From positions 1 through 64,000 of the forward strand of contig NZ_JBGUAY010000009.1 of NCBI RefSeq assembly GCF_041821025.1: DNA of 64,000 nucleotides, given 5' to 3'. Shown here piece by piece: positions 1-64,000 of this stretch. This DNA comes from Egicoccus sp. AB-alg6-2. GTDB lineage: Bacteria; Actinomycetota; Nitriliruptoria; Nitriliruptorales; Nitriliruptoraceae. The position numbers were made by a program, and so were the translations under genes. Under the pieces are notes generated by a model. It ran no database searches, was not told the origin of the DNA, and worked only from the letters and a program-made list of their open reading frames with translations. Within the stretch, counting starts at the first letter, position 1; every line of letters begins with the position of its first letter.

Positions 1-2245
1 GGGCGACCTCGTGCCGGTGTGGTTGGACCGCGAGGCAATCGGCCGTCGCGTCGAGCGAGAGCAGGGCGCCCGCGGCGACCGCGCCGACGGGGCGCGAGAA
101 CAGAAATCCCTGGCCGTGCGTGCAGTCCAGCCGGCGGAACTGGTCGAGTTCGGCGTCGTGTTCGATGCCCTCGGCGACCGTCAGCAGGTTGAGGGAGCGG
201 CCCAGGTCCACGATCGCGCTCGCGAGTGCCGGGCTCTGCCGCCCCGAGGCGACCGAGGTGACGAACGAGCGGTCGATCTTGAGCACGTCGACCGGGAAGC
301 GGTGCAGGTACGCCAGCGACGAGTAACCGGTACCGAAGTCGTCGATCGCGATGCGGACCCCGAGGCTCTTGAGCTCGGTCAGGGTGGCGATCGTCGACTC
401 GGTGTCCCGCACGAGCGCCGACTCGGTCAGCTCCAGGGTCAGCGCCGCGGCCGGCAGCCCGGCCTGCTCCAGCGCCTCCCGCACGTCGGTCACCAGGTCG
501 CAGTCGGTGATCTGGTGCATCGAGACGTTGACGCTGACCGACAGCGTCCTGGCGCTCGGCAGGTCGCGTCGCCATTCGGCCAGCTGACGGCACGCCTCGC
601 GCAGCACGAACCGGCCGATGGGCACGATGACCCCGCTCTGTTCGGCCAGCGGGATGAACCGGTTCGGCGGGACCAGGCCCCGCGTCGGGTGGTTCCACCG
701 CAGCAGGGCCTCGTAGCTGGTGATGCGCTGGTCGGCGAGGGCGACGATCGGCTGGTAGTGCAGTTCGAGCTCGCCACGTTGCAGCGCGAGCGCGAGGTCG
801 GCCTCGAGCTCGAGCCGCTCGACGACGCGGACATGCATCGAGGTCTCGAACACCTCGAACCGGTCGCGACCGCTCTCCTTGGCCAGGTGCATCGCGATGT
901 CGGCGTTGCGCAGCACCTCCGCCGGTGGGGCGCCGTCCTCGGAGTGGGCGATGCCGATGCTGGCGGTCAACGACACCTGGCGACCCGCGGCGTCGATCGG
1001 ACGGCGGATCTCGCCGAGCGCCCGTTGCGCGACCTTGGCCGCGTCGAGTTCGTCGTCGCCGTGCTCGAGCAGGACGGCGAACTCGTCGCCGCCGATCCGT
1101 GCCAGGGTGTCCGCGCCGCGGATGGTGTCGAGGAGCCGTGTCGCGACGGTCTTCAGCGTCGCGTCGCCGACCTCGTGCCCGAGCGTGTCGTTGATGGCCT
1201 TGAAACCGTCGAGGTCGACCACGAGGACCGCGTAGGCGTCGCCGAGACGGTCGGCGCGTGCCGCGGTGTGGTCGAGGCGGTCGAGCAGCAGGGCGCGGTT
1301 GGCGACCCCGGTCAGCGGATCGTGGAAGTCGCGGTGTGCGAGTTGGCGCTCGAGCGCCCGTCGGTCCGAGACGTCGCGGCTGTTGACGACGAAGCCCCGG
1401 ATCTGCGGGTCGTCGAGCAGGTTGCGGCAGTTGGACTCGACCTCGACCCAGCGGCCGTCTGCCGCCTGGAGCCGGCAGGCGACCAGCGCCGAGTCACCGG
1501 GGTGGGCCAGCAGCTCGCGGACGAAGTCGATCGTCGTCGCACGGTCGTCCGGATGGATCAGGTCCAGGTAGCGGCGGCCGAGCAGCGCCCCGGGCGTGTA
1601 GCCGAGGAGTCGCTCCGCGGAGGGGGACTGGTAGACGACCTCGGCGTCGCTGATGACGATCGTGACGTCGCTGGCGGTCGCCAGCAGCGCACGGACGCGC
1701 GACTCCTCCTCGACCAGCCGTTCGTGCGCGTCCTCGCCGGCAGCGGCGAGCCGTGTGATGCGCACGCCGACGAGCCAGACCGTCAGCAGCCCGACGGCGG
1801 CCAGGCCGTGACCGAGGTCGCCCGGCAGCACGCTCGGCGCGATACCGGTGAGCAGGGCGAGCTGCCCCGCGCCGACCGCCACACCGGCCCAGATGAGCGC
1901 GATCGGCCCGGCCGTCGAGCCCGAGTATCGGACGGTGTCGGCCACGGGAAGGAGCAACAGGGCGACCAGTGCCGGTCCGGCGCCGGCGGCGTACAGCAGC
2001 AGGGCGAAGGCGCCCATCTGGACCGCGACGCGTGCGTGCACGCCGCGGGTCGACGTGTCGCGCCCCCAGACCGTGTAGGCCGTGACGCTGACGAGAACGG
2101 TCGCCGCGAGCAGCACGAGCATCAGCACCAGGCTGGTGGGGGCCGCGCCCGAGGCGCGCGCGACCGCGACGACGAACGTCGCACCGAGGAGTTCGGGTGC
2201 ATGCGCGACGAGGCGTCGTCGGATCCCGTCCGTCGTCGCGCCCAT
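1..2245 (-). CDS. Membrane PAS-GGDEF-EAL c-di-GMP protein (3' end outside window)
   Basis: Makes and/or degrades cyclic di-GMP at the membrane. The minus frame opens with ATG at 2245 and stays open to base 1, giving 748 residues without a stop. Residues about 13-150 are hydrophobic and hold several membrane helices. A PAS domain follows at about 175-290 (YQSPSAERLLGYTPG). The GGDEF domain has an intact signature, ARIGGDEFAVLL, near residue 384. The EAL domain has YEALLRW near 510, then VNVSMHQ, LELTES, DDFGTGYSS and LKIDRSF, so both halves look catalytically competent. AGGAG lies 5 bases before the ATG. It is divergent from the helicase gene. The net activity cannot be read from sequence. Confidence 0.93.
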   Translation of the reverse strand, partial: MGATTDGIRRRLVAHAPELLGATFVVAVARASGAAPTSLVLMLVLLAATVLVSVTAYTVWGRDTSTRGVHARVAVQMGAFALLLYAAGAGPALVALLLLPVADTVRYSGSTAGPIALIWAGVAVGAGQLALLTGIAPSVLPGDLGHGLAAVGLLTVWLVGVRITRLAAAGEDAHERLVEEESRVRALLATASDVTIVISDAEVVYQSPSAERLLGYTPGALLGRRYLDLIHPDDRATTIDFVRELLAHPGDSALVACRLQAADGRWVEVESNCRNLLDDPQIRGFVVNSRDVSDRRALERQLAHRDFHDPLTGVANRALLLDRLDHTAARADRLGDAYAVLVVDLDGFKAINDTLGHEVGDATLKTVATRLLDTIRGADTLARIGGDEFAVLLEHGDDELDAAKVAQRALGEIRRPIDAAGRQVSLTASIGIAHSEDGAPPAEVLRNADIAMHLAKESGRDRFEVFETSMHVRVVERLELEADLALALQRGELELHYQPIVALADQRITSYEALLRWNHPTRGLVPPNRFIPLAEQSGVIVPIGRFVLREACRQLAEWRRDLPSARTLSVSVNVSMHQITDCDLVTDVREALEQAGLPAAALTLELTESALVRDTESTIATLTELKSLGVRIAIDDFGTGYSSLAYLHRFPVDVLKIDRSFVTSVASGRQSPALASAIVDLGRSLNLLTVAEGIEHDAELDQFRRLDCTHGQGFLFSRPVGAVAAGALLSLDATADCLAVQPHRHEVA

Positions 2246-2415
2246 GTGATCTCCTCGGCTCGGCATGCTCCTCGTGCCGGCCCCCGCCCCTGGGCCGCCC
2301 CCGTTCGCCGGGCGCGATCGGACGTGCGCCCGTATGACCATCGGCACGTCGGCGCACGAACTCAAGCACCCTCGTTGCCTTTCGGTGTCCGGCACGGGGT
2401 CGTTAGCGTCGGGGT

Positions 2416-4938
2416 ATGTCCTCCACGCCGCCATCGCCACCACTCCCGGTCGACGCCGTCGTCGACGAACTGCTCACCGCCATCGGCGCCGCCGGACGCG
2501 TCGTGCTCGAGGCGCCACCGGGCGCCGGCAAGACGACCCGGGTGCCCCTGGCGATGCTCGCCCACGATTTCGACGGCCGGCTCGTGCTCCTCGAGCCCCG
2601 GCGCGTCGCGGCCCGGGCCGCCGCCCGCCGGCTCGCGGCCGGCATCGGCGAGTCGGTGGGCGAACGGGTCGGACTGACCACCCGCGACGAGCGGCTCACG
2701 TCGCGCCGGACCCGGATCGAGGTCGTCACCGAAGGGGTGTTGCTGCGCCGTCTGCACCGCGATCCCTCGCTGGAGGGGGTCGGCGTCCTGTTCTTCGACG
2801 AGTTCCACGAACGCAACCTGGAGTCGGACCTGGCGCTGGCCTTCGCGATCGAGAGCCGGGCCACGCTCCGCGAGGACCTCCGGCTCCTCGTGGCGTCCGC
2901 CACCCTCGACGGCGGCCGGGTGGCGCGCCTGCTCGCCGATCAGGGCGAGGACGCGCCCGTGGTGCGGGCCGCGGGCCGGACCCATCCGGTCACGGTCGAC
3001 CACCGCGACCGTCCGGCGCCGGGTGGCCTCGCCGAGGCGGTCGCTGACGTGGTGCTCGAGGTGCTGGTCCGTGACCAGGGCGACGTGCTGGTGTTCCTCC
3101 CGGGCGTCGCCGGGATCCGACGGACGGCACGCACCCTCGCGGGGCGCGTGCCCGGCGACGTCGAGGTGTTGCCGCTCCACGGCACCCTGCCGCCCACCGA
3201 GCAGGACCGTGCCGTCGCGCCTTCCCCGCACGGACGTCGCAAGGTCGTGCTGGCCACCGACGTCGCCGAGTCGAGTCTCACTATCGACGGCGTCGGGGTG
3301 GTGGTCGACGCGGGGCTCGCGCGCGAGCCCCGCTTCGACGCCCGCACCGGCATGACCGGGCTGGTGACGGTGCCGGCCTCCCGCGCCTCCGCCGAGCAGC
3401 GGGCCGGCCGGGCCGGCCGCACCGCGCCGGGTCACTGCGTCCGGCTGTGGCCGGCGGCAGAACATCCGGCACGCGACGCCTTTCCCCGACCGGCGATCCA
3501 CACCGATGACCTCACCGGCGTCGCGCTGGAGGTCGCGGCGTGGGGGACGGCCGTGCACGAGTTGGCGCTGCTGGATCAGCCCGACCCCGCGGGATGGGCC
3601 CGCGCCCGCGCGACGCTCGCGGAGCTGGGCGCGCTGGGCGCGGACGGGCGCATCACCGACCACGGGCGCCGGCTGGCGCGGCTCCCCGTGCACCCGCGGC
3701 TCGGCCAGCTGCTGGTGCGTGGACACGCCGCCGGTCTCGGCGACCTCGCCGTCGAGGTCGCCGCGGTCCTCGCCGACCGGGACCCGGTGCGGGTCGTGCA
3801 CCCCGCCGCCGTGGCCGACCTCGGGGTCCGTCTCGCGGCGCTCCGTGGCGGGGCACTGCCGCGCGAAGCACGACTGCGTCCCGGCGCGCGCGATCGGCTC
3901 CGACGGGAGGTCGCGCGACTGCGCCGTTCCTGCCGCGAACTGCCCGGGGTGACCGGAACGGTCGACGACCTGCCGTCCCCGGACGTCGCGGTCGGTGCCC
4001 TGGTGGCGCTGGGCTGGCCCGACCGGGTCGCGGCCGCACGGGATGTTCGCGGGCAGTTCCTGCTCGCGAACGGTCGCGGAGCCCAGCTCCCCGACGCCGA
4101 CCTCCTGGCCGGTGAGCCGCTGCTCGCCGTCGCGGCCGTCGACCGCGGCCACCGCGAGGCGCGCATCCACCTCGCCGCCCCGCTCGACCTCGCGGTGCTG
4201 CGGAGGATGCTCGGCGACGAGCTCGACGTCGTCGAGGAGGTCGTCTGGCGAGACGGCGACGTGGTGGCGGAGCGCCGGCAGCAACTGGGTGCCCTCGTCC
4301 TCACCCGGTCGCCACTGCGCACGCCGCCCGCCGCCGACGTCCTCTCGGCCGTGCTCGACGGGCTGCGCGGGCACGGTCTCGGGTTGCTGGCGTGGAACCC
4401 GGCCGCACGCCAACTGCAGGCGCGTGCCCAACTGCTCCACCACCACGTCGGCGCGCCCTGGCCGGACGTCTCCGACGCCGCCCTGCTCGACGACCTCGAC
4501 ACCGCCGTCGCCCCGTTCCTGCTGAAGGTCCGCCGCCGCAGTGATCTGCAGAGGGTGGCGCCGGCCGCGATCCTGCGCGCGCGTCTGCCCGCCGGCCACG
4601 AACGCGACCTCGAGCGGCTCGCTCCCGAGTCGCTCATGGTGCCATCGGGTTCCCGGGTGCGGCTCGACTACACCGGTGAGCGCCCTGTTCTCGCCGTTCG
4701 TCTCCAGGAACTCTTCGGCGCCACCACCACACCGGCCGTCCTCGACGGCCGCCTGCCCGTGCTGCTGCACCTGCTCTCGCCCGCCGGACGACCCGTGCAG
4801 ATCACCGACGACCTCGCGGGCTTCTGGGAGCGGGCCTACCCCGAGGTGCGAGCCGAGCTCCGCGGCCGCTACCCGAAGCACGCCTGGCCCGAGGATCCCC
4901 GCACCGCTCCGCCTTCACGCGGCACGCGGCGACGCTGA
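2416..4938 (+). CDS. hrpB: ATP-dependent helicase HrpB
   Basis: DEAH-box helicase of the HrpB family, 840 residues, which is the usual family length. Visible motifs are the P-loop APPGAGKTT at about 33-41, the DEAH-type box DEFH at about 128-131, the SAT motif ASATLDG near 160, and motif VI SAEQRAGRAGR. The C-terminus carries the HrpB signature RYPKHAWPEDP. HrpB proteins are predicted RNA helicases of uncertain physiological role. The ATG at 2416 is the first plausible start. Upstream are 170 bases shared with the divergent c-di-GMP gene. The 3' end converges on the tyrosine phosphatase gene with a 64-base gap. Confidence 0.95.
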   Translation: MSSTPPSPPLPVDAVVDELLTAIGAAGRVVLEAPPGAGKTTRVPLAMLAHDFDGRLVLLEPRRVAARAAARRLAAGIGESVGERVGLTTRDERLTSRRTRIEVVTEGVLLRRLHRDPSLEGVGVLFFDEFHERNLESDLALAFAIESRATLREDLRLLVASATLDGGRVARLLADQGEDAPVVRAAGRTHPVTVDHRDRPAPGGLAEAVADVVLEVLVRDQGDVLVFLPGVAGIRRTARTLAGRVPGDVEVLPLHGTLPPTEQDRAVAPSPHGRRKVVLATDVAESSLTIDGVGVVVDAGLAREPRFDARTGMTGLVTVPASRASAEQRAGRAGRTAPGHCVRLWPAAEHPARDAFPRPAIHTDDLTGVALEVAAWGTAVHELALLDQPDPAGWARARATLAELGALGADGRITDHGRRLARLPVHPRLGQLLVRGHAAGLGDLAVEVAAVLADRDPVRVVHPAAVADLGVRLAALRGGALPREARLRPGARDRLRREVARLRRSCRELPGVTGTVDDLPSPDVAVGALVALGWPDRVAAARDVRGQFLLANGRGAQLPDADLLAGEPLLAVAAVDRGHREARIHLAAPLDLAVLRRMLGDELDVVEEVVWRDGDVVAERRQQLGALVLTRSPLRTPPAADVLSAVLDGLRGHGLGLLAWNPAARQLQARAQLLHHHVGAPWPDVSDAALLDDLDTAVAPFLLKVRRRSDLQRVAPAAILRARLPAGHERDLERLAPESLMVPSGSRVRLDYTGERPVLAVRLQELFGATTTPAVLDGRLPVLLHLLSPAGRPVQITDDLAGFWERAYPEVRAELRGRYPKHAWPEDPRTAPPSRGTRRR

Positions 4939-5002
4939 CCGGTCAGGCTCCGCGACGGCGGCTGCCCCACCCCCACGCGGTCTGCTGCAGCGGCAACGGG
5001 TC

Positions 5003-5479
5003 TCAGGGGCGTTCGAGCGCCTGCAGGACGTGCGGGGCGGTGCGGCGGCAGATGGCGACGACCTCGTCGAAGGTGTGGCTCGGGCCGTTGTAGGGGTCGG
5101 GGACGTCCCGGTCGTCCTCGGCGGCTTCGGGGTCGAACTCGCGGTAGCGGTGGATCGGGGTGTCGATGCCGGCGGCGTCGGCCATGCGGCGCAGGTCGGC
5201 GAGGTTGTGCGCATCCATGGCGACCACGAGGTCGGCCCAGACGAGGTCGTCGGGGGTGACCTGGGCGCCGGCGCCCTCGACCGTCAGGCCGACCTCGGCG
5301 GCCGCAGCGACCATGGGTGGGTTCGGTGGCGCGCCGACGTGCCAGTCACCGGTCCCGGCCGAGCGGATCTCGACCGCGAGGCCGCGGTCGCGGGCCGCCT
5401 CGCGCAGCGCCGCCTCGGCGGTGGGGGAACGGCAGATGTTGCCGAGACAGACCGTCAGGACGCGGTACGGGCGGCTCAC
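5003..5479 (-). CDS. Low-molecular-weight protein-tyrosine phosphatase
   Basis: Cytoplasmic phosphatase that removes phosphate from tyrosine residues, 158 residues. The P-loop C-x5-R-S is at residues 11-18 (CLGNICRSP), with Cys11 as expected nucleophile. The general-acid loop DPY is at 128-130, so all catalytic residues are present. The ATG at 5479 overlaps the stop of the upstream LCP gene by four bases, so the two are very likely translated together. Such phosphatases often regulate surface polysaccharide machinery; linking it here to wall-polymer attachment is inference from the coupling. An arsenate-reductase role is less likely because the DPY loop is intact. Confidence 0.94.
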   Translation of the reverse strand: MSRPYRVLTVCLGNICRSPTAEAALREAARDRGLAVEIRSAGTGDWHVGAPPNPPMVAAAAEVGLTVEGAGAQVTPDDLVWADLVVAMDAHNLADLRRMADAAGIDTPIHRYREFDPEAAEDDRDVPDPYNGPSHTFDEVVAICRRTAPHVLQALERP

Positions 5480-6741
5480 AGGGATCCCGCCGCGTCGCGC
5501 CCGAGGATGAGGGTGATGCGCGAGACGTCGGGCGACTCCTCCGTCGCGGCGCCGCCAGGGACCTCGGCGGCGACCATCCCGGCGCCGACCGCGGCGCCGG
5601 GCGGGTAGCGGACCACGGTGCGTTCCGTCGGGTCCGCGTTGCCGATCTCGGCGACCTCGTAGCCGCGGCTGGTCAGCAGCTCGCCGACCTGGCCGGCCAG
5701 ACCGGCGATCCCCGCGCCGTTGAGGACGCGTACCGAGACCTCACCGGGGGTCAATTCGCTCGGTTCGGTGTCCAGGACGCTGCCGTCGCGGAAGGCCCGG
5801 AACAGGGGCTCGGCCTCGGTCTGTCGCACGTAGAGGACGGCGGCACCCCCCGAGGTGCGGCCGGGGTCGGCCGGGACGACGTGGGTGATGGCCCGACCGT
5901 CCGCCAGCGCCCGTCCGCCCCACGCGACGCGTGCCAGCGGGATGACGCCCATGCGCCGGTCGGTGGCAACCGCGTCGCCCATCTCGTTGGAGATGCCGAG
6001 GATGCGGCGCGGGTCGAACAGCGTGGCCGGGTCGGCGATCTCGCCCGCGAGCGCGCGGAGGAACGCCTGTTGACGGCCGATGCGGCCGTAGTCGTCGTCG
6101 ATCTTGCGGACGCGGACGAAACCGAGCGCGTCACGTCCGTCGAGGGTCTGGCAGCCGGCCGCCAGGTCGATGCCGGCGTCGCGGTCGTTGATGGGTTCCT
6201 CGAGGCACATCTCGACCCCGTCGACCGCGTCGACGACGTCGCGGAAGCCGCCGAAGGTGACCTCGACGTAGTGGTGGATCGGGATGCCGGACAGGTCCGA
6301 CACGGTGCGGACCAGGCAACCGGGGCCGTCGACCTGAACGGCGGCGTTGATCCGCCCCTCCGAGCCGTCGCAGCGGCGGACCAGCAGGTCGCGTGGGAAG
6401 GCGAGCAGCGCGGCGTCGCCGCGATGCACGGTCAGCAGGAAGATGGTGTCGGTGCGCTCGCCCTCGGCGCTGCCCGTGGAGAGTTCGTTGCGTTCCTCGG
6501 CGCTGAGCGCCTCACGACTGTCGGAGCCGACGACCAGGACGTGCAACGGCGAGCCCGAACCGGCGAGGTGGCCGACGTCGATCTTCGGGATCCTCGAGGT
6601 CACCCAGGCCGCGAAGAGCACGGCCACGAGCAGCACCACGAGGACCAGCGCCGCCAGGATGCGCACGACGGGCACACGGCGACGCCGGCGGCCGCGTCCC
6701 CGCACACGCGGACCCCAGTCCTGGTCGACCTCGGCGCTCAC
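5476..6741 (-). CDS. LytR-CpsA-Psr (LCP) family cell-wall glycopolymer ligase
   Basis: LCP proteins transfer lipid-linked glycopolymers onto peptidoglycan outside the membrane. The 421 residues comprise a basic cytoplasmic N-terminus, one membrane helix at about 25-47, the LCP domain (VVGSDSR, RTDTIFLLTV, FPRDLLV, then GRIGRQQAFLRAL) and a C-terminal LytR_C domain beginning VRVLNGAGIAGLAGQV. I chose GTG at 6741 because AGGAG sits five bases upstream; an in-frame ATG 16 codons earlier lacks this support. Expected to work in arabinogalactan, teichoic-acid-like or capsular polymer attachment; the acceptor polymer cannot be determined. It overlaps the phosphatase gene by four bases. Confidence 0.93.
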   Translation of the reverse strand: MSAEVDQDWGPRVRGRGRRRRRVPVVRILAALVLVVLLVAVLFAAWVTSRIPKIDVGHLAGSGSPLHVLVVGSDSREALSAEERNELSTGSAEGERTDTIFLLTVHRGDAALLAFPRDLLVRRCDGSEGRINAAVQVDGPGCLVRTVSDLSGIPIHHYVEVTFGGFRDVVDAVDGVEMCLEEPINDRDAGIDLAAGCQTLDGRDALGFVRVRKIDDDYGRIGRQQAFLRALAGEIADPATLFDPRRILGISNEMGDAVATDRRMGVIPLARVAWGGRALADGRAITHVVPADPGRTSGGAAVLYVRQTEAEPLFRAFRDGSVLDTEPSELTPGEVSVRVLNGAGIAGLAGQVGELLTSRGYEVAEIGNADPTERTVVRYPPGAAVGAGMVAAEVPGGAATEESPDVSRITLILGRDAAGSL

Positions 6742-6874
6742 CGTTGCTCCTGTGCCTCGTACGCCTCTCGAGCGCGCGGAGTGTGGCATGTCGCGGGCCA
6801 GCCGCCGTGCAGGCCGGGGCGACGCGGCACGCTGGGGCGCTCGCAGACAGCGTGCGTCACGCTAGGGGCCCAGG

Positions 6875-7552
6875 TCAGCCCGTGACCAGTTCGGCGGGCA
6901 GGTGCTCGACGTCGCTGAAGCGCTGGAGGCTGAAGATGTGGCCACTGCCGATGGGCCGCGTGGCCAGCCGGGTGAGCGACGCGTGGTCCGACGCGAAGCG
7001 TTCCCACTCCCACGGCTGCGGGGACAGGCCCAGCAGGTGTCCGAGCACCACGCTGTTGGTGCCGGCGTGCGCGACCATGACGATGCGCGGCGCCTCGTCG
7101 GGCAGTTGCCAGAAGCCGTGTTCGTCCCGCCGCAGTCCGAGGGCCGCCAGCTCCTGCTCCAGCCCAGCGGTCACCCGGGCATGGAAGTCGCCGAAGCTCT
7201 CGCCCCCCGGCAGCCCCTGCCACCAGTCCTCGCGACTACGGACCCGCGCCTCGCGGAAGGTGCGGTCGACCTCTTCCTGGGGGGTTCCCTCCCAGTGGCT
7301 GGGCATGCGGATCTCGTGCAGCCATTCGCGTTCCTCGGCCGGCACGTGGCCGGCGAGCTCGCGCAGTGGCGCCGCCGTCTCGCGCGCCCGGGTGGCGGTC
7401 GACACCAGCAACCGGTCGAAGCCTTCACGGGCGACGCGTCTGGCGACGCGCAGGGCCTGCTGACGGCCGCGGTCGGTCAGGCCGGGGTCGACGCGGGCCG
7501 TGCGGTCGCGCGACCACTCCGGCTGTCCATGTCTGATGAGCACGAGTTCCAT
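6875..7552 (-). CDS. Histidine phosphatase family protein (phosphoglycerate-mutase-like)
   Basis: 225 residues with the phosphohistidine motif RHG at residues 7-9 (LIRHGQPEW), a family arginine in STATRARETA and the second catalytic histidine in VAHAGTN. This fixes the histidine phosphatase superfamily but not the substrate; phosphoglycerate mutase, cobalamin phosphatase and broad sugar-phosphatase roles are all possible. ATG at 7552 gives the RHG motif at its normal distance from the N-terminus. The start lies about 120 bases from the divergent kinase start. The LCP gene follows on the same strand after 133 bases. Confidence 0.9.
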   Translation of the reverse strand: MELVLIRHGQPEWSRDRTARVDPGLTDRGRQQALRVARRVAREGFDRLLVSTATRARETAAPLRELAGHVPAEEREWLHEIRMPSHWEGTPQEEVDRTFREARVRSREDWWQGLPGGESFGDFHARVTAGLEQELAALGLRRDEHGFWQLPDEAPRIVMVAHAGTNSVVLGHLLGLSPQPWEWERFASDHASLTRLATRPIGSGHIFSLQRFSDVEHLPAELVTG

Positions 7553-7670
7553 GGCCGTGACGCTATCGGGCGACGCGGACGGGCCGATCCTGCTGGAGAA
7601 CCGCCGCTCGGGGGCAGGGTGCCGAGACGTGCGCCGCCCCTTCCGTCGCCGTCCGAGGCCCGCAACCCCG

Positions 7671-9371
7671 GTGTATCCACCGACCATCCCCGACGACGAG
7701 CCCGCCCGAGTGGCGGCGCTCGAGCAACTCGCGCTGCTCGACACGGCGCCCGAGGAACGGTTCGATCGCATCACCCGTGCGGCAGCTGCCCTCGTGGGGA
7801 TGCCGATCGTGTTGATCAACCTCGTGGACGAACGCCGCCAATGGGCGAAGTCGGCGATCGGCATGCCGCACGGCGCCACCGCCGACCGACCGGTGTCGTT
7901 CTGCGCCCACGTGGTCGGGGATGCCGCGCCGGTCCTGGTCGCCGAGCTCGCGCGCGACCGCCGCTTCCACGACAACCCGATGGTCACCGGTGACCCGTTC
8001 CTGCGGGCCTACTTCGGTGTTCCGGTCCGCGGTCCGAGTGGTCACGTCCTCGGCTCGTTGTGCGTCGCGGACACGCAACCCCGCGCCCTGGACGAGACCC
8101 GACTGGCTCGGCTCGGCGACCTGGCCGGCTGGGTCGAGGCCGAGCTCGACCGGAGCAGGCTGGCTGCGCTGGCCGTGCAGGAGCGCGCCACCAGTCAACG
8201 GCTGGAAGCCCTCACGAGCGCGGTGGGCGACAGCCACGTGGTGGTCGGTCGCGACATCGCCGAGCGCCGGCGGCACGAGACGGCCCTGCGCAACCTGCGC
8301 CACCTCTACGAGTCCATCCTCGACGCGGCGGGGGACGCCATCCTCGGCCTCGACGTCGACGGACGGGTCGAGTACGCCAATGCGGCTGCGAACACCCTGT
8401 TCGCCGTCCCCGAGGGCGACCTGCTGGGCGTGCACCTGCACGAACGCTTCCACGACCGGTACGAGGACGGCAGCCCCTACGCCTGGGACGACTGCCCCAG
8501 CCGAATCACGCTGCGCGAGGGCCGTCCCCGGGACACCATCGAGGAGGTCTACTTCCGCGCCGACGGTACCCCGTTCGCCGCCGAGTACGTGTCGACGCCG
8601 CTGTTCGCCGACGGCGAGGTCAGCGGGGCGGTGCTGATGATCCGTGACGTCGAGGCACGCCGCGCGGTCGAACGCATGAAGGACGAGTTCGTCGCCACCG
8701 TCAGCCACGAACTGCGCACCCCCCTCACGTCCATCAAGGGCACCCTGTCGCTGGTCCTCGGCGGCGTGATCGGCGAGGTTCCCGCCGAGGTGGGTGCCCT
8801 GCTGGCGGTCACCCACGACAACACCGAGCGGCTGATCCGTCTCGTCGACGACATCCTCGATCTCGAGCGGCTCGTCGCGGGCCGCGTCGAGCTGTGCGGG
8901 GTCGACACCGACGCCCGGCACCTCGTCGACGTCGCGGTCGACGCGGTCGGCGGGCTCGCGGCCGCAGCCGGGGTGACGGTCGAGGTCGAGGTGGAACCGG
9001 TCGCGTTGTGGGCCGACGCCGACCGCATCGTGCAGGCCCTGACCAACCTGATCGGCAACGCGATCAAGTTCTCGTCGCCCGGCATGCCCGTGCGGATCAC
9101 GTCGAGCCGGACGCCCGAGGGCCTCGTGCTGACCGTGACGGACCAGGGCCGGGGCATCGCCGTGGAAGCCCAGTCGCGTATCTTCGAGCGCTTCGGTCAG
9201 GCGGACGCCTCCGACCGGCGGGAACAGACCGGCACGGGCCTGGGCCTGCCGATCGCCCGCGGCCTGGTCGAGCAGCACGGCGGCCGCCTGCAGGTCGAGA
9301 GCGACCTCGGCCGCGGCAGCCGTTTCCACCTCACCCTTCCGCTCCCCGCCGCCATCGAGGTAGGCCCGTGA
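7671..9371 (+). CDS. GAF-PAS hybrid-free sensor histidine kinase
   Basis: Cytoplasmic histidine kinase; no membrane helices are visible. The order is an N-terminal GAF domain (about 20-165), a PAS domain (about 210-330, LYESILDAAGDAILGLD), HisKA with the phosphoacceptor His346 in VSHELRTPL, then HATPase with N box LTNLIGNAIKFS (about 457), G1 DQGRGIAVE and G2 GTGLGLPIAR (about 522). The GTG at 7671 is chosen since longer versions would run into the divergent phosphatase gene; the Shine-Dalgarno sequence is weak, so the start is uncertain. It has no receiver domain. Its stop overlaps the next gene's GTG, coupling it to the receiver and HPt genes. Confidence 0.9.
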   Translation: MYPPTIPDDEPARVAALEQLALLDTAPEERFDRITRAAAALVGMPIVLINLVDERRQWAKSAIGMPHGATADRPVSFCAHVVGDAAPVLVAELARDRRFHDNPMVTGDPFLRAYFGVPVRGPSGHVLGSLCVADTQPRALDETRLARLGDLAGWVEAELDRSRLAALAVQERATSQRLEALTSAVGDSHVVVGRDIAERRRHETALRNLRHLYESILDAAGDAILGLDVDGRVEYANAAANTLFAVPEGDLLGVHLHERFHDRYEDGSPYAWDDCPSRITLREGRPRDTIEEVYFRADGTPFAAEYVSTPLFADGEVSGAVLMIRDVEARRAVERMKDEFVATVSHELRTPLTSIKGTLSLVLGGVIGEVPAEVGALLAVTHDNTERLIRLVDDILDLERLVAGRVELCGVDTDARHLVDVAVDAVGGLAAAAGVTVEVEVEPVALWADADRIVQALTNLIGNAIKFSSPGMPVRITSSRTPEGLVLTVTDQGRGIAVEAQSRIFERFGQADASDRREQTGTGLGLPIARGLVEQHGGRLQVESDLGRGSRFHLTLPLPAAIEVGP

Positions 9372-9748
9372 CCCCACACGTCCCGATCGTCGACGACGAG
9401 GCCGCGATCCGCCTCGTCGCCCGTCTCGGGCTCGAGCGCGTCGCCGGCTGGACGGTCACCGAGGCGGGTGGTGCCGACGAGGCCATCGCCGCGGTCGGCC
9501 GGCGCCGGCCCGACGTGGTCCTGCTGGACGTCATGATGCCGCTCACGGACGGCCCGCGGACCCTCGAGCGCCTGCGGGCGCTGCCTGGCGGCGACGAGCT
9601 CCCGGTGGTGTTCCTGACCGCCAAGGCGCAGCAGAGCGAGATCGTCCGGTTGCGCTCGCTCGGCGTCGACGGCGTCATCAGCAAGCCGTTCGACCCGATG
9701 AAGCTCGCCGACGACCTCGCCGGGGTGTTGGGCTGGGAACGCGTGTGA
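9368..9748 (+). CDS. Single-domain response regulator (CheY-like receiver)
   Basis: 126-residue stand-alone receiver. The acidic pocket is Asp9/Asp10, the phosphoacceptor is Asp54 (VVLLDVMMPL), and the conserved Thr and Lys are in FLTAKA and SKPFDP. There is no DNA-binding or enzymatic output domain. The GTG start at 9368 forms a GTGA overlap with the kinase stop, and the gene ends in another overlap with the HPt gene. It should accept phosphate from the kinase and pass it to the HPt protein. The final target must be encoded elsewhere. Confidence 0.92.
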   Translation: MTPHVPIVDDEAAIRLVARLGLERVAGWTVTEAGGADEAIAAVGRRRPDVVLLDVMMPLTDGPRTLERLRALPGGDELPVVFLTAKAQQSEIVRLRSLGVDGVISKPFDPMKLADDLAGVLGWERV

Positions 9749-10074
9749 GCGACGACTCGTTGGCCGACGCCGTCGCGGCCCTGTGGCGCCAGCTGGCACC
9801 GGCCCAGTTGGCGGCGGCGACGTCGCTCGAAGAAGCGGCGGCGCGCGTCGAGGCGGACCCGGCCGACGCCGTGGCTTGGTCGCAAGTTCGCGACCAGGCG
9901 CATCGTCTGGCCGGCACCCTCGGCTCGTTCGGGCAGGACGAGGCCGGTCGGGTCGCGCAGGCACTCGAGGCCCGGGTGGGCGGCACCGTCGAGCCCGATG
10001 TCGAGCTCCGCCGGGCAGCGCGTGCGTTGGCCGTCGAACTGCGGCAGCGCATCGAGCGCTCGATCCAGCCCTAG
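9745..10074 (+). CDS. HPt domain phosphotransfer protein
   Basis: 109-residue, all-helical, alanine-rich protein with the HPt signature AHRLAGTLGSFG; His53 is the expected phosphorylated residue. HPt proteins shuttle phosphate between receiver domains. The GTG at 9745 overlaps the receiver's stop codon, so kinase, receiver and HPt form one translationally coupled unit. Its stop TAG is the same four-base CTAG used by the convergent ferrochelatase gene as its stop, so the two transcripts must overlap. Confidence 0.85.
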   Translation: MSDDSLADAVAALWRQLAPAQLAAATSLEEAAARVEADPADAVAWSQVRDQAHRLAGTLGSFGQDEAGRVAQALEARVGGTVEPDVELRRAARALAVELRQRIERSIQP

Positions 10075-11162
10075 TCCGCGGCGGTACCCCGGTGTTCCGA
10101 CGGCGTCCCGGCCGGGCGGGAACGCGGGGCCGCCTGTGCGACGGTCGGCCTGGCCTCCTGACCCGGCGTGAAGCAGCAGTCGACCGGGCAGACGTCCCAG
10201 TTGGGGCCACGGGTGCCGAGCGCAGCGGGCTCGCTGCCGTCGACGCGCTCGCGGATCAGGTCGCGGACCCCACGCACGAACGCCTCGTTCGTCCCGACCG
10301 TGTCGGCACGGACGAACGCGAGCCCGAGCCGTTCCGCGGTCTCGGCGGCCTCGACGTCGAGGTCGTAGATGACCTCCATGTGGTCGGAGACGAAGCCGAT
10401 CGGCACCACCACCACGGCCCGTACCCCGCGGCCGGCGAGCTCCTCGAGGTGGTCGTTGACGTCGGGCTCGAGCCACGGCACGTGCTCGGGCCCCGAACGG
10501 GAGTTGAACACCAGCTGCCACGGGCGGCCCGGGAAGCTCGCGGCGACGAGCCGGCAGGTCTCGTAGTGCTGGACCTCGTAGTCACTGTGGCGCGACATCG
10601 TCCAGGGGATGGAGTGGGTGGTGAAGACCAGCACGGCGTCGTCGCGCACGTCGTCGGGCAGCTGCCGCAGTGCCCGCTCGATGATCGTGATCTGCGGGGC
10701 CACGAACCCGGGGTGGTTGTAGTAGACGCGGATCTTGTCCAGCGTCGGTGCCCCCTCACCGACCTCGGTGCGGGCGGCGGCGAGGTCCTCGCGGTACTGA
10801 CGGCAGCCCGAGTACGACGAGTACGCGCTGGTGACGAAGCACAGCGCACGCTGCACGCCGTCGTCGCGCATCTCGCGCAGGGTGTCGGCGAGCAGCGGAT
10901 GCCAGTTCCGGTTGCCCCAGTAGACAGGCAGGTCCGGCCCCTCGATCGCCAACAACTGCTCCAGCGCCGCCTTGAACTGCCGGTTCTGGTCGTTGATCGG
11001 CGAGCGGCCCCCGAACTGGAAGTAGTGCTGGCTGACCTCCTCGAGGCGCTCACGCGGGATGCCGCGGCCGGCGGTGACCCGCTCCATGAACGGGATGACG
11101 TCGTCCTCCTGCTCGGGACCGCCGAAGGAGACCAGCAGGATGGCGTCGTAGTCGGTCGTCAT
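10071..11162 (-). CDS. hemH: Coproporphyrin III / protoheme ferrochelatase
   Basis: Inserts ferrous iron into a porphyrin in heme synthesis, 363 residues. Family marks are the early segment LLVSFGGPE, the catalytic histidine in FTTHSIPW (His183) and Glu263 in VSDHMEVIYDLD. Cys120 (SGCRQY) plus Cys325, Cys329 and Cys330 (CPVDCC) match the layout of actinobacterial enzymes that carry a [2Fe-2S] cluster. By analogy it probably acts in the coproporphyrin-dependent pathway, so cpfC may be the better name. ATG at 11162 overlaps the stop of the upstream membrane protein by four bases. No other heme genes are in the window. Confidence 0.94.
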   Translation of the reverse strand: MTTDYDAILLVSFGGPEQEDDVIPFMERVTAGRGIPRERLEEVSQHYFQFGGRSPINDQNRQFKAALEQLLAIEGPDLPVYWGNRNWHPLLADTLREMRDDGVQRALCFVTSAYSSYSGCRQYREDLAAARTEVGEGAPTLDKIRVYYNHPGFVAPQITIIERALRQLPDDVRDDAVLVFTTHSIPWTMSRHSDYEVQHYETCRLVAASFPGRPWQLVFNSRSGPEHVPWLEPDVNDHLEELAGRGVRAVVVVPIGFVSDHMEVIYDLDVEAAETAERLGLAFVRADTVGTNEAFVRGVRDLIRERVDGSEPAALGTRGPNWDVCPVDCCFTPGQEARPTVAQAAPRSRPAGTPSEHRGTAAD

Positions 11163-11659
11163 CGAGGCGGCTCCTCGTCGTGGTCGTCGGCGTCGCCGTG
11201 CTCGGGGAGGTCGTCGGTGGTCAGCGCGCCGCGGGGAAGATCCCAGAGCGCTTCGAAGCGGGATGCGCGGACGGTTGGCATGCCACCGACGGTCAGCGCC
11301 GCCAGTGCGGCCACCGCGCCGACCACCACCACCCAGCCCGGGCCGAGGACGTAGGCGAGTGCGACGGACAACAGCAGCGGGAACTCGGCGATGGCCAGTT
11401 GCAGGAACGCCTGGCTCCGCAGGGTGGCGAACGCCTCCGTCGGGGAGGGGCGCTGGCGGCGCAGGCCGCGGTCGGCGGCGACGGCGCCTCCGATCGCCGC
11501 GGCACCCGTCAGCACGACCAGCAGGACCGGCAGGGCCGCCGGCACGGTCGACTCGGGGTCCGCGGTCGCCACGACGAGCGCAGCGAGCAGCGGGATCGTG
11601 GCCATCGCCACCCACCAGATCCGGGACAGCGAGGCGAGAGCGTCGTTCGGCACGGTCAC
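11159..11659 (-). CDS. Four-helix membrane protein of unknown function
   Basis: 166 residues with four hydrophobic segments (about 14-33, 40-62, 88-112 and 113-131) and an acidic C-terminal tail (DLPEHGDADDHDEEPPR). I do not recognise the family. The GTG at 11659 is the first of two close GTG codons, and either could be the start. It is translationally coupled to ferrochelatase through an ATGA overlap and follows the EamA gene by 26 bases. Co-expression with heme synthesis suggests a membrane role connected to heme or iron, but nothing in the sequence shows that directly. Confidence 0.8.
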   Translation of the reverse strand: MTVPNDALASLSRIWWVAMATIPLLAALVVATADPESTVPAALPVLLVVLTGAAAIGGAVAADRGLRRQRPSPTEAFATLRSQAFLQLAIAEFPLLLSVALAYVLGPGWVVVVGAVAALAALTVGGMPTVRASRFEALWDLPRGALTTDDLPEHGDADDHDEEPPR

Positions 11660-11685
11660 TTCCGAGGGTCGCCGGACGGGCGATG

Positions 11686-12624
11686 CTAGGTCTTGAGCTC
11701 GGCGAGCTTGTCCACCGGTTCGGTGCGCTCGCGCTGTGCCAGCCAGATGCCGATCCCGATGGCCGTCCCGCCCAGGATCTCGGTGGGGCCGAAGCGCTCC
11801 CCGAGGAACCCGACCCCGGCGGCGACCGCCACGAGCGGGATCAGGTAGGTCACCAGCGTCGTGTTGGTGGCACCAACCCGCGCGATGAGCATGTAGAACA
11901 CCAGGTAGGCCAGCCCCGTGCCGAGCACGCCGAGGGCCAGGATCGCGCCGAGCACGTCGAGCCGGAGGGCGGCACGGGTCGGCAGTCCGTCGAAGAGCAG
12001 TGCCATCGCCAGCGCGGCGACGAAGGCACTCGCCACCTGCCCGGTCGCCACCACCAGCGGCGCCGCCGCGCCCGACACGTACCGCTTGGCGTACACCGCG
12101 CCGCCGGCGTAGAGCAACGTGGCGCCCACCACGGCCGCGATCGCCAGGACCCGACCGCGGTCGCCGAGGTCGGGTCCGACGATGATCCCGACCCCCACCA
12201 GCGCGAGGGCCAGCCCCACCACCCGGGCGGCGGTCACCTTCTCCATGCGCAGGGCCGCCGCGACCACGAACGTGCTGGAGGGCACCAGCGCCATCAACAG
12301 CGCCGCCAGCCCGGACGGAATCTCACGCTGTGCCATCGCCACCGCCGCCCACGGCACGGCGTTGGAGATGACACCGAGCACCGTGAGGTGCCCCCACAGC
12401 CGCACCGAGCGTGGCAGTTGCTGGCGTCGCACGAACAGGACGGTGGCGAGCACGACCGCGCCGACGAGGGTGCGGCCGGCGACGATCCAGATCGGCCCCA
12501 ACCCCCGCAGCGCGAGTTCGATGAACAGAAACGACAGGCCCCACATGCCACCCAGCGTGAGCAGCAGGGCGGTGTCGGCCGGCGCGAACGCGGCATTCGC
12601 GCGAGCGGGAGCATGCACGGGCAC
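11686..12624 (-). CDS. EamA/DMT-family transporter
   Basis: 312 residues with about ten hydrophobic helices arranged as two EamA repeats, the drug/metabolite transporter fold. The second repeat holds the family-typical segment GVLGTGLAYLVFYMLIARVGA. Substrates of this family range from amino acids and metabolites to toxic compounds; none can be assigned here. The reading frame extends further upstream, but only into low-complexity Ala/Ser/Arg sequence overlapping the divergent hydrolase gene, so I place the start at GTG 12624 just before the first helix. It heads the likely operon with the membrane protein and ferrochelatase genes. Confidence 0.88.
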   Translation of the reverse strand: MPVHAPARANAAFAPADTALLLTLGGMWGLSFLFIELALRGLGPIWIVAGRTLVGAVVLATVLFVRRQQLPRSVRLWGHLTVLGVISNAVPWAAVAMAQREIPSGLAALLMALVPSSTFVVAAALRMEKVTAARVVGLALALVGVGIIVGPDLGDRGRVLAIAAVVGATLLYAGGAVYAKRYVSGAAAPLVVATGQVASAFVAALAMALLFDGLPTRAALRLDVLGAILALGVLGTGLAYLVFYMLIARVGATNTTLVTYLIPLVAVAAGVGFLGERFGPTEILGGTAIGIGIWLAQRERTEPVDKLAELKT

Positions 12625-12730
12625 GACCTGGGTTCGGCGGGGGAGCGGCGGACCTGATGACGCTACCGCACCGGAGGGTCCGCGCCGGTCCGCATAGGCT
12701 CGTGCTTCCCCTGCCGAGGAGCCGTCACCG

Positions 12731-13690
12731 GTGGCCGACCCCGACGCGCCGCCCGCCTGGTTCGACGCCGCCTTGGCGGCTCCGCCGGAGCAGCACCACC
12801 TCGAGGTCGACGGCGCCCGCATCGCCTTCCTGACCTGGGGGACACCCGGCGACCCGGTGCTGGTCCTCGTCCACGGCGGAGCCGCGCATGCGCGGTGGTG
12901 GAGCCACCTCGGCCCGTTGCTCGGCGAGGATCACCGGGTGGTCGCGATCGACCTGTCGGGCCACGGTGACAGCGACCACCGTGACCGCTACCGCGCCGAG
13001 CAGTGGGCTCGTGAGGTGGTGGCCGTCGCCGCGCGCGAACGCCACGGCGGCGGACCGCCGGTCGTCGTCGGCCACTCGATGGGTGGTTTCGTCACCATCG
13101 TCGCGGCCGCCCGGCACGGCGCCGAGCTCGAGGGTGCGATCGTGCTCGACGCACCCGTGCAGCGCCCGGACCCCGAGTCGGAGGAGGGGCGACGGCGCGG
13201 CCCGAACATGTTCCGCCAACCGAAGGCCTATCCCGATCTCGCCAGCGGCATGGAGCACTTCCACCTCGTGCCGCCCCAGCCGACCAATCACCCGTGGCTG
13301 GTTCGGGAGGTGGCGCGCCACAGCCTGCGTCGTTGGGACGACGGGAGTTGGCGCTGGAAGTTCGACCCGCGCGTCTTCGTCGAGCGGACCGGTCCGAGCC
13401 GTCCCAGCGACTACGCCGCCGACCTCGCCCGTGCGGCGTGCCGGCTCGCGATCGTCTCCGGAGCCCGGTCGGCGATCGTGGACGACGACGTCATCGCCGA
13501 CATGCGTGCCCTCGTCGCCGGCTCGCCCGCCGCGGCGGCCGGGGTGCCGTTCGTCAAGGTGCCCGAGGCCCACCACCACCTGCTGCTCGACCAGCCGCTC
13601 GCGACGGTCACGGCGCTGCGCGCCATCCTCGCCGCATGGCGCCCCGTCGGCGCCCCGCCAGTCACGGTCGGGACGTCACAGCTTGCGTAG
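12731..13690 (+). CDS. Alpha/beta hydrolase
   Basis: 319-residue alpha/beta-hydrolase-fold enzyme. Visible are the oxyanion segment [12 protein letters not shown], the nucleophile elbow GHSMGG with its serine near residue 117, an Asp in the [11 protein letters not shown] region and the catalytic His in [12 protein letters not shown]. The cap region is rich in charged residues. The substrate is unknown; esterase, lactonase and epoxide-hydrolase-like activities all use this fold. GTG 12731 is chosen because upstream sequence belongs to the promoter region shared with the divergent EamA gene. The 3' end overlaps the convergent coaA gene by 15 bases. Confidence 0.9.
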
Positions 13691-14692
13691 GTGCACCGTG
13701 TGGACCCCGTGGTCGAGCGCCTTCTGCAGCACCAGGTCGGCGCGGCTGCGGGTCGGCAGCACGTTCTCGCGCAGGTTGACCCCGTTGATGCGGTCCCAGA
13801 TGTCGCGGGCGGTCGCGTCCGCCTCCTCGTCGGTGAGGTCGGCGTAGCGCCGGAAGTACGAGCGCGGGTCGCGGAACGCCGTGCTGCGCAGCGTGCGGAA
13901 CCGCTCGATGTACCAGCGGGCGATGTCCTCCTCCTCGGCGTCCACGTAGATGGAGAAGTCGAAGAAGTCGGAGACGAACACGCGCCGCTCGTCCGCGGAG
14001 GTACCGGTCTGCAGCACATTGAGGCCCTCGACGATGAGGACGTCGGGTTGACGGACCAGCACCTTCTCGTCGTCGACGATGTCGTAGGTCAGGTGGCTGT
14101 AGACCGGAGCGGCGACCTCCGGCTCGCCCGACTTCACGCGCGCCACGAAGCGGACCAGGCTGGCGACGTCGTAGGACTCCGGGAACCCCTTGCGGTCCAT
14201 CAGGCCGCGACGTTCGAGCTCGGCGTTGGGCCACAGGAACCCGTCGGTGGTGACCAGCGCCACCTCGGGATGGTCGGGCCAGCGCGACAGCAGCGCCTGC
14301 AGGATGCGGGAGGTGGTGGACTTGCCGACCGCGACCGAACCGGCGATGCCGATGACGAACGGCACCTTGGCCGCCAGCGAGCCGAGGAAGGTGTCGGTGG
14401 CCCGGTGCAGGTCCTGGGTCGCGGCCACGTAGAGGTTGAGCAGGCGCGAGAGGGGCAGGTAGACGTCGGCGACCTCGTCGAGCGACACGCGTTCGTTGAT
14501 GCCGCGAAGCTGGACCAGGTCGGCCTCGGACAGCGTCAGGGGTGTGGCTGAGCGCAGTGCCGCCCAGTCCCTGCGGGGCAGCGTCACCCAGGGGGTGGCG
14601 TCTGCCGGCGACGCCGGACGGGGGCCGGCACCGGCGCCGGCGCGCAGCTGATCGGGGGAGTGCGGCACGTCCGCCACCTGTTCTGGGACCAC
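13676..14692 (-). CDS. coaA: Type I pantothenate kinase
   Basis: Phosphorylates pantothenate, the first committed step of coenzyme A synthesis. The protein is 338 residues with the family's N-terminal segment [13 protein letters not shown]-loop [13 protein letters not shown], the substrate segment [17 protein letters not shown], and the later blocks [21 protein letters not shown] and [14 protein letters not shown]. These match bacterial type I (CoaA) enzymes rather than type III. Two in-frame GTG codons, at 14692 and 14677, are possible starts; the first is reported. The stop lies inside the 3' end of the convergent hydrolase gene. Confidence 0.95.
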
Positions 14693-14841
14693 GTCGCGCA
14701 GGCTACTGGTCGGCCACGGCCGCCCACGAAGTGGCCTGCGAGCACGACGGGTCCCGATGCGCGACACTGGTGACCATCGGACCGGCCGGTGCCCCGCCGG
14801 GCGACACCGGGTCCGCCCACGACGGGAGAGACCGAGCAACC

Positions 14842-17070
14842 GTGAGCACCAACGGCGCCGTTCGCTCGCTGCTGTGGCACCGCGTCGCGGCGGTGCTGCT
14901 CGCCGTGGTGGTCGTGCCGCTGATCGTGGCCGTGGGCGCCGTCGCCGACGAACAGCCGATCCGCGAGGGTGAACCGGCGCCGCGCACGGTGTTCGCCGAC
15001 CGCCAGATCCGCGTGGTCGACGGACCCGCGACCGAACAGGCCCGCAACACCGCCGCCCAGTCGGTCGATCCGGTGCAGGTGTTCGATCCGACCGCGCAGG
15101 CCACGATCGTGGGGCAGACGCGCCAGATCTTCGCGGCGGTCCGCGACGTGCGCGAGCCGGTGGTCAGCGAGGACGAGAGCGTCCCGCCGCGGACGTTGAC
15201 CCGCCAGCAGCAGATGGCCGAGCTCCAGGAACGCGACCTCGGCCTGGACGACGAGGTGCTCGATGCCCTGCTGACGGTGCCGTCCGGCCAGCTGTCGGCG
15301 ATCGAGCAGGCGACCGTGGCGATCGCGCAGGGGTTCGCGCGCCAGCCGGTGCCCGAGGACGAGGTCGAACAGCTGTTGAGCGACCAGTTGCCGGTCGAGC
15401 TCGCGGTGCAGTCCCTGCCCGAGGACGCCGACAGCACCATCGTCGAGCCGGTCATCCGCCTCGTCATGCGGCCCACCGTCACGGTCGACCCCGACGCCAC
15501 CGAGGCCCGACGCAACCGTGCCGCGGAGGAGACCGACGAGGTGTCGCGGTCGTGGCGGGCCGGCGAGGCGGTCGTGCGCGAGGGCGCCGTCGTCGACACC
15601 ATGCAGATGGAGGCGATCGAGGAGCTGGGGCTGTCCGGCTCGTCCCCGTCGCGTGCCCTGCTGCGCGCCTTCGCCGCCATGACCATGGTGGCGATCGTCG
15701 CCGCGGTCTACCTGCAGCGGATGCAGCCGCGCGTGTGGGTCAGCGGCAAGAAGCTGCTGCTGCTGGGGCTGCTGGTGACCGCCTACGCCGCCCTGGTCGT
15801 CGGTGCGGCGGCGCTGACCGGCGCCACCTCGAACGGTTGGTCCTACGTGGTGCCGTCCGGTGCCCTGGCGATGCTGACCGCGCTGCTGATCCACCCGGTG
15901 GTCGGCATCGCGACGATGTTGCCCGCCTCGGTGCTCGTGCTCCTGGTCGCGCCGTCGGCTGCCCCGGTGGCACTGTTCGCCGCCGCAGCAGCGCTGTTCA
16001 GCGTGCCGCTCACGACCCGCATCACGTCGCGTTCCGACCTGCGGTCGGCGACGCTGCGGGCCGGCGTCAGCTATCCCGTCCTGGCGGCCGTGCTGGTGCT
16101 CGTCTTCGGGCCGCGGGACCAGCTCGTGACCGCCGTGCTCGCCGGCGCGCTCAACGGCTTCGTCACCGCGATCGCGGTCCAGGGCGCGATGCCGTTCCTC
16201 GAGAACCTGTTCCGGTTGCCGACCGTCACGGCGCTGCTCGACCTCGCCGACCGCAACCACCCCCTGCTGCGCGAGCTCGAGGCGAAGGCACTCGGCTCGT
16301 ACAACCACTCCGTCATGGTCGCGTCGCTGTGCGAACGTGCGTGCCGGGCGATCGGAGCCCAGCCGCTGCTCGGCAGCGTCGCGGCGCTCTATCACGACAT
16401 CGGCAAGGTGCGTCAGCCCCACTTCTTCATCGAGAACCAGCAGGGCATCGCCAACCCGCACGACGACCTCGAACCCGAGGTGTCGGCCGTCATCATCCAG
16501 AACCACGTCGTCGACGGGGTCGAGATGGCGACCGAGTACCGCCTGCCCCCCGAGGTCGTGGCGTGCATCGGCAGCCACCACGGCACCATGCTGGTGACCT
16601 ACTTCTACGAGCAGGCGGTCAAGGCCGCCGACGGCGACCACGACGCGGTCGACGAGGACCACTTCCGCTACAAGGGCCACAAGCCGCGCAGCAAGGAAGC
16701 GGCGGTGCTGCTGCTGGCCGACTGCTGCGAGGCGGCCACGCGGGCGATGGCGATGTCGCGCGGGACGCTGCCGCGGGACGAGATCGAGTCGACCGTCGAC
16801 AAGTTGCTGCAGGAACGGGTCGACGACGGCCAGTTCCAGGACTGCGACCTGACCTTCCGCGAGCTGATGACCGCCCGTGACACCATCATCGAGTCGCTGG
16901 TGGGCATCTACCACCCGCGCATCGCCTACCCGAGCAAGCGACAGGCGCCGGGCGGGGAGCTGCCCTCGTCCTCGTCCTCGCCCGGCCAAGGCGACGAGGA
17001 CGACGAGGGCGAAGGGGCGTTAGACGGGGTCCTCGCCGAGAGCGAACCCCGCGTCGAGCACACGCGGTGA
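14842..17070 (+). CDS. 7TM-HD phosphohydrolase (PgpH-like, c-di-AMP phosphodiesterase family)
   Basis: 742 residues. A signal-anchor helix (about 13-33) is followed by an extracytoplasmic 7TMR-HDED-type domain to about 265, a bundle of membrane helices at about 270-460 and a cytoplasmic HD domain. The HD core is intact: [16 protein letters not shown] (His518, Asp519), and later His-rich IGSHHGTM and LLADCCEA. Relatives such as Listeria PgpH hydrolyse c-di-AMP, so this is the likely substrate, by homology only. GTG 14842 precedes the signal anchor. The C-terminal tail is Ser/Asp/Glu-rich, and its last 51 bases overlap the convergent AsnC-like gene. Confidence 0.93.
16963..17009 (-). terminator. 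Hairpin inside the PgpH-like gene, just past the AsnC-like stop
   Basis: Arms 16963-16982 and 16990-17009 can pair at 17 of 20 positions around a 7-base loop. The sequence encodes the acidic and Ser-rich tail of the HD protein on the plus strand. On the minus strand it begins 11 bases after the AsnC-like stop codon, where an intrinsic terminator would be expected. No T-run follows, so the terminator role is inferred. Confidence 0.4.
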
Positions 17071-17304
17071 ATAGCTGCGGAAGGCGATGACCGTCTCCGA
17101 GTTCGCGACGCCGGCGATCTTGCCGATGCTGCCGGTGACCACGTCCGCGAGGTCCTCGTTGCGGGCGACCTTGACCTTCACGATCAGGTCGTAGCGACCG
17201 GTGACGGAGTAGACCTCGACGACCCCGTCGACATCGCACAGCGCCTCGGCGACCTCGGGTACCTGGTCGGTCTGGACGTCGAGCAGGACGAATGCGGTGA
17301 TCAC
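17020..17304 (-). CDS. Stand-alone Lrp/AsnC ligand-binding (RAM) domain protein
   Basis: 94 residues covering just the regulation-of-amino-acid-metabolism fold: ITAFVLLDVQ, VVEVYSVTGRYDLIVKVKV, then [10 protein letters not shown]. The helix-turn-helix of full Lrp proteins is missing, so this is a demethylmenaquinone-era style SAM/RAM stand-alone type whose role is usually as a small-molecule-binding oligomer. GTG 17304 is firmly supported by GAGGAG six bases upstream. Its 3' end overlaps the HD gene by 51 bases in convergent orientation. The ligand is unknown. Confidence 0.9.
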   Translation of the reverse strand: MITAFVLLDVQTDQVPEVAEALCDVDGVVEVYSVTGRYDLIVKVKVARNEDLADVVTGSIGKIAGVANSETVIAFRSYSPRVLDAGFALGEDPV

Positions 17305-17370
17305 GCGGGCTCCTCGCGGGGCGGGCCGTCGCCACGCTAGTCGGTGGTCGTGCCGGGTATCGTGCCGTCG

Positions 17371-17703
17371 ATGAGCTCGAAGGACGCCACCGACTTCCGC
17401 GGCGCGGTCGTCGCGGTGTTGCAGCGGCTGACGGTCGGTGAGGTCGTCAGCTACGGCGAGGTCGCCGCCGAGGCGGGCCGGCCGGGCGCGGCCCGTGCGG
17501 TCGGGACGCTGCTGCGCACCAGCTCCGAGCCCCTGCCGTGGTGGCGGGTCGTGACCGCGAGCGGCCGGCTCGTGCCGGGCCACGAGGAGGAACACGCGCG
17601 ACGCCTGCACGCCGAGGGGGTCGCCACCCGCGACGGCCGCGTCGTCGCCGTCGGCGGGCGGAAGCGCGCCGGCGCAGCAGCCGCGCGCAGAAGCCAGACG
17701 TGA
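17371..17703 (+). CDS. Alkyltransferase-like protein (ATL, MGMT family without cysteine)
   Basis: 110-residue member of the O6-methylguanine-DNA methyltransferase fold. The DNA-binding part is present (VGEVVSYGEVAAEAGRPGAARAVGTLL), but the active-site block that reads PCHRV in true methyltransferases reads PWWRVV here (residues 56-61), so the alkyl-acceptor cysteine is replaced by tryptophan. ATL proteins bind O6-alkylguanine and flag it for nucleotide excision repair rather than repairing it. ATG 17371 is chosen over upstream in-frame GTG codons because it gives the usual ATL length. The C-terminus is basic. Confidence 0.9.
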   Translation: MSSKDATDFRGAVVAVLQRLTVGEVVSYGEVAAEAGRPGAARAVGTLLRTSSEPLPWWRVVTASGRLVPGHEEEHARRLHAEGVATRDGRVVAVGGRKRAGAAAARRSQT

Positions 17704-18047
17704 AGCCGCCGCTCCGTCGAGGGACACGGTTCGTGCGTTCAGCGCACGTACGAGGTGGCGGAGGACGCGTTCTGCCGATATTGGCGTTGAATCCTCCGAG
17801 GGTGATCTGCCGCCAGCGCCGTCAACGCGTCCGGAGGGTCACCATCGCCCCGCCCCTCTCCCATCCCCCCGTCCCAGCGTCGGCACCGCGATGCCCGCGG
17901 CTCCGAACCAGACGTGCGAGGGTGGACGCAACGTCCTCCTGACGGCGTGGCCGGCGTCGACGACGCGCTCCACCACCGGCCCCGCCCTCGCTTCGCCTCC
18001 GCTCCCGCGGGCGCGAACACGCCCTCCGATCCTTCAAGGAGGCCCCG
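17704..18047 (+). other. 344-base intergenic leader upstream of sigma factor 1
   Basis: I see no convincing gene here. There is a small hairpin at 17732-17748 (CGTGCG, loop, CGCACG) shortly after the ATL stop, possibly a weak terminator. The last part contains AAGGAGG directly before the sigma-factor GTG. The stretch presumably holds the sigma gene promoter and a long 5' leader, but I could not assign -35 and -10 boxes. Confidence 0.4.
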
Positions 18048-19205
18048 GTGAACCCGACCGAACTGCCCACCGCCGAAGTCGCGGTCGAAGAACTGCTCGA
18101 ACGCTCGTCCGAGCGTGGCTACGTGCTGCTGTCCGAACTGCAGGAACTGCACGTGCCCGAACTGCACGGTGACCACTGGCTCGACGACGTCGTGGCCGAG
18201 ATCCGCGGCCAGGGCACCCAGGTCGTCGACGACGTCGCCGACGACGCCCCCGAAGAGGTCGCCGAGTACACCGGCGCCATGACCACCGACCTGGTGCGTC
18301 AGTACCTCAACGACGCCGGCCGTCACGCCCTGCTGACCAAGGAGGACGAGGCGGACCTGGCGAAGCGCTACCAGGCCGGCCTGGCCGCCGACGAGATCCT
18401 TGCCGCCAAGCCGAAGCTCAGCCGCGCGAAGAAGCTGCGGATGCAGCAGATCAGCCGGGACGGGGAGCGCGCCAAGGAGCGGATGGTCCAGGCGAACCTG
18501 CGCCTGGTCGTCCCGCAGGCCCGCAAGTTCTCGGGCCGCGACCTCGACTTCATCGAGCTGATCCAGGAGGGCAACCTCGGCCTGCTCCGTGCGGTCGAGA
18601 AGTTCGATCACACCAAGGGCTACAAGTTCTCGACCTACGCGGTGTGGTGGATCCGGCAGGCGCTGCAGCGCGGCGTGGCCTCCAAGGGCCGCACCATCCG
18701 CGTCCCCGCCCACGTGTGGGAGCTGTACGGGAAGTTGCGGTCGGCCGAACTGCGCCTGCGCCAGCAGAAGGGCGGCGACCCCACCGAGGCCGAGATCGCC
18801 GAGGAGGTCGGCCTGACCGCCCAGCGTGTCCGCGAGGTGCGCGAGGCGATGCAGGAACTGGTCAGCCTCGACCGGCCCATCGGCGAGGACGGCGACGCGA
18901 CCATGGGGGACCTCATCCCCGATGCCGCGGGTGTCGACCCGGCCGAGACCGCCCTCGAAGGCGACGCCCTGTCGCAGATCGAAGCGGCGCTCGGTGCCCT
19001 CGACGACCGTGAGCGGATCATCCTGGTGCTGCGGTTCGGCCTGCACGGCGAAGAGCCGCAGACGCTCGAGGAGATCGGCGCCCACTTCGGCCTGACCCGC
19101 GAGCGCATCCGCCAGATGCAGAACCGCGCTCTGGCCAAGTTGCGGCACCCCTCGCGCGCCCACAACCTGTCCGGCCTGCTCGACGTGCTCGACCGCGCCG
19201 CCTGA
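18048..19205 (+). CDS. Sigma-70 family RNA polymerase sigma factor 1 (region-1.1-like N-terminus)
   Basis: 385 residues. Residues about 20-65 form a region-1.1-like segment ([13 protein letters not shown]... VVDDV), followed by region 1.2 ([10 protein letters not shown]), region 2 ([39 protein letters not shown]), region 3 and region 4 ([27 protein letters not shown]). Differences from primary sigma factors fall in promoter-reading parts: [10 protein letters not shown] in region 2.4 and RQMQNR where RQIExK is usual. This suggests an alternative (group 2) factor, though the core fold is RpoD-like. GTG 18048 has AAGGAGG five bases upstream. A hairpin follows the stop. Confidence 0.93.
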
Positions 19206-19224
19206 CAGGTCCGCGTCATCGACG

Positions 19225-19247
19225 GCCCGCCGGCATCGCCGGCGGGC
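19225..19247 (+). terminator. Intrinsic-terminator-like hairpin after sigma factor 1
   Basis: Perfect 9-bp stem GCCCGCCGG / CCGGCGGGC around a 5-base loop, 20 bases past the sigma stop. No T-tract follows, which is common in high-GC actinobacteria. Confidence 0.6.
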
Positions 19248-19332
19248 TGTCGGCGTCACGCGGCGATCTCGCCCCGACGGGGTCGGGGGCCTAGCATCCG
19301 GGCGTCCATCCGCCGCCGTCGCTGGGCGAGTC

Positions 19333-20646
19333 ATGCTCGAGGACCGCACCCATCGCTGGCTGCTCGGCATCGTCGGGTTGTTGCTGGTCGCCACCCTCGC
19401 CGGGCTGGTGCTGCTGTGGCCGGGGGCCCGCGACACCGAGGACGGCCTTCCGCTCGACGACCGCTACACGGCCGTGCTGCACGAGGTGCAGACGATCGCC
19501 GCCGACGCCGATCCGGTGCTCGGCATCTCCGGTGACGAGGTCGTCCTCGAGGCGGAACTCCTCGAGGGCCCCGACGCCGGGACGCGCGTGACGATCCGGG
19601 CCGCCGCGGACGGCTACCCCGAGTTCCGGGTCGGTGACCGGGTCGAGTTGCAGGCGGCCAACGTCGGCGACGGGACCCAGGACTACTTCGTCGCCGACTT
19701 CCAGCGGTTGCCGGCGCTCGGGCTGCTGGTCGGGCTGTTCGTGCTGGCCGTGCTGGCGATCGGGCGCTGGCACGGCCTGCGCTCGTTGCTCGGACTCGGC
19801 CTGAGCCTGCTCATCGTCGTGCGCTTCGTGGTGCCGGCGATCCTGGCCGGATCGAGCCCCTTCCTGGTCGCCCTCGTCGGCTCGATCGCGGTCATGATCG
19901 TCACGCTCTACCTCGCCCACGGCGTCAATCCGATGACGACGGCCGCGATCGTCGGCACCTCCGCGGCCCTGGTGCTCACCGTCGTCCTGGGCGTGCTGTT
20001 CATCGAACACGGGCGCATCACCGGGTTCGCCTCCGAGGAGGCCGGCCTGGTGCGGTTCGCGGTCGAGGGGATCGACCTGCGCGGACTCGTGCTCGCCGGT
20101 CTGATCATCGCGGCGCTCGGCGTGCTCGACGACGTCACGGTCAGCCAGGCGTCGACCGTGTTCGCCCTCCACGACACCGATCGCACCCTGCCATGGGGCA
20201 CGCTGTTCGCCCGCGCGATGAAGGTCGGCCGTGACCACATCGCCTCGGTGGTCAACACCCTCTTCCTGGCGTACGCCGGCGCCTCGCTGACGCTGCTGGT
20301 GCTGTTCTCCGTCGGACCGGTCCCGGTGCTGGAGTTGGTCAACTCCGAGATCCTGGCCGTCGAGATCGTCAAGACCGTAGTGGGCTCGCTCGGCCTGATC
20401 GCGGCGGTGCCGATCACGACGGCCCTGGCGGCGACGGTGGCGGTCCGCCGCGATGCCCACGCGGCCCCGTTGTCCACCGGCCATGGTCACGACCACGGTT
20501 CCGGTGCCGCGGGGCGGGGCATGCGCGAACGAAGCGAGCACGTCCCGCCGCGTGACGAGGCCCGTTCCGAGGACGAGCGTGCCCACGACGCCTGGATGCG
20601 CTACCTGCGGGAGGGCCCCGCCGCCGGCGAGCCCGACGGACGCTAG
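19333..20646 (+). CDS. YibE/F family membrane protein
   Basis: 437 residues. There is one N-terminal helix, a small beta-rich domain outside the membrane (about 45-125), then a series of membrane helices with the family-typical segments SLLIVVRFVVPAIL, GVNPMTTAAIVGTSAALVLT, GVLDDVTVSQASTVFAL and DHIASVVNTLFLAYAGASL. A histidine-rich stretch (GHGHDHGSG) and a charged tail end the protein. YibE/F function is not established; transport or channel roles have been proposed. ATG 19333 leads directly into the first helix. The BASS gene begins 23 bases after the stop, suggesting co-transcription. Confidence 0.9.
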   Translation: MLEDRTHRWLLGIVGLLLVATLAGLVLLWPGARDTEDGLPLDDRYTAVLHEVQTIAADADPVLGISGDEVVLEAELLEGPDAGTRVTIRAAADGYPEFRVGDRVELQAANVGDGTQDYFVADFQRLPALGLLVGLFVLAVLAIGRWHGLRSLLGLGLSLLIVVRFVVPAILAGSSPFLVALVGSIAVMIVTLYLAHGVNPMTTAAIVGTSAALVLTVVLGVLFIEHGRITGFASEEAGLVRFAVEGIDLRGLVLAGLIIAALGVLDDVTVSQASTVFALHDTDRTLPWGTLFARAMKVGRDHIASVVNTLFLAYAGASLTLLVLFSVGPVPVLELVNSEILAVEIVKTVVGSLGLIAAVPITTALAATVAVRRDAHAAPLSTGHGHDHGSGAAGRGMRERSEHVPPRDEARSEDERAHDAWMRYLREGPAAGEPDGR

Positions 20647-20669
20647 AGAACGGCGAGGAGCAACGATCG

Positions 20670-21561
20670 ATGGAGCAGAACCCGCTGGTCGAGATCGGAC
20701 TTCCGGTCGCCCTGTTCGTGATCATGGTGGGGATCGGGCTCACCCTCACTGCGGGTGACTTCCGTCGCGAGGCCCGCACCCCCCCGCGGCGCCGTCGTCG
20801 GCTCCCTGGCGCAACTGCTCGTGATGCCGGCCCTGGGTTTCGCGATCGCCGCCCTGTTGCAGCTGCCGCCGGCGATGGCGGTCGGCCTGGTCGTCGTGGC
20901 CGCCTGCCCGGGCGGCACGAGCTCCAACCTCGTGACCTTCCTGGCACGCGGCAACGTCGCCCTCTCGATCGTCCTCACCGTCGTCGCCAGCGTGGTGACG
21001 ATCGTGAGCCTGCCGCTGTGGACCAACCTGGCGCTGTCCTGGCAGCCGGCCAATGCCGACGTCAGCGTCAGCGTGCCGCTCGGCCGCACGATCGGACTGC
21101 TGCTGGGCATCGTGCTCGTGCCGGTGGTGCTCGGCATGGCCGTCCGCCGCCGCGCACCGCAGCGCGCGGCTCGACTGGAACGCAGCGTGTCGGCCTTCGG
21201 GGCGCTGGTCCTGGTCGTACTCATCGTCGGGATCGCGATCTCGCTGCGCGACGAGTTCTTCGACCTGCTGGCGCAGGCCGGCCCCGCCGCCCTGTTGCTC
21301 AACCTGGCCGGCCTCGGCGTGGGATGGGCCGTGGCCCGCACGGCCGCGCTGACCACTGCTGATCGGCTCACGATGGCGGTCGAGCTCGGGATCAAGAACT
21401 CCACGCTCGGCATCCTGATCGCCGTGACGGTCATCGGATCCGAGCAGATGGCCGTGCCGTCGGCCGTCTACGGACTGCTGATGTACCTGTCCGCCGCCGC
21501 CCTCGTGGTCGGCGGACGCCGAGCGGCGGGCATGCGGGTCGATCCCGCCCCCGCTCCCTGA
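20670..21561 (+). pseudogene. Bile-acid:sodium symporter (BASS) family gene with apparent +1 frameshift
   Basis: The first helix (MEQNPLVEIGLPVALFVIMVG) is read from ATG 20670 in one frame. The remaining helices of a BASS transporter, including CPGGTSSNLVTFLARGN and the later ELGIKNSTLGILIAV, are in another frame to 21561. The switch is needed at a run of seven C residues, 20779-20785; with six C residues the protein would read continuously through ARTPRGAVVGS. Either this is a sequencing or assembly slip in the homopolymer, or the gene is phase-variable or broken. The intact protein would be about 296 residues. Substrates of the family include bile acids, pantoate and other organic anions. 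Confidence 0.85.
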
Positions 21562-21576
21562 CCTCCCCCATGGCAG

Positions 21577-21655
21577 GTGGGGGGCGATCCCCCACGGTGG
21601 CGTCCGTCCCGCTCACGGACGCTCCTTCTCGGCGCACACACCCCGTGCGCGCCGA
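21577..21655 (+). promoter_or_regulatory. Three consecutive hairpins between BASS and acyltransferase genes
   Basis: Hairpin A is GTGGGGG (21577-21583) with CCCCCAC (21589-21595) and probably terminates the BASS transcript. Hairpin B is GCGTCCGT (21600-21607) with ACGGACGC (21615-21622). Hairpin C is TCGGCGC near 21629-21635 with GCGCCGA near 21648-21654, which abuts the GGAGGAG ribosome site of the next gene. B and C could form a structured leader that hides or exposes the ribosome site. No known riboswitch class was recognised. Confidence 0.45.
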
Positions 21656-21668
21656 GGAGGAGCGCATC

Positions 21669-23018
21669 GTGGCAACCGCCGTCCTGGCCGCACCGGCCAC
21701 CACCACGACCGGGGACCGCGACCGGGTCGTCGACCTGGTCCGCGCCGTCAGTCTGCTCGTGGTCGCCTTCGGTCACTGGTTGCTGGCCGGCGTGTGGATG
21801 GACAGCGCCGGCGGTGTCCAGGTCGACCACCTGCTGGCGGCCGCACCCTGGACCCGGTGGGTGACCTGGGCCGCGCAGGTCATCGGCCTGTTCATGCTTG
21901 CCGGGGCCTACGCCAACGCCACGAGTTGGCGCAACCACACCGCGCGGGGCGGCGGGTACGGGGGCTGGCTGACCGGACGGTTCCTCCGCCTGCTCGGGCC
22001 GACCCTGCCCTTCGTCGCCTTCTGGGTGCCCACCGCCTGGGTGTTGGGGCGGGCCGGCCTCGTCGAACCGGCCGTCCTGCGCCAGGCGACCCAGGTCGTC
22101 GCCGTCCCCGTCTGGTTCCTCGCGGTGTACGTCCTGCTCGTCGCCGCCACCCCGGCCCTGCTCGCGTGGCATGACCGGGCTGGCGTGCGGGTGCTGGCGG
22201 CCATCGTCGCGGCTGCCGTCGTCGTGGAGGTCGTCTCTCGCGGATTGGGCGTCGAGGTTGTCGGCTGGCTGCAGTTCCCGCTCGTGTGGGGCGCGGTGCA
22301 CCAGTTCGGCTTCTTCTGGCAGGACGGCCGCCTGCGTGCTGCGGGTCGGCGCACGTGGGTGGCGCTCGCGGTCGTCGGTTTCGGTGGCCTGCTGCTGGTC
22401 ACATCGGTGCTCGACCTCTATCCGGTGTCCATGGTCGGCGTGCCGGGCGAGGTGCGCAGCAACAACACCCCGCCCAGCCTGGCGATCGTGCTGTTGGCCT
22501 GCGCCCACCTCGGTGTCCTCATGCTGGCCCACGCCCGACTCACCTCCTGGCTCGCCCGGCCGACCGTCTGGCGGGCGACCGGTCGCCTCGGGGCCATGTC
22601 GATGTCGGTCTACCTGTGGCACCTCAGCGTGATGGTGGCCGTCCTGGGCGCGGCGGTCGTGCTCCCCGGCGGCGCCCGCCTGCTGTCCGCGCCGGCGAAC
22701 TCGCCGACCTGGTGGGCGACTCGACCCGGCTGGCTGCTCACCTACACCGTCGTGACCCTCCTCGTCGTCCGGCTGGTGCTCCCGGTCGAACGCGCGACCG
22801 TCGCGGCCGTGGCACGCCTCCGCGGGTGCCAGGTCGACGCGCGCCGACCGGTGCTGGCCACCCTGCTGGCCTGCGGCGCGATGGCGGCGTTCGCCGGACG
22901 GGGCTTCACCGTCGTCGACCGTCCCGCCGGCATCCCCGTCGAGGCCGTTGTGGCCCTCGGCGCCGCCGGATCACTGGTGGCGGGGGCGCTTCGATCGGCC
23001 GACCGGCACCCGCACTGA
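21669..23018 (+). CDS. Acyltransferase family 3 membrane protein
   Basis: 449 residues with about ten membrane helices and the acyltransferase-3 opening motif RVVDLVRAVSLLVVAFGHW, whose histidine is the family's proposed catalytic residue. Later blocks (AGAYANATSWRNH, YLWHLSVMVAVLG) also fit. Members O-acylate sugars, lipids or peptidoglycan at the membrane; the acceptor is unknown. GTG 21669 has a strong GGAGGAG ribosome site six bases upstream. Earlier in-frame codons would translate through the leader hairpins. The C-terminal helix pair (AAFAGRGFTVVDRPAG...) precedes a 226-base gap to sigma factor 2 in which I see no gene. Confidence 0.88.
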   Translation: MATAVLAAPATTTTGDRDRVVDLVRAVSLLVVAFGHWLLAGVWMDSAGGVQVDHLLAAAPWTRWVTWAAQVIGLFMLAGAYANATSWRNHTARGGGYGGWLTGRFLRLLGPTLPFVAFWVPTAWVLGRAGLVEPAVLRQATQVVAVPVWFLAVYVLLVAATPALLAWHDRAGVRVLAAIVAAAVVVEVVSRGLGVEVVGWLQFPLVWGAVHQFGFFWQDGRLRAAGRRTWVALAVVGFGGLLLVTSVLDLYPVSMVGVPGEVRSNNTPPSLAIVLLACAHLGVLMLAHARLTSWLARPTVWRATGRLGAMSMSVYLWHLSVMVAVLGAAVVLPGGARLLSAPANSPTWWATRPGWLLTYTVVTLLVVRLVLPVERATVAAVARLRGCQVDARRPVLATLLACGAMAAFAGRGFTVVDRPAGIPVEAVVALGAAGSLVAGALRSADRHPH

Positions 23019-23244
23019 AGCGGCCGGCGACGCGCCGTGCGCCAGACGGGTCGACCACCGGCCCGCAGGACCCGCTTGCCGACACTCGCGAGCCGACTGG
23101 CCGAAAGGCGGGTACCGTCCGCGGCCCATGCCGCCCGCACCGGTGGCGGGTCGGGAGCCTGCCCGTACCATGCCGGGTCGTGCCTGCCCGCCAGCAGTCG
23201 CGCCGCATGGCGTCCCGGTTCGCCCGCACGAGACGGAACACCTC

Positions 23245-24364
<1,120 letters not shown>

Positions 24365-24381
<17 letters not shown>

Positions 24382-24578
24382 CGCTCGACGTCCGCCGTGC
24401 GTGCTCGCAAGCTCCGCGCCGCCGGCGAGGTCGATGCGCCGAGCTGACGCTCGACGTCCGCCGTGCGTGCTCGCAAGCTCCGCGCCGCCGGCGAGGTCGA
24501 TGCGCCGAGCTGACGCTCGACGTCCGCCGTGCCTGCTCGCAAGCCCCGCGCCGCCGGCGAGGTCGATGCGCCGAGCTG
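24365..24578. repeat. 66-bp tandem repeat, three full units plus 16 bases
   Basis: Units lie at 24365-24430, 24431-24496 and 24497-24562, with a partial fourth at 24563-24578. Units 1 and 2 are identical; unit 3 differs at two bases. Each unit starts with TCGATGCGCCGAGCTGA, which is the last six codons and stop of sigma factor 2. The length is 22 codons, so all units keep the sigma frame and each repeats the TGA stop; in the partial unit the stop position reads TGG. The array ends five bases before the dacB start. Confidence 0.97.
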
Positions 24579-24582
24579 GGAG

Positions 24583-26343
24583 ATGACGGCCGTGTTGCAG
24601 CGCTGGGGCGCGTCGACCGCTGCCCTGGCGCTGCTGCTCGGCGCCTGCTCGGGCGCGTCGCCGGAGCCCGGACCCTCGGAGCCGGTCCCGACGGCGGCAC
24701 CCGAGCAGCCAGCGTCACCGTCACCGTCCCCGTCCCCGACGCCGGCCGAGCCCGAACCCGAGCCGGAGCCGTCACCACCGCCCCCACCGCCGGTGCCCGA
24801 GGACCGCGACGTGCTGGTCGAGCGGTTGGACGAGCTGCTCGCCGCAGCCGCTGGCTCGCTCGACGGCGCCGAGCTGGCCGTCCTGGTCACCGACGAATAC
24901 GGCCGCGAGGTGGCGAGCCTGGCGCCCGACGCGACCATGATGCCCGCCAGCACGCTCAAGGTGGTCACCGCCGCGGCGGCGCTGACCGAACTCGGCCCCG
25001 ACGCCCGTTTCACGACCCGCGTCGACGCGACGGACGCCTTCGCCACCGACGGCGTCCTCGACGGTGACCTGGTGCTGGTCGGGGTCGGCGACCCGACGCT
25101 GGCCACGCCCGAGTACGGGCGCTGGATCTACCCCGCGCGGCCACGGACCCCGCTCGAGTCGCTGGCCGATCAGCTCGTCGAAGCGGGCCTGCGCCAGGTG
25201 ACCGGCGACGTGCGCGGTGGCGCGCCGGGCTTCGCCGGACCGACCGAGGCGCAGGGCTGGCTGCCGCGCTACTTCTCCGACTTCGACGCCCGCTACATCA
25301 GCGGTCTCACCGTCGACGCCGGACTGGCGACCTCGATCCGCTGGCCACAGCTGGAACAGGAACGCGAGCAGCAGGCCGTGGACGGGGATGCGTCGGACCC
25401 CGACGCGGCCGGTGACACCGACGAGGCAGATCTCGAGGAGGCCCCTGACGAGCCGATCTCGATCCCGCTGGTCGGTTCGCGCGAGGAGATCGAGCAGCGA
25501 CTCGCCGGACTCGACCCGCCCCTGGCACGGGTCGAGGTGGTGCGCGACCCGCGGGTGCAGGCGGCCAAGGACCTGGCACGTCTGCTGGAGGAACGCGGGG
25601 TCGAGATCGATGGTGAGCCGCGTCCGGCCCTTCGCATCGACGCCGTCGAGGAGGGCGTCGCCCACGTGGACAGCCCGCCGCTGGCCGACATCCTGCGGTT
25701 CGCGGTGCAGCGCAGCGACAACCATCTCACCGACCAACTGTTCCACGTCGTCGGACGTCGCCGGACCGGGGGCGCCAGCTGGAGCCGGGCCGAGCGCGCC
25801 GTTCACGACATCCTCGAGGAACTCGGCATCGACACGACCGGAACCCGGTTCGCCGACGGCTCCGGCCTCTCCCGCGACGACCGCGTGACGGCGCGTCTGC
25901 TGGTCGAGGTCGACCGGGCCATGTGGTCGGGCGAGCACGCGGAGACCTGGCAGTCGCTCCAGGCGGTCGCGGGCGAGAGCGGGACCCTCCGACAGCGTCT
26001 GCGCGGCACGCCGGTCGCGGGTCGTCTCCTCGGCAAGACGGGCACGCTCAACGACGTCACGGCCCTCAACGGCGCGGTCGTCGGGGACGACGGTGGGCGC
26101 TACCACTTCGCGGTCGTCGGGAACGAGGCCAAGGGGGCGGACCGTTGGGTGGTCCGGGCGCTCATGGACGAGCTGGCACTGCTGCTGGTCGCCGACCTGC
26201 AGGCGTGCCAGGTCACCCCCTTCGAGCGCCCCGATGAAGACCCGGCCGGCGCCGATGACGACGCCGACGACGAGGGGGAGGACGCCGCGACGGCGACGGC
26301 TCAGGGGCCGCTCGGCCGACCGCCCGCCGTGATCGTCTGCTGA
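24583..26343 (+). CDS. dacB: D-alanyl-D-alanine carboxypeptidase/endopeptidase (PBP4, DacB type), lipoprotein
   Basis: Trims peptidoglycan peptides outside the cell, 586 residues. The signal peptide ends in a lipobox LLGAC (Cys22), so it is probably membrane-anchored. A Pro/Ser/Glu linker (about 25-72) follows. The serine-peptidase S13 motifs are SxxK at 123-126 (PASTLK), SDN at about 378-380 and KTG at about 485-487. The C-terminal tail is acidic. The ATG at 24583 lies too close to GGGAG; GTG 24592 is a good alternative with better spacing and gives the same lipobox. The gene begins directly at the end of the tandem repeat. Confidence 0.93.
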   Translation: MTAVLQRWGASTAALALLLGACSGASPEPGPSEPVPTAAPEQPASPSPSPSPTPAEPEPEPEPSPPPPPPVPEDRDVLVERLDELLAAAAGSLDGAELAVLVTDEYGREVASLAPDATMMPASTLKVVTAAAALTELGPDARFTTRVDATDAFATDGVLDGDLVLVGVGDPTLATPEYGRWIYPARPRTPLESLADQLVEAGLRQVTGDVRGGAPGFAGPTEAQGWLPRYFSDFDARYISGLTVDAGLATSIRWPQLEQEREQQAVDGDASDPDAAGDTDEADLEEAPDEPISIPLVGSREEIEQRLAGLDPPLARVEVVRDPRVQAAKDLARLLEERGVEIDGEPRPALRIDAVEEGVAHVDSPPLADILRFAVQRSDNHLTDQLFHVVGRRRTGGASWSRAERAVHDILEELGIDTTGTRFADGSGLSRDDRVTARLLVEVDRAMWSGEHAETWQSLQAVAGESGTLRQRLRGTPVAGRLLGKTGTLNDVTALNGAVVGDDGGRYHFAVVGNEAKGADRWVVRALMDELALLLVADLQACQVTPFERPDEDPAGADDDADDEGEDAATATAQGPLGRPPAVIVC

Positions 26344-26465
26344 GCGCCAGCGAGCGAGCCGCGCGCGATCCGTCCGCACGCCGCGCCTGTCGATGTCTGG
26401 TCGAGTGAAGCCACCGTTTACCGTGAGCGGAGCGCGGTGGGCCACACGACGAATCGAGAGCAAGC

Positions 26466-27443
26466 GTGCCAACGCACCACGAGGTCGACCTGACGATCAT
26501 CGGCGCCGGACCGGCCGGTCTGTACGCCGCCTACTACGCCGGCTTCCGGGGGATGCGGACGGCCGTGGTCGACTCGCTGCCCGAGCCCGGGGGACAGGTC
26601 GCGGCCCTGTACCCGGAGAAGGCCATCTTCGACGTCGCCGGTTTCCCGACCATCAAGGGCCAGGAACTGATCGAGCGGTGCGTCGAGCAGGCCGCCCAGT
26701 ACGACCCCACCTACGCCCTGGGACACCGCGCCGAGACGCTGACCAAGCATGACGACGGCAGCTTCACCATCGGCACCCACAAGGGGGACGAGGTGACGAC
26801 CAAGGCGGTGCTCATCACCGGTGGCATCGGCACGTTCACGCCCCGCCCGCTGCCCGACGCCGCCGAGTTCGAGGGGCGCGGACTGGTCTACTTCGTGCGT
26901 GAGCTCGAGACGATGCGCGACAAGGACGTCCTGATCGTCGGTGGTGGTGACAGCGCCGTCGACTGGGCGCTCAACCTCGAGGGCATCGCACGCTCCATCA
27001 CGCTGATCCACCGGCGCGACCGCTTCCGCGCGCACGAGGACTCGGTCAACAAGCTGCACGCCTCGTCGGTGCGCGTGATGACCTTCACCGAGGTGGCCCA
27101 GATCCGCGGGGGCGACGGCGTCGAGGAGGTGACCGTCTTCGACAACAAGACCGACGAACGCGAGACGCTCAAGGTCCAGTCGGTCGTCGCGGCGCTCGGC
27201 TTCACCTCCGACCTCGGTCCGCTCAAGTCGTGGGACATCGACATCGACGGGCGCCATGTGCTGGTCGACACGAGGATGCAGACCAGTATCGAAGGCGTCT
27301 TCGCGGCCGGCGACATCACCGAGTACGAGGGCAAGGTGCGCCTGATCGCGGTCGGCTTCGGTGAGGCGGCGACCGCCGTGAACAACGCCGCGGTCTACAT
27401 CGACCCCAAGGCGCGGGTGTTCCCCGGGCACAGCTCCGGCTGA
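26466..27443 (+). CDS. Ferredoxin/flavodoxin-NADP reductase (thioredoxin-reductase-like type)
   Basis: 325-residue FAD protein with FAD-binding GAGPAG (14-19), the NADPH-binding segment VLIVGGGDSAVDWA (about 154-167) and the C-terminal FAD motif GVFAAGDITEYEG. The CxxC redox pair of thioredoxin reductase is absent, which identifies the YumC/TrxR-like ferredoxin-NADP reductase class. It passes electrons between NADPH and ferredoxin or flavodoxin. GTG 26466 gives a normal N-terminus before the FAD motif. The gene stands alone; a convergent GGDEF-EAL gene follows after 10 bases. Confidence 0.93.
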   Translation: MPTHHEVDLTIIGAGPAGLYAAYYAGFRGMRTAVVDSLPEPGGQVAALYPEKAIFDVAGFPTIKGQELIERCVEQAAQYDPTYALGHRAETLTKHDDGSFTIGTHKGDEVTTKAVLITGGIGTFTPRPLPDAAEFEGRGLVYFVRELETMRDKDVLIVGGGDSAVDWALNLEGIARSITLIHRRDRFRAHEDSVNKLHASSVRVMTFTEVAQIRGGDGVEEVTVFDNKTDERETLKVQSVVAALGFTSDLGPLKSWDIDIDGRHVLVDTRMQTSIEGVFAAGDITEYEGKVRLIAVGFGEAATAVNNAAVYIDPKARVFPGHSSG

Positions 27444-27453
27444 AGCCCGGCGC

Positions 27454-30336
27454 TCAGTGCAGGGTGGACGGTTCGGTCATCGCGGTGGGGGTCGGGCGCC
27501 CGAACAGGTAGCCCTGGGCCAGCTCGCACCCCACCGCGTGCAGCCGGCGCAGGTGCGTCTCGCGCTCGACGCCCTCGGCGACGACCTCGATGTCGAGGGA
27601 ACGCGCCAGCGCCACGACGCCCTCGACGAGGTGGGCGGCGCGGTCGGACCCGTCGAGCGTCGCCACGAAGCTGCGGTCGAGCTTGACCTGGTCGATCGGA
27701 AGTCGCTGCAGCCACGTGAGCGTCGAGAATCCGGTGCCGAAGTCGTCCAGCGCGATCCGCACGCCGAGCTGCCGAAGCTGGGTCAGCTGCTCGACCACCC
27801 CTGGGAGGTCGACGAGCGCACGGCTCTCGGTGACCTCCAGCGTCAGGCTGCCGGCTTCGAGGTCGTTCGCGCTGAGCGCCTCCCGGACGCAGGCGCGGAG
27901 CCGTGGATCGATCAGGGTCTGCGCGGAGAGGTTGACCGCGACGTGGAACGGGTGCCCGGACCCGGCCCAGTCGACGGCCGCCGCGACGGCGCTGCGCACC
28001 GCCCACAGGTCGAGGTCGGCCACGTGTCCCGATTCCTCGGCGAGGGCGAGGAAGGCCGCGGGCGCCAGGACGCCGAGCTCCGGGTGGCACCACCGTGCGA
28101 GTGCCTCCTGGCCGACCACGGTGACCCGGGGCTCCCCCAGGTCGGAGGTGAGGCGCACGATCGGCTGGTAGTACAGCGCGAACTCGCCCGCGTCGAGACC
28201 TGCCCGTAGCTGGGCCGCCGACCGGCGGCTGGTCGTGCCACCGCGCGGCGTCTCGCCGTCGAGCACGATCTGGTTACGACCACGCTGTTTGGCCACGTAC
28301 ATGGCCGCGTCGGCGCGCCTGAGCAGGTGCCCACCGTCGTCGGACGCGCGCTGGACGGCGACGCCGATGCTGGTGCTGATCCGCAGCTCCCGCCCGTCGA
28401 CGCGGAACGGGGCCGAGAACCCGTCGGTGATCCGGTTGGCCACGTCGCCGGCGCCGAGGTCGAGGTCTCCGCCGCGGAGCAGCAGGGCGAACTCGTCGCC
28501 GCTCAGCCTGGCCACGAGGTCGCCGGGGCGCAGGTGCGCGCGCAGCCGGGCGGCCACCTGCCGCAGCAGCTCGTCACCGGCGGCATGCCCGTACTGGTCG
28601 TTGACCTGCTTGAAGCCGTCGAGGTCGCAGAACAGGACGGCGACGCCGCCGTCCGACTCGCTCGTGGCGATCTCGCGCTCGAGGGTGTGCATGAACAGTG
28701 CGCGGTTGGGCAGGCCGGTCAGGCCGTCGTGCTGGGCCTGGTGGCGGATCCGCGTGACCAGGTGGGCGTTCTGCAGCGCCGTGGCGGCCTGGTCGGCGAT
28801 GCCGGAGAGCCGCTCGACGGCCTCCGCGTCCGGCCATCCCGGTGGCGCGGGGTTGTTCTCCGTCGCCGTCAGGACGCCGAGCAACGTGTCGCCGGCCAGC
28901 AGCGGCACGACAACGACGGTCTCGGTGTCCAACGCCTCCAGCACCGAGCGGAGCACGGGGCTGACGTCGGCGCTGCGCAGGACGGTGGGTCGCCGGCGGG
29001 TGAGCATGCGTGCCAGCTCCGACGTCTCGTCGGGGCGGAGTTCGGTCTCGAGCAACGTGGCGCGGGTCTGCTCGGTCCCGCCGTGCGCAGCGAGGCCGCG
29101 CAGCGAGCCGCGACCGGCGTCCCAGGCCAGCAGGCTGGCGCGCGGTGCGCCGCTGATGGTCGGGGTCATGCGGACGACGACGTCGGCGATCTCCTGCTCG
29201 CTCGTCGTCACCGACAGCTGGTGCGCAAGGGTGAGCAGGTCGCGGGCCCGGGCCTCGTCACGCCGGGAGGTGTCCAGGGCCAGGACCAGTTCGAGCGCGG
29301 CAGCGGCGTGGGCGGCGTACGCGGACAGCAACGAGCGCTCGTCCCGCAGCCCGCGCTGGTCCGCGGCGTACACCGCGGCGAGACGCCCGTACTGACGGCG
29401 GGCGGTCGCGACGTCGACCACCACCACGTGGGGCCCGAGGTCCTCCCCGCCGAGCAGACGGATCGCCATGTCCTCGGCGGTCACCGGGTCGAGTCCCGCC
29501 CGGTGCACCAGTGGGGTGTCCGCACCGGGCGTCTCGACGGCCAGCAGGTACGCCGGCGCGATGACGGCCGACGCGGCTCGTTCGATGATGCGCGTGAGGG
29601 CCTGGTCGAGATCGTGGCTGCCGACGAGGTCCGACGCGGTCGACTGCAGCGACGCCAGTTGGGCGCGCAGGGCCTTGAGCTCGGTGTCTGCGCCGTCGCG
29701 TCGGGACCGCTGCCAGGGCCGCCGTCGTGCCTGCCAGGACAGGTCGTAGATACACGCGTCGTGGCCGTCCGACTGGCAGGCGGGATGCTCGATCCTCGCC
29801 GGCTCCAGCGAGAACACGGTCGGCACCGTCGAGATCAGCCCCTGCGCGTACGCGCAGTCGAGTCGCGAGTGCCGGTAGCCGGCGTGCAGTCGGAAGCTGA
29901 TGCGGGCCTGAGAGGAACCTGCCTCGACGACCTCCATGGTCGAGGTGGTGGAGAACTTCGTGACCGCCGAGGGCAGCTGTCGGTAGACCTGGCGCGGCGA
30001 CCCCAGTGCGCGCACGAGCAGCACGATGGCGGGCGCGAGGTTGTTCTCCAGCGCGGTCGCGCCGATCTTGAAGGCCGCCTCGGGGTCGTCGAGCACCTCG
30101 GTCGCCGCCTCGAACAACCGGATGCGCGTCTCGTAGGAGTACCACCGCGCCGGGTCGGTCAGCTCGGCGGCCGTGTGACGCAGGTCGGCGGCGGCCAGCA
30201 GGTCGTGGACCGCGGCTTCGCCACCGTGGTGGCGCACGTAGTTGACGATCAGCGCCGTCGTCGTGGCGGCCGTCTCCCGCGGCTCCGCCGCCGATGCCTG
30301 ATCAGGGCCGTCGGCACGGGGAGGCATGTCGGCCAT
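27454..30336 (-). CDS. Sensor-GAF-GAF-GGDEF-EAL c-di-GMP protein
   Basis: 960 residues, soluble. The N-terminal part (about 25-205) resembles the ligand-binding domain seen in some actinobacterial regulators and ends in a Cys/His cluster (HPACQSDGHDAC). Two GAF-like domains follow (about 215-365 and 375-535). The GGDEF domain has RLSGDEFALLL near 612, a G-to-S change at the first position that can still be active. The EAL domain is intact: GQEALARW (about 744), VNLSAQ, LEVTES, LDDFGTGFS and VKLDRSF. Net phosphodiesterase activity seems likelier than in the other window protein, but this is inference. ATG 30336 is the first start. Confidence 0.93.
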   Translation of the reverse strand: MADMPPRADGPDQASAAEPRETAATTTALIVNYVRHHGGEAAVHDLLAAADLRHTAAELTDPARWYSYETRIRLFEAATEVLDDPEAAFKIGATALENNLAPAIVLLVRALGSPRQVYRQLPSAVTKFSTTSTMEVVEAGSSQARISFRLHAGYRHSRLDCAYAQGLISTVPTVFSLEPARIEHPACQSDGHDACIYDLSWQARRRPWQRSRRDGADTELKALRAQLASLQSTASDLVGSHDLDQALTRIIERAASAVIAPAYLLAVETPGADTPLVHRAGLDPVTAEDMAIRLLGGEDLGPHVVVVDVATARRQYGRLAAVYAADQRGLRDERSLLSAYAAHAAAALELVLALDTSRRDEARARDLLTLAHQLSVTTSEQEIADVVVRMTPTISGAPRASLLAWDAGRGSLRGLAAHGGTEQTRATLLETELRPDETSELARMLTRRRPTVLRSADVSPVLRSVLEALDTETVVVVPLLAGDTLLGVLTATENNPAPPGWPDAEAVERLSGIADQAATALQNAHLVTRIRHQAQHDGLTGLPNRALFMHTLEREIATSESDGGVAVLFCDLDGFKQVNDQYGHAAGDELLRQVAARLRAHLRPGDLVARLSGDEFALLLRGGDLDLGAGDVANRITDGFSAPFRVDGRELRISTSIGVAVQRASDDGGHLLRRADAAMYVAKQRGRNQIVLDGETPRGGTTSRRSAAQLRAGLDAGEFALYYQPIVRLTSDLGEPRVTVVGQEALARWCHPELGVLAPAAFLALAEESGHVADLDLWAVRSAVAAAVDWAGSGHPFHVAVNLSAQTLIDPRLRACVREALSANDLEAGSLTLEVTESRALVDLPGVVEQLTQLRQLGVRIALDDFGTGFSTLTWLQRLPIDQVKLDRSFVATLDGSDRAAHLVEGVVALARSLDIEVVAEGVERETHLRRLHAVGCELAQGYLFGRPTPTAMTEPSTLH

Positions 30337-30408
30337 GCGCGTGTCCGTTTCACGTACGAGTGATTCGTGATGTCCGTCGGCAGGGCGCGGCGGACCTTGA
30401 GCGCGGGA

Positions 30409-31305
30409 TCAGAGGCGCTCGACGGCGACGATGCGCTGCCGGGCGCCGAAGGTCGGTGCTCGAACGCCGGTCGCGAGCAACAGGCGCACGACCCGCCCGC
30501 GGTGGCCGGCGAACGGAGCCAGCAGGGCCAGCATCCGCTCGTCGGTGCCGCGGGGCTCGCCGGCCAGCGCCCAGCTGACCTGGTTCTTGACGTGGAAGTC
30601 GCCCACCTCGACCTGGTCGGCATCGCCGGCCGCGATGCGCAGCACCAGCGCAGCCGTCCAGGGCCCGAGTCCGCGGACGGCGCAGATGCGTGCGCTCGCC
30701 CGCGGCGACGGTTCGTCGATCGCCTGCTGGAGGTGGGCGGCGGACCGGCTGGCTGCGACGATCGCCTCCGCGCGGGCGCGTTCGACCCCGAAACGGTGGT
30801 ACGCCCAGTACGGCAGCGCCGCCAGTCGCTCGGGAGCGGGCTGCAACCGCAGCTCGTAGGGGCCCGGCGCCGGCTCACCGTGCGCGCGCACCAGGCGCGT
30901 CCACGCCCGTGCGGCCTCGCCCGAGGTGATGCGCTGGGCCAGGATCGTCGGGACCAGGGCGTCCCACGCGACGCCGGTACGCCCGAGCCGCAGGCCAGGC
31001 CTTCGGCGGGCGGCGCGGGCGACGACCGGGTGCCGTTCGGGGACGAAACCGTCCCGATCGTCCGAGCCGCCGACGAGGGCGGGCGCCCGATCGAGCAGCC
31101 ACGCGGCTCCGGGACCCCACGCCCGGGCGACGAAGCGGCCGTCGGGCTCGCGCATGACCTCGACGGTTCCCGGGCCGTCCGGCGTCCGCGAGCAACGCAC
31201 GACACCGTCCCGGCGCAGTCGGATCGTCGGGTCCTGCGCGGAATGGACCAGCGGCCGCAGGGAGGCCAGCAGGTCGACAGGTCCGGGAACCGAGAAGCGA
31301 CGCAC
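30409..31305 (-). CDS. DNA-3-methyladenine glycosylase, AlkA-like (HhH-GPD)
   Basis: Base-excision glycosylase that removes alkylated bases, 298 residues. The HhH-GPD core is clear: AWDALVPTILAQRITSGEAARAW, then the helix-hairpin-helix VRGLGPWTAALVLRIAAG and the catalytic Asp in VEVGDFHVKN (about 237). The early residues form the AlkA N-terminal fold. No iron-sulphur cysteines are present, which separates it from EndoIII/MutY. GTG 31305 is supported by the start of the conserved N-terminal strand. It follows the peroxiredoxin gene on the same strand, with a terminator-like hairpin between them. Confidence 0.88.
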   Translation of the reverse strand: MRRFSVPGPVDLLASLRPLVHSAQDPTIRLRRDGVVRCSRTPDGPGTVEVMREPDGRFVARAWGPGAAWLLDRAPALVGGSDDRDGFVPERHPVVARAARRRPGLRLGRTGVAWDALVPTILAQRITSGEAARAWTRLVRAHGEPAPGPYELRLQPAPERLAALPYWAYHRFGVERARAEAIVAASRSAAHLQQAIDEPSPRASARICAVRGLGPWTAALVLRIAAGDADQVEVGDFHVKNQVSWALAGEPRGTDERMLALLAPFAGHRGRVVRLLLATGVRAPTFGARQRIVAVERL

Positions 31306-31333
31306 GCCGCGGACCGTACCGCCCGTCGACGCG

Positions 31334-31370
31334 GACGGGCCCGACGCGAGCAGGTCGCGCCGGGCCCGTC
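31334..31370 (-). terminator. Terminator-like hairpin after the peroxiredoxin gene
   Basis: A 10-bp stem (GACGGGCCCG at 31334-31343 with CGGGCCCGTC at 31361-31370) encloses 17 bases that can pair further. It lies 12 bases past the peroxiredoxin stop on the minus strand and before the AlkA-like start. Confidence 0.55.
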
Positions 31371-31382
31371 GAGGTCTCGCGA

Positions 31383-32015
31383 TCAGGCGGTCGGGTCGTC
31401 GACGTAGCGCAGGTAGGGGCGCTTGGCCTCGAAGTTCTCGAACCGGGCCCGGGCGTCCTCGTCGGACACGGCCGGGGTCACGATGACCCGGTCGCCCTTG
31501 GTCCAGTTGGCGGGCGTGGCCAGCCCTTCCTTCGCGGTGAGCTGCAGCGAGTCGATGACCCGGATCAGCTCGTCGAAGTTGCGGCCGGTCGCCGCCGGGT
31601 AGGTCAGGGTCAGCTTGACCTTGTTGTCGGGGCCGATCACGAACACCGAGCGCACCGTCGCGGTGTCGCTGGCGTTGGGATGCACCATGTCGTAGAGGTC
31701 GGCGACCTTGCGCTCGGGGTCGGCGATGAGCGGGAAGTTCAGCGCCGCGCCCTGGGTGTCGGCGATGTCTTCGTCCCAGCCGCGGTGGTCCTCGAGCGAG
31801 CTGACGGACAGGCCGATGACCTTGACGCCGCGACGGTCGAACTCGTCCTTGAGGTGCGCCACGGCGCCGAGTTCGGTGGTGCAGACCGGCGTGTAGTCCT
31901 TCGGGTGGCTGAAGAGCACGGCCCAGTCGTCACCCTTCCAGTCGTGGAAGTTCAGCTCGCCCTCGGTGGTGGCGGCGGTGAAGTTGGGGGCCTCGTCTCC
32001 GAGTCGGATACCCAC
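31383..32015 (-). CDS. 1-Cys peroxiredoxin (Prx6 type)
   Basis: Reduces peroxides in the cytoplasm, 210 residues. The peroxidatic cysteine is Cys45 in SHPKDYTPVCTTELG, and the C-terminal Prx6 extension (RVIVTPAVSDEDARARF... KRPYLRYV) is present. The resolving cysteine is absent, so the reductant must come from outside the protein. GTG 32015 has AGGAAGGA seven bases upstream, which decides this start over the longer frame. A 108-base spacer separates it from the exonuclease gene on the same strand and probably carries its own promoter. Confidence 0.94.
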   Translation of the reverse strand: MGIRLGDEAPNFTAATTEGELNFHDWKGDDWAVLFSHPKDYTPVCTTELGAVAHLKDEFDRRGVKVIGLSVSSLEDHRGWDEDIADTQGAALNFPLIADPERKVADLYDMVHPNASDTATVRSVFVIGPDNKVKLTLTYPAATGRNFDELIRVIDSLQLTAKEGLATPANWTKGDRVIVTPAVSDEDARARFENFEAKRPYLRYVDDPTA

Positions 32016-32123
32016 GGTGGTCCTTCCTGGTGGAGTGGAAGGCGCGACGGTACGGAGCCCCACCGCGACCCCGCGCGGCCGTGGAGTGCCAACCGTGTAA
32101 ACGGCGAGACGATCGGGATCGAA

Positions 32124-33128
32124 TCAGAAGAGGGGGACCTGCTCGCCGGCGAGCGGGGAGGTGGTGACGGGGGTGGGGGCGACCGCCGCGCCGACACCGA
32201 CGAGCTCGTCCGGCTCGGTGGGCATGGGCGGCATCGGAGGCACCGGGGGTGCGGTGACGGCACGCACGAAGCGTCGCGCCGGTGCGTACAGCCCGAGCGC
32301 GTTCAGGGTCGTCTGCACCCGGTCGTGGTCGACCCCCGCCGCGACGGCGGCGGCGACGTCGACCGTCAGGTGGGGGATCGGCGCCATGAGTTCGAGGTTG
32401 CGTTCGACGCGGTCGCGGCTCGAGCGCAGGGCTGCCTCGACCTTCGGTGCGAGATGCTGCAACGCGGCGTACATGGCGGGCACGGAGCCGTAGTCGCGCA
32501 GGAGCCGGGCCGCCATCTTCGGCCCGATCCCACTCGCCCCGGTCAGTCCGTCCGACGGATCGCCGCGGAGGGCGGCGAGGTCGGTGTACTGGGCCGGAGA
32601 CACGCCGTACTCGGCCCGCACCGCAGCCTCGTCGTACACCTTGAGATCGGCGAAGGTCGCGCGGGGCCGCAGCAGGCGGGTGGTCGGCCCGACCAGGGCG
32701 GTCAGGTCCCGGTCCGAGCTCAGCACGTCGCAGGGCCATCCGCGGGCGACGCAGGCGTCGACGGTGGCCGCAAGCAGGTCGTCGGCCTCGGCACCCTCGA
32801 CCTCGACGACCGTGAAACCGCAGTCCCGCAGGTGCCCACGCAGCGTCTGCAGGTGACCGGGCAGGTCGGGGTGGGTGGCCGCGCGGTTGGCCTTGTATTC
32901 GGGGAAGTCGAGCTTGCGCTGGTTGGTGGGATGGTCGAAGCCGACCACGACCGCGTCGTAGGGGCCCTCGATCCAGGCCGAGGCGAGCATCCCGACCACG
33001 GCGCCGGTGACGAACGGGGTCGTCCACCCCTCACGCTGCGCATCCTGCTGCGCGCTGTGGAAGCCGCGATGGCCCAGCGAATTGCCGTCGACCGCCAGGA
33101 CGCGAGGTGAGGTCGGATCGAGGGGCAC
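32124..33128 (-). CDS. 5'-3' exonuclease (PolI N-terminal domain type)
   Basis: 334-residue stand-alone version of the PolI 5'-nuclease domain. Visible are the metal-binding segments LAVDGNSLGHRG, GFDHPTNQRK, EYKANR, GAEADDLLA and VLSSDRDLTALV, followed by the helix-hairpin-helix LRGDPSDGLTGASGIGPKMAARLL. It should act on flaps and RNA primers during repair or replication. The last 50 residues are Pro/Thr-rich and not conserved. GTG 33128 has AGGA seven bases before it; a longer reading would enter the divergent SDR promoter region. Confidence 0.9.
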   Translation of the reverse strand: MPLDPTSPRVLAVDGNSLGHRGFHSAQQDAQREGWTTPFVTGAVVGMLASAWIEGPYDAVVVGFDHPTNQRKLDFPEYKANRAATHPDLPGHLQTLRGHLRDCGFTVVEVEGAEADDLLAATVDACVARGWPCDVLSSDRDLTALVGPTTRLLRPRATFADLKVYDEAAVRAEYGVSPAQYTDLAALRGDPSDGLTGASGIGPKMAARLLRDYGSVPAMYAALQHLAPKVEAALRSSRDRVERNLELMAPIPHLTVDVAAAVAAGVDHDRVQTTLNALGLYAPARRFVRAVTAPPVPPMPPMPTEPDELVGVGAAVAPTPVTTSPLAGEQVPLF

Positions 33129-33223
33129 GGTGGGTCCTGGCGGATGGTCGGCGGGTCCGGTCGACGGTAGCGAACCAGTAGCCTCGGACCCATCCACCTC
33201 GGCCGGCTGCAGAAGGAGCGCGC

Positions 33224-34006
33224 GTGCCCCGTCGCATCCAGCGCGCACTCGTCACGGGCGCGTCTTCGGGGATCGGCGAGGCGTTCGTCCGCCACCTCGC
33301 TGCCCGCGGGGTGGAACTCGTGCTCGTGGCTCGCCGCGAGGATCGGCTGCGTGCCCTGGCGGCGTCGTCGTCGACCCGCGCCGACGTGCTGGCGGCGGAC
33401 CTGACGGTCGCCGCCGACCTCGCGCGGGTCGAGGCCCGTCTGGCCTCGCACGAGGAGCCGATCGATCTGCTGGTCAACAACGCGGGCTTCGGTGCCTACG
33501 GTGCGTTCACGGAGGTCGAGGTCGATCGTCAGCATCGGATGGTCGAGCTCAACGTGGTGGCGCTGGTGCGTTGTGCCCACGCGGTGCTGCCACAGCTGCT
33601 CGTGCGGGGGACCGGCGGTGTCATCAACGTCGGATCCGTCGCCGGCGCCCAGCCCGACCCGTTCGCCGCGACCTACGGCGCCACCAAAGCGTTCGTACGG
33701 AGTTTCAGCCACGCGCTGCACGAGGAGGTCCGGGGTCGGGGCGTGACGGTGACGCTGCTCGCGCCGGGGCTCACGCGCACCGAGTTCGCCGACGTCTCGG
33801 ATGTGCACGCTCCCGGAGCCATGGAGCGCATCGGGATGACGGCCGACGACGTGGTGGTGCGTGCGCTCCGCGACTTCGCGCAGGGGCGTGCGAACAGCAT
33901 CCCCGGGACCAGGAACCTGCTGGCGGTGGCGGCTGGAGGGACCGCTCCGGTGGCGCTGTCACGGCGGGTCTCCGGGTTGGTCCACCGCCGGATGTCACAC
34001 GGATGA
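33224..34006 (+). CDS. Short-chain dehydrogenase/reductase (classical SDR)
   Basis: 260-residue NAD(P)-dependent oxidoreductase with the cofactor motif TGASSGIG (11-18), the structural motif NNAG (near 86), the catalytic serine in VINVGSVAG and the YxxxK pair in TYGATKAF (about 150). The arginine pair after ELVLVARRED suggests NADP preference. Related proteins are annotated as DltE/YqjQ-like or ketoreductases; the substrate is unknown. GTG 33224 has AGAAGGAG eight bases upstream. The stop overlaps the start of the next gene by four bases, so the two are coupled. Confidence 0.92.
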   Translation: MPRRIQRALVTGASSGIGEAFVRHLAARGVELVLVARREDRLRALAASSSTRADVLAADLTVAADLARVEARLASHEEPIDLLVNNAGFGAYGAFTEVEVDRQHRMVELNVVALVRCAHAVLPQLLVRGTGGVINVGSVAGAQPDPFAATYGATKAFVRSFSHALHEEVRGRGVTVTLLAPGLTRTEFADVSDVHAPGAMERIGMTADDVVVRALRDFAQGRANSIPGTRNLLAVAAGGTAPVALSRRVSGLVHRRMSHG

Positions 34007-34476
34007 GCGCCGCTACCGACGCCACCGACCCCGCCGACGCGGTGCACCTGCGGTTCCTGCTCGTACGGGAACTCCCGCTGCTCGTGGCCGGCGTGGAGGA
34101 CGTGGGCCGGGGCGCGCAACTGCTCACCGCTCTGGCCGAACGCGGCCTCCCGGTCATCGACGGCTTCCTCGGGGTGTCGTTGCCACGCGGTGCCCGGGTC
34201 GGGTTCGCCGTCGATGCCGAGCACCTGCGTCTGGTCGACGAGCAGGACGCGACGCTCCTGCGGGCCCGACGCGAGACGGTCGACGAAGCCTGGCTGACGG
34301 CGGCCAGGCGCATGCGTGGCACGATGCTGGTGACCCTGCGCGACGCGGTGCTCTCGCCCGACGAGGACCCCGCACAGCTCGCGGCGCGCATCGACGGGCT
34401 TGCCCGTGCCGGGTCGGCCCGCGGCGCCGTCGTGGGGGTCGTCGAGGAGCGACCCACCCTGCCGCTGCTGTTCTGA
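34003..34476 (+). CDS. Hypothetical protein coupled to SDR
   Basis: 157 residues, not recognised. It has no membrane segment or signal peptide. It is mixed alpha/beta in appearance, with acidic, Arg-rich helices (WLTAARRMRGTMLVTLRDAVLSPDEDPAQLAARIDGLARAG is one region, read here in parts) and ends EERPTLPLLF. ATG 34003 overlaps the SDR stop in ATGA, which decides the start and indicates co-translation. The protein might assist or regulate the reductase, but nothing in its sequence shows this. The 3' end converges on the EamA gene with a 28-base gap. Confidence 0.75.
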   Translation: MSAATDATDPADAVHLRFLLVRELPLLVAGVEDVGRGAQLLTALAERGLPVIDGFLGVSLPRGARVGFAVDAEHLRLVDEQDATLLRARRETVDEAWLTAARRMRGTMLVTLRDAVLSPDEDPAQLAARIDGLARAGSARGAVVGVVEERPTLPLLF

Positions 34477-34504
34477 TCCGCCGCGCGTCACGGCTCGACG
34501 GCGG

Positions 34505-35464
34505 TCAACGCTCCGTGGCGGTCACCTCCGCCGCGACGCGGGACCTGCGCCGTCTGGCCGTCGCGACGGCCACCCCGAACAGCACCAGGGGCGCCCCGAC
34601 CGCGAACGGCCCCGCCGGCAACTCGTCGAGGAGCAGCCATGCGAGCAGTCCGGCGCCGACCGGCTCGGAGAGCACGACGATGGAGACGACCGTCGCCGGC
34701 ACGCTGGACAGCAGGGCGTTGAAGATCGTGTGACCGAGCAGCTGCGGGCCGACGACGATGCCGACGATGGCCAGCCACGTCGTCGGCGCATAGCCGGTCA
34801 GTGGCACGCGCAGGACCAGGCACACGATCAGCAGGGCGGCGGCGGCCCACGCATAGACGACGCAGGAGTACAACGTGGCGGGCACGTCGCGGCGCGCCAC
34901 CCGGCCCGCCAGCAGGTACCCCGTGATCGCGATCGCACCGCCGAACGCCATGGCGTCGCCGAGCAGTGCCTGTGGGCCCAGGTCGATGGCGGCCGCGTCA
35001 CCGACGCCGATGACGACCGCACCGACGATGGTGAGCGCCATGCCGATGACGGTTCGACGCTGGGTCCGCTCGCCCAGCAACCACCAGCCACCCAGCGCCA
35101 CGAACACCGGCGACATGGTCACCAGCGTGACCGCGCTCGCGACCGTGGTCAGCGCGAGTGCGCCCTGGAACAGCGCGAAGTGCAGGGCCAGCGACAGCCC
35201 GGATCCGAGCAGCTGGCGGTGGCGGGTCGGGGTCAGCCGCACGCCAGCCTTGCGCCGCGACCGCAGCGCGAGCGGGCCCAGGGCGATGGCGCCCAGTGCG
35301 GTGCGCCAGAACGCGACCGCCAGGGCGGGGGCGGCGCCGGGCACCGCGGTGGCGACGCCGGGGTCCTCGCCCATGGCGACCCGGGCCAGGATCGCCGAGG
35401 TGGACACGGCGACGGCGCCGAGCAGCAGGCCGAGGAGGACGACGGGGCGGGGGAGGGGGCGCAC
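34505..35464 (-). CDS. EamA/DMT-family transporter
   Basis: 319 residues with ten hydrophobic helices in two EamA repeats. The family motif region is visible at ALHFALFQGALALTTVASAVTLVTMSPVFVAL (read in segments), and the second repeat ends in PVGAGLLAWLLLDELP. The substrate is unknown. GTG 35464 places the first helix at the N-terminus. The gene is divergent from the DUF2087 gene with just 32 bases between starts, so the two promoters must overlap; the helix-turn-helix part of the neighbour makes local control of this transporter possible. Confidence 0.9.
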   Translation of the reverse strand: MRPLPRPVVLLGLLLGAVAVSTSAILARVAMGEDPGVATAVPGAAPALAVAFWRTALGAIALGPLALRSRRKAGVRLTPTRHRQLLGSGLSLALHFALFQGALALTTVASAVTLVTMSPVFVALGGWWLLGERTQRRTVIGMALTIVGAVVIGVGDAAAIDLGPQALLGDAMAFGGAIAITGYLLAGRVARRDVPATLYSCVVYAWAAAALLIVCLVLRVPLTGYAPTTWLAIVGIVVGPQLLGHTIFNALLSSVPATVVSIVVLSEPVGAGLLAWLLLDELPAGPFAVGAPLVLFGVAVATARRRRSRVAAEVTATER

Positions 35465-35496
35465 GCGCCGAGCCTACTGGCGCTACACATGGGGCC

Positions 35497-36039
35497 ATGA
35501 ACCCCCACGATCTGTTGCGCACGCTCCTCGAGCCTGCACGGCTGGCGGTACTCGGGACGATCGCCGTCACGCCGGCCGACCTCGACGACATCACCGCCCG
35601 CACCGGCGTCGCCCGGCGGGAGGTGTTGCGGACGCTGGGTCCGCTGGTGCAGGCCGGACTGGTCGTGCGCGAGGGCGAGACGTACGTCGTCGACGGGCGG
35701 GCCTGGCGTGGGGTGGCGCAGGACCTGCCGCAGGCTGCGCCGGCCCACCCGCGCATCGCGTTCGGCATGACCGCGGAGGAGGCCGAGGTGCTGAGCCGGT
35801 TCTTCACCGGCGAACGACTCACCGAGATCCCGGCGACACGCGGGAAGCGACTGGTCGTCCTCGAACGCCTGGCGCTGGAGTTCGAACCCGGGCGTCGTTA
35901 CCGGGAGCCGGAGGTCAACGAGGTCCTGGGCCGCTTCAACCCGGACTACGCGAGCCTGCGTCGCCACCTCGTCGACGAAGGGCTGCTGGATCGCGAGGCC
36001 GGCATGTACTGGCGTTCCGGCGGTCGGGTGTTCGAATAG
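35497..36039 (+). CDS. DUF2087 protein with N-terminal winged-helix region
   Basis: 180 residues. The N-terminal 70 look like a winged helix-turn-helix (LLEPARLAVLGTIAVTPADLDDIT, VARREVLRTLGPLVQAGLV). The C-terminal part is the DUF2087 signature: KRLVVLERLALEFEPGRRY, EVNEVLGRFNPDYASLRRH and LVDEGLLDREAGMYWRSGG. Proteins of this type are likely ArsR-like transcription factors, but no regulated target is established. ATG 35497 begins 32 bases from the divergent transporter start, making that gene a candidate target. Confidence 0.9.
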   Translation: MNPHDLLRTLLEPARLAVLGTIAVTPADLDDITARTGVARREVLRTLGPLVQAGLVVREGETYVVDGRAWRGVAQDLPQAAPAHPRIAFGMTAEEAEVLSRFFTGERLTEIPATRGKRLVVLERLALEFEPGRRYREPEVNEVLGRFNPDYASLRRHLVDEGLLDREAGMYWRSGGRVFE

Positions 36040-36057
36040 CGCCGGACGACGCCCGGA

Positions 36058-37197
36058 TCACAGATCGTCCTCGAAGCCGCGCAGACGGTGGGCGTGGGAC
36101 GGGTGGCGCAGCTTCGCCAGGGTCTTCTTCTCGATCTGGCGGATGCGTTCCCGCGTGACGCCGTAGAGCTCCCCGATCTCCTCGAGGGTCCGCGGTTCCT
36201 CGCCGAGCAGTCCGTAGCGCAGTTCGAGCACCCCGCGTTCGCGTTCGTGGAGCCCCTCGAGCGCCAGCACCACCTCCTGGCGCGCCATGCCGGCAGTGGC
36301 GACGCGCTCGGGATCCTCCGCGTCGTCGTCCGCGACGAGGTCGCCGAGCGTCGCGTCGCCGTCCTCGCCGATGCTGCGATCGAGGGAGGTGATCTCGCGG
36401 CCCGCCAGCCGCAGCTCCCGCAGACGTTCCAGGCTCAGGCCGAGGTCGTCGGCCACCTCGGCGTCGGTGGGTTCGCGTCCGAGCACCTGCAGCAGCTCGA
36501 ACTCCGTACGGCGCACCTTGGCCACCAGCTCGTGCACGTGCACGGGCAAGCGCACCGCGCGGGCCTTGTTCGCGGTGCCACGGGTCAGCGCCTGGCGGAT
36601 CCACCAGGTCGCGTAGGTGGAGAACTTGTAGCCCTTGGTGTGGTCGAACTTCTCCACGCCGCGCATCAGGCCGAGGTTGCCCTCCTGCACCAGTTCGAGC
36701 AGCGACAGGCCCCGACCGAGGTAGCGGCGTGCGACCGACACCACCAGCCGCAGGTTCGCGGTGACGAGGCGTTCCTGGGCTCGCGCGCCGTCCTCGGTCA
36801 GCCGCCGCAGCAACGCCAGGGTGTCGGGCGGCAGGTCGTCGGCGCCGAGTGCCTGCTTGGCCGCGACCCCGGCGTGATAGCGCTTCGCGAGGTCGACCTC
36901 CTCCTCGGCGGTCAGCAGCGCCACGCGTCCGATCGCGTTGAGGTACTGCCGGACCCCGTCGGTCGTCGACGTCAACAGCGTCGGCGGCGGGGGCGCGACG
37001 TCACCGGTGAGGTCGTCGACCACCTCGAGGCCGGCGTCACGTGCGATCGTGGCCACCTCGTCGGGCCAGTTCTCGGGGTCCTCGAGGGGGTCGTGCAGGT
37101 CGTGGATCTCGCTCAACAACACGTACCCGCGGCCGGCGGCCTGCGACCACAGCTCCTGCAGCCCCGTCCGATCGGCGATCATCCCGGTATCGGCCAC
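36058..37197 (-). CDS. Sigma-70 family RNA polymerase sigma factor 3
   Basis: 379 residues, the third paralogue in the window. The region-1.1-like part is [17 protein letters not shown] (about 22-38). Region 1.2 is GVRQYLNAIGRVALL, region 2 has ANLRLVVSVARRYLGRGLSLLELVQ and KFSTYATWWIRQALTRG, and region 4 has [34 protein letters not shown]. Promoter-reading residues are near consensus. GTG 37197 is the first start; ATG a few codons later (MIADRTG) is an alternative. The gene is flanked by DUF2087 (convergent, 18 bases) and an ABC-F gene (same strand upstream, 108 bases). Confidence 0.92.
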   Translation of the reverse strand: MADTGMIADRTGLQELWSQAAGRGYVLLSEIHDLHDPLEDPENWPDEVATIARDAGLEVVDDLTGDVAPPPPTLLTSTTDGVRQYLNAIGRVALLTAEEEVDLAKRYHAGVAAKQALGADDLPPDTLALLRRLTEDGARAQERLVTANLRLVVSVARRYLGRGLSLLELVQEGNLGLMRGVEKFDHTKGYKFSTYATWWIRQALTRGTANKARAVRLPVHVHELVAKVRRTEFELLQVLGREPTDAEVADDLGLSLERLRELRLAGREITSLDRSIGEDGDATLGDLVADDDAEDPERVATAGMARQEVVLALEGLHERERGVLELRYGLLGEEPRTLEEIGELYGVTRERIRQIEKKTLAKLRHPSHAHRLRGFEDDL

Positions 37198-37305
37198 GCC
37201 CCACCCCTTGGTCGGACCGGAGAACGCGGCCTCGACCTGCTCGGCTGAACGCCGTGGACACTAGCGCCTGACGCTCTTCGGAGGACTGCGACGGCCACCG
37301 CCGAT

Positions 37306-39057
37306 TCAGTCGACGGCGAGTTCGAGCCAACGGTCCTCGGCCTGGCTGAGCTCGGTCTCGACGGTGCGGAGCCGGGTCTGCAGGTCCGTCAGCCGTTCGA
37401 CATCCGTTGCGGCCGTCACCATCTCGTCGTGCAGGCGGTCGCGCTGGGCACTGAGCCGCTCGACCTGCTGCTCCAGCCGCCGTGCTTCCTTGCGGGCCGC
37501 CTGTCGCGCCCGGTTGTCCTGGGCGGATGCCGTCGTCGCCGTCGGCTTCGCCTCGGCCCTTGCGGCGACGGCACGGGTACGCGCGAGGTGCTGCGCGCGG
37601 TAGGACTCCCAGTCGAGGTGCTCGGTGAGCCGGCCGTGCTCCACGGCGACGATCCGGTCGGTGAGACGGTCCAGGACGTAGCGGTCGTGGGAGGCCACGA
37701 TCAGGGTGCCGGAGAAGCCGTCGAGGTGGTCCTCGAGGACGGTGAGGGTGTCCAGGTCGAGGTCGTTGGTGGGCTCGTCGAGCACCAGCACGTTGGGTGC
37801 CGCCACGAGCAGGTGGAGCAGCGCGACGCGACGGCGCTCGCCTCCGGAGAGCAGCGACAGCGGCGTCCGCTGCAGTTGACCGTCGAACCCGAAACGCTCG
37901 GCGAGTCGGTGGGCGGGCAGCGACTCACCGTTCGCCAACGGCACGAACGCCGCGATGTCGAGGATGGTGTCCAGCACGGTGCGGTCGGCCTGGCCCGGGC
38001 CGTCACCGGCGCGCACGTCCTGTTCGTACAGCGCGAGCTCGACCGTCGTGCCGGTCCGGACCTCGCCCTCGTCGGGTGCGAGCCGACCGCTCAGCACCTG
38101 CAGCAGGGTCGTCTTGCCGGCGCCGTTGGGCCCGACGATCCCGACGCGCTCCCCGGGCCCGATGCCGAGGTCGACCCGGTCGAGGACGGTGTGCTCTCCG
38201 CGGGTCACGCGCACCCCGCGCAGGTCCAGCACGTCGTTGCCGAGGCGGGTGCGCCCGGTTCCGAGTTCGAGCGGCTTGGCATCGGCGTCACCCGCCGCGG
38301 CCTCGCCGATGACCTCGACCTGTTCGATGCGGAACCTCGGCTTGGAACTGCGCGCCTTCGGGCCGCGACGCAGCCACGCCACCTCCTTGCGCAGCAGGTT
38401 GCGTGCACGGGCGGTCGTCCGCTCGCGGGTCGCGGCGCGGTCCGCCCTGGCCTCGAGCAGCGACGAGTACGACCCCTCGTGCCAGTAGACGCGCTCGTCG
38501 GCGAGGTCCAGCATCCGGTTGGCGAGCCGTTCGAGGACGTAGCGGTCGTGGGTGACCAGCAGCAGCCCACTGCTGCGCCGACGCAGTTCGTCCTCCATCC
38601 AGTCGATGGTGTCGACGTCGAGGTGGTTGGTCGGTTCGTCGAGGATCAGCAGGTCCGACGGCGCCAGCAGGGTCTGGGCGAGCGCGACACGGCGCCGCTG
38701 CCCGCCAGACATCCGGGCCGTGGACTGCTCCGGGTCGATCCCGACCACCGACAGCAGGCGCTCGGCGTCGTGCGGCGCCGCGGTCGGGTCGCCCGCGAGC
38801 ACGACGTCGATCGCGCGCTCGTCGGCGAACACGGGTTCCTGGGCGAGCCACCCGATGCGCAGGCCCGATCGCGCGACCACGCTGCCGGCGTCGGGAGCGC
38901 GGTCGCCCGCGACGATCCGCAGCAGGGTCGTCTTGCCCGACCCGTTGGGTCCCACGATGCCGACGCGGTCGTCGGAGGTCAGGCCGAAGGAGGCGTCGGC
39001 GAAGAGGGTTCGACCCTCCACGGACGCCGTGACGGAGTCGACGGACACGAGGTGCAT
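37306..39057 (-). CDS. ABC-F ATPase, Uup-like
   Basis: 583-residue soluble protein with two ATPase domains and no membrane part. Walker A motifs are GPNGSGKTT and GPNGAGKTT; signatures are MSGGQRRR and LSGGERRR; Walker B segments are LLILDEPTNHLD and VLVLDEPTNDLD. The linker has RKEVAWLRRGPKARSSKPRFRI, the Uup-type arm, and the C-terminus is a coiled coil (about 500-583), also typical of Uup. ABC-F proteins act on ribosomes; Uup has been linked to ribosome and DNA-junction functions. ATG 39057 is divergent from a second ABC-F gene with 55 bases between. Confidence 0.93.
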   Translation of the reverse strand: MHLVSVDSVTASVEGRTLFADASFGLTSDDRVGIVGPNGSGKTTLLRIVAGDRAPDAGSVVARSGLRIGWLAQEPVFADERAIDVVLAGDPTAAPHDAERLLSVVGIDPEQSTARMSGGQRRRVALAQTLLAPSDLLILDEPTNHLDVDTIDWMEDELRRRSSGLLLVTHDRYVLERLANRMLDLADERVYWHEGSYSSLLEARADRAATRERTTARARNLLRKEVAWLRRGPKARSSKPRFRIEQVEVIGEAAAGDADAKPLELGTGRTRLGNDVLDLRGVRVTRGEHTVLDRVDLGIGPGERVGIVGPNGAGKTTLLQVLSGRLAPDEGEVRTGTTVELALYEQDVRAGDGPGQADRTVLDTILDIAAFVPLANGESLPAHRLAERFGFDGQLQRTPLSLLSGGERRRVALLHLLVAAPNVLVLDEPTNDLDLDTLTVLEDHLDGFSGTLIVASHDRYVLDRLTDRIVAVEHGRLTEHLDWESYRAQHLARTRAVAARAEAKPTATTASAQDNRARQAARKEARRLEQQVERLSAQRDRLHDEMVTAATDVERLTDLQTRLRTVETELSQAEDRWLELAVD

Positions 39058-39112
39058 GGCGGCGCAGGGTAGGCTCGCCGGCTCGCCCCCGCCGTTTCGC
39101 AAGGCCCTCCTC

Positions 39113-41107
<1,995 letters not shown>

Positions 41108-41236
41108 CCCGCCGCGCCGCGCCGGGCACGGGCATCGTCGGACCGACGCAAGCCGCGTAACCCGTGTCGCCTCGGCTCGTTGACGTCTGCGAGCCCGGCA
41201 CGCCGATGCCGACCGGGCGGGAGAGCGGGGAGCGAG

Positions 41237-42055
41237 ATGGCACGCAGGCGGCTCATGACGATGCTGGCGACGCTGGTCGCCGTGACGGGCGTGTACGCGG
41301 CCCCGGTCGCGGCGCAGAGCCTGCCGCTGCCGGACGTCGGCGGTGGAAGCGTCGACGACAACCTGGAGGTCGAACTCGACGTCCGGCTCGGCGACGAGGT
41401 CGAACTCGGCCCGAAGCTCGGTGTGGGGACCGACGACGGCGTCCCGCAGCTCGAGGCGGGTGGCAGGGTGAAGGTCGGCGAGACCGAGGTCGACCTCGGC
41501 CGGAGCGCCCCGCCGCCGCCCGGACCAGCGCCGTCGCCCTCGCCGTCGCCCTCACCCTCACCCTCGCCGTCGGACCCGCCGTCGGACCCGCCGTCGGCCG
41601 ACCGCTCGGACGACGGCTCGGCGCCGCGCCCCGAGCCCACGCCCGACGACGAGGTCGAGGCGGCCGGTGGTGCCGTGACGTGGACGCCACGACACCAGGC
41701 GCAGTTCGAGGCCTTCCGGGCCCTGCGCGACCACGACATCGCGTTCGGGACCAGCAGCTCCTCGGTCCTGCCGGGTGTCGAGCTCGCGCCGCGCCGCGTC
41801 GGGGACGAAGACGACGTGGTCGACCACCTGGTCTACGACGTCCCTGAGGTCGCGCCCGGTGTGGCCGCGGCCTCACCCGTGGAGTCTCGTACGGGCGCGA
41901 CGCTGGTCGCCGCCCCCGTCGGTGCGCCCGGACGGCAGGTTCCGCTGCCGTTGCAGGTCCTGACCGGCGTGTTGCTCGCCGGTACGGCCCTGGCGTGGAA
42001 CCTCACCCGCCGTGAGCTCGGGTGGGCATTCTCCGGTCTGCGCGACCGCGCCTGA
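41237..42055 (+). CDS. Secreted, C-terminally anchored protein with Pro-Ser linker
   Basis: 272 residues, family not recognised. The signal peptide (MARRRLMTMLATLVAVTGVYA) probably ends at PVAAQS near residue 27. A charged, Gly/Val/Glu-rich repeat-like segment follows (about 35-90), then a Pro-Ser dipeptide linker (about 92-120), a mixed region, and a C-terminal membrane helix (LPLQVLTGVLLAGTALAWNL) with a short basic tail. The layout suggests a cell-surface protein held in the membrane by its C-terminus. GGGGAG four bases before ATG 41237 supports the start. Confidence 0.8.
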   Translation: MARRRLMTMLATLVAVTGVYAAPVAAQSLPLPDVGGGSVDDNLEVELDVRLGDEVELGPKLGVGTDDGVPQLEAGGRVKVGETEVDLGRSAPPPPGPAPSPSPSPSPSPSPSDPPSDPPSADRSDDGSAPRPEPTPDDEVEAAGGAVTWTPRHQAQFEAFRALRDHDIAFGTSSSSVLPGVELAPRRVGDEDDVVDHLVYDVPEVAPGVAAASPVESRTGATLVAAPVGAPGRQVPLPLQVLTGVLLAGTALAWNLTRRELGWAFSGLRDRA

Positions 42056-42136
42056 CCGGCCGCGGTTCTCCGACCGCCGGCGCCGGGAGCCCATCCCGGC
42101 CGGGGCGGGTTGACGCCGGTGTCACGTTGCGGGCGG

Positions 42137-42163
42137 CGGAACGGATGCGCGAACATCGTTCCG
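42137..42163. promoter_or_regulatory. Palindromic operator candidate upstream of fadA-fadB
   Basis: Imperfect palindrome: CGGAACGGATG on the left and CATCGTTCCG on the right, i.e. ten-base arms with one bulged G around a six-base centre. It lies 74 bases before the thiolase start. The size fits a TetR-family dimer site, as is common for beta-oxidation operons. No regulator gene is adjacent. Confidence 0.55.
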
Positions 42164-42236
42164 TGCGCTTGGTGGTGGCGAGGCCTGCGGCCGGCCGTCC
42201 GCGTGCCCGCATCCTCGAATCCGAACGGAGCCTGCC

Positions 42237-43418
42237 GTGCCCGAGCTCGACGACGCCTACTACGTCGACGGTGTCCGCCTCCCCATCGGCCGCGCCAAGG
42301 ACACCGGCTACTACGCCGGCACCCGCGCCGACGACCTGTCGGTGCGTGCCATCCGCGCGCTGCTCGACCGCAACCCCTCGGTTCCCGGTGAGCGCATCGA
42401 CGACGTCGTCTGGGCCGCGACCGCACAGGTCGGCGACCAGGGGCTGACACTGGGGCGCTCGCTTGCGATCCTCGCGGGGCTCGGGAAGCAGGTCCCCGGC
42501 TATGCGCTCGACCGGATGTGCGCCGGCGCGCTGACGGCCATCGTCAACGCCGCGAACGCCGTGCGGGTCGGGGCGCAGGACCTCGTTCTGGCCGGTGGTG
42601 TCGAACACATGGGTCACCATCCCATGGGCGACGAGGTCGACCCCAACCCGCGCTTCCTGTCCGACCGGCTGGTCGACCCCTCGGCGCTCGTGATGGGCAA
42701 CACGGCCGAGAACCTGCACGACGTCTATCCCGAGGTCACCCGCGAACGTTGCGACGCCTACGCCCTGGGGTCACAGGAGCGCGTGGGCAAGGCCCGCGCG
42801 GACGGCGTCTTCGACGCGCACGTCGTGCCCGCGACGGTGTGGTCGGCGCAGGACGGCTGGCGGGTCGTACGCGAGGACGAGCATCCCCGGCCCGGCACGA
42901 CCATGGAGGACCTGCAGCAGCTGCGTTCGCCATTCCGCGCAGGCGGTTACGTCACGGCCGGCAACGCGGCTGGTCTCAACGACGGTGCCGGTGGCGTGCT
43001 GCTCGCCTCGAAGCGCGCGGTGGAGGAGTACGGCCTGGCGCCCACCATGCGCCTGCGCGACTACGCCTTCGTCGGCGTCGAGCCCGAGACGATGGGGTCG
43101 GGGCCGATCCCCGCCACCGAGAGGCTCCTGCAGCGCACCGGCCTCGCCATCGACGACCTCGACGTCATCGACATGAACGAGGCGTTCGCCGTCCAGTGCG
43201 TCGCCTTCCTCGACCACTTCGGCCTTCCGCTCGACGCGCCCCACGTCAACCCCTACGGCGGCGCGATCGCGATGGGCCACCCCCTGGCGTTCTCCGGTGC
43301 GCGGCTGGCGATGGAGGTCGCGACCTACTTCCAACGCAACCCCGACGCACGCCTCGGCCTGACCACGATGTGCGTCGGCCTCGGTATGGGTGCCGCCGTG
43401 CTGTGGGAGCGGGTGTGA
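42237..43418 (+). CDS. fadA: Acetyl-CoA C-acyltransferase (3-ketoacyl-CoA thiolase)
   Basis: Performs the last step of the beta-oxidation cycle, 393 residues. The nucleophile is Cys95 in LDRMCAGAL; NEAFA is at about 317; the histidine block is MGHPLAFSGAR (His348), where most thiolases have GHPIGxSGAR; the second cysteine block is CVGLGMG (Cys379), where CxGGGxG is usual. All catalytic residues are present despite these variant surroundings. GTG 42237 follows GGAG by eight bases. The fadB-like gene begins 44 bases downstream, so the two encode the multienzyme beta-oxidation pair. Upstream is a palindromic operator candidate. Confidence 0.93.
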   Translation: MPELDDAYYVDGVRLPIGRAKDTGYYAGTRADDLSVRAIRALLDRNPSVPGERIDDVVWAATAQVGDQGLTLGRSLAILAGLGKQVPGYALDRMCAGALTAIVNAANAVRVGAQDLVLAGGVEHMGHHPMGDEVDPNPRFLSDRLVDPSALVMGNTAENLHDVYPEVTRERCDAYALGSQERVGKARADGVFDAHVVPATVWSAQDGWRVVREDEHPRPGTTMEDLQQLRSPFRAGGYVTAGNAAGLNDGAGGVLLASKRAVEEYGLAPTMRLRDYAFVGVEPETMGSGPIPATERLLQRTGLAIDDLDVIDMNEAFAVQCVAFLDHFGLPLDAPHVNPYGGAIAMGHPLAFSGARLAMEVATYFQRNPDARLGLTTMCVGLGMGAAVLWERV

Positions 43419-43462
43419 CGCACAGCGCCCCACGGCCAGGAACGACTTCGCAGGAGCGACCC

Positions 43463-45529
43463 ATGAGCGACGACGTCCACACCCGCTTCAAGCTGACCTA
43501 CACCGACGCCCCTCGCGCCGGCCGGCTCGCGATCCTCACGATGGACAACGGGCGCGACTACACCAAGCCCAACACGTTCGGCGCCCAGGCGCTGCAATCG
43601 TTGTCGGCGGCGCTGGACGAACTGGCGACGCAGACCGACGTCAAAGGGCTGCTGCTGACCGGCAAGCCGTTCATCTTCGCCGTCGGGGCCGACCTGACCC
43701 AGTTCGCGGGCATGGACGCCGAGGGCGCGCGCGCCGGTGGCGAGGGCGGTCACGAGGTGTTCGCCCGCCTGATGGCGTTGCCGTTCCCCACGCTCGCGGC
43801 GATCAACGGCGCGTGCATGGGCGGCGGGCTCGAGATCGCGCTGCACTGTGATTACCGGACCGTGTCGACCGGTGCCGCGGCGATCGCGTTCCCCGAGGTC
43901 TTCCTGTCGATCGTGCCGGGCTGGGGCGGTACCCAGTTGGCGCCGAGGATCGTGGGCGCGCAGAACGCGGTCGACGCGATCGTGGTCAACGCGCTCGACA
44001 ACAACAAGATGATGAAGCCGAAGGAAGCGTTCGAGCGCGGGTTCGCCGACCGCCTCATCGACTCCGCCGTGTTCCTCGACGACTCCATCGCCCTGCTCGA
44101 ACGCCTCGTCACCGGCGAGGAGACCATCGTGCGCGAGGTCGATGCGACGGTGGGCCTGGACGAAGCACTCGCCAACGCCCGCGCGTTCGCCGACGCCAAG
44201 GTCCACGGCGCGACCCGGGCCCCCTATCTCGCCCTCGAACTGATCGAGTTCGCCGCGCGTGGCGGGGACCTGGCCGAAGGGCGTGCGCGCGAGGCCGAAG
44301 CGCTCGCGACGTTGTTGCCGGCCCACCAGGCACAGGCGTCGGTGTACGCGTTCGACCTGGTCCAGAACCGGGCCAAGAAGCAGCCCTGGCGCCCGGACGC
44401 ACGGCCGCGCCGCCTGCAGAAGATCGCCGTCGTCGGTGCGGGGCTGATGGGCGCGCAACTCGGCGCGCTCCACCTGCAACGGCTGGAACTGCCGCTCGTG
44501 ATGAAGGACATCGACGAGGGCGTCCTCGGCCGTTGTCGCGACCACATCGAAGGCGAACTCGACAAGCAGGTGGCGAAGGGCCGGATGAAGGCCGGCAAGG
44601 CCAGCTTCCTCAAGGGGCTGGTGACCTACACCACCTCGTACGAGGACGTCCGCGGCGCCGACTGGGTCATCGAGGCCGTGCTCGAGCGCATGGACCTCAA
44701 GCAGGCCATCTTCGGCGACCTCGAGGCGGTGCTCGACGACGGCGCGATCCTGGCCACCAACACCTCGTCGCTGTCGGTCGGGGAGATGGCCGGGAAGCTG
44801 TCGCACCCCGAGCGGGTGGTCGGCTTCCACTTCTTCAACCCCGTCGCCGTCCTGCCCCTCGTCGAGGTGATCAAGCCCGAAGGCGTGGCCGACAAGGCCA
44901 TGGCGACGGCGTTCGACGTGGCCAAGAAGCTGAAGAAGACGGCCGTCCAGTGCGCCGACCGGCCGGCGTTTATCGTCAACCGGCTGCTGTCACGGTTCAA
45001 CGGCACGGCGGTGACTGCACTGCGGCACGGCAACGACTTCCGGCAGATCGACGAGGCCGTCAAGGGTCTCGGGCTCCCGATGGGGCCGTTCGAGCTGTTC
45101 GGCCTGGTCGGGCTGAAAGTCGCCTTCCACACGGCGCAGACGCTCGCGGACGCGTTCCCGGACCGGTTCGTGATCGACGACAACTTCCGGGCGATCGCCG
45201 ACAGCGACCTGCCGGGGATCTACGACTGGTCCGCCGGCGGCGAGGTGTACGCCGGGATCCGCGACCTGGTCCAGGTCGACGCCGGGGCGACCCCGCTCAC
45301 CGACGACGAGATCCGCCGGATGGCGCTGGAGGCCGCCGCCGACGAATGCGGACGGATGCTCAACGACGGCACCGTCGCCGACGCGCGTGACATCGACACG
45401 GGGATGATCATGGGGGCCGGCTTCCCGTTCTTCATGGGCGGGCTGTGCCGACACCTCGACCAGACCGGCATCAGCGAGCGCGTCCTCGGCCGCACCCTCA
45501 TCACCCCCGAGGACCACGCCCAACGCTGA
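43463..45529 (+). CDS. fadB: Bifunctional enoyl-CoA hydratase / 3-hydroxyacyl-CoA dehydrogenase
   Basis: 688-residue fusion doing the two middle steps of beta-oxidation. The N-terminal crotonase part has FIFAVGADLTQF, CMGGGLEIALHCDYR with the first catalytic glutamate, and PEVFLSIVPGWGGTQ with the second. The dehydrogenase part has the NAD-binding motif VVGAGLMGAQLG (about 323-334), NTSSLSV, the catalytic His in VGFHFFNP and RPAFIVNRLL. ATG 43463 has CAGGAG seven bases upstream. It pairs with the thiolase gene. The stop is followed 15 bases later by the palindromic end of the DUF559 cassette. Confidence 0.95.
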   Translation: MSDDVHTRFKLTYTDAPRAGRLAILTMDNGRDYTKPNTFGAQALQSLSAALDELATQTDVKGLLLTGKPFIFAVGADLTQFAGMDAEGARAGGEGGHEVFARLMALPFPTLAAINGACMGGGLEIALHCDYRTVSTGAAAIAFPEVFLSIVPGWGGTQLAPRIVGAQNAVDAIVVNALDNNKMMKPKEAFERGFADRLIDSAVFLDDSIALLERLVTGEETIVREVDATVGLDEALANARAFADAKVHGATRAPYLALELIEFAARGGDLAEGRAREAEALATLLPAHQAQASVYAFDLVQNRAKKQPWRPDARPRRLQKIAVVGAGLMGAQLGALHLQRLELPLVMKDIDEGVLGRCRDHIEGELDKQVAKGRMKAGKASFLKGLVTYTTSYEDVRGADWVIEAVLERMDLKQAIFGDLEAVLDDGAILATNTSSLSVGEMAGKLSHPERVVGFHFFNPVAVLPLVEVIKPEGVADKAMATAFDVAKKLKKTAVQCADRPAFIVNRLLSRFNGTAVTALRHGNDFRQIDEAVKGLGLPMGPFELFGLVGLKVAFHTAQTLADAFPDRFVIDDNFRAIADSDLPGIYDWSAGGEVYAGIRDLVQVDAGATPLTDDEIRRMALEAAADECGRMLNDGTVADARDIDTGMIMGAGFPFFMGGLCRHLDQTGISERVLGRTLITPEDHAQR

Positions 45530-45544
45530 CCCCCGCACCAACGT

Positions 45545-45594
45545 GGAAGGGTGCATCCTGACGCGCAAATGCCCGAGTCAGGATGCACGCTTCC
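45545..45594. repeat. Left palindromic end of the DUF559 cassette
   Basis: Arm GGAAGGGTGCATCCTGAC (45545-45562) pairs with GTCAGGATGCACGCTTCC (45577-45594) at 17 of 18 positions around a 14-base loop; the central 12 bases of each arm are perfect. The right arm contains the stop codon and last codons of the AbiEi/DUF559 gene. It may also end transcription of fadB. Confidence 0.92.
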
Positions 45595-46495
45595 GCGCGC
45601 GTGAGGCGAGCACGGCGGACAGCAGCACGACGAAGTCGTCCCACTCGCGGTGGAACATCTCCCACGTCAACGGCAACACCACCCACTGGTCGGTCGCCGC
45701 GATGGCATTCTGTCGAGCGACGTCGCGCCGGAGTTGCGTCACCGTCGAGTGAAAGCTGAAACCGAGGCATTCGACGGCGACGCCCAGCGCCGACCAGACG
45801 ATGTCGAGACGGCGGACGCCGTCACGCGTGGCGACCTCGCCTTGCTGCCCATCCGGTTCCAGACCCGCCTCCTTCAGGCGCGCGACGACACGGTGCTCGA
45901 AGCCCGAGTCCGAGCCATCGTCGGCGAGCAGCGAGACGACCCGGCGCAGCTGTGCCCGTCCGCGGAATCGGCGGTCGCGTTGCAGCAGCGCCGCAGCCTC
46001 CGACAACGCCATCCGACGCCGCAGACGCACGTCGATCGCGACGTTGGTGAGCGTCGTTTCGTCGGCCAAGCCCGCCAACTCGCGCAGCAGTCGGACCTGG
46101 GTCACGACCTCGAGGCCGTCGACCACGGTGACGTCACCACTGGGCAGCTGGCGGTAGCGGCGCGTGGTGACGCGGTCTCCCTCGACGGCGGCGACGCCAA
46201 CTGGTCGCAGCAGCTCGAGCTTGGTCGGCGCGGCGCGCCGGAGTCCATGGAGTGCGGCCGCGGACCAGCCCGTGACCACGCTGCGCGGGTACGCCAACAG
46301 CGCTGCCTGCAGACGTGCCTGCAGGGTCTCCGCAACGCCCGGCAGCAGCCAGCAGCCGGGCGCCAGCTCGGACCAGCTCTCGCGGCAGGCGCGTGACGCC
46401 AAGGTCGATGGCGACAGACCGGCGTCCCGCGCACAGACACGCGAGACCACGCCGTGTTGTCGGCCAGCGATCGTGTGCAGCGCGCTCCAGGTCAT
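45578..46495 (-). CDS. AbiEi-like wHTH plus DUF559 (Vsr-like nuclease fold) protein
   Basis: 305 residues. The N-terminal 90 or so resemble the AbiEi antitoxin fold: HTIAGRQHGVVSRVCARDAGLS, a winged helix, then VTGWSAAALHGL. The C-terminal part (about 205-300) fits DUF559 of the restriction-endonuclease-like superfamily: GFEHRVVARLKEAGLEP, RRLDIVW, VAVECLGFSFHS and RRDVARQNAI. The acidic pair Asp/Glu is kept, but the usual D-G after the glutamate is L-G. No AbiEii toxin gene is adjacent, so this is not an ordinary type IV toxin-antitoxin pair. ATG 46495 starts the conserved domain. The last codons and stop lie in the left palindrome. Confidence 0.8.
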   Translation of the reverse strand: MTWSALHTIAGRQHGVVSRVCARDAGLSPSTLASRACRESWSELAPGCWLLPGVAETLQARLQAALLAYPRSVVTGWSAAALHGLRRAAPTKLELLRPVGVAAVEGDRVTTRRYRQLPSGDVTVVDGLEVVTQVRLLRELAGLADETTLTNVAIDVRLRRRMALSEAAALLQRDRRFRGRAQLRRVVSLLADDGSDSGFEHRVVARLKEAGLEPDGQQGEVATRDGVRRLDIVWSALGVAVECLGFSFHSTVTQLRRDVARQNAIAATDQWVVLPLTWEMFHREWDDFVVLLSAVLASRARKRAS

Positions 46496-46575
46496 GCCGG
46501 CAGCATCGCGGTGGTGAACCGCCTGCGGTGATCCGGCGCGTTTCGGACCGTGGATGAGCCCGGCCGAGTGCATGC

Positions 46576-46613
46576 GTGCATCCCGCCCTGACTCTGTGCG
46601 CGTCAGGATGCAC
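46576..46613. repeat. Right palindromic end of the DUF559 cassette
   Basis: GTGCATCC (46576-46583) pairs with GGATGCAC (46606-46613), and CCTGAC (46587-46592) with GTCAGG (46602-46607) in register with a short insertion. The outer arm 46597-46613 is the exact inverse of the left end. The inner arm is less perfect than in the left copy, as if decayed. Confidence 0.85.
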
Positions 46614-46636
46614 GAATCCGGCGGGAGCCGCGAAAA

Positions 46637-46668
46637 CGTCCGGCCGGCGCGTCTGCGCCGGCCGGACG
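46637..46668 (-). terminator. Intrinsic terminator of gltA
   Basis: Perfect 14-bp stem (CGTCCGGCCGGCGC with GCGCCGGCCGGACG) around a 4-base loop, 18 bases past the gltA stop on the minus strand, followed on that strand by TTTTCG. This is the clearest rho-independent terminator in the window. Confidence 0.88.
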
Positions 46669-46685
46669 GAATCATCGCGGTGGGG

Positions 46686-47978
<1,293 letters not shown>

Positions 47979-48186
47979 CGGGCAGGGGTCTCCTGGTTGG
48001 ACGGGCGCGGGAAGTGCCTCCAACGCTAGCGGCCACGACGCCCTGCCGTGTTCGCCGAACGTCGGGGGCGGCGCCCTCGCGTTCCCCTCGCCTCGTGGGC
48101 CGGCAGTCGGTCGTGGGGGTCCTGACGGGCGCTGAACGCACGGGTCGGGCCAACGAGGAAGGTTGCAGCTTCAAGTATCGTTGTGC

Positions 48187-48198
48187 TTGCATACGCAA
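48187..48198. promoter_or_regulatory. MarR-type operator candidate upstream of yceI
   Basis: TTGCATACGCAA is a palindrome with one mismatch, embedded in a looser inverted repeat (ATCGTTGTG... CGCAACTAT). It is 75 bases before the yceI ATG, in the 294-base divergent region with gltA. The MarR-family gene just downstream of yceI makes it a plausible site for that regulator. Confidence 0.4.
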
Positions 48199-48272
48199 CT
48201 ATCCACGGCTCCGAACCGGAGTGCACCCCCCTCGCGGCTCCCGCGCCGCACGATCCCGAAGGACGCAACCTC

Positions 48273-48824
48273 ATGAGCACCGCCACCTCCACCCTCCCCA
48301 CCACCGGCACCTGGGTCATCGACGCGTCGCACTCGAGCGTCGAGGCGATCGCCAAGCACCTGGTCGTCAGCAAGGTCCGCGGCCGCTTCAGCCGCTTCAG
48401 CGGCACCGTGGTCATCGCCGACCAACTCGAGAACTCGACGGTCGACGTGACGATCGAGGCCGCCTCCATCGACACCAACGACGAGCAGCGCGACGGACAC
48501 CTTCGCGGCGAGGACTTCCTCGACGTCGACAACCACCCGACCCTGACGTTCCGTTCCGACCGCGTGAAGGAAGCGGGTGACCACTACGTCGTCCCGGGTG
48601 AGCTCACCATCCGCGGCGTGACGCGTCCCGTGGAGCTCGAGGTCGAGTACCTCGGGCTGATCAAGGACCCGTGGGGCAACGACAAGGCCGGCTTCACGGC
48701 CAGCACGACCATCGACCGCGAGGACTTCGGCATCACCTGGAACGCGGCGCTCGAGACCGGCGGCGTCCTCGTCGGCAAGACCCTCAAGATCGAGATCGAC
48801 CTGCAGCTGGCGCAACAGGCCTGA
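48273..48824 (+). CDS. YceI family protein
   Basis: 183-residue lipocalin-like protein with the family's opening TGTWVIDASHSSVEAIAKHLVVSKVRGRF, the segment GHLRGEDFLDVDNHPTLTF and C-terminal DFGITWNAALETGGVLVGKTLKIEIDLQL (read in parts). YceI proteins bind polyisoprenoid-like lipids; in actinobacteria many lack signal peptides, as here, so this one is probably cytoplasmic. ATG 48273 has GAAGGA nine bases upstream. It is divergent from gltA and convergent with the MarR-family gene, with a strong bidirectional hairpin between the two. Confidence 0.93.
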   Translation: MSTATSTLPTTGTWVIDASHSSVEAIAKHLVVSKVRGRFSRFSGTVVIADQLENSTVDVTIEAASIDTNDEQRDGHLRGEDFLDVDNHPTLTFRSDRVKEAGDHYVVPGELTIRGVTRPVELEVEYLGLIKDPWGNDKAGFTASTTIDREDFGITWNAALETGGVLVGKTLKIEIDLQLAQQA

Positions 48825-48833
48825 CCCGCAGGC

Positions 48834-48880
48834 GACGAAACGCCCCGGCACCGCACCCGCGGTGACCGGGGCGTTCGTCG
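48834..48880. terminator. Bidirectional terminator between yceI and the MarR-family gene
   Basis: Perfect 15-bp outer stem (CGACGAACGCCCCGG with CCGGGGCGTTCGTCG) continued by a 6-bp inner stem (CACCGC/GCGGTG) with a 4-base loop and one bulged A. It is 9 bases past the yceI stop and 33 past the MarR stop, so it can serve both convergent genes. Confidence 0.85.
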
Positions 48881-48913
48881 CGGCCGGCAGGACGGTCCGT
48901 CACACGGGAGCGG

Positions 48914-49408
48914 TCAGGCGGTCGTGTCGGTGCCCCGTGCGCGCGAGGCGATGCGGTCCAGCGCCCGGATGAGCACCTCGACCTCGTCGTCCTCGAGCAG
49001 CGACGTGAAGTGCTCGTCGACGCCGCGCAGGTGCGTCGGTGCCGTCGAGCGCAGCATCTGCAGACCCTGCGGCGTCAGTTCGGCGAAGGTCCCGCGGCGA
49101 TCGTCCGGGCACGCGGCCCGCTGGACCAGCCCCTCGGACTCCATGCGGTCGACCAGGCGGGTCAATCCGCTCTTGGACAACAGCACGGCCTCGGCGAGTT
49201 CCTGCATCCGCAGGCGGTGCCCGTCGGCCTCCTGCAGGTGGACCAGGACGTCGTACCAGGCCAGCGGCAGCTGGACCTGTTCACGCAGTTCGCGGCCGAG
49301 GACATCGGTGACGCGGGCGTGCGCCTCCAGAAATGCCCGCCAGGCGGCCAGCCGCTGGGCGGGGATGCGGGCATGGCCGGTGGCGGCGGGGGCGGTGTCG
49401 GTGCTCAT
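48914..49408 (-). CDS. MarR-family transcriptional regulator
   Basis: 164-residue winged-helix regulator. The fold is clear: helices LAAWRAFLEAHARVTDVLGREL, the DNA-binding part LRMQELAEAVLLSKSGLTRLVDRMESEGLVQRAACPDDRRG (read in parts) and C-terminal dimer helices. The ligand is unknown. ATG 49408 starts 10 bases after the nei stop on the same strand, so the two are probably one transcript. The convergent yceI gene and the palindrome upstream of it are the most likely local target. Confidence 0.93.
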   Translation of the reverse strand: MSTDTAPAATGHARIPAQRLAAWRAFLEAHARVTDVLGRELREQVQLPLAWYDVLVHLQEADGHRLRMQELAEAVLLSKSGLTRLVDRMESEGLVQRAACPDDRRGTFAELTPQGLQMLRSTAPTHLRGVDEHFTSLLEDDEVEVLIRALDRIASRARGTDTTA

Positions 49409-49418
49409 GCCGCGAATG

Positions 49419-50285
49419 CTACCCATGCGGCCCGGGGCGATCCCTCCGCTCCGGCGTTGCGGCCACCTCGGTACCGCGGGCGTCGACGTGGCCGCTGCCG
49501 TCCGCCGGCTGGCAGCGCGGGCACCAGTACACCAGCCGCTGTTGCTCGCCCAGGTGGCCAGCACGGATCGCGCTCCCGCACCGCCGACACGGTGCCCCGC
49601 CGCGCCCGTACACCCACAGGGTCCCGACGGGTGCACCGGTGACCGTCGTGCGCGAGGACGATTCCAGGTTGCGGCGCAGCAGGCGCGCCGCCGTGTCGTA
49701 GACGGCGCGTCGCACCTCGACTGGAACGGCCGCCAGCGGCAGATGGGGGTCGAGACCGTGCAGGAACGCCACGTCACACCGGTAGACGTTGCCGATCCCG
49801 CAGGCCACCGACTGGTCCAGCAGGACCTCGCCGATGGGACGCCCGGGATCCTGGCGGTCGAGTCGCGCGAGGACGTCGTCGAGGTCGGCCCGCGGTTCGC
49901 ACAGGTCGGGCCCCAAGCGGCGCAGCGTGGGATGTCGGGCCAGGCCCTGCTGGTCGAGGACCTCGACCACGGGGGCGGCGAAGCAGACCGCGGTGGCGCC
50001 CGCAACGCCCAGGACCACCCGGGCCGACCGCGGCGACTTCTGCCACCGCTCGCCCGGCCGGTAGACGTGCCACGACCCCGTCATTCGCAGATGAGTGTGC
50101 ACCACCAGGCCTTCGTCGGTGTGGACGAGCAGGTGCTTGCCTCGCGCCTCGACGCGCGTGACGGTGGCGCCCGGGCGGGGCAGTGGTGGACGCAGGCGGG
50201 GGAGTTCGACCCGGGTGAGCGCCCGGCCGACGAGGACGGGGCGGAGCGCCGCTGCGGCGCGATGGATCGTGTCTCCCTCGGGCAT
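49419..50285 (-). CDS. nei: Endonuclease VIII-like DNA glycosylase (Fpg/Nei family)
   Basis: Removes oxidised bases and nicks the abasic site, 288 residues. The N-terminal Pro2-Glu3 needed for catalysis is intact (MPEGDTIHRAA), the helix-two-turn-helix LLDQSVACGIGNVYRCDVAFLHG is present, and a C4 zinc finger closes the domain (CRRCGSAIRAGH... YWCPRC). MPEGDT rather than MPELPE marks the Nei type. The last 20 residues are an unconserved tail. ATG 50285 is fixed by the catalytic proline. It is followed by the MarR-family gene after 10 bases. Confidence 0.94.
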   Translation of the reverse strand: MPEGDTIHRAAAALRPVLVGRALTRVELPRLRPPLPRPGATVTRVEARGKHLLVHTDEGLVVHTHLRMTGSWHVYRPGERWQKSPRSARVVLGVAGATAVCFAAPVVEVLDQQGLARHPTLRRLGPDLCEPRADLDDVLARLDRQDPGRPIGEVLLDQSVACGIGNVYRCDVAFLHGLDPHLPLAAVPVEVRRAVYDTAARLLRRNLESSSRTTVTGAPVGTLWVYGRGGAPCRRCGSAIRAGHLGEQQRLVYWCPRCQPADGSGHVDARGTEVAATPERRDRPGPHG

Positions 50286-50319
50286 TCCGTGAGCGTACGG
50301 GCGGGTGCGGCCCTCGATG

Positions 50320-50355
50320 CGACGAGCCTCCCACCGAAGGGTGGGAGGCTCGTCG
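50320..50355 (-). terminator. Terminator-like hairpin after the histone-fold gene
   Basis: Perfect 16-bp stem (CGACGAGCCTCCCACC with GGTGGGAGGCTCGTCG) and 4-base loop, between the histone-fold gene stop and the nei start on the minus strand. No T-run follows, but the stem is very stable and should separate the two units. Confidence 0.75.
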
Positions 50356-50418
50356 TTGCGACGCGAAGACGTCGGCCGCGCGGCGCGGGCAGCAGGGCCG
50401 CCCGTGCCGGTGAAGTGC

Positions 50419-50595
50419 CTACAGGTCGTAGGGCCGCAGGGTCCCGCGGCCGTTCTCCTTGGCACGCTTGGCAGCGTCCTGGAGCAGCGCGCTGATCTTC
50501 TCGTTCAGCGCGTCCGGGAGGCTCGAGTCCATCCGGAGCTCGAGACCCTTGACGGCCTCCTTGACCTTGCTCTGCACGATGAGTGATTCCGCCAT
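50419..50595 (-). CDS. Single histone-fold protein (DUF1931/bacterial-histone-like)
   Basis: 58 residues: a short first helix (SKVKEAVKGLELRM), a long second helix (DALNEKISALLQDAAKRAKENG) and RGTLRPYDL at the end, the order and spacing of a histone fold cut short after the start of helix 3. The final RGTLRPYDL corresponds to the RKTxxxxD loop of archaeal histones. This layout resembles the small bacterial histones such as Bdellovibrio Bd0055, recalled from family knowledge. ATG 50595 has AAGGAGAC six bases upstream, a strong ribosome site. It is its own transcript, with a strong hairpin after the stop. DNA binding is inferred. Confidence 0.8.
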   Translation of the reverse strand: MAESLIVQSKVKEAVKGLELRMDSSLPDALNEKISALLQDAAKRAKENGRGTLRPYDL

Positions 50596-50708
50596 GACGG
50601 TCTCCTTCTGTCTGGATCGGGAGCGGCGGAGCACCATAGAACCCTCGAGGGCGGAAACGCGAGTACCCACCACGCGCCGAGGGGCCCGTCCACGCGACGC
50701 GCGGCCGG

Positions 50709-53700
50709 TCACGGACGCAGCGTCATCCCGCGATAGCCGGTGGTGAACCCCGCCTGCTCGAGTGCGGCCACCCAGCGCGGCTGCTCGTGGACAGGGTCGC
50801 CGTCCACCCGCAGTACCTCGAGCTTGCGGAGACGGCCTGGTCGCACCAGCAGGCGCAGAGCGGCCAGCCAACGCTCCGGCGCGACCGGGTGGTCGAAGGT
50901 CGCGAGACTGCGTCCTCCGCGTTCGACGAACACCGCCGGCAGCCCGTCCACGAGCACGACGAAGGCGCCGGCGGAACGGGCCGGTCGCCCGGCGCTGGGT
51001 GGCCAGGCCAGCGCCGCCCCGTAGGGCTGCGCGGGGTCGGTCGCCGCGAGCACCACCACGCGGCCCTCACCGGGATGATCGGGATCGAACCACGGCTCGT
51101 CCTCGGGTGCCTCGCGATGGCTTCGAAGGCGGTCGATCGCCCCAGAAGCCGCGAATTGTGCCGCTCCGAGCCCAGCGACGACGTAGCCGCGACGAACCTG
51201 ACCGGCTTCCTCCATCGCCTTGAGCACGGGATAGACGGCACTGAAGCCGCCGGTCACCGCCTCGATGCGCAGCGCCTCGCGGGTGAGGACGCCGTGCCGC
51301 TCCAGCAGTTGTTCGGCCAGGGCGTGGGCACGCTCGGTCGCGGTCGGCGCCGGTTCGAGCAGTTCTCGGGTGAGCGACCAGCGACCCTGCGCCGACGGCG
51401 GGCCCAGGCGCGTGAGCCGTCCCGGTCGGGGGCGACCGCCCGCCCGTCCGCCCGAGGAACGCCTCGCCGGCCCGAGCGCGCGAACGGGGGCATACGTGTC
51501 GTTGGTGACCTCGCCGGCCCAGACCAGGTCCCACAGCGCCGCGAGCACCAGGTCCTGGTCCGGCACGCCGGAGGCCGCGAACAGCTCCGGCCAGAACGAC
51601 GCACCCCGCTGCGCGAGGTGCGCACGCAGCGCATGGTGGACCTCATGTTCGGGTGGTTCGCCGACCGGAGTGGGGGCCAGCAGGTGCACCTGGTCGCGGA
51701 AGCACAACACGACCCGTCCGTCGCTGGCTCCGAGCGGCTCGACCCCGAGCCACACCACCTCGCCGGCGGCGACGAGCTGGTCGAGATCGCCGGGCCGATA
51801 GCCCTCGACCCTGGCGGGGAGCACGTCAGCCTCCAACACCGAGGCGGGAACGGGGACCCCCTGGAGCTGGGCGACGGTCTCGACGACGGCTTCGAGTCCG
51901 CGTCGTGGCCGTCCGGCGGCGCCGCGCACCTGTTGCCACACCGGCAGGAACCTCCCGAGTGCCGCCGCGTCGACCGGTTCGACCTCGGCCCGCAGCGCCG
52001 CGAGCGATCGACGTTTGAGCCGGCGCAGCAGCTCGCGGTCGATCCACTCGCGTTGAACGCCACCGGGTCGGAACTCCCCGTGGAGTACCCGGTCCTGGCG
52101 TTGCAACCACCGCAGCGTCGCCTCGACCCGCTCGACGGGAACGGACAGGCGTGCCGCGCACTCGGCCGTCGTGAACGGTCCGTGGGTGCGGGCATAACGG
52201 CCGACGAGGTCGCCCAGTGGATCGTCGACGGGCTCGGTGAACGCCTGCGGCAGCCCGGGTGGGAGCGCCACGCCGATGGCGTCGCGCAACCGGCTCGCGT
52301 CCTCGGCCGCGGCGTACCGGACCTCACCGCCCATGCGGACCTCGATGGCGCGACGCTCGGCGACGAGAGCGCGTACCCAGACGGTGGGGTCGCCCGTGGC
52401 GCGCTCGGCCATCTCCGGACCGGTGAGGTCACCGAGGTGGCGCAGCAGGTCGTGCAGCTCGTCGGCGTCCCGTGCCCGCCGGTCGAGCGGCGCGGCGCCG
52501 GCGTCGTCGCCACCCTCGTCACCCGCAGCCGGCGCCAGGTGCTGCAGCTCGCGCTCCAGCGCGGCCAGCACCTCGGCGTCGAGGAGGTCACGGAGTTCGT
52601 CGCCACCGAGCAGTTCGCGCAGCAGGTCCGCGTCCAGCGCCAACGCCGCCGCCCGTCGCTCGGCGAGCGGCGCGTCGTACTCGTACATGTACTGGCCGAC
52701 CCAGCCGAACAGCAGCGACTGCGCGAACGGCGACGCGGACCCGGTCTCGACCGTGACCAGCCGCACGCGGCGGGCACGCAGGTCGGTCAGCAGTGTCCGC
52801 AGACCCGGCAGGTCGAACACGTCCTGCAGGCACTCGCGGGTGGCCTCGAGCAGGATCGGGAAGCTCGGGTAGCGCGATGCGACCTGGAGCAGGTCCGCGG
52901 CACGTTGGCGCTGCTGCCACAGCGCGGTGCGCTGTCCCGGCCGTCGCTTCGGCAGCAACAGCGCGCGCCCGGCCGCCTCGCGAAACACGGTGGTGAACAG
53001 GGCCGTGCCCGACAACTGCTCGACGACGAGCTGCTCGACCTCGTCGGGGTCGAGCAGCAGTTCCTCCAGCGGGATCTCCTCGAACAGGTCGCCTCCCGCC
53101 CCGGGAGCGACGGCCTCCTGCAGGCGCACGACGATGCCGTCGTCGGCCCACAACATCTCGGGGTCGAGGCCGAGCGCGCGCAGCCGTCCCTCGATCGCCA
53201 TCGCCCACGGCGCGTGGACCTGCGCGCCGAACGGTGACAGCAGGCACACGCGCCAGTCACCGAGCTCGTCGCGGAAGCGTTCGACGACGATGGTGCGGTC
53301 GTCGGGCAGCGCGCCGGTGACCTCCGCCTGTTCCTCGAGGTAGGCCACGAGGTTGTCGGCGGCCCAGGGGTCGAGGTCGGCCTGTGCCTGCAGTCGGCCG
53401 ACCTCGGCGGCGCGGTCGTTCCGCGCCGCCGCGAGCACCTCGCGGTGGAAGACGCCCATGGCACGGCCGAGCTCGACGGGCCGGCCGGGGCCGTCGCCGT
53501 GCCAGAACGGCAGCTTGCCCGGCTCGCCGGGTGCCGGCGTGACGACGACCCGCTCGTGGGTGATGTCCTCGATACGCCACGTCGAGGCACCGAGCACGAA
53601 GGTCTCGCCCGGGCGCGACTCGTGGACCATCTCCTCGTCGAGTTCACCGACCCGGGCACCGTCCGGCAGGAAGACCCCGAACAGGCCACGGTCGGGAATG

Positions 53701-55412
53701 GTGCCCGGGTTGGTGACCGCGAGTCGTTGCGCCCCGGCCCGCCCACGGATCGTGCCGGCGACGCGGTCCCAGACCACCCGTGGGCGCAACTCGCTGAACT
53801 CGTCGGAGGGATAGCGGCCCGCGAGCAGGTCGAGCACCGCGTGCAGCACGTCCTCGGACAGTTCGGCGAACGGTGCCGCCCGGCGCACCAGCGTGGCGAT
53901 GTCGGTGACGGACCACTCCTCGAGCGCCACCATGGCGACGATCTGCTGGGCGAGCACGTCGAGGGGGTTGCGCGGATAGCGGGTCGACTCGATCTCGCCG
54001 GCGTGCATGCGTTGCACCACCACGGCGGTCTCGACCAGGTCGCCGCGGTACTTCGGGAACAGCACCCCCCGCGAGGGTTCGCCGACCTGGTGGCCGGCAC
54101 GACCGATCCGCTGCAGGCCGCGGCTGACCGCGCCGGGGGAGGCGACCTGCACCACGAGGTCGACCGCGCCCATGTCGATGCCCAGCTCCAGCGAGGACGT
54201 CGCGACCAGTCCGCGCAGCCGTCCCGACTTGAGCTCGTCCTCGATGGCCAGCCGGCGTTCCCGCGAGAGCGAGCCGTGGTGGGCCTTGACCAGTTCGGGT
54301 GGCGGCGCGTCTCGTGAGCGGCCGTAGTCGTCCAGCGCCGCCTCGAGCTCGGCGCCTTCGAGCCCCTGCGCCTGCAGCGTCGCCTGGTGCTCGCGCAGGG
54401 CGTGCAGCTCGTTGAGCTTGGCGGCCAGCCGCTCGGCGAGGCGCCGCGCGTTGACGAAGATCAGCGTCGAGCGGTGGTCCAGGACCTCGTCGAGCAGGCG
54501 GGGGTGGACCGCCGGCCAGATGGACCGCCGTGACGGACCTGCGGCGGCGGGCCCGCCCGAGAGCGGCAGCGCGTCCTCGCCGGGCTGCTCGGAGCCGAGT
54601 TCGGCCATGTCCCGGACGGGCACGACCACCTGCAGTTCGAGGGGTTTGCGGACGCCGGCGTCCACGATCGTCACCGGCCGGGGTGCGCCGTCGACCTGGC
54701 CCCCGAGGAAGCGCGCGATCTCGTCGAGCGGTCGCTGCGTGGCCGACAGCGCGACCCGTTGGGGCGCCGGCCGCGGCGGCGCACCGTCGTCGAGGCCGCC
54801 CAGACGGACCTCGTGCTCCAGTCGCTCCAGCGTCAGCGCGAGGTGGCTGCCGCGCTTGGTCGGCGCGAGCGCGTGGATCTCGTCCACGATGATCGTCTCG
54901 ACGGAGCGCAGCGACTCGCGCGCCCGCGAGGTCAGCATGAGGTACAGCGACTCGGGGGTGGTGATCAGGACGTCGGGCGGATTGCGGCGCATCCGCTCGC
55001 GTTCGGCGGTGGGCGTGTCGCCGGTCCGCACGCCGACGGTGGGTCGGTGCACCTGCCCGCCGTCGCGTTCGGCCGCCAGCCTGATGCCCTCGATGGGTGC
55101 CCGCAGGTTGCGGTCGACGTCGACCGCGAGCGCCCGCAGCGGCGAGACGTAGACCACCCGCAGCCGTTGCTCCTTGGGAGGTACCGGCGCGGTCATGAGC
55201 CGGTCGATGGCCCAGAGGAAGGCCGTCAGCGTCTTGCCCGACCCGGTGGGCGCCAGGATGAGCGTGTGTTCCCCGGAGGAGATCGCCGGCCAGCCCTGCG
55301 CCTGCGCCCCCGTGGGGGCCGCGAAGGTCGTCGAGAACCAGGTGCGGACGGGCGCACTGAACGGTGCGAGGACGTCGTCCGTCGGGTTCGGGGCGGTGCG
55401 CGACTCGCTCAT
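50709..55412 (-). CDS. lhr: Large helicase-related protein Lhr
   Basis: 1,567-residue superfamily 2 DNA helicase. The N-terminal part has Walker A LAPTGSGKTLTAF, the DExH box IIVDEIHALAPTKRGSHLAL and the SAT-like LSATQRPLDEI. RecA domain 2 has STLIFVNARRLAERLA and QRIGRAGHQ. A winged-helix part and the long Lhr core follow (PDRGLFGVFLPDGARVGELDEEM, then DEAD-associated region). The last 700 residues form the Lhr C-terminal extension of mostly helical character. Mycobacterial Lhr is a 3'-5' DNA/RNA-hybrid helicase induced by DNA damage. ATG 55412 is preferred over GTG 55421. It neighbours nei, a histone-fold gene and a photolyase. Confidence 0.95.
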   Translation of the reverse strand: MSESRTAPNPTDDVLAPFSAPVRTWFSTTFAAPTGAQAQGWPAISSGEHTLILAPTGSGKTLTAFLWAIDRLMTAPVPPKEQRLRVVYVSPLRALAVDVDRNLRAPIEGIRLAAERDGGQVHRPTVGVRTGDTPTAERERMRRNPPDVLITTPESLYLMLTSRARESLRSVETIIVDEIHALAPTKRGSHLALTLERLEHEVRLGGLDDGAPPRPAPQRVALSATQRPLDEIARFLGGQVDGAPRPVTIVDAGVRKPLELQVVVPVRDMAELGSEQPGEDALPLSGGPAAAGPSRRSIWPAVHPRLLDEVLDHRSTLIFVNARRLAERLAAKLNELHALREHQATLQAQGLEGAELEAALDDYGRSRDAPPPELVKAHHGSLSRERRLAIEDELKSGRLRGLVATSSLELGIDMGAVDLVVQVASPGAVSRGLQRIGRAGHQVGEPSRGVLFPKYRGDLVETAVVVQRMHAGEIESTRYPRNPLDVLAQQIVAMVALEEWSVTDIATLVRRAAPFAELSEDVLHAVLDLLAGRYPSDEFSELRPRVVWDRVAGTIRGRAGAQRLAVTNPGTIPDRGLFGVFLPDGARVGELDEEMVHESRPGETFVLGASTWRIEDITHERVVVTPAPGEPGKLPFWHGDGPGRPVELGRAMGVFHREVLAAARNDRAAEVGRLQAQADLDPWAADNLVAYLEEQAEVTGALPDDRTIVVERFRDELGDWRVCLLSPFGAQVHAPWAMAIEGRLRALGLDPEMLWADDGIVVRLQEAVAPGAGGDLFEEIPLEELLLDPDEVEQLVVEQLSGTALFTTVFREAAGRALLLPKRRPGQRTALWQQRQRAADLLQVASRYPSFPILLEATRECLQDVFDLPGLRTLLTDLRARRVRLVTVETGSASPFAQSLLFGWVGQYMYEYDAPLAERRAAALALDADLLRELLGGDELRDLLDAEVLAALERELQHLAPAAGDEGGDDAGAAPLDRRARDADELHDLLRHLGDLTGPEMAERATGDPTVWVRALVAERRAIEVRMGGEVRYAAAEDASRLRDAIGVALPPGLPQAFTEPVDDPLGDLVGRYARTHGPFTTAECAARLSVPVERVEATLRWLQRQDRVLHGEFRPGGVQREWIDRELLRRLKRRSLAALRAEVEPVDAAALGRFLPVWQQVRGAAGRPRRGLEAVVETVAQLQGVPVPASVLEADVLPARVEGYRPGDLDQLVAAGEVVWLGVEPLGASDGRVVLCFRDQVHLLAPTPVGEPPEHEVHHALRAHLAQRGASFWPELFAASGVPDQDLVLAALWDLVWAGEVTNDTYAPVRALGPARRSSGGRAGGRPRPGRLTRLGPPSAQGRWSLTRELLEPAPTATERAHALAEQLLERHGVLTREALRIEAVTGGFSAVYPVLKAMEEAGQVRRGYVVAGLGAAQFAASGAIDRLRSHREAPEDEPWFDPDHPGEGRVVVLAATDPAQPYGAALAWPPSAGRPARSAGAFVVLVDGLPAVFVERGGRSLATFDHPVAPERWLAALRLLVRPGRLRKLEVLRVDGDPVHEQPRWVAALEQAGFTTGYRGMTLRP

Positions 55413-55486
55413 CCGCCGCACGGTAGCCCTCGGGTGGGACCCGACCGGTCCCCATACCCACGTCCACCCGGGTCCGAAGGCCGGAC

Positions 55487-56851
55487 ATGTCCACCACCGT
55501 CGTGCTGTTCACCCGCGACCTGCGCCTCACCGACCACCTGGCGCTGACGGCCGCGGTGGGTGAGGCGGACACCGTCGTGCCGTTGTTCGTGCTCGACACG
55601 GGCATCCTCGGCTCCCGTTACGCCGCACCCAACCGGGTCGGCTACCTGCTCGAGGCGCTCGCGGACCTGCGCACGCGCCTGCGCGAGCGCGACGGTGAGC
55701 TGTTCGTCCGCCGGGGCGACGCCGCCACCGAGGTCGCCGCTGTCTGCGCCGAGGTGGGCGCGAACCGGGTGCGCCTGTCCGCCGACCACAGCGGCTTCGC
55801 CCGTCGACGGGTCGCGCGTCTGCGCCAGGTGTGCGCGTCATCGGGAATCGACGTGACGGAGCATCCGGGAATCACGGTCGTCGACCCGCAGGCGCTGCGA
55901 CCCGCTGGCGGCGACCACTTCCGGGTCTTCACCCCCTACTGGCGTCGCTGGGAGGCCGAGCCCCGACGCGCGCTGGTCGACGCCCCCGCTCGTGTACCGG
56001 TGACCGGAAAGCTCGACGCCGGTGACCTGCCCGACTGGCGCGACCTGGTCGCCGGCGAGCGATCGTCCGGGGTCATCACGGGCGGTGAGACCGCAGCGCG
56101 GGGCCGACTCGCGGCCTGGTTCGAGGAACAGGGGGTCGCCACGTACGACGACACCCGTGACCGCCTGGCCGCGTCGACGTCGCGGTTGTCCGCGGACCTG
56201 CACTTCGGCTGCCTCTCACCCACCGAGATCGAGGCCGCGGTCGATCGCGACCACCCCGCGCAGGAGGCGTTCGTCCGCCAGCTGTGCTGGCGCGAGTTCA
56301 ACACGCAGCTGCTCGCCGCCAACCCCGAGCTGCCACGGGTCGAGTTCCGCAGCCAGGGCGATCGCTGGGGGACGGAGGCCGACGCCTTCGCCGCGTGGCG
56401 CGCGGGCGCAACCGGCTATCCCGTCGTCGACGCGGGCATGCGGCAGCTCCGGCAGGAGGGCTGGATGCACAACCGGGCGCGGCTGCTGTGCGCCTCGTTC
56501 CTCACCAAGCACCTCTACCTCGACTGGCGGCTCGGTGCCTGGCACTTCATGGACTGGCTGGTGGACGGCGATCTCGCCAACAACTTCGCCCAATGGCAGT
56601 GGGTGGCCGGGACCGGCACCGACTCCCGTCCCAACCGCATGTTCAATCCGGTGACCCAGGGGCAGCGCTACGACCCCGACGGCGCCTTCGTGCGGCGTTG
56701 GGTCCCCGAGCTCGCCGACCTGCCGGCTCCCGACATCCACGCGCCGTGGGAGCAGGACGACACGCTGTTCGGCGAGGACCGGGACTATCCGCCGCCGATC
56801 GTCGACCACGCCGAGGCCAGGGAGCGGTTCCTGCGCGCCCGCGGCCGGTGA
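55487..56851 (+). CDS. phrB: Deoxyribodipyrimidine photolyase (class I)
   Basis: Light-driven repair enzyme for cyclobutane pyrimidine dimers, 454 residues. The N-terminal antenna-binding domain starts [17 protein letters not shown]. The FAD-binding part contains [86 protein letters not shown] (read in parts) and SRPNRMFNP. The tryptophans of the electron-transfer chain are in this region. ATG 55487 is divergent from lhr with 74 bases between. The SDR follows after 82 bases. Its position beside lhr suggests a shared damage-response context. Confidence 0.94.
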
Positions 56852-56933
56852 CGGCTCCACGGCGTGCAGGCCGTCGACGGCGTGCTGGCTAGCCTCGCGC
56901 TCCCGAACGTCCGCCGACTCCCAGGAGCATCCG

Positions 56934-57698
56934 TTGCAGCTCGATGACCGTTCCGTCGCCGTCGTCACCGGTGGCGCCTCCGGGCTCGGACACGCGACCG
57001 CACGTGCACTCGCCGGGCAGGGTGCCCGGGTCCTGCTGCTCGACCTGCCGAGCGCGGACGGCGCCGCCGCTGCGGAACACATCGGCGAGGCGGCGCGCTT
57101 CGTCCCGACCGACGTCACCGATCCGGACGCCGTGGCCGAGGCCATCGCCCAGGCCGGCGAGCTGGGTGACCTGCGCGTCGCCGTCAACTGCGCCGGCGTC
57201 GGCTGGGCGTCGCGCGTCCTCGGCAAGCAGGGGCCGCACGACCTCGACCTGTTCCGCAAGGTCGTCGAGGTCAACCTGGTCGGCACGTTCAACGTGCTGC
57301 GGCTGGCGGCCGAGGCGATGGCGGCCAACGAACCGGTCGACGGTGATCGTGGGGTGATCGTCAACACCGCGTCCATCGCCGCGTACGACGGGCAGGTCGG
57401 CCAGGCCGCCTACAGCGCGTCGAAGGGCGGCGTGGTCGGGCTGACGCTGCCCGTCGCCCGCGACCTCGCCCGCCGTCAGGTCCGGGTCTGCACCATCGCC
57501 CCGGGCACGTTCGACACCCCGATGCTCGCCGGTCTGCCCGAGGAGGCGCGAACGGCGCTGGCCGAGGACATTCCGCACCCGCACCGACTGGGCCAGCCCG
57601 ACGAATACGGGCTGCTGGTGACCCAGATCGTCGCCAACCCCTACCTCAACGGCGAGGTGATCCGTCTGGACGGGGCGCTGCGCATGGCGCCTCGCTGA
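56934..57698 (+). CDS. SDR oxidoreductase, 3-hydroxyacyl-CoA dehydrogenase type II-like
   Basis: 254-residue NAD-dependent SDR with TGGASGLG (13-20), VNCAGVG, the catalytic serine in [10 protein letters not shown], and [12 protein letters not shown] with the Tyr/Lys pair. The segment [18 protein letters not shown] and the overall likeness to HSD17B10 suggest 3-hydroxyacyl-CoA as substrate. TTG 56934 is chosen because CAGGAG sits six bases upstream; no ATG is close. The gene is 82 bases after phrB and the cyclase gene follows 19 bases after its stop, so SDR and cyclase are probably co-transcribed. Confidence 0.92.
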
Positions 57699-57717
57699 AC
57701 GGGAGAACGGCCGAGCG

Positions 57718-58851
57718 GTGACCGAGCGCCCCGACGAACGGACCGGCGAACTGCCGCCGTTCCTGCGCGACGTGCTGGGCCGCGCACGGCCGCTCACCGA
57801 CGAGGACCGTGCCACCGAGCAGGCGCTGGTGGAATTGGGCCTGACGCCGGCGCAGGCCCGGTCCGCCGTCGCCGAGGGCCGGGTCCCGCTGGTGCTGGCT
57901 CAACGCCTCCTCGGTGACGTGCCGAGGTATGACCTGGAGGAACTCGCCGCCCGTTCGGGCGTGCCCGCCGCCGTGCTCCAGCGGGTCCGGGTCGCCAGCG
58001 GCCTGGAACTGCCAGAGCGGTTCAGCGACACCGACCTTCGCTGGGCGACCCACCTCGAGGCGTTGCTCGAGGTGCTGCCGGTCGAGGCGGTGGTCCGGTC
58101 GGCGCGTGCCCGCGGCACCGCGCTGAGCATGGTGGCACGCAGCGATCTCGGCGTCGTGCGCGACGAGGTGCTGTTGCCGATGCGCCAGGCCGGCGCCGAC
58201 GACCTCGCCATCGCCTCCGGGCTGGCGCAGACCGCGCGGCTCCTCGACGAGCTCAGCCGTGACGTGCTGACCATCACCTACGGCCTGCATCTCGAGCACC
58301 AGCTGGGGACCGAGCTCGCCGCCGTGCTGACGCGCACGCAGGCCGCCGAGGTGCAGGTCGCGGTCGGGTTCGTCGACGTGGTCGGCTGGACCTCCCTGTC
58401 GTCACGGGTGGACCCGGCCGGACTCGACGACGTGCTCGATGCGTTCGAGGAGCGGGTGGTCGCGGTCACCGCGCCGGATCGCCAGGTGAGCGTGGTCAAG
58501 TACCTCGGCGACGCGGTCATGCTGGTGGCGGCCGACCCGGCGCTGCTGATCGGTGCCATGGTGGAGCTGACCAGTCCGGTACCCGAGCTCGAGGACGTGC
58601 CGTTGCGCGGTGGCATGGCCGCCGGGGGCGCCCTGGTCCGCGAAGGCGACGTCTACGGCCCGCCGGTGAACCGGGCGGCGCGACTGACCGATCTCGCCCG
58701 GCCCTGGAGCCTGCTGGTGGACGACGACCTCGCCGAGGTCGTGCCCGGCGGCCTCACCACACGGCGGCTGCGTCCGGTCCGTCTGCGCGGTATCGGGGTA
58801 CGTCGCCCGCTGTCGGTCCGGCCCGCGAAGGCGGCCCCCGGGGCGAAGTAG
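57718..58851 (+). CDS. Class III adenylate cyclase with N-terminal regulatory domain
   Basis: Makes cAMP, 377 residues. The N-terminal half (about 25-185) is the helical regulatory domain of Rv1264-type cyclases (LTDEDRATEQALVELGLTPAQA). The catalytic domain has VGFVDVVGWTSLSSRVD with the first metal aspartate, VVKYLGDAVMLVA with the second, and GPPVNRAARL. In Rv1264 the N-terminal domain gives pH control; the same here is inference. GTG 57718 follows the SDR stop by 19 bases. Catalytic residues appear intact. Confidence 0.93.
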   Translation: MTERPDERTGELPPFLRDVLGRARPLTDEDRATEQALVELGLTPAQARSAVAEGRVPLVLAQRLLGDVPRYDLEELAARSGVPAAVLQRVRVASGLELPERFSDTDLRWATHLEALLEVLPVEAVVRSARARGTALSMVARSDLGVVRDEVLLPMRQAGADDLAIASGLAQTARLLDELSRDVLTITYGLHLEHQLGTELAAVLTRTQAAEVQVAVGFVDVVGWTSLSSRVDPAGLDDVLDAFEERVVAVTAPDRQVSVVKYLGDAVMLVAADPALLIGAMVELTSPVPELEDVPLRGGMAAGGALVREGDVYGPPVNRAARLTDLARPWSLLVDDDLAEVVPGGLTTRRLRPVRLRGIGVRRPLSVRPAKAAPGAK

Positions 58852-58917
58852 GCTCCGCAACGGCTGTCCGGACGCGTCACCGACCGGGCAGATGAGGACC
58901 ACGGCGGCGGGAGCGGT

Positions 58918-60354
58918 GTGGAGACGATCGGACACGCGGACCGGCTCACGTCGCTGGACGCGGCATTCCTGAACATGGAGGCGCCCACGCGCCACATGCA
59001 CGTGGGTGGACTGTTCATCTTCGACCCGCCGGGCAAGGAACAGGGCGAGCCACGGGACCTCGACCACACCGGCTTCCTGGAACTGGTCCGCTCGCGGCTC
59101 CACCTGGTCCCGCGCTACCGCCAGAAGCTCGCCTTCCCGCCTCTCGCACTGGGCAACCCGGTGTGGGTGGACGACGACCATTTCGACCTGTCCTACCACG
59201 TGCGCCATGCGGCGCTCCCGCGCCCCGGCACCATCGCGCAGTTGACCGAGTACTGCGCCCGGATCCTCTCCCGCCCGCTGGACCGTGACCGTCCCCTGTG
59301 GGAGCTCTACGTCATCGAAGGGCTCGAGGAGGGCCGTTTCGCCCTGCTGGGCAAGAACCACCACGCCATGATCGACGGTCTCGCCGGGATCGACATCGCG
59401 ACGGTCATGCTCGATGTCACGTCAGACACCGGGACGCCGCCCGAGCCCGAGCCGTGGGTGCCGGCGCCCGCGCCCGGGCGGGCCCGACTGCTCGGTGCCG
59501 CCGTCCGCGACGCGTTGACCAGCCCCGCCCACCTCGTGGCGTCGGGGCGGCAACTGGTCGCCGCGCCGACGAAGTCGGCCCGTCGAGCCCTCGAGATCGG
59601 ACGCGCGGCCGCGTCGATGGCGCGCACCAGCCTCGTCCACACCGCGCCACGGTCGCTGCTCAACCAGCCCCCGGGACCGCACCGTCGCTTCGCGATCCAG
59701 CGCATCCCGCTGCAGGACGCCAAGCGGATCAAGAACGCCTTCGGCACGACGGTCAACGACACCGTGCTGGCCGCGGTCTCCGATGCGATCGGCCGATTCC
59801 TGCGCGACCACGGGGCGACGACGGACGGGCTCTGGCTGCGGGCGATGGTGCCGGTCAGCACACGCGCGGGCTCCGAGGCGCACGCGCTGGGCAACCGCGT
59901 CGTGGCGGTCTTCGTCGACCTGCCCGTCTTCGAGCTCGACCCGATCGAGCGGTTGCGGATCTGCCACGAGGCCATGCGCGAGGTCAAGTCGAGTCACCAC
60001 GCGGTCGGCGCGGGATTCCTGATCGGCCTCACCGAGTTCGCACCGCCGACCCTGCACGCGATGGCGGCGCGGGCCGCCGTCAACAGCCGGTTGTTCAACT
60101 TCCTCGTGACCAACGTGCCTGGGCCGCAGGTGCCGATCTACTGCCTGGGGGCGCGGCTGCTCGGCGCGTTCCCGTTCGCCCCACTGGCTGCGACGCAGTC
60201 GTTCGCGGTCGGCCTGACCTCGATCGACGGGTGGCTCAACTTCGGCTTCACGGCCGACTACGACGCGCTGCCACACATCGAGCAGGTGACCGGGCACCTG
60301 CGCGACGCCTACGCCGACCTGCTGCGCTGCGCCGAGGCCGTCGAGGCCGGATGA
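58918..60354 (+). CDS. Wax ester synthase / diacylglycerol acyltransferase (WS/DGAT)
   Basis: Esterifies acyl-CoA with a fatty alcohol or diacylglycerol to make storage lipid, 478 residues. The active-site motif HHxxxDG is intact at 148-154 (NHHAMIDG). Other family blocks are DRLTSLDAAFLNMEAPTRHMHVG, PRYRQKLAFPP, VPVSTR and the conserved LVTNVPGPQ. GTG 58918 leads straight into the conserved N-terminus. With citrate synthase and beta-oxidation genes nearby it suggests storage-lipid metabolism. The gene is convergent with a secreted-protein gene, with 14 bases between stops. Confidence 0.94.
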   Translation: METIGHADRLTSLDAAFLNMEAPTRHMHVGGLFIFDPPGKEQGEPRDLDHTGFLELVRSRLHLVPRYRQKLAFPPLALGNPVWVDDDHFDLSYHVRHAALPRPGTIAQLTEYCARILSRPLDRDRPLWELYVIEGLEEGRFALLGKNHHAMIDGLAGIDIATVMLDVTSDTGTPPEPEPWVPAPAPGRARLLGAAVRDALTSPAHLVASGRQLVAAPTKSARRALEIGRAAASMARTSLVHTAPRSLLNQPPGPHRRFAIQRIPLQDAKRIKNAFGTTVNDTVLAAVSDAIGRFLRDHGATTDGLWLRAMVPVSTRAGSEAHALGNRVVAVFVDLPVFELDPIERLRICHEAMREVKSSHHAVGAGFLIGLTEFAPPTLHAMAARAAVNSRLFNFLVTNVPGPQVPIYCLGARLLGAFPFAPLAATQSFAVGLTSIDGWLNFGFTADYDALPHIEQVTGHLRDAYADLLRCAEAVEAG

Positions 60355-60368
60355 TCCGCGCTGGCGGG

Positions 60369-61322
60369 TCAGCCGACCGCCAGCGCACTGTTGGACGAGC
60401 GACGGACGTTGTCGAGTTCCTTGACCACGCCGAGGGCGAGGGCGCGCGACCGGTCGAGTTGCAGGATCGCCGGGGACTCGAGCGCGGTCTCGGCACCGGC
60501 CTCGAGACCGCTGCGCCAGGTCGCCAGCACGTCGTCGCCGACGCCCGCGGCGACCCGGGCGTTGTAGCCGTCGACGTCGCCGGCCTCGAGCGCGGCCAGC
60601 GACTCGTCGGCGAACGCGTCGAGCGCGTCGAGCAGTTCGGCGTGGGCGGCGGCCAGGTCCTCGATCCCCGGGAACGACGCTGCCTGCTCGACCGCGGCCC
60701 GGTAGTCCGCGAGACGCGAGCGCTCGTTGCGCCACGCGGTCGCGTGCACGTCCGGGTCGTCACCCTCGGGCATGGCGTCCACGGTCGCCGCGTAGTCGGC
60801 GGCGGCACCGTGCAACCCGGCGGCGACCGCGCCGAGCTCGGTGACGGCGTCCGCCGAGGCGCGGAGGTCCTCCGCCAGGTCGAGCAACTGGTCCTCGAGC
60901 GGGTCGATGCGTGCGAACAGCGGGTCGACGTCGGCGACCGGCAGGGCGTCGGGGCGGTCTGGCATCGGGACCGCGGCCGCCTCCTCGATCCGATCGGCCT
61001 GATCACGCAACAGTGCCGCCTGGCGTTCGATGTCGGCGGCGACCGCGGCCGGGTCGCGGTCGGATCCGGTGATGGCCTCCGCCGTCAGCACCTGCAGCGC
61101 GGCCGTGGTCTGTTGCGCGTCGTGCGTCGGCGCCGCGACGACGGCACGCAGCTGTGCCAACTCGCGAGCCAGGTCCGTCGAGGCGGCCGCGAGCTCGGCG
61201 CGCTCGACCCGCTCGGCCTCGGCGGTGGCGCTGCGGGCGCTGATCGTGGCACCGGCGGCGCCGGCCACCAGGGCGAGACCGAGCAGGGTGGCGGTGGCTT
61301 TGCCGGGAACGTGGGCAGGCAT
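60369..61322 (-). CDS. Secreted alanine-rich helical protein of unknown function
   Basis: 317 residues. The signal peptide ([24 protein letters not shown]) is followed by an almost wholly helical, Ala/Asp/Glu/Arg-rich body with several heptad-like stretches ([41 protein letters not shown]). No cysteines or catalytic motif are seen, and I do not recognise the family. ATG 61322 starts directly before the signal helix. The gene is divergent from dut with 170 bases between. A coiled-coil surface or stalk role is possible. Confidence 0.82.
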
Positions 61323-61492
61323 GGGTGATTCCTCGAGCGGGGGAAGCAAGCAAAGGCGCCCACACGGCGGGGGCGCGACGGCCCTCGAGGGTACGGTCCG
61401 GCGCGGCACGCCCCACTCGGTCCCCGTCCACATGGACGGTGCCGGACGGACGGGGTCATGCCGCGGCGCGCAGCGCAGGGAAAGGGCCGCCC

Positions 61493-61948
61493 ATGGGTGG
61501 AGAAACACTCGAACTGCAGGTCAGGCGCCTGCATCCGGACGCGCAGGTGCCCACGTACGCGCATCCCGGTGACGCGGGCCTCGACCTGGCCAGTGTCGAG
61601 GCGGTGACGCTTGCGCCCGGTGGCCGCGCCGCGGTGGCCACCGGACTGGCGATCGCGGTGCCCGACGGGTGGGTGGGGCTCGTCCATCCGAGGTCCGGGC
61701 TCGCCCGCCGGCACGGCATCACGGTCGCGAACGCCCCGGGGACCATCGACGCCGGCTACCGGGGCGAGGTGCTCGTGCTGCTGGTCAACCTGGGGGAGGA
61801 CACCGTGGTGCTGGAACCGGGGGAGCGCATCGCCCAACTGCTGCTTCAGCGTGTCGGTCGTGCGGAGGTGCACGAGGTCGACGAGCTGGACGACACGGCC
61901 CGCGGTGATGGCGGCTTCGGGTCGACCGGGCGCGGTACCCGGGGCTGA
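61493..61948 (+). CDS. dut: dUTP diphosphatase
   Basis: Hydrolyses dUTP to dUMP, keeping uracil out of DNA, 151 residues, the trimeric type. The five motifs are in order: [39 protein letters not shown] and the C-terminal [12 protein letters not shown] that closes over the active site. ATG 61493 has GGGAAAGG about 9 bases upstream. It precedes the tRNA-Gly gene by 60 bases; that gene has its own promoter. Confidence 0.96.
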
Positions 61949-61968
61949 GGCGCCAGCACGACATCGTT

Positions 61969-61997
61969 TTGCTCGGTTCGGTGGGAGCGGTTACCTT
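61969..61997 (+). promoter_or_regulatory. Promoter of the tRNA-Gly gene
   Basis: TTGCTC (61969-61974), a 17-base spacer and TACCTT (61992-61997) form a sigma-70-type pair. The -10 box ends 11 bases before the tRNA, leaving a leader of about four bases. Confidence 0.6.
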
Positions 61998-62008
61998 CCC
62001 GACCGCAC

Positions 62009-62085
62009 GCGGATGTAGCTCAGTTGGCTAGAGCGCCACCTTGCCAAGGTGGAGGTCGCGAGTTCGAATCTCGTCATCCGCTCCA
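62009..62085 (+). tRNA. tRNA-Gly (anticodon GCC)
   Basis: Complete cloverleaf. Acceptor stem GCGGATG pairs with CATCCGC; the D arm is GCTC/GAGC; the anticodon arm CCACC/GGTGG encloses the loop TTGCCAA with anticodon GCC; the T arm GCGAG/CTCGT holds TTCGAAT. The discriminator base is T, and CCA is encoded (62083-62085). A hairpin follows 5 bases later. Confidence 0.97.
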
Positions 62086-62090
62086 CGAAA

Positions 62091-62106
62091 CCCCGCTTCG
62101 GCGGGG
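62091..62106 (+). terminator. Terminator-like hairpin after tRNA-Gly
   Basis: CCCCGC / GCGGGG stem with a TTCG tetraloop, 5 bases past the tRNA. A very stable tetraloop hairpin; no long T-run follows. The stretch up to the next gene (62107-62279) shows nothing else that I can assign. Confidence 0.65.
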
Positions 62107-62279
62107 GTTCGTCGTTCATGAGCACGGCATCACCGGCACGGGTAGAGGCGTCCGGCCTGGGAAGAGCGGCCCAGCTTCGGGGGACGGGCCGTGGGCGGCG
62201 GTCTAACGTCTGAAGTCGGTTGGTCCTTCCGCGCCGTCGCTCCTTCGGCGCAGCGCTTCCTCTTCCGACTCGAGGTGAC

Positions 62280-62468
62280 GTGGACGTCCCCTTTGCTGCC
62301 CTGGCTCCGCTGGTTGTTCTGGCGCTGGCATTCATCGTGTACTGCCTGGTCGACCTGCTGCGCTCCGACGACGTTCGTGGACTGCCGATCTGGGGATGGG
62401 CCGTCCTGATCGTGGTCTCTGTGCCGCTGGGCGGTATCGCCTATCTGGTCTGGGGCCGGCCGTCTTGA
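62280..62468 (+). CDS. Small two-helix membrane protein (PLDc_N type)
   Basis: 62 residues with two membrane helices (about 5-24 and 37-58) joined by a short polar loop with DDVRGLPIWGW, the layout of the phospholipase D-nuclease N-terminal (PLDc_N) family. Ends in the family-like segment PLGGIAYLVWGRP. GTG 62280 has GAGG four bases upstream. Its stop overlaps the TTG start of the ABC ATPase gene by four bases (TTGA), so it belongs to the exporter operon. It may be an accessory membrane subunit; this is inferred from coupling. Confidence 0.85.
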   Translation: MDVPFAALAPLVVLALAFIVYCLVDLLRSDDVRGLPIWGWAVLIVVSVPLGGIAYLVWGRPS

Positions 62469-63379
62469 CTCCGCCTGCCGTCCTCACGCAGGGATTGACG
62501 AAGCGATACCGCGACCACACCGCCCTCCGCGACGTCGATCTGGCCGTCCCGGCGGGCGGCGTCTACGGCCTCGTGGGCCCCAACGGTGCCGGAAAGACCA
62601 CGTTGCTGTCGTTGCTGCTCGGTCTGCGGCAGCCGACGTCGGGGACCATCCACCTCGAGGTGGCGCGCACGCGCATCGCCGCCGTTGCGGACACGCCGCA
62701 GTTCGATCCCTGGCTGTCGGCACGCGAGGTCGTTGACCTCTCCCGCCACCTGCTGGACGGGTCGATGCCGGCATCGCGCGTGGACGACGCCCTCGGACGT
62801 ACCGGCCTGGCGGACGCCGCGGACCGACGTTGCGGGGGGTTCTCGCGAGGGATGCTGCAGCGTCTGGGGCTGGCTGCCGCCGTCGTCGGTGACCCCGAAC
62901 TGCTGATCCTGGACGAACCGGCCAGCGCGCTTGATCCGGCCGGCCGGCGCGACGTGCTCGACCTCGTGTCCGCGATCGGCGAGCAGTCGACCGTGCTGTT
63001 CTCCAGCCACATCCTCGCCGACGTCCAACAGGTCAGCGACACGGTGGGGATCCTTCGCGACGGCGTCCTGCTGTTCCAGGGACCCCTGACCGAACTGCTC
63101 GTCGGGCGCGCCTCGCCGGCCGTGCGCGTGCATGTCCGCGACCGTGCGGCGGCACTGACGGCGTCGCTGCGTGACGAGCCCTGGATATCCCACGTCGACG
63201 TGGACGGCCCGTACGTGCTCCGGGTCGTCACCGTCACCGCCGAGCACGCCGAGCGTGAGCTTGTCCGCGCCCTGGCGCGGCTGGGTGCGCGAGTCGTGAG
63301 CCTCACTCCCGAACGGGGCGACCTCGAGCAGGTGTTCCTCGAGCTGACGGGCACCGCGGTCACGGAGGGAGAGCGGTGA
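62465..63379 (+). CDS. ABC transporter ATP-binding protein (ABC-2 type exporter)
   Basis: 304-residue ATPase subunit. Walker A GPNGAGKTT is at about 38-46, Walker B LLILDEPASALD near 155-166, and the switch histidine in LFSSHILAD. The signature loop reads GGFSRGMLQRLG, a common variant in ABC-2 exporters. A C-terminal domain of about 80 residues follows. TTG 62465 overlaps the stop of the small membrane protein gene; the stop in turn overlaps the permease GTG. The cargo is unknown; multidrug or lipid export is typical. Confidence 0.92.
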   Translation: MTPPAVLTQGLTKRYRDHTALRDVDLAVPAGGVYGLVGPNGAGKTTLLSLLLGLRQPTSGTIHLEVARTRIAAVADTPQFDPWLSAREVVDLSRHLLDGSMPASRVDDALGRTGLADAADRRCGGFSRGMLQRLGLAAAVVGDPELLILDEPASALDPAGRRDVLDLVSAIGEQSTVLFSSHILADVQQVSDTVGILRDGVLLFQGPLTELLVGRASPAVRVHVRDRAAALTASLRDEPWISHVDVDGPYVLRVVTVTAEHAERELVRALARLGARVVSLTPERGDLEQVFLELTGTAVTEGER

Positions 63380-64000
63380 CCGCCTGGCGCCTCGAGTGGT
63401 ACCGCCTGGTGCGGACCCGCCGTCTGCTTGCGCTCGTGATGGTCTTCGCCTTCTTCGGTTTCACCGCCCCGGTGATCACGGCTTACATGGACCAGCTGGT
63501 GGGCGCCGCCGGCCAGGGCCTCGTCATCCAGGCCCCGGACCCCACCCCCGAGCTGGCGGTGGGGCAGTTCACCTCCAACGCTTCACAGATCGGTGTGCTG
63601 GTCGCGATCGTCGTCGCCGCCGGCGCCCTCGCGTTCGACGCCAGGCCCGAGCTGGCCACCTTCCTGCGCACCCGCTCGGGGAGCATCTGGCAGTTGATCC
63701 TGCCGCGGTACGTCGTGTCCACGCTCGCCATCGTGGCCGCTTTCGCGCTCGGCGTCCTTGCCACGTGGTACGAGACGGTCGTGCTGATCGGCGCCCCGGA
63801 CGCCGCCGGCATGGTGGTCGGCACGCTGCTCACCGGCGCCTACCTCGCCTTCGCCGTGGCGGTCACCGCGCTCGCCACGAGCCTCACGCGCAGCGTCTTG
63901 ACTGCGGTCGCCGTCACGGTGGTCGTGCTGCTCGGGCTCCTGGTCCTCAGCGTGGTCGAAGCGCTGGCACCGTGGCTCCCGAGCCGGTTGATCGGCGTGT
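63376..64000 (+). CDS. ABC-2 type permease (3' end outside window)
   Basis: 208 residues are visible from GTG 63376, which overlaps the ATPase stop (GTGA). The frame is open to the window end. The layout is a basic N-terminus (WRLEWYRLVRTRRL), a first helix (LLALVMVFAFFGFTAPVIT), an extracytoplasmic loop and at least four more helices (VLVAIVVAAGALAFD, VVSTLAIVAAFALGVLA, VVGTLLTGAYLAFAVAV, VLTAVAVTVVVLLGLLVLS). Pairs with the upstream ATPase to form the exporter. The missing C-terminus prevents finer assignment. Confidence 0.88.
   Translation, partial: MTAWRLEWYRLVRTRRLLALVMVFAFFGFTAPVITAYMDQLVGAAGQGLVIQAPDPTPELAVGQFTSNASQIGVLVAIVVAAGALAFDARPELATFLRTRSGSIWQLILPRYVVSTLAIVAAFALGVLATWYETVVLIGAPDAAGMVVGTLLTGAYLAFAVAVTALATSLTRSVLTAVAVTVVVLLGLLVLSVVEALAPWLPSRLIGV

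Follow-up and report, generated by a model that had tools for sequence, protein, structure and literature searches.

An AbiEi-nuclease fusion gene associated with its own type of dispersed extragenic palindromes in Egicoccus and other Actinomycetota

REP palindromes have, to our knowledge, a single known class of cognate enzymes, the RAYTs. The RAYT is encoded by a vertically inherited, single-copy gene that duplicates dispersed palindromes (PMC8049555) and is a resident of its genome, flanked by its own palindrome type (PMC8049555, PMC3733652). Other described proteins resemble the one reported here in part of their structure. AbiEi antitoxins and their mycobacterial relative Rv2827c bind 23-bp inverted repeats without cross-binding (PMC7319586). 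The Vsr-like EDxHD homing endonucleases, for which PMC3943268 provides both the family name and the mechanism, dimerize on a very long target. VsrA of Caulobacter is, like the gene studied here, of the chromosomal DUF559 type; it is a Vsr-like nuclease that was studied in connection with how cells without a cytosine methyltransferase respond to DNA damage, and the accessible part of that paper makes no mention of palindromic repeats (PMC12907096). A link of DUF559 or AbiEi proteins with palindromes, REP, or RAYT was not described in the searchable literature, a body of text that excludes most subscription-journal papers and preprints.

The locus considered here lies in a 64,000-nucleotide stretch of DNA from Egicoccus sp. 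AB-alg6-2 (assembly GCF_041821025.1, contig NZ_JBGUAY010000009.1, positions 1 to 64,000), referred to below as the window. Its features are listed in Table 1. A 17-base sequence (GTGCATCCTGACGCGCA) and its exact inverted copy, spanning 1,063 bp outer to outer, bound the locus, and this part of the original prediction was reproduced to the base. Each end had also been described as a palindrome in itself. That holds for the left element, in which 17 of 18 positions pair around a 14-nt loop and the fold energies of the two strands (-41 and -38 kcal/mol) correspond to a z of about -6.2 against shuffled sequences, but only in part for the right element, which is homologous to the left one but degraded (two mismatches to the stem at 46576-46587; fold z, -0.6 to -1.4). 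The stem 12-mer has four exact copies genome-wide, three of which are at the window locus, and a fuller homologous copy of the palindrome is found at C5:101450-101495 of the same genome. A T-tract was absent from the palindromic elements of the window. Immediately 3' of gltA there is a perfect 14-bp hairpin (46637-46668), which is probably the gltA terminator and unrelated to the palindrome family. Another pair of stem-like 12-mers in the same genome (contig C4, loci L003 and L012) was set aside, its sites having neither a palindrome nor a related gene between them.

Table 1. Coordinates of the features of the AbiEi-nuclease locus in the window.
Feature	Position	Strand	Description
Left palindromic element	45545..45594	.	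3' side of gene; stem GTGCATCCTGAC / GTCAGGATGCAC
17-nt exact shared sequence, left copy	45551..45567	+	
AbiEi-EDxHD nuclease gene	45578..46495	-	305 aa; residues 1-191 AbiEi-like, 195-305 Vsr/I-Bth0305I-like nuclease
Right palindromic element	46572..46614	.	5' side of gene; degraded inverted copy of left element
17-nt exact shared sequence, right copy (inverted)	46597..46613	-	

The natural start of the gene is probably the ATG at 46495, where its homologs begin; a 365-aa open reading frame starting at 46675 was rejected as too long. With this start, the right palindrome lies outside the gene, at a distance of about 80 bp on its upstream side, and the stop codon (TGA at 45578-45580, minus strand) falls inside the left palindrome, as originally noted. 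PADLOC AbiEi models matched the N-terminal part of the protein (1.4e-17) and the Pfam model MTES_1575 matched its C terminus below the model's cutoff; in several relatives, DUF559, MTES_1575, AbiEi_4, or AbiEi_1 was matched above the cutoffs. An AlphaFold2 model built from 56 homologs had a mean pLDDT of 94.6. Its AbiEi-like part aligned with the whole of the Streptococcus AbiEi antitoxin structure (6y8q; Z 14.2), residues 197 to 301 with the catalytic domain of the homing endonuclease I-Bth0305I (Z 12.1), and residues 195 to 300 with Escherichia coli Vsr (Z 9.8). As modeled, the protein thus consists of a complete DNA-binding module of the AbiEi type and, fused to it, a nuclease of the EDxHD (Vsr/I-Bth0305I-like) kind. 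Across the 56 aligned sequences, whose mean column identity is 29%, the catalytic-type residues are D231 (56/56), H249 (55/56), D258 (55/56), E242 (51/56), and E200 (40/56, i.e., missing in 16 family members). Since the E-D-x-H-D pattern of Vsr-like homing endonucleases is matched, the nuclease is probably active; the residue-by-residue match was made in the present analysis and not in PMC3943268. The gene differs from I-Bth0305I in lying outside any intron or intein, in having AbiEi as its DNA-binding part, and in the dispersal of its repeats through the host genome. It differs from AbiEi antitoxins in the nuclease fusion, in the palindromes that flank the gene on either side and also occur elsewhere in the genome, and in the lack of a toxin: as originally noted, there is no adjacent AbiEii nucleotidyltransferase, the neighbors in the window and the congeners being gltA and fadB.

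A homolog was present in 49 of 61 genomes (the window's own genome and its relatives), often as several diverged paralogs. The window's genome has two further members (C6:187428 and C6:71910), and the repeat that flanks each of them is different and palindromic (56 nt, 79% identity, and 94 nt, 91% identity, respectively), so that each of the three members has a palindrome of its own. With the 99th percentile of mismatched flank pairs as the cutoff, two-sided repeats were detected at 55 of the 88 loci with usable flanks. The window locus is not among the 55, as the start of its match lay upstream of the right palindrome. A more stringent comparison of near and far flanks was passed by 40/67 loci next to the gene and 0/67 further out. 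In families elsewhere in the phylum, about 23 of 39 loci had two-sided repeats; one of these genomes (G238) encodes a protein with 71% identity to Gordonia hirsuta, which makes Actinomycetota the probable phylum. Strong stems (score of ≥12) occurred in either flank in 47% of cases near the gene versus 5% far from it. Chance repeats are ruled out by the cross-locus, far-flank, and reversed controls. The flanking elements are gene specific, mostly 40 to 100 nt long, usually palindromic, and often in tandem, with the flanking copies ~1.0 to 1.6 kb apart in direct (38 cases) or inverted (18 cases) orientation; about two-fifths of the homologs lack the two-sided repeat. In Gordonia, a strong palindrome accompanied 8 of 11 homologs on one or both sides. 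The number of such genes per Gordonia species (loci L225 to L235) ranges from one to several, some of them with a one-sided strong palindrome, and locus L090 has arrays of several tandem CCGGGTGCAG-type units both upstream and downstream of the gene. Across genomes, the similarity of the proteins was correlated weakly with that of their palindromes (r = 0.096), a value reached in none of 1,000 permutations; the weakness of the correlation is attributable to the palindromes diverging quickly. The original proposal, in which a nuclease-like gene is linked with palindromes of its own, is borne out in the form of an AbiEi-plus-Vsr-like fold with private repeats at most of the homologous loci.

The palindromes are not confined to the ends of the gene, as a unit consisting of the gene and its two ends would have implied, but are found singly or in tandem at extragenic positions throughout the genome. 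For 15 palindrome types in 11 genomes, there were 1 to 78 matches per genome among the matches listed, flanking copies included. Ten further types in nine genomes gave 110 matches, whereas their ten reversed controls gave none; the matches were all restricted to their own genome except for one type also found in another genome of the same genus. The type belonging to C6:71910 occupies about 22 dispersed places in the window's genome in addition to its two flanking copies and has few matches in the congeners, some of them beside the homologous genes of those species. Congener G002 has its own palindrome type in about 28 places, and at least three genes with three palindrome families, all of them dispersed, are present in Gordonia hydrophobica NBRC 16057; reversed controls had no hits in these searches either. 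The 22 dispersed copies that were inspected all lay outside called genes (coding density, ~0.87; genes called with a simple codon model of our own construction), commonly between convergent genes. The window's own type is represented in its genome by the two flanking copies and one solo copy; this palindrome family is nearly extinct there. Widespread occurrence of the palindrome without a linked gene, which had been named as grounds for abandoning the original prediction, is literally what was found; yet the copies are distributed like a repeat family that has a single resident gene, and unlike an unrelated repeat.

The distribution of the copies bears on two readings in which the palindromes are not copied by the protein. 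The gene could encode a solitary AbiEi-type regulator, with the flanking palindromes acting as autoregulatory operators, the dispersed ones as binding sites of a regulon or nucleoid-type sites, and the nuclease being incidental or used elsewhere. AbiEi and Rv2827c do bind inverted repeats that precede the genes encoding them (PMC7319586), and the N-terminal 191 residues are AbiEi-like. However, the repeats also lie 3' of the gene, often as tandem arrays, the dispersed copies are mostly between convergent gene ends rather than at promoters, and the catalytic residues are strongly conserved, so we regard this reading as unlikely. A role in defense, in which the palindromes would mark self sites and modulate a resident restriction-like nuclease that attacks invading DNA, appears highly improbable. 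Although nuclease domains of a similar kind are known from large anti-phage proteins and AbiEi occurs in defense loci, the gene sits between gltA and fadB with neither a partner gene nor a defense neighborhood, its relatives are rare in plasmid and phage collections, and a dispersed copy number ranging from one to about 28 is hard to square with self-protection.

The gltA-fadB junction contains the AbiEi-nuclease gene in all four congeners (G000, the window's own genome, to G003), and the palindromes there differ. Those of G000 are of the GTGCATCCTGAC type; in G001 this type is found 3' of the gene, with no more than a degenerate remnant 5' of it; G002 has ACGCACGTGCGTCC; and G003, whose protein is only ~35% identical, has GTTGCTTCCTGCAC. 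Three palindrome types thus occur at one junction, with both ends matching in G000, G002, and G003, and cross-scores showed that the two ends of G002 agree with each other, as do those of G003, but that ends of different types do not, i.e., the two ends change in concert. The G001 gene (L029, 1072-1915) looks decayed: the reading frame of its nuclease part is disrupted, and a segment is absent from around the middle. In G002 (L026, ~1360-1490), short GACCCGGAAAGCGCAACG-like and CCCCCGAAGGCGCCAGG-like tandem repeats lie between the gene and the 3' palindromes.

Dispersed sites vary as well. G003 carries about eight dispersed palindromes of the window type despite the other type at its resident gene. 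Orphan copies of the window type in G003 are located at C2:148205, C1:501450, C5:389830, C5:328859, C1:182501, C14:46941, and C13:36630. One G003 copy lies beside aspS, the site of the only solo copy in the window's genome; the palindrome at this site was absent from G001 and G002. At another site, the palindrome-bearing spacer measures 116 nt in G000 and ~9 nt in G001 and is shorter in G002. The congener spacers are too divergent for target site duplications to be read. Because both the type and the presence of palindromes vary at orthologous sites, the palindromes come and go while the gene stays.

These comparisons speak against the self-contained mobile cassette that had been proposed from the window, in which the gene and its terminal palindromes would move as one, like a transposon. 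The gene does lie between inverted or direct copies ~1.0 to 1.6 kb apart, and several diverged paralogs per genome are common. Nevertheless, the junction is the same in four of four congeners while the palindrome type differs between species, palindrome types have one gene but many solo copies, and the prevalence of direct over inverted ends (38 versus 18) is unlike that of a classical transposon. An empty site of the gene was not found among the four congeners. We consider such a cassette very unlikely.

The analogy with REP/RAYT elements drawn in the original prediction stands, albeit with a different enzyme class. Like REPs or REPINs with their RAYT, the elements are short extragenic palindromes in many copies, often paired or arrayed, and the gene is flanked by its own palindrome type and, as for RAYTs, inherited vertically. 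Unlike RAYTs, which are Y1 HUH proteins (TnpAREP; PF01797), the window protein combines an AbiEi module with an EDxHD nuclease and is unrelated, and unlike many REPs, only 9 of 56 elements carry a GTAG tag. A RAYT acting as a hidden mobilizer was rejected: Y1_Tnp (PF01797) was not found in ten genomes by a search that recovered the E. coli protein as a control. Given the REP/RAYT-like pattern, the negative search for a Y1 transposase in those ten genomes, and the unrelated protein, the system works like REP/RAYT without being one. The palindromes might instead be ordinary REPs or terminator-like hairpins spread by another enzyme, with the nuclease gene tolerating or exploiting them. Many copies are indeed at convergent gene ends, where hairpin terminators also occur, and window-type copies persist in G003, whose resident gene has another type. 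This seems quite unlikely to us, however, in view of palindrome types that are private to their own gene across dozens of divergent genes, the failure to find a RAYT-type transposase in the ten genomes, and the window elements' lack of a T-tract.

The association of the gene with its palindromes is observed directly, and we think it somewhat probable that the gene is a dedicated partner of dispersed, REP-like extragenic palindromes, encoding a nonhomologous nuclease that recognizes them and promotes their spread or homogenization. The protein joins a complete AbiEi-family module to a homing-type EDxHD nuclease, as its sequence and predicted structure indicate, and most, though not all, of the homologous genes have their own palindrome beside them; in the genomes searched, more copies are dispersed, in intergenic gaps where these were checked. 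The AbiEi module may recognize the cognate palindrome, given the specific binding of AbiEi and Rv2827c to inverted repeats (PMC7319586). The nuclease could then nick or cut at or beside the palindrome, either as a duplex or as an extruded hairpin, and repair might copy the palindrome to new gaps, gene conversion homogenizing the copies. Cut-and-repair copying with conversion would explain why the ends match within a species and differ between species at one locus. The gene itself stays put at the gltA-fadB locus, like RAYTs.

More tentatively, and with a little less than even confidence, we suggest that these genes may represent a phylum-wide second class of REP-like systems, with a homing-type nuclease, an AbiEi reader, and cut-and-repair copying, in which protein and palindrome change together in each lineage to give dozens of private targets. 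It would be a new kind of system if copying by a homing-type nuclease were shown; until then, it is a variant of the known REP/RAYT pattern. The findings also open to experiment the question of how short palindromes can spread through a bacterial genome when no HUH transposase is involved. If the proposal is true, systems consisting of a resident protein and its palindromes arose more than once, dozens of natural protein-target pairs would be available for learning how AbiEi-type proteins choose their DNA, and a common "DUF559" protein family in actinobacteria would have a likely function.
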